Of a stretch of DNA of 44,666 bases, positions 1 to 44,666 are shown piece by piece. The notes below the pieces were generated by a model. The model was not told the DNA's origin. It searched no databases and worked only from the letters and a program-made list of their open reading frames with translations. Numbering within the stretch: position 1 is the stretch's first letter; every line of letters starts with the position of its first letter. Location: NCBI RefSeq assembly GCF_013376095.1, contig NZ_JAAMFN010000035.1, positions 1-44,666 on the forward strand. The letters are read 5' to 3'. Origin of the DNA: Arthrobacter sp. SDTb3-6. Lineage in GTDB: Bacteria; Actinomycetota; Actinomycetes; Actinomycetales; Micrococcaceae. The position numbers were made by a program, and so were the translations under genes.

Positions 1-2
1 AG

Positions 3-431
3 CATCTTGCCGTTCCCCTGGCTGTGGGCGGAGCCAGCCTGCTGGCCAGCGCCTACAGTCCCAACCCGGTCGTGGCCTTCATTTTCCTGACCCTTGCAGC
101 CGGCGGCATCTGGGGCGGGCTCGGCGTCTTTTGGACCCTGGCCGGAGAATTCCTGGCCGGCGCTGCGCGGGCAAAGGCCATCGCCCTCATCAACACCCTG
201 GCCCAAATGGGTGGGCTCATTGGCCCCTGGATGACCGGGGTGCTCAAGGATGCCACAGGGGGATTCGCCGTCCCCTTGACGGCACTTGCCGTCGCCTCGT
301 TCCTCGCCTCCGCGATCGCACTGCTGATGAACCGGCATTCGAAGATTGCATTGCGCACTCCCATGGTGCCCTCGAAGGGGTACTCCCCGACCCCTAGTTC
401 CGCATCTTCCCAGAAGGAGCCCACGGCATGA
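3..431 (+). CDS. MFS transporter, C-terminal part (partial)
   Basis: The reading frame is open from the left edge, so only the last ~142 residues of a secondary carrier are present. Three hydrophobic helices are visible. Between the first two lies a loop followed by a run reading ALINTLAQMGGLIGPWMTGVLKDATGG. That pattern is typical of the last transmembrane pair of anion:cation symporter (ACS) family MFS proteins, which import organic acids. The tail of about 35 residues is polar and likely cytoplasmic. The stop overlaps the next start in an ATGA, so the carrier and the RraA-type aldolase are translationally coupled and probably share a substrate route. The GTG at 24 is an internal codon. The substrate cannot be read from this fragment. 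Confidence 0.8.
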   Translation, partial: HLAVPLAVGGASLLASAYSPNPVVAFIFLTLAAGGIWGGLGVFWTLAGEFLAGAARAKAIALINTLAQMGGLIGPWMTGVLKDATGGFAVPLTALAVASFLASAIALLMNRHSKIALRTPMVPSKGYSPTPSSASSQKEPTA

Positions 432-1057
432 GCATCACCACCACCGGCACCAATATTTTTGACCGACTCGCCGAACTTGGCGCTGCCACCGTCTACGAGG
501 CCAACGGACAGCGCGACGCCGTCGACCCCACCATCAAGCCACTGGACCCTCGTTCACGCATTGCCGGTCGCGCCGTGACCGTGGAACTGGAGCCTGGCGA
601 CAACTGGTTCATTCATCTCGCACTCCTCGAAGCTGGCGAAGGCGACATTCTCGTCGTCGACGCCAAGGGTTACACGCAGGCCGGCCCTTGGGGCGACGTG
701 CTGACCCTGGCCGCCCAGGAACGCGGACTCGCAGGGCTGGTTATCGACGGCGCCGTCCGTGACAGCCAGGACATCATCACAGCAGGATTTCCTGTCTTCA
801 CCCGGGGCGTCTGCATACGAAAGACAACGAAGGTCCAGAAGGGACGGATCAACATCCCTGTTACTGTCGGCGGGGTCCTGATCAACCCCGGCGACGTATT
901 GGTCGGCGACGCCGATGGACTGGTCCGAATCCATGCAGACGACCTGGCCACTGCACTGGCCTCATCGGAGGCACGGCTGGCCAAGGAAGATGAAATGCGC
1001 GACGCCATCCGTGCCGGTGGGACGACCCTGGACCTGCTGGGACTGCCCCGCCCCTGA
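428..1057 (+). CDS. RraA-family aldolase (HMG/CHA aldolase-like)
   Basis: A 209-residue single-domain protein of the RraA / class II pyruvate aldolase family. Members split 4-hydroxy-4-methyl-2-oxoglutarate or 4-carboxy-4-hydroxy-2-oxoadipate into pyruvate plus a second oxo acid. Some are instead RNase E inhibitors, but these lack the metal-binding Asp. Here the metal and substrate motif is intact: G89-D90 and, about 20 residues later, R111-D112 in VIDGAVRD. This is the G-D-X20-R-D signature of active aldolases. The start overlaps the upstream carrier stop (ATGA), placing the enzyme in an operon with an organic acid transporter. The exact substrate is unknown. A second family member lies at 26745-27377. 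Confidence 0.85.
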   Translation: MSITTTGTNIFDRLAELGAATVYEANGQRDAVDPTIKPLDPRSRIAGRAVTVELEPGDNWFIHLALLEAGEGDILVVDAKGYTQAGPWGDVLTLAAQERGLAGLVIDGAVRDSQDIITAGFPVFTRGVCIRKTTKVQKGRINIPVTVGGVLINPGDVLVGDADGLVRIHADDLATALASSEARLAKEDEMRDAIRAGGTTLDLLGLPRP

Positions 1058-1220
1058 CCTGCCCACGCACCGCCTCGAGGGTCGAGGAAGGCCGAGGAAG
1101 ACCCCGCGAATATGGCGCCGGGTTGCTTCCCGTCGACGCCGGCCCCGCCCCGGCTGGCTGCAGGAGCGGCATGTCGCCGCAAGGAGCAGCGCTTGGGCGC
1201 TGAGCGCAAGCACCGGCGCC

Positions 1221-1289
1221 CGGCCGTCGGTCCCGCCCCGGCCGTCGGTCCCGCCTCGGCCGCCGGTCCCGCCCCGGCCGCCGGGGCCG
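1221..1289. repeat. 18-bp GC-rich tandem repeat, about 3.8 copies
   Basis: Units start at 1221, 1239, 1257 and 1275 with consensus CGGCCGTCGGTCCCGCCC. Copies 1 and 2 differ only at the last base, copy 3 changes T to C at position 7, and copy 4 is incomplete. Read on the minus strand the unit gives a six-residue repeat of the type GPTAGA. It lies inside the decayed minus-strand region, so it may be a low-complexity linker of a lost protein. Spacing and lack of spacers exclude a CRISPR array. Confidence 0.85.
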
Positions 1290-1399
1290 TGAGCGCCAAT
1301 CCGGCGTCGTGGACCTGGATGTCCGTTGCGCTCTCGCTCGGCGACTGTTCTTTTGGCGGCGGCACCCTTCGCCGCAGAGGGCGAACAGAACCTTCATGG

Positions 1400-1997
1400 T
1401 CGCGACGCCACCGCAGGCGTTGGCCGGGTCTTCGGGATCGCTGAGGGCCCAAAATTCCTTTGTCGGGGTTAGGCCGCGAGCCGCCGCTGCGTGCCCGGTG
1501 GCCAGGGCTGCTGTGGTGATGTCCATCCCCACGCCTCATCTGGCGCAGGCCGCACAGAATGCGCGCTAACGACTTTGCCGGCGTCACGCATGTCCTGCAC
1601 CCGGTCATCGGAGCCCTGAGCGGCCTGTTCCCTGTCACCGGACCCGCCCCCGACGTCGCGGGCGGCATGTTCTGCTACCCGAATTGATTGACGCCTGCTT
1701 CCCGGTCGACGGCCCGGTCCCCTGGCGCGGGCGGGCAATGTCTTCGTGTCCGCTATGCCATCGCAGGCGTCCGCCGGGTTGTTGAGGTCAAGTTCGACGT
1801 GGAGGTGGTTTTCGGCGTTGCCGCTGACCCGAATTTTCTCTTTTCCGCGTCTGGTCTGGACCACCCCCGCGTGCCCGAAGTCCATGGGCGTCTTGGTGAT
1901 ATCCAGTCCCATGCCATGCCGAGCGCTGGCAGCGCACGATGCGCGCCAGGCGCTCCGGCGGCGTCAAACATTTCCATCACCCGGTCGGCGGGGAGCC
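1400..1997 (-). repeat. Diverged tandem duplication, ~380-bp spacing
   Basis: Two segments, about 1400-1617 and 1750-1997, match along their length with an offset of 380 bp at one end and 350 bp at the other. Shared landmarks are GCAGGCGT (1413 and 1763), GTGAT-TCCA-CCC-A-GCC (from 1516 and 1896) and CACCCGGTC (1599 and 1979). On the minus strand both copies give similar peptides in shifted frames: DRV-DM-DA then MG(L/M)DIT, GHA and DP(x)NACxG(I/V)A. Frames are broken between the parts, so this looks like two decayed copies of one coding unit. I do not recognise the family. Confidence 0.55.
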
Positions 1998-2619
1998 CCG
2001 CCACTTGTCGCGCCCCTGAACTCGCGGCCAACAGTGAACTTGCGCGTCGACTGTCCCCGACCGGCCCGGCATACCACCGATGACGCAATCCGGCACCTCC
2101 ATGCAGGGGCCGCGAACGGCGTGCAGCCCGATACCGCCCGTGCCCGCGCTATCAACTGGTCCTGCTCCGGATCTGTCAGCGCCGACGTGCGCCGGGGCCG
2201 ATGCGTGCGCCGGGATTGGTGCCTACCTTGCCGGAATGGCAGCATGCACGCGGGGTATTCACCGAGTCGCACCGACGCCGGGACGGGGCCATCCAGTGCT
2301 GGACAGCAGTGAGGTTCCGAAGGCGCTGCCCAATCCGTGAGCGCATGATGCCGGAGTCGTGCCCAGATAGCCGACCGCCAGTTCTTTTCATCGGCGTAAT
2401 TCCGGAGCAGCCGACACCAAGGGTGCCCCGCCTGCTCCGCCGACATCCACGCCCCTGAAGCGGCCAATAGAGCGGCCAACTCGACATCCGTCCGCAAGTC
2501 CATCGTGACAGTATGGCGGCGAACGCGGGAAACCACTGTGGCGAGCTAAGAGCCCGGGTAGTCCTTCACATCCAATGCCTTATTCGCGGGCAGCCAATAG
2601 AGCCAATCGAACCGTCTGG

Positions 2620-2651
2620 TTTACATTATGAGTTTCATCTCATATTATGAG
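2620..2651. promoter_or_regulatory. Operator-like repeats before CoA-transferase
   Basis: The sequence holds TTTACATTATGAG (2620-2632) and a second ATTATGAG (2644-2651). The arms ATGAG and CTCAT alternate: ATGAG-N6-CTCAT at 2628-2643 and CTCAT-ATT-ATGAG at 2639-2651. It is an AT-rich island in GC-rich surroundings, about 170 bases before the CoA-transferase start. The first half strongly resembles the TTTACATTGTAA and CTACATTGTGAG sites before the ABC transporter at 7868-7952. An IclR-type regulator from 6087-7768 is the natural candidate binder. Confidence 0.5.
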
Positions 2652-2819
2652 TATCAATCTTGGCGCTCCCATATAAGGCACCATCGCGGCGACTTCATGG
2701 GGGGACCAACGACCGGTCAGTCCTTGCTGCCCCGCAGCGGGAATGGGCCGCTCCTCGCCGGGGCAACGCCGATGAATCTTCACGCGATACGCACACGTTT
2801 ACGTACAGAAAGCGAACCA

Positions 2820-4070
2820 ATGACACAGACACGCATCGCTCCGCTAGAAGGCGTCCGCGTCCTTGAGCTGGGAAACTACATTGCCGCACCCACGGCTGGT
2901 CGGATGCTCGCTGATTTCGGTGCGGAGGTCATTAAAGTGGAGCGGCCAGGGTCCGGTGATGAACTGCGAAACTGGCGCCTGCACAAGGGTGACACGTCCA
3001 TGTTGTACCGCACGATCAACCGCAATAAGAAGTCCGTGGTGCTCGATCTTCGCACCGAGGCCGGGAAGCGGGCCGCGCTCAGGCTGGCCGCGAAATCGGA
3101 CATCCTGTTGGAAAATTTTCGCCCGGGGACACTCGAAAAATGGGGACTGGGCCCGAACGCGCTCAATGAAGCCAACCCGGAACTGATCATCACCCGCATC
3201 TCCGCCTTTGGACAGACCGGTCCGCTGTCGGCGCGTCCGGGGTTTGCCGCCGTCGCCGAGGCCTATGGAGGGTTCCGCAACCTGGTGGGTGACCCGGACC
3301 GCCCGCCAGTCCGCGTGGGCGTATCAATCGGCGACTCCATCGCTGGGCTTTATGCCGCCTTCGGGTCCGTGATGAGCCTCTACCAAAGGAATGCCCGACG
3401 GCGGGATGCGGCCGGCACCGTGCCGCTGTCGGAGCGGATCATTGATGTCGCGCTCAATGAAGCCATGTTCTCCATGATGGAATCACTCATCCCGGACTAC
3501 CAGGCCTATGGCGTGGAAAGGCAGCGCGTCGGCGGCCGCATGGAAGGGATTGCCCCATCGAACGCTTATTTCTGCAGGGACGGCTCGAGCATCGTCGTGG
3601 CCGGCAACGGGGACTCCATCTTCCAGCGTTACATGGACACCATTGGGCGCCCTGATCTGGCAGCTGACCCGACACTGCAGAGCAATGCCGGCCGCTGGGC
3701 CCGACGCGAGGAACTTGACCACGCCATCGGTGCGTGGACCGCCGGCCTTGACTCCGCAGACGCGCTGGCTGCACTTGATGCCGCCGGTGTTCCTGCCGGG
3801 CCCATATTCACGGCGGCGGATATCAGCACGGACAGCCAATACGCTGCCCGGAACATGATCCAGAGATTTGACGTTTCCACCGGCGAGGAGATACTGACCG
3901 GTGTCGGGTTCCCCGGAATTGTTCCGGTCATCGGCGGCCAATCGCTGCCCATCCGCAGCCTGGGCCCCGATCTGGGGGAAAACACGGCAGAAATTCTCTC
4001 CGGACTCCTTGAAATGGACGACGAAGAGATCAATGCGGCATCGGGCCGCGAGGAGGCACTTCAGCCATGA
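2820..4070 (+). CDS. CaiB/BaiF (family III) CoA-transferase
   Basis: 416 residues, full length for the family. It should move CoA from a donor such as succinyl-CoA or acetyl-CoA to a carboxylic acid. The N-terminal half has the family run LEGVRVLELGNYIAAPTAGR and ADFGAEVIKVERPG. The catalytic Asp is D172 in VSIGDSIAGLYAA, matching Asp169 of formyl-CoA transferase. The frame is open back to 2628, but the added 64 residues are not family-like and cross the operator repeats, so the ATG at 2820 is preferred. The stop overlaps the next start (ATGA), tying it to an HMG-CoA-lyase-like enzyme. The pair suggests activation of a 3-hydroxy-acid followed by cleavage. Confidence 0.9.
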   Translation: MTQTRIAPLEGVRVLELGNYIAAPTAGRMLADFGAEVIKVERPGSGDELRNWRLHKGDTSMLYRTINRNKKSVVLDLRTEAGKRAALRLAAKSDILLENFRPGTLEKWGLGPNALNEANPELIITRISAFGQTGPLSARPGFAAVAEAYGGFRNLVGDPDRPPVRVGVSIGDSIAGLYAAFGSVMSLYQRNARRRDAAGTVPLSERIIDVALNEAMFSMMESLIPDYQAYGVERQRVGGRMEGIAPSNAYFCRDGSSIVVAGNGDSIFQRYMDTIGRPDLAADPTLQSNAGRWARREELDHAIGAWTAGLDSADALAALDAAGVPAGPIFTAADISTDSQYAARNMIQRFDVSTGEEILTGVGFPGIVPVIGGQSLPIRSLGPDLGENTAEILSGLLEMDDEEINAASGREEALQP

Positions 4071-5065
4071 ACCATCAGCCATTCGACTCCGCGGACACGG
4101 ACACGAGCCAGATTATTCTAAGGGATGTCACCCTGCGGGACGGCCTGCAGCTCACCGGCAAGCTGTTAACCACCGAACAGAAACTTCAGACCGTCCGGGA
4201 GCTGCTGCGACTGGGCGTGCCTGCCATTGAACTGGGCTCCATGGCCCGACCGGATCTCGTCCCCACCATGGCCAACACCTTGGAAGTGGTCCAGGCCCTC
4301 ACCCCCGGGGAACTGGAAAAGTGCTGGATCTGGGTGGCCACCCCCGGACACGTTGCCAAGGCTGCGGCTGCCGGTGCCCGAAATTTTCAGTACTGCCTCT
4401 CGGCATCAGACTCGCACAACAAGGCGAACATCGGCCGCACCACGGATGAAAGCCTTGCCGCGTTGCCGCAGGCGATGGAACATGCCAGGGCCGTTGGCGG
4501 GCAGGTGCAACTGTGCATTGCCACCGCGTTCACCTGTCCCTTTGAGGGAATGGTTCCCGAGGACCGGATCCTGGCCATCGCCAACGATCCACGCACGGAG
4601 GGCACCGCCGACATCGTGTTCTGCGACACGCTTGGCCAGGCGATCCCCGCCCAGGTCGCCGGCCTGGTTCGGCGCGTCCGCGAAGAGTCCCCGGCGCGGC
4701 GGATCGTCTATCACGGGCATGACACATGGGGACTCGGCGTCGCCAACACCATTGCAGCAATCAGGGCCGGTGCATCCATGGTGGACGGCGCCTTGGGCGG
4801 GCTGGGCGGCTGCCCCTTTGCGCCGGGCGCCAGCGGAAACACGTCCACCGAGGACATTCTGTTTGCAACCCGCCCCGGCTGGCTGACCACAGAGAGGTTC
4901 GCCGGATTGGTGGTTTTGTCCGAGAAGCTGCTCGCGGAATTAGGTGAACCCAACCGATCCAAGGCGGCACAGGGTGCCCGATCCAACGCGGCGGCCTTCG
5001 CATGGGTCATCCCGGCGGAGGATGCTTCATCTGACAACATGTCCTGCGGCATGGGAGGGAACTGA
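4067..5065 (+). CDS. HMG-CoA lyase-like enzyme (DRE-TIM family)
   Basis: 332 residues, a TIM-barrel carbon-carbon lyase. Residues matching the known active site of 3-hydroxy-3-methylglutaryl-CoA lyase are all present: R24-D25 in LRDGLQ, E55, the metal ligands H216 and H218 in HGHDT, the loop cysteine C249 in GGLGGCPFAPGASGN and N258. Such enzymes split HMG-CoA to acetyl-CoA and acetoacetate, or related 3-hydroxyacyl-CoAs. It overlaps the CoA-transferase gene by four bases and ends two bases before the dehydrogenase start. A glycine-rich C-terminal tail includes a second cysteine (NMSCGMGG). True HMG-CoA specificity is likely but not proven, since relatives act on other branched substrates. 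Confidence 0.88.
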   Translation: MNHQPFDSADTDTSQIILRDVTLRDGLQLTGKLLTTEQKLQTVRELLRLGVPAIELGSMARPDLVPTMANTLEVVQALTPGELEKCWIWVATPGHVAKAAAAGARNFQYCLSASDSHNKANIGRTTDESLAALPQAMEHARAVGGQVQLCIATAFTCPFEGMVPEDRILAIANDPRTEGTADIVFCDTLGQAIPAQVAGLVRRVREESPARRIVYHGHDTWGLGVANTIAAIRAGASMVDGALGGLGGCPFAPGASGNTSTEDILFATRPGWLTTERFAGLVVLSEKLLAELGEPNRSKAAQGARSNAAAFAWVIPAEDASSDNMSCGMGGN

Positions 5066-5067
5066 AT

Positions 5068-6057
5068 ATGGGCAACCGCTTCCTGGTCACTACCGCCATC
5101 CCGGATCCCGGACTGAAACTGCTCAGCGACGCCGGCCAGGTCACGGTGCTGCCCGAACCTCCCGACTACCCGACGCTTGCGGGTTTGTGTTCCTCGGGTG
5201 ATTTCGACGTCGTTCTCACCCAGCTGCGCGACGTGATTGACGCGCCGCTTTTGGCCCGTGCGCAGCTGCGGGGCGTGTCCAACTACGCGGTCGGGTACAA
5301 CAACATTGATGTTGCTGCTGCTGCCCGCTGTGGCATTCAGGTGGGCAACACCCCCGGTGTGCTGACGGATGCGACGGCGGACGTTGCCATGTTGCTCATC
5401 CTCGGCACCGCGCGCCGTGTGGTTGAATCCGACAATTTGGTCCGCACCGGCCAGTTCCGCGGCTGGGAACCCGAATTGCTTCTAGGACGGGATGTCTCCG
5501 GTGCTGTCCTGGGATTGGCCGGCTTTGGCCGGATCGCCCGTGCCACGGCCCGGCGTGCCCTCGGTTTCGGGATGGACGTGCTCTTCGCGCCGCGGCCTCC
5601 GGGGGATCGCCCGGTAGGCGAGGAGGAACTCGGCGAGTTTGCCGGCAAGATCCGGCAGGCGGGGTGGGATGAGCTTGTGGAACGCAGCGACTTCCTCTCC
5701 CTTCACGTGCCGCTGGTTGAGGAAACACGACACCTCGTGGATGCCCACGTGCTGCATCGAATGAAGCCCGGCGCGATCCTGATCAATACCGCCCGCGGGC
5801 CGATCGTCAACGAGGCGGACTTGGTGGATGCGCTGAGAGAGGGTGTCATCGCCGGTGCCGGGCTGGACGTATTTGAGGATGAACCGAGGCTGGCGTCCGG
5901 GCTGGCCGCGTTGCCGAACACTGTCCTGCTGCCTCATGTGGGAAGCGCCACCGTCGCTGTGCGCAGGGAGATGGCCCGACTGTGCGCCCTGAACGCCGTC
6001 GCCATGGCTGAAGGCCGCACGCTCCCGCATCCGGTGAATCTCCCCGCCTGGTCATGA
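5068..6057 (+). CDS. D-2-hydroxyacid dehydrogenase, NAD-binding
   Basis: 329 residues of the D-isomer 2-hydroxyacid dehydrogenase family (glyoxylate/hydroxypyruvate reductase type). It should interconvert a 2-oxo acid and its D-2-hydroxy acid with NAD(P). The Rossmann motif reads GLAGFGRIA, with Ala where the third Gly is usual. The catalytic triad is visible: Arg in NTARGPIVNEADL, Glu in GLDVFEDEP and His in LLPHVGSAT. Co-transcription with the CoA-transferase and lyase is very likely given the two-base gap. In context it may reduce an oxo acid product such as glyoxylate or pyruvate, or oxidise a hydroxy acid on entry. Confidence 0.88.
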   Translation: MGNRFLVTTAIPDPGLKLLSDAGQVTVLPEPPDYPTLAGLCSSGDFDVVLTQLRDVIDAPLLARAQLRGVSNYAVGYNNIDVAAAARCGIQVGNTPGVLTDATADVAMLLILGTARRVVESDNLVRTGQFRGWEPELLLGRDVSGAVLGLAGFGRIARATARRALGFGMDVLFAPRPPGDRPVGEEELGEFAGKIRQAGWDELVERSDFLSLHVPLVEETRHLVDAHVLHRMKPGAILINTARGPIVNEADLVDALREGVIAGAGLDVFEDEPRLASGLAALPNTVLLPHVGSATVAVRREMARLCALNAVAMAEGRTLPHPVNLPAWS

Positions 6058-6086
6058 TCATCGCTGGCCGATGCTCATGGTGGTCG

Positions 6087-6878
6087 TCACGCCTCGCCGG
6101 GGAACCTGCCGCTGATCAGCCTCGTCATGTTCTCGGCTGTTGCAAGCAGAGGTTCCACCCATGCCTGGCAGGTCTTCAGCGGCATACGCAGAGTGGGGCC
6201 ACTGACGGTCACCGCCCCCACCAACTCGGCCCTGGAGTCGAAAACCGGAGCCGAAAGACCGGAGGCTCCATCTTCACGCTCGCCCACTGTGATGGCATAT
6301 CCGTCGGTCCGGGTCTTTTTCACCGCAGAAACCAGATATTCCGAAGTAGTGATTGTCGCATCGGTGATCGACTCCAAGGGATCGCGTACGATGGCGTCCA
6401 TCAGCGGAGCATCCCAGGCCAGGAGGACACGGCCGGCAGAACCCGCGTGGAGCGGGAGGACCTTGCCAAGATGCATCTCCCGCCGAAGGGCATGGTGCGT
6501 TTCCGCCAGGGCGACACACATGCGCTCGCGCTGCTCGGTCTTGAAGAAGCAGGCAGTTTCGCCAGTGGCGTCCCTCAATTTCTTGAGCAAGGGACCGACT
6601 ATGTCCAGAACCTCCACACCGCGCGTGGCCGGGGCAGCCCAGTACGCCATGCGCATGCCAATGCGATAGGCATCCTCGTCCCGATCCAGGAAACCCTGGG
6701 ACGTCAAATTCGTGACAAGTCGCTGAACTGTGGAAGTGGGCAGGCCCGTGGACTCGCGAATATCGCCCAGCGACAACACCGGGCTCGAGAGCGAGAACGC
6801 GTCCAAGATCGAAGAGATCTTACCAAGGACAAGCAAGGCATTGCCGGTGGACTTCGTGGAATTCTCGGCGGCCGACAT
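6087..6878 (-). CDS. IclR-family transcriptional regulator
   Basis: 263 residues. An N-terminal winged helix-turn-helix (about 14-75, with LGDIRESTGLPTSTVQRLVTNL) is followed by an IclR effector domain with the family run ITVGEREDGASGLSAPVFDSRAELVGAV. IclR proteins usually bind small organic acids and palindromic operators. It is transcribed head-to-head with a close paralogue at 6977, and converges on the dehydrogenase gene. It is a likely regulator of the flanking CoA-transferase operon or transporter. Length and motifs are normal. Confidence 0.92.
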   Translation of the reverse strand: MSAAENSTKSTGNALLVLGKISSILDAFSLSSPVLSLGDIRESTGLPTSTVQRLVTNLTSQGFLDRDEDAYRIGMRMAYWAAPATRGVEVLDIVGPLLKKLRDATGETACFFKTEQRERMCVALAETHHALRREMHLGKVLPLHAGSAGRVLLAWDAPLMDAIVRDPLESITDATITTSEYLVSAVKKTRTDGYAITVGEREDGASGLSAPVFDSRAELVGAVTVSGPTLRMPLKTCQAWVEPLLATAENMTRLISGRFPGEA

Positions 6879-6976
6879 GGGACTGACGTTAGACTACGGC
6901 CGCGGCTCGGTCCAATCGCACCTCCGTATTGGCAGGGCGCAGTCATTGACGTCGGGCTCAAAGGTAGATTTGTAGC

Positions 6977-7768
6977 ATGGCCCTTATAGATGCGTCGCCG
7001 GTTCCCAACAAGCCACTGCTCGTGCTGGGGAAGATCACCGAGATCCTGGACGCCTTTTCCCTCTCCGAGCCCTCCCTTACCCTCGGTGACCTTCGGAGCC
7101 GGACTGGCCTTCCGACATCGACCCTTCAGCGCTTGGTCGCCAATTTGGTGGACCAGGGATTCCTGGACAGGGACGGGGAAGGCATCCGCGTCGGCATCAA
7201 AATGGCGTCATGGGCCGCGCCGGCAAAGAGAGGGGCCGACACCCTAAGCATCATTGCGCCGATTCTGAAGTCGCTCCGGGATGGTACGGGGGAGACAGCC
7301 TGCTATTTCCGGGAAGAACAGGGGCAGCGCGTTTGTGTCGCGATGGCCGAGACCAGGCATTTGTTGCGTCGGGAAATGCACGTGGGCAAGATACTGCCCC
7401 TGCATCTCGGATCCTCCGGAAGGGTGCTCATGGCATGGAATCCTGTCCTGGAGGCCCGGGTCCTGGAGCGTCCAATGCCCCTGGTCGGCGATGCGCCAGG
7501 CAGAACCACCGAACAACTGCAGCTGGCCATCAAGGAAACCCGGTCTTGCGGCTTCGCCATCACAGTGGGGGAGCGGGAGGACGGCGCGTCCGGGATTTCG
7601 GCTCCAGTTTTCGATGCCATGTCGGAAGTGCAAGGGGCACTGTCCATCCACGGCCCAACGTTGAGGATGCCCTGGGAACGTTGCCGCGAGTCCGTGGAAC
7701 TGCTGCTCAAGTCCGCAGAGGAAGCGACCCGTCTCATTGGTGGCCGGCTACCTGATCCGCGACGGTAG
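6977..7768 (+). CDS. IclR-family transcriptional regulator (paralogue)
   Basis: 263 residues, the same length as the divergent neighbour and clearly paralogous through the whole protein. Shared runs include SLGD/TLGD, TGLPTSTxQRLV, ETACxF, LRREMHxGK and ITVGEREDGASG. The N-terminal winged helix and C-terminal effector domain are both complete. The 98-bp gap between the two starts must hold both promoters, so cross-regulation is probable. It lies just before the amino acid ABC operon whose upstream region holds several TTACATTGTGA-like sites, making it the closest candidate controller. The keeping of two diverged copies suggests different effectors or targets. Confidence 0.92.
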   Translation: MALIDASPVPNKPLLVLGKITEILDAFSLSEPSLTLGDLRSRTGLPTSTLQRLVANLVDQGFLDRDGEGIRVGIKMASWAAPAKRGADTLSIIAPILKSLRDGTGETACYFREEQGQRVCVAMAETRHLLRREMHVGKILPLHLGSSGRVLMAWNPVLEARVLERPMPLVGDAPGRTTEQLQLAIKETRSCGFAITVGEREDGASGISAPVFDAMSEVQGALSIHGPTLRMPWERCRESVELLLKSAEEATRLIGGRLPDPRR

Positions 7769-7867
7769 CTGCTCACAGTGATCTAGGGCTGCCGGCTTTC
7801 AACCCTGTCCATCTTTCGATGGTCGTTGTCCCATTCGCACAGCCATTTCCAGTCCCATTTTCGTAAC

Positions 7868-7952
7868 CTACATTGTGAGATCGAATTTACATTGTAATTT
7901 TTCTTTGGTTCATGTAGCGTGAATCACAGTGAGCGGGGAATCACATTGTGAG
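7868..7952 (+). promoter_or_regulatory. Cluster of IclR-like operator sites
   Basis: Four related sites in an AT-rich stretch: CTACATTGTGAG (7868-7879), TTTACATTGTAA (7886-7897, containing the palindrome TTACA-T-TGTAA), TCACAGTGA (7924-7932) and TCACATTGTGAG (7941-7952, containing the palindrome TCACA-T-TGTGA). They lie between the second IclR gene and the transporter operon. The last site overlaps the GTG at 7948, which argues against that codon as the real start. The match with 2620-2632 suggests a shared regulator. Confidence 0.6.
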
Positions 7953-7983
7953 TCAAATGAGTAGTTCAGTTTCTAGGAGGGTC

Positions 7984-8802
7984 ATGACTATGTTCAGCAA
8001 AGGCGCCGAACCCGCCGACACGCCTACAGTGGGTGTCGGCCCCCGCGTGGCCGAAAAGGCCGTTGCGGGACCGATCGTTCGTTTGAGCGGAGTGAACAAG
8101 CATTTTGGGTCCCTCCATGTGCTCAAGGAAATCGACCTCGACATCGCCGAGGGGGAAGTCGTTGTCATCATTGGGCCGAGCGGGTCCGGCAAATCAACCC
8201 TTTGCCGGGCGATCAACCGGCTTGAAACCATAGACTCCGGAAGCATCGAACTGGGTGGCTCCCCAGTACCAGTCGAGGGAAATCGGCTGGCCGCCCACCG
8301 AGCCGATGTTGGCATGGTCTTTCAGTCCTTCAACCTCTTCGCCCACAAGACCGTGCTTGAAAACGTCACCCTGGGACCCATCCACGTACGCAAGTGTTCG
8401 CCGGCCAAGGCCCGCGCTCAAGCAATGGAACTCCTTGAACGGGTAGGGGTCGGAGCTCAGGCGACAAAACTGCCGGCGCAGCTTTCAGGCGGTCAGCAAC
8501 AACGTGTGGCCATCGCGCGCTCGTTGGCCATGAACCCGCGCGTTCTGCTCTTTGACGAACCGACCTCAGCGTTGGACCCGGAAATGGTCAATGAAGTGCT
8601 TGATGTCATGTCAGCGCTGGCCCAGGACGGTATGACGATGGTCGTCGTCACCCACGAAATGGGGTTCGCGAAACGCGCCGGAGATCGAGTGGTGTTCATG
8701 GCGGATGGGGCGATCGTGGAGCAGGCTTCGCCAACGGAGTTCTTCGACAACCCGCAAACAGACCGGGCAAGGGATTTCCTGTCAAAGATCCTTGTCCACT
8801 GA
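7984..8802 (+). CDS. Polar amino acid ABC transporter, ATPase
   Basis: About 272 residues. Energises uptake of a polar amino acid or related solute at the inner face of the membrane. Walker A reads GPSGSGKST, the signature [13 protein letters not shown] and Walker [14 protein letters not shown], followed by the VVVTHE switch histidine. This is the GlnQ/GltL/HisP type. A strong AGGAGG at 7975-7980 sits just before ATG 7984 and nine bases before ATG 7990, so the start is one of these. The frame is open back to GTG 7948, but that codon lies in an operator site. It is followed by a lipoprotein and two permeases, forming a complete importer. Confidence 0.93.
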
Positions 8803-8886
8803 ATCGGTCGGCTTCTACTACCCACCAGCCACCCGTCGGAGCAGTCCGGCAGTAAACAATGTCCGCAAAAAACAATGGAGTTTCTT

Positions 8887-9762
8887 ATGAAGACACAACG
8901 CCTCACTATTTCAATGATCGTCCTCGGGGCTCTTGCCCTCACCGGGTGTGGAGGCACCACGGCAGCGGCCAACAAGGTCGAAAAGCAAACCTTCGCAGCG
9001 GGTACCACCATGGAGCGGCTTGCCACGGCCGGGACGATCCGGATCGGTACAAAGTTCGACCAGCCCGGTTACGGGCTCAAGGGACTGAGCGGCAAGCCTG
9101 AAGGCTTCGACGTCGAGATCGGCAAGATCATCGCCGGGAAGCTGGGAATCCCAGAGGACAAGATCCAGTGGGTAGAAACACCCTCCAAAGTCAGGGAGGA
9201 ATCAATAATCCAGAACAAGGTCGACATCATCACGGCCACCTATGTCATCACCGATGAACGACGCAAACGAGTCAGTTTCGGCGGCCCGTACTATCTTGCC
9301 GGCAGCGACCTCATGGTCAAGGCTTCCGACAGTGCAATCAGCGGGCCGGAGTCCTTCAAGGACGCCAAACTCAAGGTGTGCGGCGGAATCGGCTCAATCG
9401 ACGGGGACAAAATCAAGCCGTACCTGGCCGATCCGACAAACCAGATGGTCGAATTCGATGTTCTGAGCAAATGTGAGGACGCGCTGCGAACCGGCCAGGT
9501 GGATGCCATGACGGCCGGCAATTCGATCCTTGACGGGATGGCCGCCAGCAGCAAGGGCACCTACAAAGTCATCGGAAAACCCTTCTTTGTTCAGCCCTAC
9601 GGTGTCGGAATGGCCAAGGGTGACATCAAGTTCTGCGAGTTCGTCAACAAGTCGCTCAAGGAGGCCGCGGCCGACGGCAGTTACGAGCGCGCGTGGAAGG
9701 AAACTGCGGGCAAAGGCCTGGAAACCGTTGCCAAGCTCCCTGAGCCCGCGCCCTGCTCCTGA
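8887..9762 (+). CDS. Amino acid ABC transporter binding lipoprotein
   Basis: 291 residues. A short signal peptide ends in the lipobox LALTGC, so C21 should be lipidated and the protein held at the outer face of the membrane. The mature part is a family 3 bacterial extracellular solute-binding domain (GltI/GlnH type). Characteristic runs are GTIRIGTKFDQPGYG, GFDVEIGKIIAGKLGI and the hinge region DIITATYVITDERRKRVSFGGPYY. The ATG at 8887 is preferred over 8875 because GGAG at 8877-8880 is at correct distance only from the former. It belongs with the flanking ATPase and permeases. Ligand is probably an acidic or hydroxylated amino acid, by family and context only. Confidence 0.9.
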   Translation: MKTQRLTISMIVLGALALTGCGGTTAAANKVEKQTFAAGTTMERLATAGTIRIGTKFDQPGYGLKGLSGKPEGFDVEIGKIIAGKLGIPEDKIQWVETPSKVREESIIQNKVDIITATYVITDERRKRVSFGGPYYLAGSDLMVKASDSAISGPESFKDAKLKVCGGIGSIDGDKIKPYLADPTNQMVEFDVLSKCEDALRTGQVDAMTAGNSILDGMAASSKGTYKVIGKPFFVQPYGVGMAKGDIKFCEFVNKSLKEAAADGSYERAWKETAGKGLETVAKLPEPAPCS

Positions 9763-9799
9763 CCCAAAAATCATCCAACCCAGGTGAAAGGGTCCGCCC

Positions 9800-10450
9800 A
9801 TGGACGTCATCGTCGACAATTTTGATCTATTTGCGCAGGGCTGGTTGCGCACCGTCCAGATCTGTTTCTACGCCCTACTCGGCGCGTTGCCCCTTGGCAT
9901 CCTCCTGGCCGCGGCACGCGTGTCGCCCGTTCCCTTCCTGCGCTCCCTCGGCGGGACATGGGTAACCATATTTATGAGCTGCCCCCTCACCGTTGTCCTG
10001 TTCTTCATGGCGTTCGGTCTGCCGGAGATCGGCATCAAGGGATCATATTTCTGGTTCGGCACGATTGGTCTTGCGCTCTATTCGGCGTCTTTTGTCTGCG
10101 AGGCCCTTCGCAGCGGGATCAACGCTGTCCCCGCGGGCCAGGCGGAAGCAGCGAGGTCCATTGGGCTTTCCTTCATGCGGAGCCTGAACCTGGTAATTTT
10201 GCCTCAGGCCCTCCGTTCGTCGTTGCCGCCCATGACAAACGCAATCATCTACCTCATCAAGAACTCAGCCATTGTCGGGGCATTCGGTGTCGGGCAGGAC
10301 CTCTTCGCCGTCGCCGACACGCTAACCGCGGCGCGTGGACTGTCGGCGCTTCCCGTACTGACCGGCGTCATAGCCGGCTACCTATTGCTCGTGCTGCCCA
10401 TTGGGCGCATTCTGTCCCTGATCGAAACCAAGGTGGCGATTCTTCGATGA
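9800..10450 (+). CDS. Amino acid ABC transporter permease 1
   Basis: 216 residues with about five hydrophobic helices, the HisM/GlnP type inner membrane subunit. The EAA loop that docks on the ATPase is at about 101-125 (EALRSGINAVPAGQAEAARSIG). The stop overlaps the next permease start in ATGA (10447-10450), so the two subunits are coupled, as expected for a heterodimeric channel. A GAAAGGG-like ribosome site precedes the start. Nothing unusual in length. Confidence 0.92.
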   Translation: MDVIVDNFDLFAQGWLRTVQICFYALLGALPLGILLAAARVSPVPFLRSLGGTWVTIFMSCPLTVVLFFMAFGLPEIGIKGSYFWFGTIGLALYSASFVCEALRSGINAVPAGQAEAARSIGLSFMRSLNLVILPQALRSSLPPMTNAIIYLIKNSAIVGAFGVGQDLFAVADTLTAARGLSALPVLTGVIAGYLLLVLPIGRILSLIETKVAILR

Positions 10451-11352
10451 GCTCCTCAAGCTTCCTCTATGATGCACTCGGACCCCGTGGCAACCGGCGA
10501 GTGCGCTGGTACAGTGCGGCCTTCGCCGCCGTGGCGCTGGGCGTACTCTACCTAATAGGCCAGAAATTGGCGGTTGAAGGACAACTCAGCGAAGAAAAAT
10601 GGGGTCCGCTGGTCAATCCAAGCAACCCCAATTTCGGGCCACTCTGGACATTCCTCGCCGGTGGACTGGTCAACACACTCATAGTTGCCGCGCTGGCCAT
10701 CGTATGCGCGCTGCTATTCGGAACGGCCATGGCGTTGGCCCGTGTCACTTCAAGGCCGTGGTACCGCTGGTTCGTGGTGTCGGTCATTGAGGTACTCCGG
10801 GGCATCCCCGTGGTGCTGCTTATTTTCTTCGTAGCGCGTGTCCTGCCAGAGGTTGGAATCGGACTCTCGACCATGACTTTCCTGGTCATTGGGCTGACGC
10901 TCTACAACGGCGTGGTCATTGCCGAGATCCTTCGAGGGGGACTTCAGGCACTTCCTCGTGGGCAAAAGGAGGCCGCACAGTCTCTGGGACTGTCCAGTTG
11001 GAATACGCTGCGGCTGGTTCTGTTGCCCCAGGCGTTCCGCATGATGCTGCCGGCTCTGATCGGTCAGCTCATTGTGGTGGTCAAGGAAACGTCACTCGGT
11101 TTCATTATCAGCTATGAAGAACTGCTCCGACGTGGACAAATAGCCATCCAATCCCTGAGCAACCCCTTGCAGCTGTTTTTCATTATCGCCGTCATCTACA
11201 TCATCATTAACCTCGGGTTGACGCTACTGACGCGGAAACTTGAACGCGGCGCAGGAAAAAAGACGGCCAAGACTCCGGGCGGCCGTCAAGGCGCCAAGGC
11301 AAGACGGCGGGTTCCCGACCCGATTCCGGAAGCCCGCGCCCTGCAATTGTGA
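10447..11352 (+). CDS. Amino acid ABC transporter permease 2
   Basis: 301 residues. A transmembrane helix near residues 23-40 is followed by a periplasmic segment and the permease core. The EAA loop reads AEILRGGLQALPRGQKEAAQSLG. The frame extends upstream to 9958 inside permease 1 in another frame, but the ATG overlapping the previous stop is the real start. The last 40 residues are basic and proline-rich (KKTAKTPGGRQGAKARRR), longer than usual and probably cytoplasmic. Last gene of the importer operon, with no clear terminator after it. Confidence 0.92.
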   Translation: MSSSSFLYDALGPRGNRRVRWYSAAFAAVALGVLYLIGQKLAVEGQLSEEKWGPLVNPSNPNFGPLWTFLAGGLVNTLIVAALAIVCALLFGTAMALARVTSRPWYRWFVVSVIEVLRGIPVVLLIFFVARVLPEVGIGLSTMTFLVIGLTLYNGVVIAEILRGGLQALPRGQKEAAQSLGLSSWNTLRLVLLPQAFRMMLPALIGQLIVVVKETSLGFIISYEELLRRGQIAIQSLSNPLQLFFIIAVIYIIINLGLTLLTRKLERGAGKKTAKTPGGRQGAKARRRVPDPIPEARALQL

Positions 11353-11905
11353 ATCGTCGACCCGGCTCTCGGATAATCCATCCCAGGATAAGCCGCGGAA
11401 GTTCGACTGGGAGCAATTTCTGAAAGTGGTCGCATGCCGCCCTCCGAGAGGGAGATATGGGGCCGCGCATGTGTAGCAGCCATGGAGCGCAGAAGTGCTC
11501 AGCACAGGTCAATGTCGTCGGACTTTCCGGGGCCAGCAAGGGAGGCCCGGCGCGGGGTGCGCCCCTGGCACAGGTCCAGCTTCGTTTGCCGCAGGGCGCG
11601 GAGCAGCCTCAACCACAGGAGTTTGTTCCTTTGATAGCCACCAAGGTCTTTCGCGGTACGCTGGGCCGAGCGATCCAGGAGATGGCACGCTTGACCCCGG
11701 TGGGCTCATGGGGACCATGGTGGTGTCAATGACGTGGCCGAGAGGATGGCGTGGGTGTTGGTTTGTTTGTGGGTGTTCACGTTGACGATGTTCGTGTATT
11801 CGTCGCGGACGATGCTCATGGCGACGGGTTCCTTCCCAAGACGGGACTTAAGGTGGCCAGCTTGTTGACGGCTTGCCGCTACCCATTAGAGATACACGGG
11901 GCCGG
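11353..11905. other. Gap with no recognisable gene
   Basis: I see no intact gene, no RNA gene and no clear terminator. Frames on both strands are short and lack family signatures. Composition is less regular than in the flanking operons, so it may hold decayed coding DNA. It marks the left boundary between the catabolic block and the duplicated DUF4192 cassette. I looked for an attachment site or insertion sequence end and found none. Confidence 0.5.
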
Positions 11906-12964
11906 CTACCCCATGCCCATTCCACCGATTTCCGGCCCACGGGTGTGCGGCGGCTGGTAGGCGGTTTGCCGGCTGGTGGCCCAGTCGGAGAGGATGCCGT
12001 CGCGGACGAGGTGGTCGGTGAGTTGGGCCAGACGGTAATCCGGATCTGCTTCGAGGGCACGTTGGAAGCATTGGTGGGCTTTGCTTCCGTGGCCTTCCCA
12101 CCATTGGATGACGCCGAGGCTGGTCAGTACGGGAGCTGCGTCGGTGCCATCGGTGCGCATGTAGAGCTGCAGTAGGACCTCTGATGCGCGGTCGACGCGC
12201 TTCCAATGGGGGCTTTGCTTGGTTTGGCCCAGAAGCAGATCCCGCATGCTGTCGTCGATGCCGGGGATATCGGCGAGGAGACGGTCCCGGACGCTAATGA
12301 ATTTGAGGTTGGCGATGAGCTCCGCGGCCTCGTCGTCGGTAGGCTCGCTGCCGCCGTCGAGCATTTTGTTCCAGAGAGTCCTCGCCCTTTCAGTGGCAGC
12401 CTGCGGGGTCATCGCCTCGATTCGAAAGCAGTGCCGCATCACTTCGGTGCTGAGGGCCGGGCGGGCCATGACCGGGATGTGGAATCCGGGGGAAGTTTGA
12501 ATGCTGGATCCGCGGAAGACGAGCTCGGCGTTGAGTTCGCTGGACAGGATCCGGTCCAGCGAATGGCTGGGCGTTGAGTCGTCGCCCATGCGCAGGTAGT
12601 TGGTGAAGGTCGTTTCTCCAACGACCCAGCCATCCCGGACGAAGACGTCCTGTTCGCCGAGCTTCTCGGTCAACTCCGCCATCACGTCCTCGTGCGGACG
12701 AATTTCCCCAGGGTTCAAGGAGGCGTGGGTAAAGATGCCGAAAACGACGGCGGTTGCCTCCCTGTCAGTGGCGACGTAGCGCAGGATCTGCTCGACGAAG
12801 TGATTGGTGTCAGCGCCTGGCGCCGGAAGGTCCACCCTGAGGGTGGAGCCGATGCAGCGACCGTCCAAGGTAACGCAGACCAGGCTTTCCTGTGGCCAGA
12901 AGCCCAGGCTGTGGCCCATCATGGCGATGAAGTCGTCAGGGGTTTTGATGCTGAGCTTTTCCAT
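11906..12964 (-). CDS. DUF4192 domain protein (cassette A)
   Basis: 352 residues from the ATG at 12964, chosen because GGAGG lies four to five bases upstream. The first ~200 residues fit DUF4192, an actinobacterial domain without a proven function (start reads MEKLSIKTPDDFIAMMGHSLGF, with QESLVC and FVRDGWVVGETTF). The C-terminal part contains a short TPR-like stretch (VIQWWEGHGSKAHQCFQRALEADPDYRLAQL). It is the last gene of a four-gene minus-strand cassette and is about 100 bases after the membrane protein gene. A close copy is at 23021-24079; the two match along the whole length including the PPHTRGPEIGGMGM tail. Role unknown. Confidence 0.88.
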   Translation of the reverse strand: MEKLSIKTPDDFIAMMGHSLGFWPQESLVCVTLDGRCIGSTLRVDLPAPGADTNHFVEQILRYVATDREATAVVFGIFTHASLNPGEIRPHEDVMAELTEKLGEQDVFVRDGWVVGETTFTNYLRMGDDSTPSHSLDRILSSELNAELVFRGSSIQTSPGFHIPVMARPALSTEVMRHCFRIEAMTPQAATERARTLWNKMLDGGSEPTDDEAAELIANLKFISVRDRLLADIPGIDDSMRDLLLGQTKQSPHWKRVDRASEVLLQLYMRTDGTDAAPVLTSLGVIQWWEGHGSKAHQCFQRALEADPDYRLAQLTDHLVRDGILSDWATSRQTAYQPPHTRGPEIGGMGMG

Positions 12965-13063
12965 GATGCCTCCACATGGCGGTGCAGCTGGCTGATGCCA
13001 ACTACACACATTCATGGTTGGGAGGCGCGCTAACTACATGACCGGGCTCTGGCGGGTGTCGTT

Positions 13064-14032
13064 TCAGTGCCCTTGGAGGAGCTGTTCGGCTTGGTTGACG
13101 AGGACTCGGTCGCGGGGGAGTAGCGTCAAGCCGCGCAGTTGGGCGTCCCGGACCTCGACCACGCGGCGCTGAAGATGGCCTGTGACCCGGCGTGCAACGG
13201 GGTCAAGGAGGGGTGTCCAGCGGTTGCGGAGCAGATATTTTCGCTGGGTGCTGCTGCGCCGCCAGACAGGAGTCATTAGCACCATCAGCCACCGTGAGCG
13301 GATATTGCGCCGCAGGAGTCCCAACGATTCGCGGAAACGCGGCAGCACGAGGCCGATGCTAACGAGGATTACGGCCAGGGTTTCAAGAATGGCAAAGGAC
13401 CAGTTCAGCACGCCAAGCCAGGGGTTTCCGTAGGCCGGGGAGGCCTCGAGCATTCCGAGCAGGAGCCGGTTTCCCAACGCCAGCGCCATGAAGATGCACC
13501 CTGCAGCAAAACAACCAAAGCCCGATTTGAACGTCCTGCTTCTCATCCTGGGAAGGAACCGAAAGCATGTCAGGGCGGCGTCGGCGCAGACCCAGATGAT
13601 GAACGCCGAGCCCATCCAAAGAAAGACCTGCATGCCTGGTTGGCTGCCGTAAGCCAAGGGCAGGTTCTGGTTGGTCACATCCACACGGCTACTGAAGAAG
13701 CCGGCGACGACGCACGTGCCAGCCAGAGCGAGGGCCAGGCGTCCACGCACGAGGTGGTGCCGCCGTCGTACTTGGCCACTGATGGCGGCCAGCACCGTGG
13801 CGGTGTGGAATTGCCAGAAACTGACCATGATGGCTATGACCAGGGCCAGTCCGACGTGGTTGCGGCCGCCGAGGATGGGATCGGCCGCGTTGTAGACGGC
13901 AGGGATAAACAGTGTGCAGGCCAAGGCGGCGAAGAACGTGGCGCGCAGGACGGGGGCGCGCTCCCTGTCCAAGGCCGTGCGGATCCGGACGAGCGTCAGC
14001 AGCCACAGCATGGCCGCCGGCACGTATTCCAT
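13064..14032 (-). CDS. MAB_1171c-like membrane protein (cassette A)
   Basis: 322 residues with six to seven hydrophobic helices in the first ~220 residues, then a soluble basic C-terminal part. That part includes HLQRRVVEVRDAQLRGL, a run like the LYRRVxEIRDGxLALRPY region of MAB_1171c family putative transporters. The function of that family is not established. The start ATG overlaps the TAA of the ImmA/IrrE-like gene by one base, so the peptidase and membrane protein are coupled. The paralogue at 24173-25141 has exactly the same length. Confidence 0.75.
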   Translation of the reverse strand: MEYVPAAMLWLLTLVRIRTALDRERAPVLRATFFAALACTLFIPAVYNAADPILGGRNHVGLALVIAIMVSFWQFHTATVLAAISGQVRRRHHLVRGRLALALAGTCVVAGFFSSRVDVTNQNLPLAYGSQPGMQVFLWMGSAFIIWVCADAALTCFRFLPRMRSRTFKSGFGCFAAGCIFMALALGNRLLLGMLEASPAYGNPWLGVLNWSFAILETLAVILVSIGLVLPRFRESLGLLRRNIRSRWLMVLMTPVWRRSSTQRKYLLRNRWTPLLDPVARRVTGHLQRRVVEVRDAQLRGLTLLPRDRVLVNQAEQLLQGH

Positions 14033-14505
14033 TATCCGAAGACCTTGCTGAAGCCTGCAGGGTCTGCCGGAAGATCCTGAGAGCGGGAGACACGTTCCAT
14101 CAGGAGGCCGGCCAAGAGCTCGGTTGCTGCCTCGTCCTCATCCTCGAAGCTGGTGCGGCCCAGTACCTGTATTGGTCCTCCCGGGAATCCGGGGAGGTCC
14201 ACCATCAGCTGTGAGGTCGGGGTGCACCGGTGTCCAAGGATCAGATGGGCGAACTCGTGCAGGATGACGTACTGCCGATGCCACGACGAGTTGAGTGGGG
14301 CATGCAAGACATAATCAACTCCATCGTGGAGGAACCAAAACCCGCAAATATCGTTCCCACGCAGGGTACTGAGTTCCCCGATGACGATGGGGCGGCCGTT
14401 CTTGGCCTCGATCCAGGACTGGATGGAGCTGAGGCCAGGGTGATCGCCAAGCTCAAGCTGAGAGAGGGCACGTTGCACGATGTTGCGGGTCTTTCGCTTA
14501 GTCAT
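14032..14505 (-). CDS. ImmA/IrrE-type zinc metallopeptidase (cassette A)
   Basis: 157 residues. The gluzincin motif HEFAH at 83-87, followed by LILGH, is that of ImmA/IrrE (peptidase M78-like) proteins. In phages and conjugative elements these cleave repressors; in actinobacteria they often sit beside MAB_1171c-type membrane proteins. An acidic run EDEDEAATELLAGLL later supplies the probable third zinc ligand. The ATG at 14505 is preferred to 14544. No partner helix-turn-helix repressor gene is seen next to it, which is unusual for ImmA-type systems. Of the four cassette proteins this one differs most from its partner (25141-25617). Confidence 0.82.
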   Translation of the reverse strand: MTKRKTRNIVQRALSQLELGDHPGLSSIQSWIEAKNGRPIVIGELSTLRGNDICGFWFLHDGVDYVLHAPLNSSWHRQYVILHEFAHLILGHRCTPTSQLMVDLPGFPGGPIQVLGRTSFEDEDEAATELLAGLLMERVSRSQDLPADPAGFSKVFG

Positions 14506-14687
14506 GGCCGGGCCTTGGGGAAACGGCCGCCCTGATGGGCGCACAGGGCAATCGCTGTGCTTGTGTGCCCCACGGGTTGGTGCTGGCGGACGGACATGGA
14601 CGGACCGATCGATGTGCTTCGGCGGCTGTGACGATTCACCGCGTACTTCATGCTAGATCCGTCCGAGGCGGCTGGCCAGACGTGAGT

Positions 14688-15188
14688 TTAGTTCTTGTCC
14701 GTTTGGCTTACTAGGTACTCCCTGAGCCCGGCTTCACCGCGGCGCATCAGCGCTGCGTGGGCGTACGTGAATGCGGGCCGTGCGACAGGACTAAGGAAGG
14801 CCATCCAGCGGCTGGTGGGGCGCACCCGCCATTCGATGTCCATTTGGGTTTTGTTGTTCACTGTTGACAGGTGGACGCGGCCTTCACCGACCAAGTCGCC
14901 GCCGGCGTCGAACGTGACTTCATTCAGGGTTTCAGCGTGGGTTGGGTGATATGTCACCGAGAGCGTGTAGCCCAACGACGCCTTGAAGTTCAGGGTGGCT
15001 GTTGATGCCAGGAGGAGCTCGTTATTGGTGGTGCCAGCATCGGTTTCCCGCTCAAGCGGCTTTCCCTGCGTGCAGCCGGGCCACCAATTCTGCCAAGCCA
15101 TGTTGGGATCCGCGATGGCGTCCCAAACTTCCTGTTGGGTGTTCGGGAACGTCCAGGACGACGAGAGGTCGTAGAGTCGGGTGGCCAT
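14688..15188 (-). CDS. SRPBCC-family protein (cassette A)
   Basis: 166 residues. It looks like a START/SRPBCC (Bet v1-like) fold: an N-terminal strand SSSWTFPNTQQEVWDAIADPNMAWQNWW, the typical 'polyketide cyclase/dehydrase' opening, and a long C-terminal helix (PAFTYAHAALMRRGEAGLREYL). Such proteins bind hydrophobic ligands; no catalytic role can be assigned. No Shine-Dalgarno is seen. Instead TGCAACAAT-TCCCC directly before the ATG is conserved in copy B, consistent with a leaderless start. It is first in the cassette, with a 180-base gap to the peptidase gene. Confidence 0.8.
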   Translation of the reverse strand: MATRLYDLSSSWTFPNTQQEVWDAIADPNMAWQNWWPGCTQGKPLERETDAGTTNNELLLASTATLNFKASLGYTLSVTYHPTHAETLNEVTFDAGGDLVGEGRVHLSTVNNKTQMDIEWRVRPTSRWMAFLSPVARPAFTYAHAALMRRGEAGLREYLVSQTDKN

Positions 15189-15656
15189 GGGGATATTGTT
15201 GCACGGGTAAACGGAGGAGCGCTCCGCATCTTGTTATGAGGGCACCATTTTGGCGGTCCAAGCAGGGAACTTCCAAAAACCGATACCAATGTAAGCCCAA
15301 GCGGTGTAAGTCCCTGCCCACACCTGAAAATTACAAAGTCGACGAAGCCGCCCGTAGACTGTGCTACTCCGACTACGGCCACGAAATTGAGCCCGAGGTC
15401 TGGGCCAATTAACCCGCCGACTCAGGGAATTAGGAATACTGCCATAGGCGTGCCGCTACACGCTGGTAGCGGCGGTCATGAATACCCAAGTAACAAACAC
15501 CCAAACCGAGGAATTGGCCTCACACCACGCGGGTGGACCCCGGCCGCGGACACCAGCCGCCACACCCTTGCATGACCGATAGCCAAGCACGGATTCCTGC
15601 TGCGCTCGCAGTCGTGAAACTCGGCGTGCAGCCACGCTCGGTGGCTTGGCTAGGTG
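15189..15656. other. Gap at left edge of defence island
   Basis: No gene is supported. A 58-codon frame from ATG 15236 to 15412 (ending in YSDYGHEIEPEVWAN) has no recognisable family and no good ribosome site, so I do not call it. A perfect inverted repeat sits at 15452-15473. Composition is less GC-rich than the flanking cassette, compatible with the start of acquired DNA. Confidence 0.5.
15452..15473. repeat. Perfect 8-bp inverted repeat
   Basis: GCCGCTAC (15452-15459), a six-base loop ACGCTG, then GTAGCGGC (15466-15473). It could fold as a stable hairpin. There is no T-run on either side, so it is not a standard intrinsic terminator. It lies between cassette A and the AlbA_2 gene (whose stop is about 180 bases away) and could be a factor-independent boundary or a recombination site. 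Confidence 0.6.
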
Positions 15657-16976
15657 CTAGGTGGTGGTTGGTAGTGATAGATAGTGCAGTGATTCGGCTC
15701 CGAACTGTTCGATGATTTCAAGGGCCATTGATCGGGCAATGGCGAGGAGGTCTTCTTCGGTATCGCTTGGGAGGATTTCGCTTTCCACTGGGTGGAGTCT
15801 TGGAATTGTTCGGCCGCTGTAGTCTTGGCCGACTTGAGATGGGTCGAGAAGAACTCCGCCGGATCGTCTTGGCCCAACAAGAATGAAGGGCTGAGTGCCA
15901 CTTCGGGTGGCTTCGATGCGGAGGCCGAAGGCTCCAGCATTCTGGCCCTTCTGCATGGCTTCGTAGGCAAGGGAAACGATGTCGGCCGCGAAGGATTCTA
16001 CGGTCCACTCAAGAATTTCCTGATATTCACCTTTTGGTAGGATTTCTTTAGGTCTACCGAATCTGAACGTCTCGTGGCCTTGATCTGATTTAAGGGCCAC
16101 GCCTACGGAACCATCGTGATGTATTTCGACATGAGCTTCTTCGCTTCGATTATCGGGCCCTTCAATGAAGGCTGTTTCAGCGATCAAGCGACGCCGGCCA
16201 ACTTTCAGCCGCTCCGGACTGTGACGGATTCTCGAAAGGGGCCGGTCCAAGTCGCCGTCTTTCTGAGTCATTTCAACTGAGCGCCTGCGGCTAGCTTTCA
16301 ACATCTCATAGACCTCTTGGCGGTTCACGTCACTGTGCTTGCTGGTTGGTGCCAGCGGGGTGGCTACACCGAGTAGCCATGTCTGATCCGGAAGATCAAG
16401 CCGATCCTTCAAGTCCTCGACCATGGTCTCCAGCAAGTCATTGCGCGATGACCGAAGACTGAAGCGCTCCGCGTAGGCCCGCTCAATTGATCGCTCATCA
16501 AGCCAAATCGTTGTTGGACCGTTTCGAACAGGGGCTCCGTACAGGTGCTTCTGCCCAACCAAGTGCGGCGCATTGGGGCTACCCGGTACGATGGCAACCA
16601 CAACCCCGACTTCTGATTCCTCCGAACTAGACAGCGGGTACAGCTTCAAACCTGGAACCATGGGTTGGGCAGCTGCGGCAGCTGACAAGATCATAAGACG
16701 ATCAGCTTCAATGACGCTCACAGGACTGATTGATTCCGCCCGTCCGGCGGAGTCCTCCGCGACACCGTAAACAATTACTCCCCCGCCGGAATTAGCCATG
16801 GCGGCGATGTCCTTGGTTGTTTCATGGACCTTGCCCCGCTGTGGCAGGTCACGCTTCCAATCCAGGCCCGCATCTTCACCAACTTCGGCAGTAACAGCCT
16901 GCACAATGTGCTCATAAGTCAGCACTCCCTTGGGTAGATTCAAGGCAGCATGAAGTGAGGTCCAGGGATTCGTCAT
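15657..16976 (-). CDS. AlbA_2 (Schlafen-type) DNA-binding domain protein
   Basis: 439 residues. The N-terminal ~200 residues fit the AlbA_2 / Schlafen-like domain: acidic LDWKRDLPQ, then TKDIAAMANSGGGVIVYGVAE and later PHLVGQKHLYGAPVRNGPTTIWL. AlbA_2 domains bind or cleave nucleic acids in some family members and occur often in prokaryotic defence loci. The C-terminal half has no family that I recognise; it is rich in beta-like stretches (EEAHVEIHHDGSVGVALKSD). It is divergent from the 17180 gene, sharing a ~200-base promoter region. A role in antiphage defence is inference from neighbourhood. Confidence 0.7.
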   Translation of the reverse strand: MTNPWTSLHAALNLPKGVLTYEHIVQAVTAEVGEDAGLDWKRDLPQRGKVHETTKDIAAMANSGGGVIVYGVAEDSAGRAESISPVSVIEADRLMILSAAAAAQPMVPGLKLYPLSSSEESEVGVVVAIVPGSPNAPHLVGQKHLYGAPVRNGPTTIWLDERSIERAYAERFSLRSSRNDLLETMVEDLKDRLDLPDQTWLLGVATPLAPTSKHSDVNRQEVYEMLKASRRRSVEMTQKDGDLDRPLSRIRHSPERLKVGRRRLIAETAFIEGPDNRSEEAHVEIHHDGSVGVALKSDQGHETFRFGRPKEILPKGEYQEILEWTVESFAADIVSLAYEAMQKGQNAGAFGLRIEATRSGTQPFILVGPRRSGGVLLDPSQVGQDYSGRTIPRLHPVESEILPSDTEEDLLAIARSMALEIIEQFGAESLHYLSLPTTT

Positions 16977-17179
16977 AGGACTACGCTATCCCGATGATCG
17001 CAGCTGCCACGCGCCGAGCTGTGCCGAGAAATTCTTACACAAGTCGTCCCCGTTCGCTCTTGTGCTGACAGAAACGCAATGCCCTTGGCATAAGCTGTTT
17101 GTGGTGCAGTGGGCTGCATCAGGTGGAAGTGTTTCTATCCAGATTTGGGACTTTCCCATTCGTGCCAGAGGAGACTGCA

Positions 17180-18517
17180 TTGGACGACGAGATTGAACTG
17201 TTTGGTGATGAAAATGGCATAGCGCTCATCGGTGATCCGGCAGCAATCGAGCGCTTTCTGGCATCGGAGGGCCTGCCGTCGAAAGACCTTGGGTTGCCGA
17301 GGCTGGGGTCGGCTCTCATTGCGGGGGCCGGAGCAGCACAGGCCAGTGCCGAGATTGCCGCGAACGCTGGCCGCTGGGTGAAGCTGACCGAGAAATCAGC
17401 CAAAGCGCTAAAGTCCACTGAGCTTATGAAAGGGTCGGAGGCGGGCGTTCGCCGTGCCGTCCTGATGAAGAATGGAAAGATCTCAGGACTCCTCGAAATA
17501 ACTAAGACTCCCGCACAGATTCTGACCAACCCTGCTGCGCTGTCTAGCGTCGCCGGCTTGATGTCGCAGGCCGCCATGCAGCAGCAGATGGACGAGATCA
17601 CGGACTACTTGGCAATTATCGATGAAAAAGTCGACGGCATCCTTCGTGCCCAGAAAGACGCCGTGCTGGCTGACATGATCGGGGTTGGACTAGTTGTCGA
17701 TGACGCTATTACAACTCGGGATACAGTCGGGAGGGTGTCCGAAGTCACCTGGTCGAAAGTGCAAGCATCGTCGCTGACCGTCGCAAGCACCCAGATGTAT
17801 GCGCTGCGGCAGATGGATGCGCTGGCAGAGAAGATGGAGCGAAAGTCTAAAATAGGTGATGTCGCCAAGGCGGCGCAAGAAACTGAGCCCAAGGTTCGCG
17901 AGTGGATTGCCGTCCTAGCTCGGTGCTTCCAGCTATACGACTCGCTGGCTGTGCTTGAACTTGACCGTGTCCTGGATGCTTCTCCCGAGGAGCTTGATAG
18001 TAATCGACGTGCCCTACGTGTGGCTCGGCAGAATCGACTTGATCAAATCACGCGGAGAACTGAGCAACTGCTTTCAAAGATGAATGCTGCCGCTGGATGG
18101 GCCAACACGAAAGTACTCCTTCATCCAACAACAGCACGGACGGTGGTTCAGTCAAATAATAAGGTGGAAACTGCCCTGAATGAGTTCCACAAGTGCCTCG
18201 GCATTGAGGACGGCCAGCAATCTGTCGAGGCCAAAACTTGGGTAGAGGCGGTCGTTGATGTTCGCGACAAAGTGATCGAAACGGGTGCAGATGGTGTCGA
18301 CGCTACCAAACGCATTAGTAGTGATGCCTTTGGTCTAGCACGGACAACAACCGACAAGGTCCTTGAATCAGGATCTGATGGCGTCGATGCAACGAAGCGT
18401 TTTGGTAGTGAAGCACTGGGTCGGGCGCGGACAATAAGCGACAAGGTCTCGATCGGGCTTGCCGAACGTTTGCTCCGTCGGGTCGCGGACGATGAGAGGC
18501 CTGAGCGAGAGGGCTGA
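17180..18517 (+). CDS. Unknown protein with C-terminal 29-residue repeats
   Basis: 445 residues from a TTG start at 17180, chosen because AGAGGAG sits seven bases upstream and the protein then begins (M)DDEIELFGDENGIALIGD. The frame is open to 17099 without a ribosome site. It contains an Ala-rich segment (LIAGAGAAQASAEIAANAG), a long helical middle (DEITDYLAIIDEKVDGILRAQKDAVLADMIG) likely to form coiled coil, and a C-terminal repeat of unit DKVxExGxDGVDATKRxxSxAxGxAR. No signal peptide is seen. Similar proteins exist as hypotheticals in actinobacteria as far as I recall; I can name no domain. Its place just before the RT pair makes a defence accessory role possible. Confidence 0.75.
   Translation: MDDEIELFGDENGIALIGDPAAIERFLASEGLPSKDLGLPRLGSALIAGAGAAQASAEIAANAGRWVKLTEKSAKALKSTELMKGSEAGVRRAVLMKNGKISGLLEITKTPAQILTNPAALSSVAGLMSQAAMQQQMDEITDYLAIIDEKVDGILRAQKDAVLADMIGVGLVVDDAITTRDTVGRVSEVTWSKVQASSLTVASTQMYALRQMDALAEKMERKSKIGDVAKAAQETEPKVREWIAVLARCFQLYDSLAVLELDRVLDASPEELDSNRRALRVARQNRLDQITRRTEQLLSKMNAAAGWANTKVLLHPTTARTVVQSNNKVETALNEFHKCLGIEDGQQSVEAKTWVEAVVDVRDKVIETGADGVDATKRISSDAFGLARTTTDKVLESGSDGVDATKRFGSEALGRARTISDKVSIGLAERLLRRVADDERPEREG
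18266..18460 (+). repeat. 87-bp in-frame coding repeat, about 2.3 copies
   Basis: GACAA(A/G)GT starts units at 18266, 18353 and 18440, exactly 87 bp (29 codons) apart. Copies 1 and 2 are full, and copy 3 keeps only DKVSIGLAERLL. DNA has diverged at synonymous sites while the peptide DGVDATKR is kept in both full copies, implying selection on the protein. Likely an amphipathic helical repeat. Confidence 0.85.
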
Positions 18518-18633
18518 GCGGGCAGGCCCGTCGGAAATGTGCGTGTCTCATCCACCCGTCGGAGTGCATAACGTCTGATGGACGGACAGTATTTCGACAG
18601 CACGTCTGCCTACCACCGGCCCACGCTCACATT

Positions 18634-18642
18634 TGCTATGAT
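18634..18642 (+). promoter_or_regulatory. Candidate extended -10 promoter for RT operon
   Basis: TGC-TATGAT fits an extended -10 element (TGnTATAAT-like). No good -35 box lies 17 bases upstream, which is normal for extended -10 promoters. A second weaker -10, TATACT, is at 18679-18684. Both are in the first AT-rich DNA upstream of the RT pair and would give a leader of about 90-125 bases. Confidence 0.4.
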
Positions 18643-18644
18643 CC

Positions 18645-18714
18645 CGGAAGGATCGCTTCCGATCTCCCGGAGCTGGAATATACTTTACAACCAACATAGG
18701 TCTACGCGCCTATG
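18645..18714 (+). promoter_or_regulatory. Leader hairpins upstream of the first RT
   Basis: Two perfect inverted repeats lie in the probable leader: CGGAAG-GATCG-CTTCCG (18645-18661) and CATAGG-TCTACGCG-CCTATG (18695-18714). An 11-codon frame (ATG 18742, TGA 18775-18777) overlaps the GTG start of the RT and could couple translation. Whether these belong to a functional RNA or only to the 5' untranslated region cannot be told from sequence. Confidence 0.4.
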
Positions 18715-18773
18715 AAATTAATCGTAGATAAGGCTGCTGAAATGAGCGGTGGAAATCCAGGGACGGAAACTGA

Positions 18774-20198
18774 GTGAAAGACGTCTTTCCGTCCGTGAGG
18801 GATATGAAGCAGATATTCTTCAAGCAGCAACGCCGGAAGAATATTTTGCCTGAACATGCGGTTCTCACGGCCCACTTTAACGAAAAGATAGTAGCCCTAC
18901 GCCGGTCCATCATAGAGTCAAATGATAAAGAAGAACAGAAAGAACTAAACTCAGAGCTTGAAACTGCTCTAAATTCCAAGCGAGATGTTGAAGATCTATT
19001 CTTTCAGAAGCAGGTAGATCGAGTGACGAACTACATGCTCAATCAACCAGATACGATTCGACTTTCGCGAGGGCCTCGTGCGGACCGTGAGATAACTACC
19101 TTCAGCAAAAGACGTCCAACTATAACGCTTTTTGATAGATATATTGCACTGGTTCTTACGCGCGCATTCCGAGTGCATAGCGTTGGGCGAGACCACGTAA
19201 TCAGAAATTTAATTAACGCTCTACGAATTACACTAGGATCAAGTCAAGCTAATCGGTCGATAATCAAACTAGATATTGAAGAATGTTTCAAAAATATTGA
19301 CCACGAAATCTTGATGAATAAGTTAGGCTCCCACGCCGGAGTGCCCAGATTTGTCCTCAAGCATGTGGCATCAGTATTGAATTCTTACGAGCGAATTTAT
19401 GGACAAAGGCGGGGCCTGCCGCAAGGTGTGCCTTCCTCATCAGTATTGGCGGAGATATATTTTGAAAAATTTGATAATCGACTACGACAGCACCCTCGCA
19501 CGGTTCTATATGCAAGGTATGTTGACGACATTGTAATTGTGTGCCATGGAAACGAAATCGTATCAGTACAAGAAACAATTTCCGAACAACTGGGGTTACT
19601 TAAATTTAAAATAAATGAACTAAAATCCGAAAAAATTAGTCATCCGTCTGACATAAATACTGACCTAACCTATCTTGGGTATACATTTGCATTTAATGCT
19701 GGTAGTGGACAGCTTCAAGGCATAGATATTTCTGAAGATAAGTTCAATCGATATGAAATGGCATTGTGTCGCCTGGAGCAGTTTGGAAAGAATCAAGTCT
19801 GTTGGAGTAGATCCCAAGATGTGGACCTATTTCTTGGAGGCTTCGAGTACCTGATCTATCAGCATCACTCAAAGGGGGACGAAGACTCGCCGAGAATCGT
19901 TACGGGACTCGGCTACAGCGCGCGTTACGTACTCCAGGTGAATGGATCTATGCCGAGAGTAGAAAGTCTAATCAAGAGCGCTTTTCATCGATCAAAGCCG
20001 ATTCTCGGGAGCGTCTTACGTGGCAATTCGAACAGTGCCATTTGTCCATGCTGCGGAGGGCCAGTTGTGCGGGCGGATGAGCTAATGCGCATTCAGAGGC
20101 AGAAGTCGGTCCAGCCGTCCAAAATTCTCGCGTCCAACGCAAAACCGCATCTTGACGACGAAATGCGACTACGGATCCAGAGGTTGTTGTGGAATTAG
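18774..20198 (+). CDS. drt3a: Defence reverse transcriptase, DRT3 first subunit (UG3-like)
   Basis: 474 residues. Contains a complete RT palm: motif A KLDIEECFKNID (D167), motif B-like RRGLPQGVPSSSVLAEIYF (about 212-230) and catalytic YVDD at 249-252, then GYTFAF-type thumb approach. No maturase domain or HNH, so not a group II intron enzyme. The C-terminus has a short CPCCGG knuckle. The GTG start has GGGACGG eight bases upstream; ATG 18804 is an alternative. The stop overlaps the next RT by ten bases. Two unlike adjacent RTs is the hallmark of DRT type 3, where the first RT copies an AC-repeat in a non-coding RNA into poly(GT). DNA here is much AT-richer than its surroundings, indicating transfer. 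Confidence 0.85.
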   Translation: MKDVFPSVRDMKQIFFKQQRRKNILPEHAVLTAHFNEKIVALRRSIIESNDKEEQKELNSELETALNSKRDVEDLFFQKQVDRVTNYMLNQPDTIRLSRGPRADREITTFSKRRPTITLFDRYIALVLTRAFRVHSVGRDHVIRNLINALRITLGSSQANRSIIKLDIEECFKNIDHEILMNKLGSHAGVPRFVLKHVASVLNSYERIYGQRRGLPQGVPSSSVLAEIYFEKFDNRLRQHPRTVLYARYVDDIVIVCHGNEIVSVQETISEQLGLLKFKINELKSEKISHPSDINTDLTYLGYTFAFNAGSGQLQGIDISEDKFNRYEMALCRLEQFGKNQVCWSRSQDVDLFLGGFEYLIYQHHSKGDEDSPRIVTGLGYSARYVLQVNGSMPRVESLIKSAFHRSKPILGSVLRGNSNSAICPCCGGPVVRADELMRIQRQKSVQPSKILASNAKPHLDDEMRLRIQRLLWN

Positions 20199-22306
20199 TT
20201 CGAGGTGGGGCATCGCGGCTCAGGGCGCTGGCAACTGAGTGCCTTCCGTTTGAAATGCCGCTTGAGGCGGGATCTCCATGGCTTTATGAGTGGTTTGACA
20301 GTCGATTCGTGACGGCGAATACTGCGGGAGTCCGAGTGCGGGCTAGTAGCAGGAAGGATTTGCTTCTGCTTACTTTGATCGGCGCAAGTGATAAAGTTCC
20401 GGTCTTTGCGGGTGCTAGCTTGAAAAGGACCGTGACCATTAGCGCGGAGCAAGTTTCTAAGACATGGCGAGCACCAGCGTCTTTTCTGGTCAGGCGTGAT
20501 CAGTTGAGAACTAGGCAGCTGGATCTCCTTGCGCTCGGGTCCCAGGTTGCTATTGCCCTCGCCTATTCGACGCACAAGGACTCAATTCTATATTTCGCGG
20601 GTCGCAGCAGGGTTTCATTACGCTTCCCTTCAAGAGTCACTTCGCCAGGAAAGCATTTGCAATCGCGATTCAAAGAGAATCGACCGAATCGTACAGTGCC
20701 CATTGAAACCACCGGTAGACGACTCGGTACATTTAACTCCTTCTTTGCTTATGAAAAATATGCATTTGTGGGTGAATTTTATGATTCTAAGAGATGGAAC
20801 GCGCTTGAAGCTCATTGGCGCTTCTTGCGGAGGGTCGATGTTTCGAATTGCTTCAAGAGCATTTACACCCATTCATTTGCATGGGCTACAGGTAGTGATG
20901 CTCACAGCAAAGCTCATCTGGGCGGCACCACTGCATTTAGCCAGTTAGATTTTGGGCGCGCATTCGACAAAGTAATGCAAACGGCCAATTGGGGAGAGAC
21001 TCATGGAATATGTGTGGGCCCAGAGGCCTCGCGAATTTTTGCCGAGATTATTTTTCAGAAATTTGATCTGGAAATTGTAAATCGACTACATAAAATTGGC
21101 CTAAGACCCGATAATTATGAAATACTTCGCTATGTTGATGACTATTTTATTTTCACTCGCGAAGACAGTGATATCGATAAGATTTCAAATGTTATTAGTG
21201 AAGTGCTGGCTGAGGGGGGTTTCACTCTCAATACGGCGAAGACCAAGGACTATGTAACACCATTCACGACGGAGATTTCGTTGAAGAAAGCGATGCTAAA
21301 GGTGTTCCTTAAGCAATCTCTGCCGTTCAAGGGAAAGCTGCCAAATTACGATATCCGAGAAGTTAGCGTACATCTAAAGGCGGCGCTCGTGGGTTCGGAA
21401 AACGATGCGCAAGCGGTTGGTGCATCGTTGAGTCAAGTGGAACTTCGCCTGCGGAAGTTCCTGACAAAGCGAGCCCCGAAATGCAAGGACGTGGAGAAGG
21501 CGAGGGCCCTTTCGGAGTATGCATGGAGCTTTGTTCACAGCATGCTTTATCAGTACCTTTCGCACCCGTCGGTTTCCTCCGCGATGAAGGTTGTTCGAGC
21601 GTTGCGAGATTTCCGAAGATCGTCAAAATTGTATGCCAAGCTATCTCCCCGAGATCTCCAAACCATAGAGTACCAAGCGGACGAATTCCTTCACTTCGCG
21701 GTAACTCGTGCAATTCAACGCCTTGTTAATGTGCCAGGAAGTGAAGTCGAACTCTGCCACTTTTTGTCGCTGGCGTCTGCAAGTAATCTTGACCTCTCTG
21801 GTGCAAGTGGACTGGTCGTGTCTCTGGCGGGGCGTCTTGATGAATGTGCTGAGCGTGGTCGCTCTCCGAAGTCCAACCAGGCGGGCGTGTTTCTAATGCT
21901 CTCTGTTTTGAAATACTTCATGGCTGAAGGTCGAGCAAGCAAGCAGGACAGAGCCAGACTCTTGAGTGTTACTGGGAAGTTCGCCAATACACTTTTCTCT
22001 AGGGAGTTCCTGCCAGGCGGTCGCATCAAGAGGCACGCTTCGCAGGAACTGTTCCTACTCGCACTTCTTGAGTGTCCTTTCATAGAGGCAAAGCTGAAGC
22101 TTGACTTGCTTGACAAGCCTTGGGTCAGAGCAGTGCTTATTGGTGAGATGGAGCTTCCTGAGCCTCAGGCCAAGTCGGCCCGTCGATTCTTAAAGCGATG
22201 TATCGCGGATGAAGAAACCGAAAGCGGCGCCCTGGCTGCTTTTGCTTGGGATGATGACGACTTTGATGCGTTACTTTACGAAAAGGAGCCACAGTTCATA
22301 TACTGA
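20189..22306 (+). CDS. drt3b: Defence reverse transcriptase, DRT3 second subunit (UG8-like)
   Basis: 705 residues from GTG 20189, with AGAGG five bases upstream. RT motifs: D217 in RRVDVSNCFKSIYTHSF, a motif B variant GICVGPEASRIFAEIIFQKFD (about 273-293) and YVDDYFIF with catalytic YVDD at 315-318. The ~200 residues before motif A and ~380 after the palm are unlike the first RT; the C-terminal part is helical, as in Abi-type RTs. N-terminal acidic residues E22 and E26 deserve comparison, because the partner RT in DRT3 makes poly(AC) without a nucleic acid template, using protein residues (from memory of recent work). It overlaps the first RT gene by ten bases; the structured non-coding stretch follows directly. 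Confidence 0.84.
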   Translation: MELVRGGASRLRALATECLPFEMPLEAGSPWLYEWFDSRFVTANTAGVRVRASSRKDLLLLTLIGASDKVPVFAGASLKRTVTISAEQVSKTWRAPASFLVRRDQLRTRQLDLLALGSQVAIALAYSTHKDSILYFAGRSRVSLRFPSRVTSPGKHLQSRFKENRPNRTVPIETTGRRLGTFNSFFAYEKYAFVGEFYDSKRWNALEAHWRFLRRVDVSNCFKSIYTHSFAWATGSDAHSKAHLGGTTAFSQLDFGRAFDKVMQTANWGETHGICVGPEASRIFAEIIFQKFDLEIVNRLHKIGLRPDNYEILRYVDDYFIFTREDSDIDKISNVISEVLAEGGFTLNTAKTKDYVTPFTTEISLKKAMLKVFLKQSLPFKGKLPNYDIREVSVHLKAALVGSENDAQAVGASLSQVELRLRKFLTKRAPKCKDVEKARALSEYAWSFVHSMLYQYLSHPSVSSAMKVVRALRDFRRSSKLYAKLSPRDLQTIEYQADEFLHFAVTRAIQRLVNVPGSEVELCHFLSLASASNLDLSGASGLVVSLAGRLDECAERGRSPKSNQAGVFLMLSVLKYFMAEGRASKQDRARLLSVTGKFANTLFSREFLPGGRIKRHASQELFLLALLECPFIEAKLKLDLLDKPWVRAVLIGEMELPEPQAKSARRFLKRCIADEETESGALAAFAWDDDDFDALLYEKEPQFIY

Positions 22307-22470
22307 GATGGCGTTGTGCGTAACTTGTGTTCTTAGCGACTTGTTATGCATCGGGGGGTGGACCCCTCGGGGGCCTTGTCCCGACACACACAATGTATCC
22401 GGGTTCTCCCATTTCCCCCTAGTAACGAGCTGCATAGCTTGTAACTAGGGGGAAACATACTTATGCAACG
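22307..22470 (+). ncRNA. Candidate DRT3 non-coding RNA with AC-repeat
   Basis: A gene-free, strongly folded stretch directly after the second RT. In order: GU-rich TTGTGT (22325-22330), hairpin GGGG-TGGA-CCCC (22355-22366), hairpin TCGGG-N8-CCCGA (22367-22384), an ACACACACA run (22384-22392), then a 44-base stem-loop (22412-22455). That stem has a perfect 12-bp outer helix (TTTCCCCCTAGT / ACTAGGGGGAAA), an A-A mismatch and a 7-bp inner helix with one G-U pair around a GCAT loop. DRT3 ncRNAs are known to carry an AC-repeat template for the first RT. ACACAA (22388-22393) can also pair with TTGTGT. The ends are not defined; transcription could be from the RT operon or its own promoter. Confidence 0.7.
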
Positions 22471-23020
22471 AGCCTATGAGCGCCGAACGGTGATTGGACC
22501 CCCAGTTTTCGCCGCGGGGATGGGACGTTGCGACCGCCAATGGCGTCACTGACCATCCGGATTTCGGAGCTGGTGCATCCGACATTGCGACGGATCTGGC
22601 CAAGCGGAAGTCATCTAGATATGGCCCGGACCTAGGTGGCCTGCAGACCATCATAGGATACCGCTGGGCCGGCACCGATAGGTGATCAGCTCCTGCGGGG
22701 CGGAAAGGGGCGACTGTAATGAGCCCAGTGTGCAATGAGACGGACATTCTTGTGGTGACTGGATCACCTCAGGGCCACTTTACAAAAGTCAGTGCAGCAG
22801 TTCCGACCGAGTCACCTGAAACCTACCGGTTTGAAGCAAAAGCAACAGCAATATAGTAGCTATCGTTGTTGCGTCTGTGCCACAAGAACAAAGGTCAAAA
22901 GCCATAAACGGAAAGTGTGATGCGGTCCTCGGGCCTAAAGCGGGGTTCGTCGGTTCGATGGGTTGCCTGTCTACCTTGCCGAACGACGTTCAGCCGGCTT
23001 GTCCGCCTCACTGCCGATGC
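22471..23020. other. Gap between RT locus and cassette B
   Basis: No gene is supported. Open frames on both strands are short or antisense shadows of DUF4192. GC content returns to host level from about 22480, so the transferred AT-rich segment seems to end near the ncRNA candidate. A piece near 22740-22820 (with a run GGTGACTGGATCACCTCAGG) may derive from an insertion sequence, but no terminal repeats or transposase are seen. No tRNA or attachment site was found. Confidence 0.45.
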
Positions 23021-24079
23021 CTACGCCATCCCCATCCCGCCGATTTCGGGTCCCCTGGTGTGGGGTGGTTGGTAGGCGTTTTGGCGGTTGGTGGCCCAGT
23101 CGGCGAGGATGCCGTCTCGGACGAGGTGGTCGGTGAGTTGGGCGAGGCGGTAGTCGGGGTCCGCCTCGAGGGCTTGTTGGAAGCACTCGTGGGCTTTGCT
23201 GCCGTGGCCTTCCCACCATTGGATGACGCCGAGGCTGGTGAGGACGGGTGCGGCGTCTACGCCGTCGGCGCGCATGTAGAGGTGGAAGAGGACTTGGGTG
23301 GCACGGTCCACGCGCTGCCAGTGGGGGCTTTGCCTAGTCTGGCCCAGAAGGAGGTCGCGCATGCTCTCATCAATGCCCGGGATGTCGGCGAGGAGCCGGT
23401 CGCGGACGGTGATGAATTTGAGGTAGGCGATGAGTTCGGCGGCTTCATCGTCGGTGGGGTTGGCGCCGCCGTCGAGCATTCTGCCCCAGAGCTCCCTGGC
23501 CTGGGCGGTGGCGTCCTGTGGGTTCATGGCCTCGATCCGGTAGCAGTGGCGGAGGACTTCGTGGCTGAGGTCGGCGGTCGCGGTGACGGGGACGTGGAAG
23601 CCGGGGGAGTTGTCGATGCTGGAACCGCGGAAGACGAGTTCGGCGTTGAGCTGGCTGCCCCTGATCCCCTCCAGAGAATGCTGGGTGGGGCGGCCTGAAT
23701 TCAGGTGGAGGTAGTTGGTGAAGGTGGTTTCGCCGATGAGCCAGCCGTCGCGGACCGTGATGCCTTCGCCGCCCAGCCGCCGGGTGAATTCGTTGAGCAT
23801 GTCCTCGTGGGGGCGCGGGTCCCCGGGGTTCCAGGGGGCGTGGGTGAAGATGCCGAAGACGACGCCGGTGGCTTGGTGGTCGGTGGTGATGTAGTGCAGG
23901 AGCTGGTCGGTGTACCGGGCGGTGTTGGTGGTGGGGGAGGGCAGGTTGACGCGGAGGCTGGCACCGATCCGGCGCCCGTCCAGGACCATGCAGACCAGGG
24001 ATTCCTGGGGCCAGAAGCCCAGGCTGTGTCCCATCAGGGCGATGAAGTCGTCAGGGGTTTTGATGCTGAGCTTTTCCAT
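23021..24079 (-). CDS. DUF4192 domain protein (cassette B)
   Basis: 352 residues from ATG 24079, which has GGAGG just upstream as in copy A. Sequence begins with the same MEKLSIKTPDDFIA and keeps the QESLVCMVLDGRRIG and FTVRDGWLIGETTFTNYL-like runs and the TPR-like C-terminal stretch. Differences cluster in the middle (about residues 60-130) rather than at the ends. It closes cassette B, about 93 bases after the membrane protein gene. Function unknown; the very long plus-strand frame at 22877-23698 is its antisense shadow. Confidence 0.88.
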   Translation of the reverse strand: MEKLSIKTPDDFIALMGHSLGFWPQESLVCMVLDGRRIGASLRVNLPSPTTNTARYTDQLLHYITTDHQATGVVFGIFTHAPWNPGDPRPHEDMLNEFTRRLGGEGITVRDGWLIGETTFTNYLHLNSGRPTQHSLEGIRGSQLNAELVFRGSSIDNSPGFHVPVTATADLSHEVLRHCYRIEAMNPQDATAQARELWGRMLDGGANPTDDEAAELIAYLKFITVRDRLLADIPGIDESMRDLLLGQTRQSPHWQRVDRATQVLFHLYMRADGVDAAPVLTSLGVIQWWEGHGSKAHECFQQALEADPDYRLAQLTDHLVRDGILADWATNRQNAYQPPHTRGPEIGGMGMA

Positions 24080-24172
24080 GATGCCTCCGGTGTTGGGGCC
24101 GGCGGGTGCCGGTAACACCTGTTCATGGACGACGGCGGCGAAAACTACGTGACCAACCGCAAGCTGGGCGCT

Positions 24173-25141
24173 CTAACGGCCCTGGAGAAGTTGTTCGGCC
24201 TGGCTGATGAGGACCCGGTCTCGGGGGAGGAGCGTCAGTCCGCGCAGCTGGCAGTCGCGGATCTCGATGACGCGGCGGTGCAGGTGCGCGGTGGCCTGGC
24301 CGGTGACCGGGTCCAGGATGGGGGTCCAGCGGTTGCGGAGCCGGTATTTGCGTTCGGTGCTGCTGCGCCACCAGGCCGGGGTCAGCAGGGCCATGAGCCA
24401 GCGGGAGCGGAGGTTTCGGCGGAGCAGTCCTGGGGATTCACGGAAGCGTGGGAGCATGAGCCCGATGCTGACCAGGAGCACGGCCAGGGTTTCCAGGATG
24501 GTGAACGACCAGTTCAGCCCGCCCAGCACCGTGCTGTTGCGGGCGGGGGATTCCTCGAGGAGTCCGAGGGCGAGGCGGTTGCCTAGGGCCAGGGCCATGA
24601 GGGTGCAGCCGGCGGCGAAGGCGCCGACGCCGGACTTGAAGGTCCTGCTGCGCATCCTGGGCAGGAATTTCAGGCAGGTGAGGGCGACGTCGGCGCATAC
24701 CCAGATGATGAAGGCCGAGCCGGCCCAGAGGAACAGCTGCATGCCCGGCTGGTTCCCGTAGGCCAGGGGGAGGTTCTGGTTCGTGGCATCGACACGGCTG
24801 GCGGCGAAGCCGGCAATCACGCAGGCCCCGGCCACGGCGGCAGCGAGCCGTCCGCGCCCAAGGTGGCGCCGCCGTCGTGCGTTGTTGGTGATGGCGGCCA
24901 GGACGGTGGCGGTGTGGAACTGCCAGAAGCCGGCCAGGATCGCGGTAATCAGGAGAAGGCCCACATGGTTGTGTCCGCCCAGGAGCGGGTCGGCGGCGAT
25001 GTAGACGGCGGGGATGAAGAGGGTGCAGGCGACGGCGGCGAAGAACGTGGCGCGCAGCACGGAGGCGCGTTCCCTGTCGCGGGCGGTGGGGATGCGGATA
25101 AGGGTGAGCAGCCACAGCATCGCTGCGGGCACGTAGTCCAT
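24173..25141 (-). CDS. MAB_1171c-like membrane protein (cassette B)
   Basis: 322 residues, collinear with copy A without gaps. Six to seven helices precede a soluble tail with HLHRRVIEIRDCQLRGL. The N-terminus is almost the same as copy A (YVPAAMLWLLTLxRIxTAxDRERAxVLRATFFAA), so membrane topology and partner are probably conserved. Start overlaps the peptidase stop by one base. The family has no proven substrate. Confidence 0.75.
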   Translation of the reverse strand: MDYVPAAMLWLLTLIRIPTARDRERASVLRATFFAAVACTLFIPAVYIAADPLLGGHNHVGLLLITAILAGFWQFHTATVLAAITNNARRRRHLGRGRLAAAVAGACVIAGFAASRVDATNQNLPLAYGNQPGMQLFLWAGSAFIIWVCADVALTCLKFLPRMRSRTFKSGVGAFAAGCTLMALALGNRLALGLLEESPARNSTVLGGLNWSFTILETLAVLLVSIGLMLPRFRESPGLLRRNLRSRWLMALLTPAWWRSSTERKYRLRNRWTPILDPVTGQATAHLHRRVIEIRDCQLRGLTLLPRDRVLISQAEQLLQGR

Positions 25142-25617
25142 TAGCCGAAGACTTTGTGGAAGCCGGCGGGGTCGTTGGGGGCCGCCGGTGGGTGGTGGTT
25201 GATGCGGGCGCTGAGGAGGTCGGCGAGCATTTCCGCGGCGGCTTCGGCGTCGTCCTCGTAGCTGACCCGGCCGAGGACCTGGAGGGGGGTGTCGGGGAAT
25301 CCGGGCAGCTTCGTGAGATCGAGGGAGGTTGCGGTCCGGTAGTGGCCCAGGATCAGGTGGGCGAATTCATGCAGGATGATTTGCTGCAGGTGCCAAGATG
25401 ATTTCGGCGTGGCATGCACGACGGAGATGTAGTCCTCGTAGGTCATGCACAGTCCGCAGAGGTCGTCGCCCTTCATGGTGGGGAGTTCTTCGATGGTGAT
25501 GGGGCGGCCGCGCCTGGCCTCAATCCAGGCCTGGATGCTGTTCAGGGACGGGTTCTCGCCGAGGTCCAGCTGGCGGTTGGCGAGGCGGACCTGGCGGCGG
25601 ATTCGTAGCTTGCTCAC
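25141..25617 (-). CDS. ImmA/IrrE-type zinc metallopeptidase (cassette B)
   Basis: 158 residues with a GTG start. The zinc motif HEFAH is again at 83-87 with LILGH after it, and the C-terminus ends DPAGFHKVFG like copy A. Outside the zinc helix and the tail it is clearly less similar to copy A than the other three proteins are to their partners, especially at the N-terminus and around residues 50-75. That would fit changed target recognition with an unchanged catalytic core. The ribosome site is weak (AAGG). Confidence 0.82.
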   Translation of the reverse strand: MSKLRIRRQVRLANRQLDLGENPSLNSIQAWIEARRGRPITIEELPTMKGDDLCGLCMTYEDYISVVHATPKSSWHLQQIILHEFAHLILGHYRTATSLDLTKLPGFPDTPLQVLGRVSYEDDAEAAAEMLADLLSARINHHPPAAPNDPAGFHKVFG

Positions 25618-25815
25618 GTCTTCGCCTTGGGCCGGCCGCCCGCCGGTGTGCGGCGGGGGATTTTTCCGCGCGGCGGGGTGGGGTGGTTGATGCCCGTGTT
25701 CCCCGGCATGTCCATGCGTCTTCCCCGTTGAGCCCTGTTCAGCGGCAGTCCCGGACCGCTGTTCTCCTCATGCTAAATCCGGCTGCGGGGCGCTGGCCAG
25801 AGGCGGGGCGAAAAT

Positions 25816-26325
25816 TCAGCCATGGTTGTTCGTGTAGCGCCAGGCCAAAAAGTTCCTGAGCCCGGTTTCGCCCTTTCGCATGAGGGCCGCGTGGGCGTAA
25901 GTGAATGCTGGCGCGGCGATCGGGCTGAGGAAGGTCATCCAGCGGCTGGTGGGGCGCACCCGCCATTCGATGTCCATGCGGGTGTGGCCGTTGTCCGTCC
26001 TGGTGAGGACTACGCGGCCTTCGCCTTCGAGGTCGCCGCCGGCGTCGAACGCTATTTCATCTGGGCTGTTCACGACGGTGGGGTGGTAGGAGACGGTCAG
26101 GGTGTAGCCGAGGGAGGCCTTGAAATTCAGCGTGGCGGTGGTGGCGAGGAGCAGTTCCTCGTTGGACGCGCCTTTGTTTGCGGTCCGCTCCAGCGGGCTG
26201 GCGTAGCTGCAGCCCGGCCACCACTCGGGCCAGGACATGTCCGGATCGGCGATGACGTCCCAAACTTCCTGCTGGGAGTTCGGGAAGGTCCATGAGGAGG
26301 AGAGGTCGTAAAGTCGAGCTGCCAT
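25816..26325 (-). CDS. SRPBCC-family protein (cassette B)
   Basis: 169 residues from ATG 26325. It aligns with copy A through the whole length, starting MAxRLYDLSSSWTFPNxQQEVWDxIADPxMxWxxWWPGC and ending in the long helix with AFTYAHAALMRKGETGLR. The frame runs upstream to 26487, but the upstream part is unlike copy A. As in copy A, TGCAACAAT-TCCCC precedes the ATG with no Shine-Dalgarno. A ligand-binding role is likely; the ligand is unknown. Confidence 0.82.
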   Translation of the reverse strand: MAARLYDLSSSWTFPNSQQEVWDVIADPDMSWPEWWPGCSYASPLERTANKGASNEELLLATTATLNFKASLGYTLTVSYHPTVVNSPDEIAFDAGGDLEGEGRVVLTRTDNGHTRMDIEWRVRPTSRWMTFLSPIAAPAFTYAHAALMRKGETGLRNFLAWRYTNNHG

Positions 26326-26582
26326 GGGGAAATTGTTGCACGGCCGTCCCTGAAGCCGCCAACGGCGTCCAGCAACTCGGTGCCTCCTTTGGTCAAAGGT
26401 GCTTTGGCCTGGCCCCGGACAAAATGGACACGGGAGCGTACGCCGGACCACCATTTGAGGCGACCTTGACGATGGTGCATGAGTCAAGTTTTTAGTGCCG
26501 TGTGAGCGAACGACAGAAGGATGGCCATGGAGGCCGTGTGATTGGCACGCGTCCGCGGCAGAACCTCGATGTGTGATCGTCT

Positions 26583-26621
26583 CAACCCTGAAAGGTTGCT
26601 ACCTCCAACGGTAAGAGTTGG
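26583..26621 (+). promoter_or_regulatory. Two adjacent small hairpins
   Basis: CAACC-CTGAAA-GGTTG (26583-26598) and CCAAC-GGTAAGA-GTTGG (26605-26621). The right arm of the first and the left arm of the second are also mutually complementary (GGTTG with CCAAC, one mismatch), so alternative pairing is possible. It lies about 125-160 bases before the RraA start. Could be a leader control element or two half-sites; no known riboswitch is recognised. Confidence 0.35.
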
Positions 26622-26696
26622 CCGTTCCGGACAAGCGTAGATTTCAGGTTTTTAGGTCTTGACGTGACCCAGACAACATGAGACGCTTGTCGCAGT

Positions 26697-26712
26697 TGAG
26701 ACAGATGTCTCA
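26697..26712. promoter_or_regulatory. Palindromic operator candidate TGAGAC-N4-GTCTCA
   Basis: A perfect inverted repeat, TGAGAC-AGAT-GTCTCA, sits 33 bases before the RraA start. A third half site, ATGAGAC, lies at 26678-26684. The spacing fits a dimeric TetR or GntR protein overlapping the promoter. The TetR gene at 31220, the last gene of this operon, is the obvious candidate. Confidence 0.5.
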
Positions 26713-26744
26713 CCATTTTGATTGTTGGCTGAAGGACTTATTTC

Positions 26745-27377
26745 ATGAAAATTGATCAGAGCATGATCGATGTCGGTCCCGTTGATTTCCTGCGTTCCGA
26801 CCACACCGGGTCCTTTGAGGGCCTCCCGGTGGCCAACATCGGGGATGCCATGGACAGAATGGGCATGTGCGATTCTGGACTCCACGCCATGTGGTCCGGC
26901 GCGGCCTGCGTCGGTACGGCGTTCCCTGTTACGGTTCGCTCGGGGGACAACGCCGGACTCCATGTTGCGCTGGAGCATGTGCGTCCAGGGGACGTCTTGG
27001 TCGTGAACGGGGGAGGGGACCTGTCCCGTGCGCTGCTTGGGGACCTCCTGGCGACCAAGCTCCGAACCTTAGGTGTTGTGGGCGCTGTGATCGATGGCTG
27101 TATCCGTGACCGCTCGACACTCGAGCAGATGAGATTCCCGGTATGGGCGAGGGGCGCCAACCCCTCTGGACCATACAAGAACGGCCCCGCCCGTTTGGCC
27201 AGGGAAGCAGCTGTCGGCGGGGTGGTTGTCAGACCTGGAGACATCATTGCGGCGGACGACGACGGCGTCGCTGTCATTCCGGCTGACAGCGCCGCCGACG
27301 TCTACCGGCTCACTCTGGAGGTCATGGCGCACGAGGCTGAATTGTCCAGGGAGTTTTCCCGCCCAATCGGCCGCTAA
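26745..27377 (+). CDS. RraA-family aldolase (HMG aldolase-like), second copy
   Basis: 210 residues with AAGGA eight bases before the ATG. The catalytic signature G99-D100 ... R121-D122 (VIDGCIRDR) is intact, so aldolase activity is expected. It shares the family with 428-1057 but is not a close copy: the N-terminus is different and the loop after the RD pair (ARGANPSGPYKNG) matches typical 4-hydroxy-4-methyl-2-oxoglutarate or 4-carboxy-4-hydroxy-2-oxoadipate aldolases. It heads an operon of an amino acid importer and an aminotransferase. This suggests it splits the oxo acid formed from the imported amino acid. Confidence 0.88.
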   Translation: MKIDQSMIDVGPVDFLRSDHTGSFEGLPVANIGDAMDRMGMCDSGLHAMWSGAACVGTAFPVTVRSGDNAGLHVALEHVRPGDVLVVNGGGDLSRALLGDLLATKLRTLGVVGAVIDGCIRDRSTLEQMRFPVWARGANPSGPYKNGPARLAREAAVGGVVVRPGDIIAADDDGVAVIPADSAADVYRLTLEVMAHEAELSREFSRPIGR

Positions 27378-27429
27378 CCATCGAATCGGAAATTCCACAA
27401 TGAAGTGAAAATCCCACAGGAGACAGATA

Positions 27430-28362
27430 ATGCAAAAGAGTAAACTCATTGTTCCATGCCTGGCCATCGCGCTCTTGGTCTCGGCCTGCTCACCCGGCAC
27501 CGGTGGCACGGCCGCGACAGGGCAGACACCCGGCACCGGCTCATCCGTTCAGGTTGAGAACGCAGCCTTGACTTCAAGCGTCAAGGTAAACGAATCGGCC
27601 CGTAAGCTGCTCCCTGCGGCCATTCGCGACGCGGGCGTGTTGAAGGTTGGAGGCGAAACCAGTCTCCCGCCGTACCTGTTTCTCAAGGAGGGGAAGCTTA
27701 CAGGCATCGAGGCCAACATCATGGATGCGCTGGGAAAGTCGCTTGGACTTAAGGTGGAGGTCACGAACACCAAGTTCGCGGCGATGGTGACCGGTCTTGC
27801 ATCCCAGCGGTTTGACGTCGCCATGTCGGACTTTTCCGACACCGTGGAGCGTCAGAAGCAAGTGACCTTCATCGACTACACGCAATCGGGACAGATCCTA
27901 GTAGTAGCAGCAGGCAACCCGAAGGGCATCAAAACCTTGGCGGACTTGTGTGGCAAGTCCGCGGCAGGACCGTCCGGAAGCTTGTCGGTTGAACTGGCCA
28001 AGCAGCAGTCGGCGAAATGTGCGGCCGACGGCAAAGCCAAGATGGACGTCCAGCAGTACCCGACCGGTGCAGAAACCCAGCTCGCCCTGCAAAACGGGCG
28101 AACGGATGCCATGGCGATCGACTACGCCATCGGCAGCTACAACGTAGAGCAGGTCCCGGACAAGATCGAAATGACGGGAGACCCCTTCGCGCTAGGATTC
28201 CACGGCGCTGCCGTCCGCCCGGCAGATAAGGACCTGCAGGCAGCCTTGGAAGCTGGACTTACCGGATTGATTGCCGACGGCACCTACAAGAAGATCCTGG
28301 ACCAGTGGAAAGTACCGCAGATGGCCATGGACAAGGTGCTAATCAACGGGACCAAAAAATGA
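27430..28362 (+). CDS. Amino acid ABC transporter binding lipoprotein
   Basis: 310 residues. Lipobox LLVSAC puts the lipid anchor on C20. A Gly/Thr-rich linker (about 22-45) is followed by a family 3 solute-binding domain with YLFLKEGKLTGIEANIMDALGKSLGL and FAAMVTGLASQRFDVAMSDFSDTVERQKQVTFIDY. AGGAGA lies directly upstream at good distance. The stop overlaps the permease start (ATGA, 28359-28362). The basic-residue-poor ligand pocket cannot be predicted reliably; a polar amino acid is likely from the partner genes. Confidence 0.9.
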   Translation: MQKSKLIVPCLAIALLVSACSPGTGGTAATGQTPGTGSSVQVENAALTSSVKVNESARKLLPAAIRDAGVLKVGGETSLPPYLFLKEGKLTGIEANIMDALGKSLGLKVEVTNTKFAAMVTGLASQRFDVAMSDFSDTVERQKQVTFIDYTQSGQILVVAAGNPKGIKTLADLCGKSAAGPSGSLSVELAKQQSAKCAADGKAKMDVQQYPTGAETQLALQNGRTDAMAIDYAIGSYNVEQVPDKIEMTGDPFALGFHGAAVRPADKDLQAALEAGLTGLIADGTYKKILDQWKVPQMAMDKVLINGTKK

Positions 28363-29285
28363 CGGCACTCACCACTGATCCTTTGGCGTCGGAAAGTTCT
28401 CCCTTGAAACTTGCGCCACGCCGGCACTATGCACAGGTCGTTGGGGCGGTCGCAGTGTTGTTGCTCGCGTTTCTGTTGATTCAGAGCCTGGCACTAAACA
28501 AGAACATGCAGTGGTCGACCGTTTGGAAGTACCTTTGGAATGGCCAGGTCGGCCAAGGGATTGTCACTACCTTGGTACTGACTGTCATTTGCATGGTCAT
28601 GGGCACCATTTTAGCCACAGTCCTCGCGGTCATGCGCCTGTCCAAGAACAAGGTCCTCTCGACTGTTTCCTTTGCCTATATCTGGTTCTTTCGCGGGACA
28701 CCCCTTCTGGTCCAGCTCATCTTTTGGTACAACCTAGCCGCTCTCTTTCCCCTGCTGGGCATCGGCATCCCGCTTACAAATATCTCCGCGTCGGTGTCCA
28801 CGAACGTCGTCATCACAGCCTTTGTGGCCGCCGTTTTGGGCTTTACCCTGAACGAAGCCGCCTACATGTCTGAGATTGTCCGAGCCGGAATCCAATCCGT
28901 CAACGTCGGCCAGCGTGAAGCTGCGCTCTCAACCGGCATGACAGAAGCGCAATGCATGGTCCGAATAGTGCTCCCGCAAGCCATGCGGGTGATTGTGCCG
29001 CCGACCGCCAACCAAGCCATCAACCTGCTCAAGGCGACGTCGTTGGTTGCTTTCATTTCCGGTGGAGACCTTCTCTCGGCCGTCCAAGACATCTACGCCG
29101 TGAACTTCGCAGTCATTCCCCTGCTTGTCGTCGCCAGCATTTGGTACTTGGTGGTCGTGTCCGTCGCCAGCGTTGGCCAGCACTATCTCGAACGGCGTGT
29201 CGGCAAAGGATTCACTCACTTCAGCGAAGACGCCGTTCGCGATCAAATCGCCTCGATCAAGGCTGCCCAAGGAGGAAACGAATGA
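28359..29285 (+). CDS. Amino acid ABC transporter permease
   Basis: 308 residues. Helix at about 25-45, then the permease core with the EAA loop [23 protein letters not shown]. Only one permease gene is present here, so the channel is probably a homodimer, unlike the left transporter with two permeases. The frame is open to 28305 inside the lipoprotein gene, but the ATG overlapping the stop is used. It overlaps the ATPase start by four bases. Confidence 0.92.
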
Positions 29286-30043
29286 AGCCAATGGTGGAGA
29301 TTATCGACCTGCACAAATCATTCGGCAAGGTGGAGGTCCTCAAGGGCATCAACCTTCAAGTCAAGCCAGGTTCTGTCACGTCCATCCTTGGCCCGTCCGG
29401 TTCAGGAAAGTCTACGATGCTCCGCTGCATCAACCACCTCGAGCAGCCAACGGGTGGCGCTGTAAAAGTCAACGGTGACTACGTCGGATATACCCGCAAG
29501 GGCGACGTGCTCAGCGAAATCTCGGGAAAAGCACTTGCGAAACAGCGCGCGGGTATTGGCATGGTCTTCCAGCGATTTGACCTCTATGCCCACAAGACGG
29601 CATTGGAAAACATCATCGAAGGCCCCCTGCGCGTTCTGGGTCAGTCTCGGTCGGCGGCCACCGACGAGGCCATGGCGCTGTTGGAACGCGTCGGGCTCAG
29701 AAACCGTGCCCGCGCCTACCCTGCCCAATTGTCCGGTGGCCAACAACAACGAGTTGCCATAGCCAGGGCCCTTGCCATGAAACCCAAAGTAATGCTGTTC
29801 GACGAACCAACATCAGCGCTCGACCCTGAACTGGTAGGCGAAGTCCTCGCCGTCATGAAGGAAGTGGCAGCTTCCGGCATGACCATGCTGGTCGTTACCC
29901 ACGAGATTGCCTTCGCCCGCGAAGTCTCCAGCGAAGTGGTGTTCATGGCAGATGGTTACATCGTCGAGCAGGGCGATCCAAACCTTGTGCTCCGCAAGCC
30001 AAGCCACCCCCGCACACAAGACTTCCTCTCACGAGTGCTATAA
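29282..30043 (+). CDS. Polar amino acid ABC transporter, ATPase
   Basis: 253 residues. Walker [10 protein letters not shown], signature [13 protein letters not shown], Walker [14 protein letters not shown] and switch VVTHE are all intact. An insertion after the Walker A region ([26 protein letters not shown]) is a little longer than in the left ATPase, as in HisP/opine-type ATPases. GGAGG before the start. Fifteen bases separate it from the aminotransferase gene, so they are in the same operon. Confidence 0.93.
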
Positions 30044-30057
30044 AGGATCCCAAGAAC

Positions 30058-31206
30058 ATGCCAAGCCCCAAAACTATCCATGCCATCCAACGCGTGCGAG
30101 ACGTATCGCTGAGGAAGCCCCTCCCCACCCCACCACCGGGCGTGGTCTCCCTCGCCGTGGGCGAGCCTGACTTTGACACCCCAAAAATCATCCGCGACGC
30201 AATGAAAGACGCCTTGAACCGGGGCGAAACTCATTACTCGAACCAGCTGGGCCTCATATCGCTGCGTGAGGCCATTGCCCTGCAAGAGCGACGCATTCAC
30301 AACCCGCTTACCTTGGATGACGTACTCGTAACTCATGGAGGCACGGCAGGACTTGCTGCCGCCATCCTTGGCCTCGTACAACCCGGTGACGTGGTAGCCA
30401 TCGAAGACCCGACTTATTCCCTTTACCGGGACCTGGTGGCGTACGCTGGCGGAACCGTGAAATCCTTCACCCGCGACCGCACCGGGCGACTCGAGCCCGA
30501 ATCATTGGCCGAGGCGGTCAGTGATGCCAAGCTCGTCATTGTATGTCAACCGTCCAACCCCACCGGTGCGATCATGAACGACGCGGACTGGATGGCCATC
30601 GAGTCCGCCACGGTCGATCAGCAAACCACCATCCTGTCCGACGAAGCCTATGCCAACCTCGTTTACGATGATCTGGCATTCATCTCAATACTCGACAGGG
30701 TCAACTTGGCAGGCCGGGGAATACTGTGCCAGACCTTCTCAAAGAAGTTTGCAATGACAGGCTGGCGGGTCGGCTACCTGGTCGGACCACCTTCCACCAT
30801 CTCGTCGGCTGCCACGGTTCACCGGACGTTCAACGGGTCCGTAAATACGGCAGTCCAATATGCCGCCCTGACGGCACTCACGGAGGGCCAAGCCGCCGCA
30901 AACGGGATGCTCGAAACTTACGCGGAACGCCGCATCAGGATGGAACTCGTACTAAACGACACAGACGGACTTCGCGCAACTCGCCCGGAAGGAGCGTTCT
31001 ACTATTTTTGTAAGTACGCGGACTCAAGGCCGTCAGTCGAGGTAGCGCGCGCGGCCGCCGAAGCTGGCGTCCTTGTCCGTCCGGGCAGGGAGTTCGGACC
31101 CGCGGGGGAAGGGTTTGTCAGACTATCCTTTGCCGTAGGGTTGGACGACATTCATGAAGGCATCGCCCGCCTGGGCGGGATCCTCAAATTGGATGGAAAA
31201 CACTAA
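30058..31206 (+). CDS. PLP-dependent aminotransferase, class I/II
   Basis: 382 residues, fold-type I (AAT-like, subfamily I gamma). The PLP lysine is K229 in FSKKFAMTGWRVGY; N167 in CQPSNPTG, D195 and Y198 in LSDEAYANLVY bind the cofactor, and the carboxylate-binding Arg is in the GFVRLSFA run. It should transaminate an amino acid to its 2-oxo acid. Placement directly after an amino acid importer and behind an RraA aldolase gives the order uptake, transamination, retro-aldol cleavage. The amino acid is not known; a 4-hydroxylated glutamate derivative would fit the aldolase. Confidence 0.9.
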   Translation: MPSPKTIHAIQRVRDVSLRKPLPTPPPGVVSLAVGEPDFDTPKIIRDAMKDALNRGETHYSNQLGLISLREAIALQERRIHNPLTLDDVLVTHGGTAGLAAAILGLVQPGDVVAIEDPTYSLYRDLVAYAGGTVKSFTRDRTGRLEPESLAEAVSDAKLVIVCQPSNPTGAIMNDADWMAIESATVDQQTTILSDEAYANLVYDDLAFISILDRVNLAGRGILCQTFSKKFAMTGWRVGYLVGPPSTISSAATVHRTFNGSVNTAVQYAALTALTEGQAAANGMLETYAERRIRMELVLNDTDGLRATRPEGAFYYFCKYADSRPSVEVARAAAEAGVLVRPGREFGPAGEGFVRLSFAVGLDDIHEGIARLGGILKLDGKH

Positions 31207-31219
31207 CATTGGATCACAG

Positions 31220-31819
31220 ATGACCACCATCGTTCCGCGGCAGGACACTTCAAGAAACCAGGAGCAAGTTCTGAAGGCTGCCCAAAAATTGCTGGCGGAA
31301 TCAGCGGAAACACTGTCCATGCGGAGGCTTGCCCAAGAAGCCAACATATCTCCCGCGACCATCTACCGATACTACGGAACAATAGATAACGTGGTCGAGT
31401 CCTTTCGACGTTCCGTCATTTCCTCCGTTGTGGCCAAGAGCGACGCCTGCACCGATTCTGGTATCCAACTTCTCAAGACAGTTTGTTTGTTCTGGATTGA
31501 CCTGGTTCTCAAAGATGGAAAAGCCATGAGCCATTCCCGGTCCCGCACCGGATACATGCAGCGCCTCAGGAATAAGACGCCTGACATTCTGATGCAGGAG
31601 GCTGCGATGTCGAGGCCTCTGGCCGAAGCTTGTCGCGAACTGAAAATCACTGTCCCGGGCGAGGAAGCGCTCTTCCTGTGGAACCAGATATTTGATCCAC
31701 GCGATGTCCTGGACCTGGCGGCTTCCCTGGAGATCGGACGCATAGAGTTACGCGACCGACTTTCCAGCGCGCTGCTCGGAGCCCTCCAGGGATGGGTCGC
31801 AGGTACTCAGCCTCACTAG
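31220..31819 (+). CDS. TetR-family transcriptional regulator
   Basis: About 199 residues from ATG 31220 (GGA six bases upstream); ATG 31193, overlapping the aminotransferase end, is also possible. The N-terminal helix-turn-helix reads SMRRLAQEANISPATIYRYYGTIDNVVESF. The C-terminal ligand domain is not diagnostic. As the last gene of the RraA-transporter-aminotransferase operon, it probably regulates it, with the TGAGAC palindrome at 26697 as candidate operator. It converges with the hydrolase gene. Confidence 0.88.
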   Translation: MTTIVPRQDTSRNQEQVLKAAQKLLAESAETLSMRRLAQEANISPATIYRYYGTIDNVVESFRRSVISSVVAKSDACTDSGIQLLKTVCLFWIDLVLKDGKAMSHSRSRTGYMQRLRNKTPDILMQEAAMSRPLAEACRELKITVPGEEALFLWNQIFDPRDVLDLAASLEIGRIELRDRLSSALLGALQGWVAGTQPH

Positions 31820-31865
31820 TGTCGGAGCCCTGGCAGGCGGCTTACTGATAAGTCAGGGTCGGGTT

Positions 31866-32648
31866 CTACTCCGAAAGGAAGGCCGACACCGCTTTCGCCG
31901 CCTGGTCAAGTTGTTCCTCGAAGTATGCATGCCGAGCACCGTCGAACACGCGGACGGTGGCGCCGGGGATCAGGTCGGCCAGCAGGTGCCCGTTGGCGGT
32001 CGGCACGACGGCGTCGTCCGCTCCGTGGAGCACCAATGTGGGTGCCGAAATGTGGGATGCGAGAGCGGATGTGTCGTGCGTGGTGCTCGCGCGGCGATGC
32101 CCGATACGGGCAAGCTGAGTCCCCGGTGTCGACACGACGGCGGGGTTCGGTTCGTGCGAGGCAAGCCACTCGGCCGAGTACATCAGGGGCAGTCGGGCGC
32201 GGTTTCCTTCCGGCCCCGATTGTCCGAATTGTTCGGCCGTGGCAGGGTCCATCAGGACGGCGGACGCCCCTCCGGTGGAGGTGCAGCCGAGCACCAGCTT
32301 GTCGGTCCGTTCCGGATGGTCCAGCGCGATCCACTGTGCCACCTTGCCGCCCATCGACGTGCCGTACACATGCGCCGCCGCAAGGCCCAGGGAATTCAGG
32401 ACGGCAATGGCGTCGCCGGCAAACCTGCGGGTGGAGTACTCCGCCTTTGGTGCGGCGATGCTGGCGCCCGTGCCGATGTAGTCGGTGCGGATGACTGTGT
32501 GGCTCCCCGCCAGTGACGGAACAACACGGTCCCACCATCGCCGGTCCGTGCCCTGGCCGGACAGTAGCAGCAGCGCAGGTCCGGCGCCTTCGACGCTGAA
32601 GGCAATGGTGGAGCCGTCGTCTGCGGTGGTTGTGCTGGAGGTTGTCAT
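31866..32648 (-). CDS. Alpha/beta hydrolase
   Basis: 260 residues. Nucleophile S98 in GTSMGG, acid D212 in HGADDAVVP and base H240 in DGARHAYFEE complete a normal catalytic triad, and the oxyanion run LLLSGQGTDRRWWD fits the family. Close in pattern to enol-lactonase and ester hydrolases; the substrate could be a CoA thioester, lactone or ester. Three bases follow its start before the acyl-CoA dehydrogenase stop, so it is co-transcribed with that gene. Confidence 0.88.
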   Translation of the reverse strand: MTTSSTTTADDGSTIAFSVEGAGPALLLLSGQGTDRRWWDRVVPSLAGSHTVIRTDYIGTGASIAAPKAEYSTRRFAGDAIAVLNSLGLAAAHVYGTSMGGKVAQWIALDHPERTDKLVLGCTSTGGASAVLMDPATAEQFGQSGPEGNRARLPLMYSAEWLASHEPNPAVVSTPGTQLARIGHRRASTTHDTSALASHISAPTLVLHGADDAVVPTANGHLLADLIPGATVRVFDGARHAYFEEQLDQAAKAVSAFLSE

Positions 32649-32650
32649 GG

Positions 32651-33841
32651 TTAGTATGACCGGGGGAGGCCGAGGACCTTGGTGCCGATGAAGGCCTTGA
32701 TCATGTTGTTGTTCACGGGTGCCACTTGGTACATGCGGGTTTCGCGGAACTTGCGTTCGATGTCGTATTGGTCCACGAAGCCGTAGCCCCCGTAGGTGTT
32801 CAAGGCGGCGTTGGCGGCGTCCCAGCTGGCCTCGGAGGCAAGGTGCTTGGCCATGTTCGCTTCGGCTCCGCAGGGTTCGCCGACGTCGAAGAGCCGGGCG
32901 GCCTCGAACCGCATCATGTCCGCAGCGCGGATCTTCATGTACGCGTCGACGATCGGGAACTGGACTCCCTGGTTGGAGCCGATCTTGCGGCCAAAGACCT
33001 CGCGGCTGTTGGCCCAGTCCGTGGCGCGCTGCGTAAACCAGTATCCGTCGCCCACGGCCTCGGAGGCGAGCAGGATCCGCTCGGCGTTCCAGCCGTCGAG
33101 CACGTAGCGGAAGCCGTTGTCGACCTGGCCTATGACGGCCGAGGCCGGCACCCGCATGCCGTGATATTGGACCTGGTTGGTGGCGTAGTTGAACATGGTG
33201 CGAACCTTCACCACTTCCAGGGTTTCCGGCTGCTGGGCGCGCACCTGGCGCAGATCGACCAGGAACAAGGTCAGGCCGCGGGTGCGGTCGGCGGAGTCCT
33301 TGGGGGAGGTGCGGGCCAGGACGAATGCGAGGTCTGATTCATCGATGCGGCTGGTCCAGCTCTTATGCCCGGTGATGACGAAGTCGTCGCCGTCGCGCAC
33401 TGCACCCGTTTCGATGCTCGTGGTGTCCGAGCCGGCCTTGTCCTCGGTGATGGAAAACGCCTGAAGGCGCAGCCGCCCGGCCGCAATTTCGGGCAGGTAC
33501 GTGTCCTTTTGCGCTTCGCTGCCGTGGCGGAGCAGGGCGCCCATGGTGTACATCTGCGCGTGGCACGCGGCCGAGTGCCCGCCGGAGCGGTTGATTTCCT
33601 CCATGATGATGCTCGCCTCGGTCAGGCCGTAGCCCAGCCCGCCATATTCGGTGGGGATGAGTGCTGCCAGCAGCCCCGAGTTGGTCAGGGTGTCCACAAA
33701 TTCCTGGGGGTAGCTGCGTTGCTGATCTGATTCGCGCCAGTACTCATCGCCAAATCCCTTGCAGAGCTCGCGCACCGTTTGGCGCAGCTCCTCGGTGGCT
33801 GGTATCGCGGTCGCGCTCACGTCTGTGGTTTGGGGGCCCAT
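32651..33841 (-). CDS. Acyl-CoA dehydrogenase
   Basis: 396 residues, FAD-dependent, full length. FAD/substrate runs: LIPTEYGGLGYGLTEASIIMEEI, QAFSITEDKAGSDTTSIET, HKSWTSRI and GGYGFVDQYDIERKFRETRMYQVAPVNNN. The catalytic Glu of medium-chain enzymes (YEGT) is replaced by APVN, but E254 in WNAERILLAS is at the site of the helix-G base of isovaleryl-CoA dehydrogenase, so an alternative base is present. AAGGAGG lies upstream of the ATG. Divergent from the MaoC, lyase and CoA-transferase operon; it could introduce the double bond (for example in methylsuccinyl-CoA). Confidence 0.9.
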   Translation of the reverse strand: MGPQTTDVSATAIPATEELRQTVRELCKGFGDEYWRESDQQRSYPQEFVDTLTNSGLLAALIPTEYGGLGYGLTEASIIMEEINRSGGHSAACHAQMYTMGALLRHGSEAQKDTYLPEIAAGRLRLQAFSITEDKAGSDTTSIETGAVRDGDDFVITGHKSWTSRIDESDLAFVLARTSPKDSADRTRGLTLFLVDLRQVRAQQPETLEVVKVRTMFNYATNQVQYHGMRVPASAVIGQVDNGFRYVLDGWNAERILLASEAVGDGYWFTQRATDWANSREVFGRKIGSNQGVQFPIVDAYMKIRAADMMRFEAARLFDVGEPCGAEANMAKHLASEASWDAANAALNTYGGYGFVDQYDIERKFRETRMYQVAPVNNNMIKAFIGTKVLGLPRSY

Positions 33842-33898
33842 GGCTACCTCCTTGTAGTGGCCGGATTATGGTCCGGCTGACTGTTCTGACGTCACTCT

Positions 33899-34009
33899 AC
33901 ATAATATATTGAGAAGCGCCAAGAGGGAGGCTTGTAGAATATTAGCGCCGGTAGTCCTTGACATCACAGTCATTCATGGAAAGATTCTTTGAAGAACATA
34001 ATATATTGA
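33899..34009. promoter_or_regulatory. Divergent promoter with repeated 14-bp sites
   Basis: ACATAATATATTGA occurs twice, at 33899-33912 and 33996-34009, with a self-complementary AATATATT core. They flank the two divergent transcription units. TTGACA (33958-33963) and AAGATT (33981-33986), 17 bases apart, form a good promoter for the rightward operon, with the second site just past the expected start point. The GntR gene at 36696 ends that operon and is a natural binder. Confidence 0.6.
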
Positions 34010-34045
34010 TGGATTCGAAGATGATCCCGCGTCGGAAGGAACAAA

Positions 34046-34603
34046 ATGGCACGCAGCACTGAAGTCAAGGAGTTACGGATCGTCGAGGGGTGGACCGGCC
34101 GGCTCTTCGAGGACTTTGCCGTCGGCGACATTTATTACCACCCGTTCGGCAAGACGGTGACACAGGCCGACAACCAGCAGTTCACGCTGATGACGCAGAA
34201 TGTGGCCAAGACCCACGTGGATGCCAACTTCGCCAAGGGGACCGAATTTGGCCTGCCGCTGGTCAATTCCACGTTCACCCTGGCGCTGGTGACGGGCCAG
34301 TCCACCATTGATCTGTCCATGAACGTCTTTGCCAACATGGGCTGGGACGAGGTCCGCATGCCGCACCCGGTCTATGAGGGGGACACCATCTACTCCCGCT
34401 CCAAGGTCCTCTCCGTCCGCGGCTCCGCGTCGCGCCCGCACCTGGGCCTGGTCACCGTTGCGACCGAGGGGTTCAACGAGGGTGGTGCCATCGTGATCAG
34501 CTATCGGCGCACGTTCATGGTCTACCGCCGGGGACACCTGCCCAGCGTGGCCTCGTCCCGTCCCGACGAGTCCTCGCTGCCGGCCGTGGAGGTCAAGGCA
34601 TGA
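34046..34603 (+). CDS. MaoC-family hydratase
   Basis: 185 residues, hot-dog fold. The catalytic pair is D42 (TQADNQQF) and H57 (AKTHVDANFAKGTEFG), matching the Asp-His of (R)-specific enoyl-CoA hydratases and mesaconyl-CoA hydratases. GGAAGGA is seven bases before the ATG. It overlaps the CitE-like lyase gene by four bases, and hydratase followed by lyase is the usual pair for mesaconyl-CoA to beta-methylmalyl-CoA or citramalyl-CoA routes. The exact acyl group is not known. Confidence 0.88.
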   Translation: MARSTEVKELRIVEGWTGRLFEDFAVGDIYYHPFGKTVTQADNQQFTLMTQNVAKTHVDANFAKGTEFGLPLVNSTFTLALVTGQSTIDLSMNVFANMGWDEVRMPHPVYEGDTIYSRSKVLSVRGSASRPHLGLVTVATEGFNEGGAIVISYRRTFMVYRRGHLPSVASSRPDESSLPAVEVKA

Positions 34604-35496
34604 GGGCCCCCGCCGCCGTTGACCTGCGGACGACGCCGGAGGTGGACTTGGCAGCGTCCGTCACCATTTTGTTCGTCCCCGGCAACCGCCCCGAGCGTTT
34701 CGCCAAGGCCTGTGCCATGGATGCCGGCGCTGTCATCATTGACCTGGAAGACGCGGTCGCGCCCGGCGATAAGGCGCAGGCCCGGCGCCATGCCGTCGCG
34801 GCCCTCTCCGCGGCAGCCGAGGGTCGGCTTCGGGCGCTGGTGCGTGTCAATACGCCCGGCAGCGATTGGTTTGCCGAGGACCTGGCCGCGCTGGGCGAAC
34901 TCGCTCGCACACCGGACCACGGGCTGCGCGGCATCATGCTGCCCAAGGCCGAACACCCTTCCCACATCGCCATGGTGACGGCAGCCGTGGCGGAGGGGAC
35001 CGGCGTCGTACCGTTGGTGGAAACGGCGCTGGGAGTGGTCAACGCCCTTGACCTTGCCCGCACCCCCGGCGTCGCCCGGCTGGCTTTCGGCGCCGTGGAT
35101 TACGCACTGGACATTGGTGCCACCGACGATCCTCGGGCGCTGGACTACGCCCGCGGCGTACTCGTCGTCGCGTCCCGGGCCGCCGGCATCGCCGCCCCGC
35201 TGGACTCGCCCTCAACTGCCATCGAGGACCTGGCGCGCGTGGCGACCGAGGCCGGGCTGGCCCGGATGCTCGGCTTTGGCGGGAAGTTGTGCATCCACCC
35301 CGCCCAGCTCGCCGCCGTCGGGGCGGCATTTGCGCCCACTCGGGCCGCGACAGCCTGGGCCGCCGAAGTACTGGCCGTCGCCAACCACGGCGCAGCGCAG
35401 GTCAACGGCGAAATGATCGACCGCCCGGTCGTGGAACGCGCCCGCCGCATCGCAGCCACGGCTGCGGCCACCCGCGCCCGGAAGGACCAGTCATGA
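34600..35496 (+). CDS. HpcH/HpaI-type CoA ester lyase (CitE-like)
   Basis: 298 residues, TIM barrel with Mg-dependent lyase motifs: LFVPGNRPERFAKA, AVIIDLEDAVAPGDK, RALVRVNTPGS, MLPKAE, PLVETALGV and FGAVDYALDIG. This is the family of malyl-CoA, beta-methylmalyl-CoA and citramalyl-CoA lyases, which release acetyl-CoA or propionyl-CoA plus glyoxylate or pyruvate. It overlaps both neighbours by four bases, so hydratase, lyase and CoA-transferase are made together. Pathway position is after hydration. Confidence 0.9.
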   Translation: MRAPAAVDLRTTPEVDLAASVTILFVPGNRPERFAKACAMDAGAVIIDLEDAVAPGDKAQARRHAVAALSAAAEGRLRALVRVNTPGSDWFAEDLAALGELARTPDHGLRGIMLPKAEHPSHIAMVTAAVAEGTGVVPLVETALGVVNALDLARTPGVARLAFGAVDYALDIGATDDPRALDYARGVLVVASRAAGIAAPLDSPSTAIEDLARVATEAGLARMLGFGGKLCIHPAQLAAVGAAFAPTRAATAWAAEVLAVANHGAAQVNGEMIDRPVVERARRIAATAAATRARKDQS

Positions 35497-36659
35497 GCAT
35501 GTTGCCGTTGGAGGGGCTGACGGTTGTCTCGCTGGAACAGGCCGTCGCCGCGCCGTTTGCCACGCGCCAGCTCGCGGACCTGGGGGCGCGTGTGATCAAG
35601 ATCGAACGGGACACTGGTGACTTTGCCCGCGGCTACGATGAAAGCGTCCACGGCATGGCCAGCTATTTTGTGTGGCTGAACCGGGGGAAGGAATCGGTGG
35701 TCCTGGACTTGAAGTCCGTCGCCGGGCTCGCCGCGCTCAAGTCACTGGTGGCCAAGGCCGACATCCTCGTCCAGAACCTGGCACCCGGGGCCATCGAGCG
35801 TCTTGGTCTGGGACCAGACGAGGCCCTGGCATTGAATCCGCGGTTGATCCACGTGTCCATCTCCGGCTATGGGCGGGGCGGCAGCTATGAAAGCAAGAAG
35901 GCCTACGACCTGCTGGTGCAGTGCGAGGCTGGGCTGCTCAGCGTCACCGGAACGCCGGAGGAACCCGCAAAGGTGGGCATCTCGATCGCCGACATCTGCG
36001 CGGGCAGCTACGCCTACTCGGGCGTGCTCACCTCCCTGTACCAGCGGCGGGGGACCGGACGCGGCGATGTGCTGGAAATCTCCATGCTCGAAGCCCTGGC
36101 CGAATGGATGGGACAGCCCTATTTCTATGCCCAGTACGGCGGCCGGCAGCAGCCCCGCACGGGGGCCCAGCATGCCACCATCGCACCTTACGGGCCGTTC
36201 GCGGCCGCCGACGGGACGGTGTTCTTCAGCATCCAGAACGAACGTGAGTGGGCCAAGTTCTGTGAGGTGACCCTGGGCGATCCCGAGCTGGCCGTGGACG
36301 CACGCTTCCACACCAACACGCTGCGGGTCGCCAACCGGGGCGAACTCCACGCCGCCATTGACGCGGTGCTCGGCCAGCTGCCGGTGGCCGAGGCCCTGGC
36401 CCGGCTGGACGCGGCAGGAATCGCCAACGCGCAAATGCGGAACATGGCGGAACTGGCAGACCACCCGCAGCTGCAGGAACGGGACCGCTGGCGCGACGTC
36501 GACTCGCCCGTGGGGCCCCTGCGAAGCCTCCTCCCACCCGTCACATCACGGGAATCCGCCGTGCGAATGGGACGGGTGCCCGCCTTGGGGGAACACACCG
36601 GGAAGGTGTTGGCCGAGCTGGCCGCCGATGCGGCAGATGGTGAACTGTCGGTTCGCTAA
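35493..36659 (+). CDS. CaiB/BaiF (family III) CoA-transferase, second
   Basis: 388 residues. Family runs LEGLTVVSLEQAVAAPFATRQLADLGARVIKIER and SYFVWLNRGKESVVLDLKS are present; catalytic Asp is D167 in GISIADICAGSYAYSG. The start overlaps the lyase stop (ATGA) and the long upstream frame is a shadow. Closest in pattern to succinyl-CoA or acyl-CoA:dicarboxylate transferases, as used in itaconate, mesaconate or methylsuccinate activation. It is distinct from the transferase at 2820. Probably gives the CoA ester used by the dehydrogenase, hydratase and lyase. Confidence 0.9.
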   Translation: MSMLPLEGLTVVSLEQAVAAPFATRQLADLGARVIKIERDTGDFARGYDESVHGMASYFVWLNRGKESVVLDLKSVAGLAALKSLVAKADILVQNLAPGAIERLGLGPDEALALNPRLIHVSISGYGRGGSYESKKAYDLLVQCEAGLLSVTGTPEEPAKVGISIADICAGSYAYSGVLTSLYQRRGTGRGDVLEISMLEALAEWMGQPYFYAQYGGRQQPRTGAQHATIAPYGPFAAADGTVFFSIQNEREWAKFCEVTLGDPELAVDARFHTNTLRVANRGELHAAIDAVLGQLPVAEALARLDAAGIANAQMRNMAELADHPQLQERDRWRDVDSPVGPLRSLLPPVTSRESAVRMGRVPALGEHTGKVLAELAADAADGELSVR

Positions 36660-36695
36660 GCTGGGGACTTCAGTGGAAGGAAGAACGGGCGGACC

Positions 36696-37385
36696 ATGAC
36701 GGAAACTCAGCAGGGCAGGCGGCGCCCGCAACTTAGTGACGAGGCGGCCGCCTACATACGGGCGCTGATCATGTCCGGGGAGTTGCGGCCGGGTTCGCAG
36801 GTGCGCCCGGAAACGATCGGTGAGCGGCTGGGCATTTCCACCACGCCTGCCAGGGAAGCGTTGCAGCTGCTGCGCGTTGAAGGGTTTCTGGAATTGGTTC
36901 CCCGTCGCGGCTTTCAGGTGGCGCCGCTGACCGGGGCGGACATTCGGGACCTGTTCCGGGCGCAGGCTCTTCTGGGGGGTGAGTTGGCGGGCCGCGCTGC
37001 CGTGCGCGTCGGCCCGGCGGAGCTGGCGGAACTTTCGGCGCTCCACCATGAACTCATGGCGGCCGCTGCGCGGAACGACACAGGGCTTCTGGAGGAAAAG
37101 AACCACGCCTTTCACCGGATCATCAACCACCTGGCGGACTCCCGCAAGATCCTGTGGGTGCTCGGGCTAACGGTGCGGTACGTCCCCCGGATGTTTTATG
37201 CTTCCATCCCGGGGTGGCAACAGGCCACTGTCGAGGACCATGGAAAGGTCCTGGACGCCCTTACCGCCGGCGATGCCAACGCCGCACGCGGCGCCATGGA
37301 AGACCACCTCACCCACGCGGGCGAATTGCTGGCGGAGCACTTTGACGCGCGGATCCAAGGAGAAGGCCAGCGCACCCCCGCCTGA
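36696..37385 (+). CDS. GntR-family regulator (FCD domain)
   Basis: 229 residues. Winged helix-turn-helix at about 10-75 (YIRALIMSGELRPGSQV, RLGISTTPAREALQLLRVEGFLELVPRRGFQVAP), then a FadR-type FCD helical domain with metal ligands expected in HHELM, NHAFHRIIN and EDHGKVLDAL. It is 36 bases after the CoA-transferase, so probably part of the operon it controls. The twin ACATAATATATTGA sites at 33899 and 33996 are candidate operators. Confidence 0.9.
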   Translation: MTETQQGRRRPQLSDEAAAYIRALIMSGELRPGSQVRPETIGERLGISTTPAREALQLLRVEGFLELVPRRGFQVAPLTGADIRDLFRAQALLGGELAGRAAVRVGPAELAELSALHHELMAAAARNDTGLLEEKNHAFHRIINHLADSRKILWVLGLTVRYVPRMFYASIPGWQQATVEDHGKVLDALTAGDANAARGAMEDHLTHAGELLAEHFDARIQGEGQRTPA

Positions 37386-37402
37386 CGCCCCCTTGCGGCG
37401 TC

Positions 37403-38340
37403 TTAGCCGTGCCACCGGCGGTAGGTGGCAGCAGCCCCTGGATGCAGGGGAACACCTGCCGTGGTGATGAGCGCGCGGGTCCAAAAACTGCATCCCCAGA
37501 ATTCCGGCAGCACCAGGTCGGCGGATCGTGAAACCAAAATGTCCACCAAAGATCCAGCGACCACATCCGTCAGGTCGGACCGGGCCAGCAGCAGGCTGGC
37601 GACACCCACCGTCCGAGTCTCCCCGGCATTGCCGTAGACGCCTGCCGGGATGCTGGTGGACTGGTAGACGGACCCGTACTGCCGCTGGAGCAGGAGGGCT
37701 TTCGCGCCCAGGTCGATGAGGCGGATCTTGTTGCCGGCTGAACCGGCCACTATGGGCAGCGGAACGCCGCCGGCGAACAGGGCAGCGTCCACCGTGCCCG
37801 TGACCAGGGCGGAGCCGGTCGCGGCGATGCCGAGGGGCCGTTCGGTGAAGTCTCCGCCGCGAACACCGGCGGCCGCCAGGATGCGCAGTGCCGTGGAGCG
37901 CGTACCGGACTGCGCCGGCCCGAGGCTCACGGTCCGCCCCGCCAGCCCGGCAACCGATTTTATGGGCGAGCCGAGGGGGACGGCGAGCTGCCAATAGGTT
38001 TGGTAAACACGCCCGACGGCGGCCAGGCCAGCCAGGTCCGTGCCCAGGGCGTCGGCCAGGGCCCGCCCAATCCCCGCGCGGCCCGCCCTCATGAGCTGAA
38101 GGTTTTGGAGGGTTCCGGGCGTCTCCAACGGGACCAGCCTGAACGCTGGTTCAGATGCCGCCGCCGCGGCAAGGAGGTGGGCGAATTCGGCAAAGAAGCC
38201 GCCATTCTGTCCGCCGGCCAACGCTACTTTGACCGGTTCCTGCCGGGTGCACCCGGCAGGGCTGCGGCCAGGCCTGCGCCTGTCGTCGTGAGGAAGCCAC
38301 GGCGGGTGGGTGAGCTGCCGGTGAAATGTCGTGATGTCAT
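37403..38340 (-). pseudogene. TAXI-family TRAP solute-binding protein, frameshifted
   Basis: Most of a TAXI-type (TRAP-associated extracytoplasmic immunogenic) binding protein. The mature part starts VKVALAGGQNGGFFAEFAHLLAAAA and runs to the stop at 37403, with LGPAQSGTRSTALRIL and the C-terminal FWxRALITTAGVPLHPGAAxYYR-like end. A separate frame gives a perfect Tat signal from ATG 38340: SSPTRRGFLTTTGAGLAAALPGAPG, which then hits TAG. Joining them needs one shift, near the perfect 16-bp palindrome GCCGGGTGCACCCGGC (38242-38257). Its start overlaps the end of a broken histidine kinase (ATGA). No TRAP permease is nearby, so the system is decayed. Confidence 0.8.
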
Positions 38341-39260
38341 GCGGTTCTCCCCTCCCGTGTGGATTCCGGGTTGGGAACGCCGGGGATTTCCACCGTGGCC
38401 GTCAATCCGCCCCCGGGCGTCTGCGACAGGCGGAGCGTGCCGCCCATGTTTTCCGCCAGGGCTGCGGCGATGGCCAGGCCCAGGCCCGTGCCGGGCGGAT
38501 TCGGGGCGCCGCGGTCAGCTGAAATTCCGCCACGGAAGAACCTTTCGCTCAGTCGGCCCAGGTCTGCTGAGCGGACTCCGGGGCCGGAGTCGGCCACCGT
38601 CACGGCCACGATATTGCGCCCGGTCGCCGCCACGCCGACCCTTAGCTGCCCGCGCGGAGCGTACTTGCACGCATTGTCCAGCAACACGTCCAGGACCTGC
38701 TGCACGAGGTGCTCCTGTGCCAAGACCCGGTGTGTGGTGCCGGACCCGCGCAGGGTCAGTGAAGTGCCTTTTTTCTCGGCCGTCGTTGACCAGAAGTTGA
38801 CCCGTCCGGCTGCCACGAATCGGGCATCGCAACTTTCCTTGACGGGGGCCGGGTGTTTCGGCCCGGGCAAGGGCCAGCGGGTCGCGCAGGATCGCGTTCA
38901 GGCGTTCAGGCGTTCCGCCTCGGTACCGGCACGCTGGACCCTTGGGCGGTTGGCTGCATCCACCTGGCCTTCGAGCGTGTCCAGGCGCAGCTGCAAGGCG
39001 GCCAGGGGGTTGGGCAACTGGTGGGCGGTGTCGGCCACCAGACGCTGCTGGGCTGCCGTTGACGCGGTGACGGCGCTGGCCATGGCATTGAAGGAGCCGG
39101 CCAGCTCGCGCAGTTCTCGCGGCCAGCCGGCGCGCTGGGGCAGCTGCTGCCGGTCTGGGCGGACGGGGATGAAGGGCAAGGCTGCCGCCAGTTCCCGCAC
39201 GCGCAGGCTGAGCCGGCCCAGAGGGCGGATCACCCACGCGGAAGGCCAGCTGAAACCTCA
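38337..39260 (-). pseudogene. Sensor histidine kinase remnant, two frameshifts
   Basis: Minus-strand pieces in three frames make up the C-terminal half of a kinase. HAMP (RPLGRLSLRVRELAAALP) and a HisKA box with the phospho-His (VADTAHQLPNPLAALQLRLD) are in the first piece; an 8-bp tandem duplication (38894-38909) shifts the frame after AERLNA. A second shift is in a CCCCC run on the minus strand near 38848. The HATPase domain follows (VLLDNACKYAPRG, DSGPGV, RFFRGG, GTGLGLAIAAALAENMGG). The membrane sensor part and the response regulator are missing. It ends in an ATGA overlap with the TAXI gene. HK plus TAXI is a known organic acid transport pairing. Confidence 0.85.
38894..38909. repeat. 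8-bp tandem duplication breaking the kinase
   Basis: GCGTTCAG occurs twice in a row (38894-38901, 38902-38909), followed by GCGTTCC. Removing one copy restores the frame from AERLNA into ILRDPLALARAETP on the minus strand. This is direct evidence of slipped-strand duplication as an inactivating event. Confidence 0.85.
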
Positions 39261-39289
39261 GTCCCAGCCGGCCCTACGAGTGTCCGAGG

Positions 39290-40645
39290 CTAGTCCTTTT
39301 GCGCGCCGCCGGTGACGCTGATGCCGTGCCGGGGAACACCGTCGTCCGGTTCCACGTCAATGGTGTTGCGCGTGAAGGATCCCTTCATCATGATCAGGGC
39401 CACGAGCGTCAATGTCGCGAAGCCTGTCACATACCAGCCGAAAAGCCCTTCATGGCCGGCGGCCTTCAACCCCAGGGCCACTGATTCTGTGCTCCCGCCC
39501 AGGACCGCTCCGACGATCGCGTAGGGCAGCCCGACGCCGACGGCACGGACATGGGTGGGGAACATTTCCGCTTTCACGATGGCGCCGCAGGCGGTGTATC
39601 CGCTGAGGATCGCCAAGGCCAGCACCAGCAGCAGAAAGGCAGCCCAGGGGTTTCTGGTGCGGCCCATGGCGGCGAGGATGGGGACGGTGAACAGCACGGC
39701 CCCGATGGCAAAGGACAGCAGAGCGCGGCGCCTGCCGATCCGGTCCGAGAGCGCACCCATGGCCGGTTGCATGAAGAGGAACACCAGGAGGGCGAAGAAG
39801 TTGATCATCGCGGCCTCGGGTTTGGGGATTCCGGCAGTGTTGACCATGTATTTCAGCGCGTAGGTGGTGAAGGTGTAAAACGCGATGGTGCCGCCGGCAG
39901 TCAGGAGCATGACGGCAACCAGCTGGCGCGGGTGGTTGCGGATGAGCGAACGCAACCCGGTCGGCTCGCCTTCGGGGCGTCGTGTCCGGGCCGCCTGGAA
40001 GTGGGACGACTCGTCCATGGAGCGGCGCAGCCACAGGACGACAAGGCCGAGCACGGCGCCGACCAGAAATGGGATGCGCCACCCCCAGGCATGCAACTGC
40101 CCGACGGTGAGCGCCGACTGCAGGCCTATCAGTGTGAGCAGGGCCAGCAGCTGGCCGACGATGATCGAGGAGTATTGGAAGCTGGAGTAGAATCCGCGGT
40201 GCCCCGGCGTCGCGATTTCCGACAGGTACGTGGCACTGGAGCCGTACTCGCCGCCCACGGAGAGTCCTTGAAGCAGCCGGGCGGCCAGCAGCAGGGCCGG
40301 GGCGCCAAGTCCTATCACGTCGTAGCCGGGAATGAGCGCGACCATCAGCGAGCCGATGCTCATTAGGGTCACCGAGAGGGTCAGCCCGGCCCGGCGTCCG
40401 CGCCGGTCCGTGTAGAGCCCGAGCATCCAGCTGCCTAGGGGCCGCATCAGGAATCCGACGGCGAACACCGCCGTCGTGGACAGCAGCTGTACCGTGGCGT
40501 CACCCTTCGGGAAGAAGACGCTGGCGAAGTAGAGGCTGAAGGAGGCGTAGGCGAACCAGTCGTACCACTCGACCAGGTTGCCGATGGAGCCTTTGATGAC
40601 GTTTGAAATAACGCGCCGCCGTGGAGGCATGAGTGGGAGAGCCAT
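39290..40645 (-). CDS. MFS transporter, metabolite:H+ symporter (MHS) type
   Basis: 451 residues with twelve expected helices. The start reads MPPRRRVISNVIKGSIGNLVEWYDWFAYASFSLYFASVFFP, the classical opening of MHS carriers (shikimate, proline/betaine, 2-oxoglutarate). The loop 2-3 motif LGLYTDRRGRRAGL and the loop RLLQGLSVGGEYGSSATYLSE are intact. The frame extends upstream to 40888, but this is a shadow of the aldehyde dehydrogenase. Likely imports a carboxylate used by the neighbouring enzymes. It is downstream of the dehydrogenase (75-base gap) on the same strand. Confidence 0.9.
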   Translation of the reverse strand: MALPLMPPRRRVISNVIKGSIGNLVEWYDWFAYASFSLYFASVFFPKGDATVQLLSTTAVFAVGFLMRPLGSWMLGLYTDRRGRRAGLTLSVTLMSIGSLMVALIPGYDVIGLGAPALLLAARLLQGLSVGGEYGSSATYLSEIATPGHRGFYSSFQYSSIIVGQLLALLTLIGLQSALTVGQLHAWGWRIPFLVGAVLGLVVLWLRRSMDESSHFQAARTRRPEGEPTGLRSLIRNHPRQLVAVMLLTAGGTIAFYTFTTYALKYMVNTAGIPKPEAAMINFFALLVFLFMQPAMGALSDRIGRRRALLSFAIGAVLFTVPILAAMGRTRNPWAAFLLLVLALAILSGYTACGAIVKAEMFPTHVRAVGVGLPYAIVGAVLGGSTESVALGLKAAGHEGLFGWYVTGFATLTLVALIMMKGSFTRNTIDVEPDDGVPRHGISVTGGAQKD

Positions 40646-40719
40646 GTTTTTCACCAATCTTTTGAAGAGAGCGGCCGGCACGCCGGTCAAGCTGTCGGCC
40701 GCTGGCGTTTGACGGGCCT

Positions 40720-42237
40720 TCAGCCCAGGACGAAGGGATCCCGGTTCGGGGCCCCGGTGTTTATCCACACGGTTTTGGTCTCGAGATAGTCGCTGATGGC
40801 CTCGCTGCCGTTTTCCCGGCCGACGCCGGAGTCCTTCATGCCGCCGAAGGGTGCCATGAAGCTGACGGTGCGGTAGGCGTTGACCCACACCATGCCGCTG
40901 TCCACGGCGTCGCTCATGCGGAAGGCCCGTTCGATGTTGCTGGTCCAGATGCCGGCGCCGAGCCCGAACCGCGTGCTGTTGGCCAGGCGAACTGCCTCGG
41001 ACTCGTCACGGAACGGGATCACGGCCAGGACGGGTCCGAAGACTTCCTCCTGCGCAATGTCCATCTCAGGTGTCACGCCGGTGAAAATGGTGGGTTCCAC
41101 AAACCAGCCGCCGCTGGGCTGCGTGGCCGGCACCTGGCCGCCGAGCGCCGTCGTCGCCCCCGCCGCAACGGCCTGGTCGATGTGGCCCAGGATCTTCGCC
41201 AATTGCGGCCTGGTTGTCACCGGGCCCACTTGCGTTCCGGGCGACATGGGGTCGCCGATGCGTGCCCGGCGGGCGAGGCGTACAAGCCTGTCCACGAAAT
41301 CATCGTGGATGGATTCCTCGACCAGCAGCCTGGACCCTGCAATGCAGGTCTGGCCGGTGGCGGCGAAAATCCCGGAAACGACACCGTTGACGGCAGCGTC
41401 AAGGTCGGCGTCGGCAAAGACGATGTTGGGCGATTTACCGCCAAGTTCCAGGGTGCACCGCTTCAGCCCGGCCGCGGCCTGGGCCCCGATGAGCCTGCCG
41501 GTTGCGTCCGATCCGGTGAATCCGATCTTGCGCACCAAAGGGTGGTCAACGAGCCGGGCCCCGACGTCGTGCCCGAAACCGGTCACGACGTTGACTACGC
41601 CCGCCGGTACACCCGCCTCCTCAAGAATCCGGACAAATTCCAGGGTGGAGGCCGAGGTGAATTCGGAGGGCTTGATGACGACGGTGCAGCCAGCCGCCAG
41701 GGCGGGGGCCAGCTTCCAGGCCAGTAGCAGCAGGGGCGAGTTCCAGGGCGTGATAATTCCCACCACCCCGACTGGCTGCTTGCGGGTGAAGGCGAAGTAG
41801 CCTTTCTTGTCCAGTGGCAGGACCGAACCTTCGACCTTGTCTGCCAGGCCGCCGTAGTAGCGGAACCACTCGGGGATATAGTCCATTTGGCCGCGCATCT
41901 CGGCCAGCAGCTTGCCATTGTCACGCACCTCGATTTCGGCGAGCCGTGCTGTTTGGGCGGCCAGGGCATCGGCCGCAGTCACCAAGACCTTCCCGCGCTC
42001 GGTGGGCGTCATGCCCGCCCAAGGACCGATGGTGAAGGCCCGGTGGGCGGCGGTCGCGGCAAGGTCGACGTCGGCCGCACCGCCCCATGCGACCCTCGCC
42101 CAGGCCCGGCCGGTCCACGGATTCTCGGAATCCAACCACGTCCCCGTCGTATGTGGGCGGCCGTCAATGTGCATCGGGTAGGAAGCAAGTTCAAGGGCTG
42201 CGCCATCGGCTGTGGCGGACGCCTGGGACTGGCTCAC
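40720..42237 (-). CDS. Aldehyde dehydrogenase, NAD(P)-dependent
   Basis: 505 residues. Catalytic C298 (GQTCIAGSR), general base E264 (LELGGKSP), N166 (PWNSP) and coenzyme K189 (IKPSE) are all present, with FTGSDATGR for the dinucleotide. Full length for the superfamily. The start overlaps the stop of the thiamine diphosphate subunit (ATGA), so the aldehyde formed by that decarboxylase is its likely substrate. The expected product is a carboxylic acid, perhaps a semialdehyde-derived diacid. Confidence 0.92.
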   Translation of the reverse strand: MSQSQASATADGAALELASYPMHIDGRPHTTGTWLDSENPWTGRAWARVAWGGAADVDLAATAAHRAFTIGPWAGMTPTERGKVLVTAADALAAQTARLAEIEVRDNGKLLAEMRGQMDYIPEWFRYYGGLADKVEGSVLPLDKKGYFAFTRKQPVGVVGIITPWNSPLLLLAWKLAPALAAGCTVVIKPSEFTSASTLEFVRILEEAGVPAGVVNVVTGFGHDVGARLVDHPLVRKIGFTGSDATGRLIGAQAAAGLKRCTLELGGKSPNIVFADADLDAAVNGVVSGIFAATGQTCIAGSRLLVEESIHDDFVDRLVRLARRARIGDPMSPGTQVGPVTTRPQLAKILGHIDQAVAAGATTALGGQVPATQPSGGWFVEPTIFTGVTPEMDIAQEEVFGPVLAVIPFRDESEAVRLANSTRFGLGAGIWTSNIERAFRMSDAVDSGMVWVNAYRTVSFMAPFGGMKDSGVGRENGSEAISDYLETKTVWINTGAPNRDPFVLG

Positions 42238-42827
42238 AGCGGTGCCAACCCAAGGTGGGCGCGGAAAGAATTCTTCGCGGCGGCCCCGTCACGCCCGGGC
42301 ATGGCGCGCGGCTGCTCGCCCGTGGCGATGACGGCATGGGCGAACACTGGCCCGGACTGACTCTGTATGTGCTTGGCGAGGTCGTCGACGTCGTCCAGCC
42401 CATTGATGCGCAGCACTACGCCAATGCCGAATCCGGCGGCAATCTCGCCCAGGTTGGCGCCCAGGGAGGTGTGGCTTTGCTGCATGCCGGTCTCCCCAAA
42501 ATGGCCGTTGTCCAACACCACGATGCTCAGATTGGAGGGCCTGCTGGCGGCGACGGTGCCGAGGGAACCGATGCCCATGAGCATTTCGCCGTCGCCCGTG
42601 ATGACCACGACCTGCCGCTCGGGTTGGGCCAGGGCGAGCCCGAGGGCCAGGGGGACTGCCCCTCCCATGGCACCCCAGAGGTGGAAGACACCCGCGCGGT
42701 CCGGGGCTGTTGCGTGGACGTCGTAGGTGGGGTTTCCGAGGCCGGTGACGACGAGTGCCTCGGGCACGGCGGCCAGGAGCGAGGCGACGAGTTCGCGGCG
42801 GTCCAGGTTGCTGGTTGCGGTGTTCAC
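42234..42827 (-). CDS. ThDP-dependent decarboxylase, cofactor-binding subunit
   Basis: 197 residues from GTG 42827, which overlaps the upstream stop (GTGA). ThDP pyrophosphate/Mg motif GDGEMLMGIGSL ... VVLDNGHFGETG is complete. It is like the beta subunit of sulfopyruvate or phosphonopyruvate decarboxylases, where the two ThDP domains are on separate chains. The C-terminal ~25 residues (GEQPRAMPGRDGAAAKNSFRAHLG) are family-like. Decarboxylates a 2-oxo acid to an aldehyde with the partner subunit; the acid is unknown. The frame upstream to 43337 is the antisense or shifted shadow of its partner. Confidence 0.87.
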   Translation of the reverse strand: MNTATSNLDRRELVASLLAAVPEALVVTGLGNPTYDVHATAPDRAGVFHLWGAMGGAVPLALGLALAQPERQVVVITGDGEMLMGIGSLGTVAASRPSNLSIVVLDNGHFGETGMQQSHTSLGANLGEIAAGFGIGVVLRINGLDDVDDLAKHIQSQSGPVFAHAVIATGEQPRAMPGRDGAAAKNSFRAHLGLAPL

Positions 42828-43360
42828 TTGCTGTCCTTCTTCCAGATTTTGCGCCCAATGAGCCTCTGGCCGATGAGCACGGCGACGCGCTCTCCGGCAA
42901 GGAACGCCGCATCTGCGGCTGCCGAAACCGTCTCGGCAACGTCGTCCGGGGTGTCGGCGCGCAGGACGTTGATTCCCATGAGCTTGAGGGCGTCCTCCGT
43001 GGCCCGGCCCATGGGGCCCTGCCACGGGTTGAACTCCGCGTATTCGCCGCGCATGGTGACCAGGGCCAGGAACGGGAAGCGGCAGGAGTCCAGGAGCGAG
43101 AACATGTTCACGCAGTTGCCGACGCCGCTGCTTTGCATCAGCAGGGCCGCGCGCTGGCCGCCCAGCCACGCTCCGGCGACGACGGCAACCCCCTCCTCCT
43201 CCGTTGTCAGGACGACGTCGGTGATGTGGGGGTCGGCGATGGCCTCGCGGATGGCGTGGCTGTGGCCGGCGTCGGGCACGTAGGCAACTTGCTGGACGCC
43301 GCTGGCACGCAGGGCGCCCCAGAGCTCCTGCTGCCAAATGGGTGTTTCTGTGGCGGGCAC
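42824..43360 (-). CDS. ThDP-dependent decarboxylase, PYR-domain subunit
   Basis: 178 residues from GTG 43360, chosen because AAAGGAG lies six bases upstream; ATG 43390 has no ribosome site and sits in the operator region. The catalytic Glu that activates ThDP is in TTEEEGVAVVAGAWLGG; QSSGVGNCVNMFSLL follows as in ComD-type subunits. First gene of the operon with the cofactor subunit, aldehyde dehydrogenase and carrier. Together these would import and process a 2-oxo acid. LysR or the palindrome-binding regulator controls it. Confidence 0.87.
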   Translation of the reverse strand: MPATETPIWQQELWGALRASGVQQVAYVPDAGHSHAIREAIADPHITDVVLTTEEEGVAVVAGAWLGGQRAALLMQSSGVGNCVNMFSLLDSCRFPFLALVTMRGEYAEFNPWQGPMGRATEDALKLMGINVLRADTPDDVAETVSAAADAAFLAGERVAVLIGQRLIGRKIWKKDSK

Positions 43361-43394
43361 GTGTGTCTCCTTTGATGTGATGAACGTCATCTAT

Positions 43395-43425
43395 TATTTG
43401 AATTGATTTAAAATCAAATCAAATA
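43395..43425. promoter_or_regulatory. 31-bp near-perfect palindrome before decarboxylase operon
   Basis: Arms TATTTGAATTGATTT (43395-43409) and AAATCAAATCAAATA (43411-43425) around a single A; one mismatch in 15. AATCAAAT also gives direct ATCAAA repeats. It is 35 bases upstream of the operon start, overlapping the promoter, in otherwise GC-rich DNA. A strong operator candidate for a dimeric regulator. Confidence 0.65.
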
Positions 43426-43494
43426 GTATTTTCTGATGTCACTATCAGGGCAGGGGATGGCTGCAGTGCAGAAGGCTCCGCGAATATCGGGTTT

Positions 43495-44427
43495 TTAGGC
43501 GGAGGGGAGGCGTCCCGAGGGCCAGTCCCCGGCCTCCACGAGATTGCCGGCAAGTACGGCAACAATCGCCGTTACCGCCGTGACAGCCTGACGTGTGGCG
43601 GCGTCCCTGGCGGTGGCAAGGATGATGGAACGTTCGATGACGGGCACTTCCAGGGGTGCCGCTTCGATCCGGCCCTCTGCGAGGTCGGAGACCAGGCAGC
43701 ATGCGGGGAGCGCGGACCAGAATCCGCCAGACATGGCGAGGCGCTTTTGGACGTCCATGGAGTCCGTTTCGACGGCAGGCTCCAGTTCCAGATTTTCGGC
43801 GGCAGCCGCAGCGTTGAGGAGCGTGCGGATGCCTTGGCCCGTGGCTGGCAGAACCATGGCATGACGGGTGAGCTCGGCCAGGGGGACCGCATCCCTGAGG
43901 GCCAGGCCTGAACCCTTGGCGGCCACGGCCCAAAGCTTTTCCGACAGCAAGGGGCGGGTATTGAGCGTTGGGCTGCCTTGGGCTTCATAGAGCAGGGCCG
44001 CGTCGACTTCACCGCGGTCAAGGTGCTGTTGCAAGTCGCCAGAGTAGCCCACCTGAAGTCGCAACTTGATGCCAGGATGCTGGGTCGCGACCTCTTCGAC
44101 GAGAGGGACGGCCAATAATTCCGTGGTGCTTGGCAACAGGCCCATGGTCACGAGTCCGCGGATGGATCCGAGGCTTGGACCGACCTCGGCCTTGGCGCGG
44201 GCCACGTCGTGGAGGACGCGGCGGGCATGTTTGACCATTTCCTTACCCGCTTCTGTCGGCTGCATGCCGTGCCGGTTGCGTTCGAAGAGCGTGACGCCCA
44301 GTTCCTGTTCGAGGAGGCGGATTTGCCGCGTGACGGCGGGTTGGACCAAGTGAAGGATTTCCGCCGCACGGGTCACGCTGCGAGTTTCGGATACCGTCAC
44401 GATGGCCAGAAGCTGCTTGAGATCCAT
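43495..44427 (-). CDS. LysR-family transcriptional regulator
   Basis: 310 residues from ATG 44427, with AGGAC upstream; the frame is open to 44460. LysR HTH: AIVTVSETRSVTRAAEILHLVQPAVTRQIRLLEQELGVTLFERNRHGMQPTEAG. The C-terminal effector-binding domain starts at about 90 (GLVTMGLLPSTTELL). It is upstream of, and on the same strand as, the decarboxylase operon, and divergent from a second LysR. A typical regulator of carboxylate degradation; whether it acts on the palindrome at 43395 is not clear. Confidence 0.9.
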   Translation of the reverse strand: MDLKQLLAIVTVSETRSVTRAAEILHLVQPAVTRQIRLLEQELGVTLFERNRHGMQPTEAGKEMVKHARRVLHDVARAKAEVGPSLGSIRGLVTMGLLPSTTELLAVPLVEEVATQHPGIKLRLQVGYSGDLQQHLDRGEVDAALLYEAQGSPTLNTRPLLSEKLWAVAAKGSGLALRDAVPLAELTRHAMVLPATGQGIRTLLNAAAAAENLELEPAVETDSMDVQKRLAMSGGFWSALPACCLVSDLAEGRIEAAPLEVPVIERSIILATARDAATRQAVTAVTAIVAVLAGNLVEAGDWPSGRLPSA

Positions 44428-44598
44428 CAGGTCCTGTCCTAGGGTGTCGGGCTTGTTCAAATACTATGGGGCAAACCACATCATCACGCGGCTGGGCCAG
44501 TGTCCAACCGGTTTCACGTGTCCCCGGTGCCCAGAGAAAGTCCACGGCTGAGGAGACGGATATACAGTGGGCAGTGTCGGAAAGTAAGGACAGTGACG

Positions 44599-44666
44599 AT
44601 GCCCACACGTGTTAGCTTTGCCAATCTTGAGACTTTCCTGGCGGTTGTCCGCAGCCCGACGATCAG
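44599..44666 (+). CDS. LysR-family regulator, N-terminal fragment (partial)
   Basis: Only the first 22 codons are in the window. MPTRVSFANLETFLAVVRSPTI fits the start of a LysR HTH (FxNLETFLAVVExxSIxxAA). AAGGA lies nine bases before the ATG. It is divergent from the LysR at 44427, with about 170 bases between the two starts. Confidence 0.65.
   Translation, partial: MPTRVSFANLETFLAVVRSPTI

Follow-up and report, generated by a model that had tools for sequence, protein, structure and literature searches.

Is the short stretch of DNA behind two adjacent reverse transcriptase (RT) genes of Arthrobacter sp. SDTb3-6 the gene for a DRT3 non-coding RNA (ncRNA), and does it carry the template that one of the two enzymes copies? 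The question goes back to an earlier note, which had read an AC run behind the second RT gene as the template of the cognate ncRNA. We analyzed the locus within a stretch of 44,666 nucleotides (the window). In the E. coli system EcoDRT3, an ncRNA downstream of DRT3b is described to contain a conserved ACACAC template adjoining a stem-loop; DRT3a copies ACACAC into poly(dTdG), and mutation of the template abolishes both poly(dTdG) and defence (PMC13174585). According to the same source, DRT3b yields poly(dCdA) with no nucleic-acid template, primed from Y666, and with RecBCD blocked, the double-stranded product leads to abortive infection (PMC13174585). A 6:6:6 complex is credited to Deng et al. 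(2026) in PMC13314766.

The drt3a and drt3b genes

18774..20198, plus strand: drt3a, 474 aa, UG3-type RT with YVDD; presumed user of the RNA template
20189..22306, plus strand: drt3b, 705 aa, UG8-type RT with an alpha-helical C-terminal domain; stop TGA at 22304-22306

The two genes overlap by 10 nt. PADLOC assigned the first RT to Drt3a (1.8e-54, top among 90 families) and the second (20189-22306) to Drt3b (1.2e-117). With the NCBIfam models, the first RT scored 162.9 bits and the second 321.7 bits, short of the equivalog cut-offs of 200 (Drt3a) and 350 (Drt3b), which are a naming threshold and not a biochemical definition. Both frames are unbroken and contain all key residues, including an intact YVDD catalytic motif in Drt3a. 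Drt3b of the window has Glu22, Arg282, YVDD at 315-318 and a terminal Tyr705. In an alignment of 89 Drt3b rows, window included, the Glu22 column holds E in 87 rows, D in one and a gap in one annotated fragment, while Arg282 and the catalytic Asp pair are found in 89/89. The terminal Tyr is present in 83 of the 89 rows, again with the window among them, the remainder being four gaps, one A and one F. Since the LPxE motif, the spacing to YVDD and the C-terminal position agree, we infer that Glu22, Arg282 and Tyr705 are the equivalents of E22, R241 and Y666 of the E. coli protein.

An AlphaFold model of Drt3a (mean pLDDT 85.7) and a structure model of Drt3b (mean pLDDT 83.1) were obtained from the alignment set A11/A12 with 18 rows. 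Among the 50 matches listed for each model, the closest solved folds were the DRT9, group II intron and DRT2 RTs for Drt3a, and DRT4, DRT6 and AbiK for Drt3b; no DRT3 chain was among these 50 per model in the fold library, which extends to 8 April 2026. A sequence search matched the solved Drt3 entry 9z6y with both Drt3a (1.5e-8) and Drt3b (1.9e-42).

The GC content is 44.7% in drt3a, 49.6% in drt3b and 53.3% in the RNA, compared to 61.3% for the whole window. DRT3 shares a lower-GC stretch with a Schlafen/AlbA_2 gene and an unknown gene, and this stretch is flanked on either side by a copy of one three-gene module, each on the minus strand (11906-14544 and 23021-25617). The module encodes a DUF4192 protein, a 322-aa protein and a protein of 158-170 aa; its copies share 74, 78 and 54% protein identity and about 75% DNA identity, and the DRT3-bearing stretch looks like an insertion between diverged repeats. 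Shortly upstream of drt3a (17099-18517) lies the gene for a 472-aa protein with a short repeated stretch (GVDATKR), which had no match in PADLOC, NCBIfam or Pfam and may or may not belong to the DRT3 system.

The structured stretch behind drt3b

22307..22474, plus strand: probable DRT3 ncRNA, approximate extent, from the fold z-score, conservation with the related locus L103 and the match of covariance model R3 at 22348-22412
22310..22316, plus strand: predicted outer helix, 5' strand GGCGUUG, pairing with 22466-22469 and 22472-22474 in the minimum-energy fold
22466..22474, plus strand: predicted outer helix, 3' strand, prediction only
22317..22350, plus strand: predicted hairpin SL1; in relatives the sequence varies and a long hairpin is predicted at the same place
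22352..22369, plus strand: predicted hairpin SL2, 7 bp with a 4-nt loop, directly adjoining SL3 with no gap
22370..22382, plus strand: predicted hairpin SL3, 5 bp, separated by one spacer base from the template, of which it presumably forms the 5' boundary
22384..22392, plus strand: AC run ACACACACA, read directly, 78 bases past the drt3b stop; presumed template for poly(dTdG)
22387..22395, plus strand: clade signature CACACAAUG, overlapping the 3' end of the template, from the comparison of 96 loci
22401..22410, plus strand: small hairpin SL4, 3 bp, predicted from folds
22412..22455, plus strand: predicted hairpin SL5, 44 bases with a 12-bp outer and a 7-bp inner helix, 106 bases past the drt3b stop
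22275..22304, plus strand: TTTACG-18-TATACT, a promoter-like site that covers the end of drt3b; weak, its bases coding

The AC run and the 44-base stem-loop lie exactly where the earlier note had placed them, and the outer helix of SL5 is indeed perfect, TTTCCCCCTAGT at 22412-22423 pairing with ACTAGGGGGAAA at 22444-22455 in 12 of 12 positions. The two small hairpins that it had listed (22352-22369 and 22370-22382) are present, but a third one (22317-22350) was missing from its list. The region 22300-22480 folds with -75.1 kcal/mol (z -5.10), a value reached in none of 200 shuffles, and most of this strength is supplied by the SL5 part (22396-22460, z -7.47). The 5' arm at 22307-22396 is not exceptional in energy (z -1.89, 9/200 shuffles as good), and neither is 22352-22383 (z -1.14, 26/200). 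The hairpins 5' of the template rest on the comparison with relatives. When 22307-22396 was folded, overlapping 5' bases paired with 22390-22396, covering the 3' half of the template. This alternative and the outer helix are mutually exclusive, and both are predictions.

Conservation between the window and L103 takes in the end of drt3b and the RNA as far as about 22460; beyond this it sinks to background level, the identity per 40 columns dropping from 0.85 to 0.55 and 0.35 around 22441-22461. Judged from this sequence comparison, conservation with L103 fixes the likely 3' limit of the RNA better than any fold does. That the place after the operon gives the boundaries, as had been proposed, thus holds in part: conservation ends close to 22460, but the predicted outer helix reaches 22474 and the 5' end is not given by it. 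Direct reading bore out that no T-run follows the SL5 stem, and no terminator-like call was made there. The stretch had also been described as free of ORFs. Nothing gene-like was found, yet one mechanical 100-aa ORF on the minus strand (22445-22747) overlaps the 3' end of the RNA. A separate promoter for the RNA was considered and rejected, as sites like the one at 22275-22304 occur 7 times in 4.6 kb compared to 5.3 expected in shuffles. ARAGORN did not find a tRNA or tmRNA in the window, and Rfam gave no match there at gathering score. In nine further DRT3 loci, the only Rfam matches were a tRNA and an antisense RNA of no relation, both outside the DRT3 RNAs. In eight of the nine no family was reported at the RNA; the ninth, L139, has its RNA elsewhere.

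Recurrence of the AC run and of the RNA scaffold

On the plus strand of the window, AC alternations of at least 6 occur six times (22384, 6514, 10673, 13004, 30013 and 36593). The one at 22384 is the only one in the RT region, just as had been noted before, the other five lying elsewhere. ACACACACA itself is found 5 times on both strands of the 4.31-Mb genome, and its genome frequency predicts 0.0002 occurrences in 350 nt of one strand. We surveyed 89 loci, comprising the window, eight plasmid loci and the best 80 of 461 candidate loci (one genome per species); L001-L005 were left out (own genome or other RTs). Some redundancy remains among these rows: clustering of the 89 Drt3b proteins at 90% identity leaves 81 groups. 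An ORF scoring above 40 with the Drt3a profile was present in 87 of the 89; the two loci lacking it, L080 and L089, both start beside drt3b at a contig end. An AC alternation of at least 6 was found within 350 nt 3' of drt3b in 87/88 loci, window included. This count required at least 250 nt after drt3b, and L030 was dropped for too little downstream sequence. The single miss, L086, has a short Drt3b ORF. Among random segments of the same loci, 240 of 4145 (5.8%) contained an AC run, and at the ends of other ORFs of at least 250 aa the run was seen in 19 of 365 cases (5.2%). On viral contigs with a Drt3b-profile score above 200 the AC run was present in 24 of 26; this viral set of 32 loci is partly drawn from the same contigs as the main survey. 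The run was not found downstream of six lower-scoring lone viral RTs, L134 having no sequence past the gene, nor downstream of drt3b in the two distant viral pairs L131 and L132.

A simple hairpin of at most -2 kcal/mol directly 5' of the AC run was found in 67 of the 96 loci with a run (the 87 and nine more, out of 98 tried), and in 37 of these 67 it adjoined the run with no gap. Such a hairpin occurred at 20.6% of 1920 control places and in 21.4% of 1920 shuffles. It was not found at this threshold in 29 of the 96 loci, including L014, a close relative of the window (-1.3 kcal/mol).

In some distant pairs a candidate template was seen at other places. L139 (NZ_CP013155.2) and L140 (NZ_CP085475.1) are near-identical Lactobacillaceae plasmid loci with Bacillota-type DRT3 pairs whose RT genes are divergent (L139 in PADLOC: Drt3a 7.5e-72, Drt3b 2.9e-119). 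They carry ACACAC on the drt3a strand in the gap at about 3556-3814, which folds strongly, with -63.9 kcal/mol over 260 nt, a value without shuffle control. In the viral contig L131, likewise with a Bacillota-type pair, ACACACACA lies in the intergenic gap (3608-3772) on the strand opposite both RT genes. These arrangements suggest that the template RNA gene moved between the RT genes in L139, L140 and L131. L132 (IMGVR_UViG_2822325623_000001) is a PADLOC-strong pair (Drt3a 2.5e-36, Drt3b 4.2e-117); neither its gap nor its downstream sequence shows an AC run of 6 on the plus strand. A 6-nt CACACA on the minus strand (5692-5697), 120 nt past drt3b, is the sole candidate in the vicinity. The Drt3b of L132 is without the usual C-terminal VY end, and this pair might have a different repeat product. 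When the viral contigs were scanned again for such pairs, no others than L131 and L132 came up.

In a tree of 95 Drt3b rows, the window formed a clade with L014 (Brevibacterium antiquum CNRZ 918, 62% identity to the window over the kept columns), L096 (a genome of the window's family), L015 (Cryobacterium sp. Y11) and L016 (Frigoribacterium endophyticum), with a support of 100 that is an SH-aLRT value from a quick method. The stem of this clade measures 2.78 changes per column, and the tree program warned of nearby long branches. L008, L030 and L086 were left out of the tree, and the contig fragment L103, a sixth member by similarity (Drt3b 70% identity over the last 69 residues), never entered it. 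The signature CACACAAUG was found in 6 of 96 DRT3 downstream stretches, and all six are the clade members, window among them. SL2 and SL3, chosen by eye, can be drawn with all standard pairs in 6/6 members, mostly from differing sequences; SL3 is weak in L014 and missing from the minimum fold of the 5' half of L015. The outer helix of SL5 is kept in L103, a long hairpin of different sequence takes its place in L014 and L096, and the counterpart is shorter in L016 and not clear in L015. The clade also shares a C-terminal CxCC stretch in Drt3a, followed later by PH or AH, in 5/5 readable members (none was readable in L103). In the window this is CPCC at residue 424 with PH at 459, 35 residues later (20043-20150), and eight other Drt3a rows of alignment A2 have a gap where the clade has its Cys-rich C-terminus. 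The CPCC...PH element may bind metal and clamp the RNA.

A covariance model from related loci, the check that the earlier note had suggested, was run with the window left out. This model, R3, was built from L014, L015, L016 and L096 only and found the window at 22348-22412 with 36.0 bits (E 1.6e-8; 46 sources, 468 kb). L103 followed with 27.3 bits (9.3e-6), and the next match scored 13.6 bits (E 0.22). R3 has 6 base pairs only and leans at least equally on sequence, and its E-values, from a short calibration, are rough. A second model that includes the window, R2, scored the window with 63.7 bits and the next place genome-wide with 18.1. The whole-RNA MAFFT alignments of the clade, A3 and A4, were too poor for pair counting because the lengths of SL1 and SL5 vary, and the core only (A6, A8) was modelled. 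On A6, RNAalifold gave 9 pairs, 4 of which kept pairing with changes on both sides, with several cells broken. A helix closing the template loop was considered as a clade feature and rejected: it is clear in the group of model R1 (below) and predicted in the window, and was not demonstrable clade-wide.

R1 was built from 30 other DRT3 RNAs (28 from Pseudomonadota, one each from Bacteroidota and Verrucomicrobiota) and has 19 pairs, 14 of them with changes on both sides. With E up to 10, it gave no match to the window or to the 17 other actinobacterial loci given. A match to R1 is not a defining feature of DRT3, and two E. coli chromosomal loci, L104 and L105, escape the model as well. Over 50 sources it was clear for L027, L008 (an E. 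coli plasmid) and L065, followed by L080 (39.8 bits); weak matches of at most 24.0 bits were seen for L093, L054, some Bacteroidota and others, and the match in L013 lies off its AC run. The Pseudomonadota-type RNA (alignment A7: L040 7002-7130, L031 7032-7160 and 28 similar stretches) shows a clear covarying architecture, with a 5-bp helix round the template loop, a hairpin before it and an 8-bp hairpin after it. No Rfam family was reported at this type of RNA in the loci scanned, and A7 could serve to curate one. The window and the R1 group thus have the AC template in common, but no common scaffold can be recognised. The expectation that a conserved AC run recurs with the same folds behind related RT pairs was borne out inside the clade; beyond it, the run was seen again without these folds.

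How else could the locus be explained? A strong GC-rich 12-bp stem-loop less than 150 nt from a stop codon would fit a 3' untranslated structure or a terminator of the operon, to which the AC run would be incidental. However, neither a T-run nor a terminator-like call is found past this stem, further predicted hairpins and the clade-wide CACACAAUG lie ahead of it, and the element that recurs among the loci is the AC run, not the stem alone; we regard this explanation as very improbable. Chance is hardly credible as the source of the run: six such alternations on the plus strand of the window show that short ones do arise, but the nine-base run is rare in the genome, it recurs in relatives, and both the survey and R3 contradict a coincidence.

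Two further readings accept an RT-associated RNA. The RNA gene could be decayed or silent in this host, and its setting in a low-GC island, the divergent RNA and the failure to find RecBCD in the host would fit; the intact RT genes with their complete key residues and the conservation of the RNA against L103 speak against it, and we consider such a decay or silence very unlikely. Another RNA-templated DRT type with a coincidental AC template, DRT10-like or DRT9-like, is brought to mind by the hairpin-then-template layout, which is also that of DRT10, and by the likeness of the Drt3a model to the DRT9 RT. Against this, the first RT scored 183.8 bits with the Drt3a profile and 112.2 bits (6.6e-33) with the UG17 (DRT10) profile, a Drt3b partner adjoins, and AC runs are the rule wherever the Drt3a/Drt3b pair occurs, which leaves this reading with a negligible likelihood.

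Proposed mechanism and comparison with known systems

We conclude with high confidence that the stretch from 22307 to about 22474 is the DRT3 ncRNA, acting with Drt3a and Drt3b as proposed below. The R3 match, the AC run in nearly all surveyed loci and the RT pair support the earlier reading as cognate ncRNA and template. What we observed here are the two RTs, their key residues, the position of the RNA gene, its conservation and its predicted structure; RNA binding, copying, products and defence are carried over by analogy from the published E. coli system. On this analogy, ACACACACA is very probably copied over and over into repetitive DNA by one RT. Drt3a would bind the RNA, with single-stranded ACACACACA held behind SL3, which would act as 5' stop. 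A role of SL3 as 5' template boundary is suggested by the analogy to DRT10 and by the hairpin survey. ACACACACA would be copied 3' to 5' repeatedly, the growing strand slipping back via AC homology to give poly(dTdG). The complementary poly(dCdA) would come from Drt3b, which would use no nucleic-acid template and start synthesis on its own terminal Tyr705, with Glu22 and Arg282 selecting A and C alternately. The strands would anneal, and the double-stranded repeat DNA, if undegraded, would halt the infected cell.

A more speculative idea, which we consider rather unlikely, is that the scaffold has been rebuilt lineage by lineage round one invariant template. Here it might have been replaced together with the Cys-rich C-terminus of Drt3a, which would hold the RNA, and the invariant AAUG after the AC run might be a loading or start site, each strand starting with a non-repeat CATT before the GT repeats.

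The window represents a compact DRT3 member from a host without a RecC match. In the host genome RecC was not found, RecB stayed far under its cut-off (80.4 vs 696 bits), and GreA reached 129.8 bits, below its cut-off of 139. Actinobacteria generally use AdnAB in place of RecBCD. With no RecC match in the host, a RecBCD 'guard' cannot operate here in its E. coli form, and the trigger model therefore becomes testable in another setting. A 2026 review lists as an open question whether DRT3 has one shared architecture or subtypes with other repeat outputs (PMC13314766). Our survey answers this in part: the AC template is nearly universal among the loci examined, the RNA scaffold differs by clade, and a few distant pairs of Bacillota type carry the run at another place or not clearly. 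Among the open-licence papers listed, none dealt with actinobacterial DRT3 RNAs, and the word starts 'actinobacteria', 'actinomycet' and 'Streptomyces' are absent from the main text of PMC13174585. The locus is a divergent actinobacterial member of a known system; its RNA is a new structural variant, and its mechanism is expected to be the known one.

Among the known systems, DRT9 resembles the locus in having a Class 2 UG RT with a templating ncRNA, and DRT9 chains were the closest to the Drt3a model among the matches listed. DRT9 is not known to have a second RT of the Drt3b type. Its template differs as well, being poly-uridine that is copied into poly(dA) (PMC13174585, PMC12632851). The hairpin-then-template layout is shared with the DRT10 ncRNA, for which telomerase-like repeat addition is described; in contrast, the DRT10 RT belongs to UG17 and comes with a SLATT gene, and the DRT10 template varies in sequence (PMC12632851), whereas the AC template is nearly invariant among the DRT3 loci examined. 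The Pseudomonadota-type RNA of R1 likewise has its AC template straight after a hairpin and downstream of drt3b, but there the template is preceded by a single hairpin and enclosed by a covarying 5-bp helix, compared to three predicted hairpins ahead of it in the window. From EcoDRT3 the locus differs by an AC run of 9 nt instead of the conserved ACACAC (PMC13174585), two predicted hairpins past the template, CACACAAUG, the Cys-rich Drt3a C-terminus and a host without a RecC match. Compared to two homologues from E. coli chromosomes, L104 and L105, both distinct from the proteins of the published strain, the identity is 19-20% for Drt3a (A9) and 20-21% for Drt3b (A10). Shared with EcoDRT3 are the gene order drt3a-drt3b-ncRNA, the AC template, the adjoining stem-loop and the Glu, Arg and C-terminal Tyr of Drt3b.
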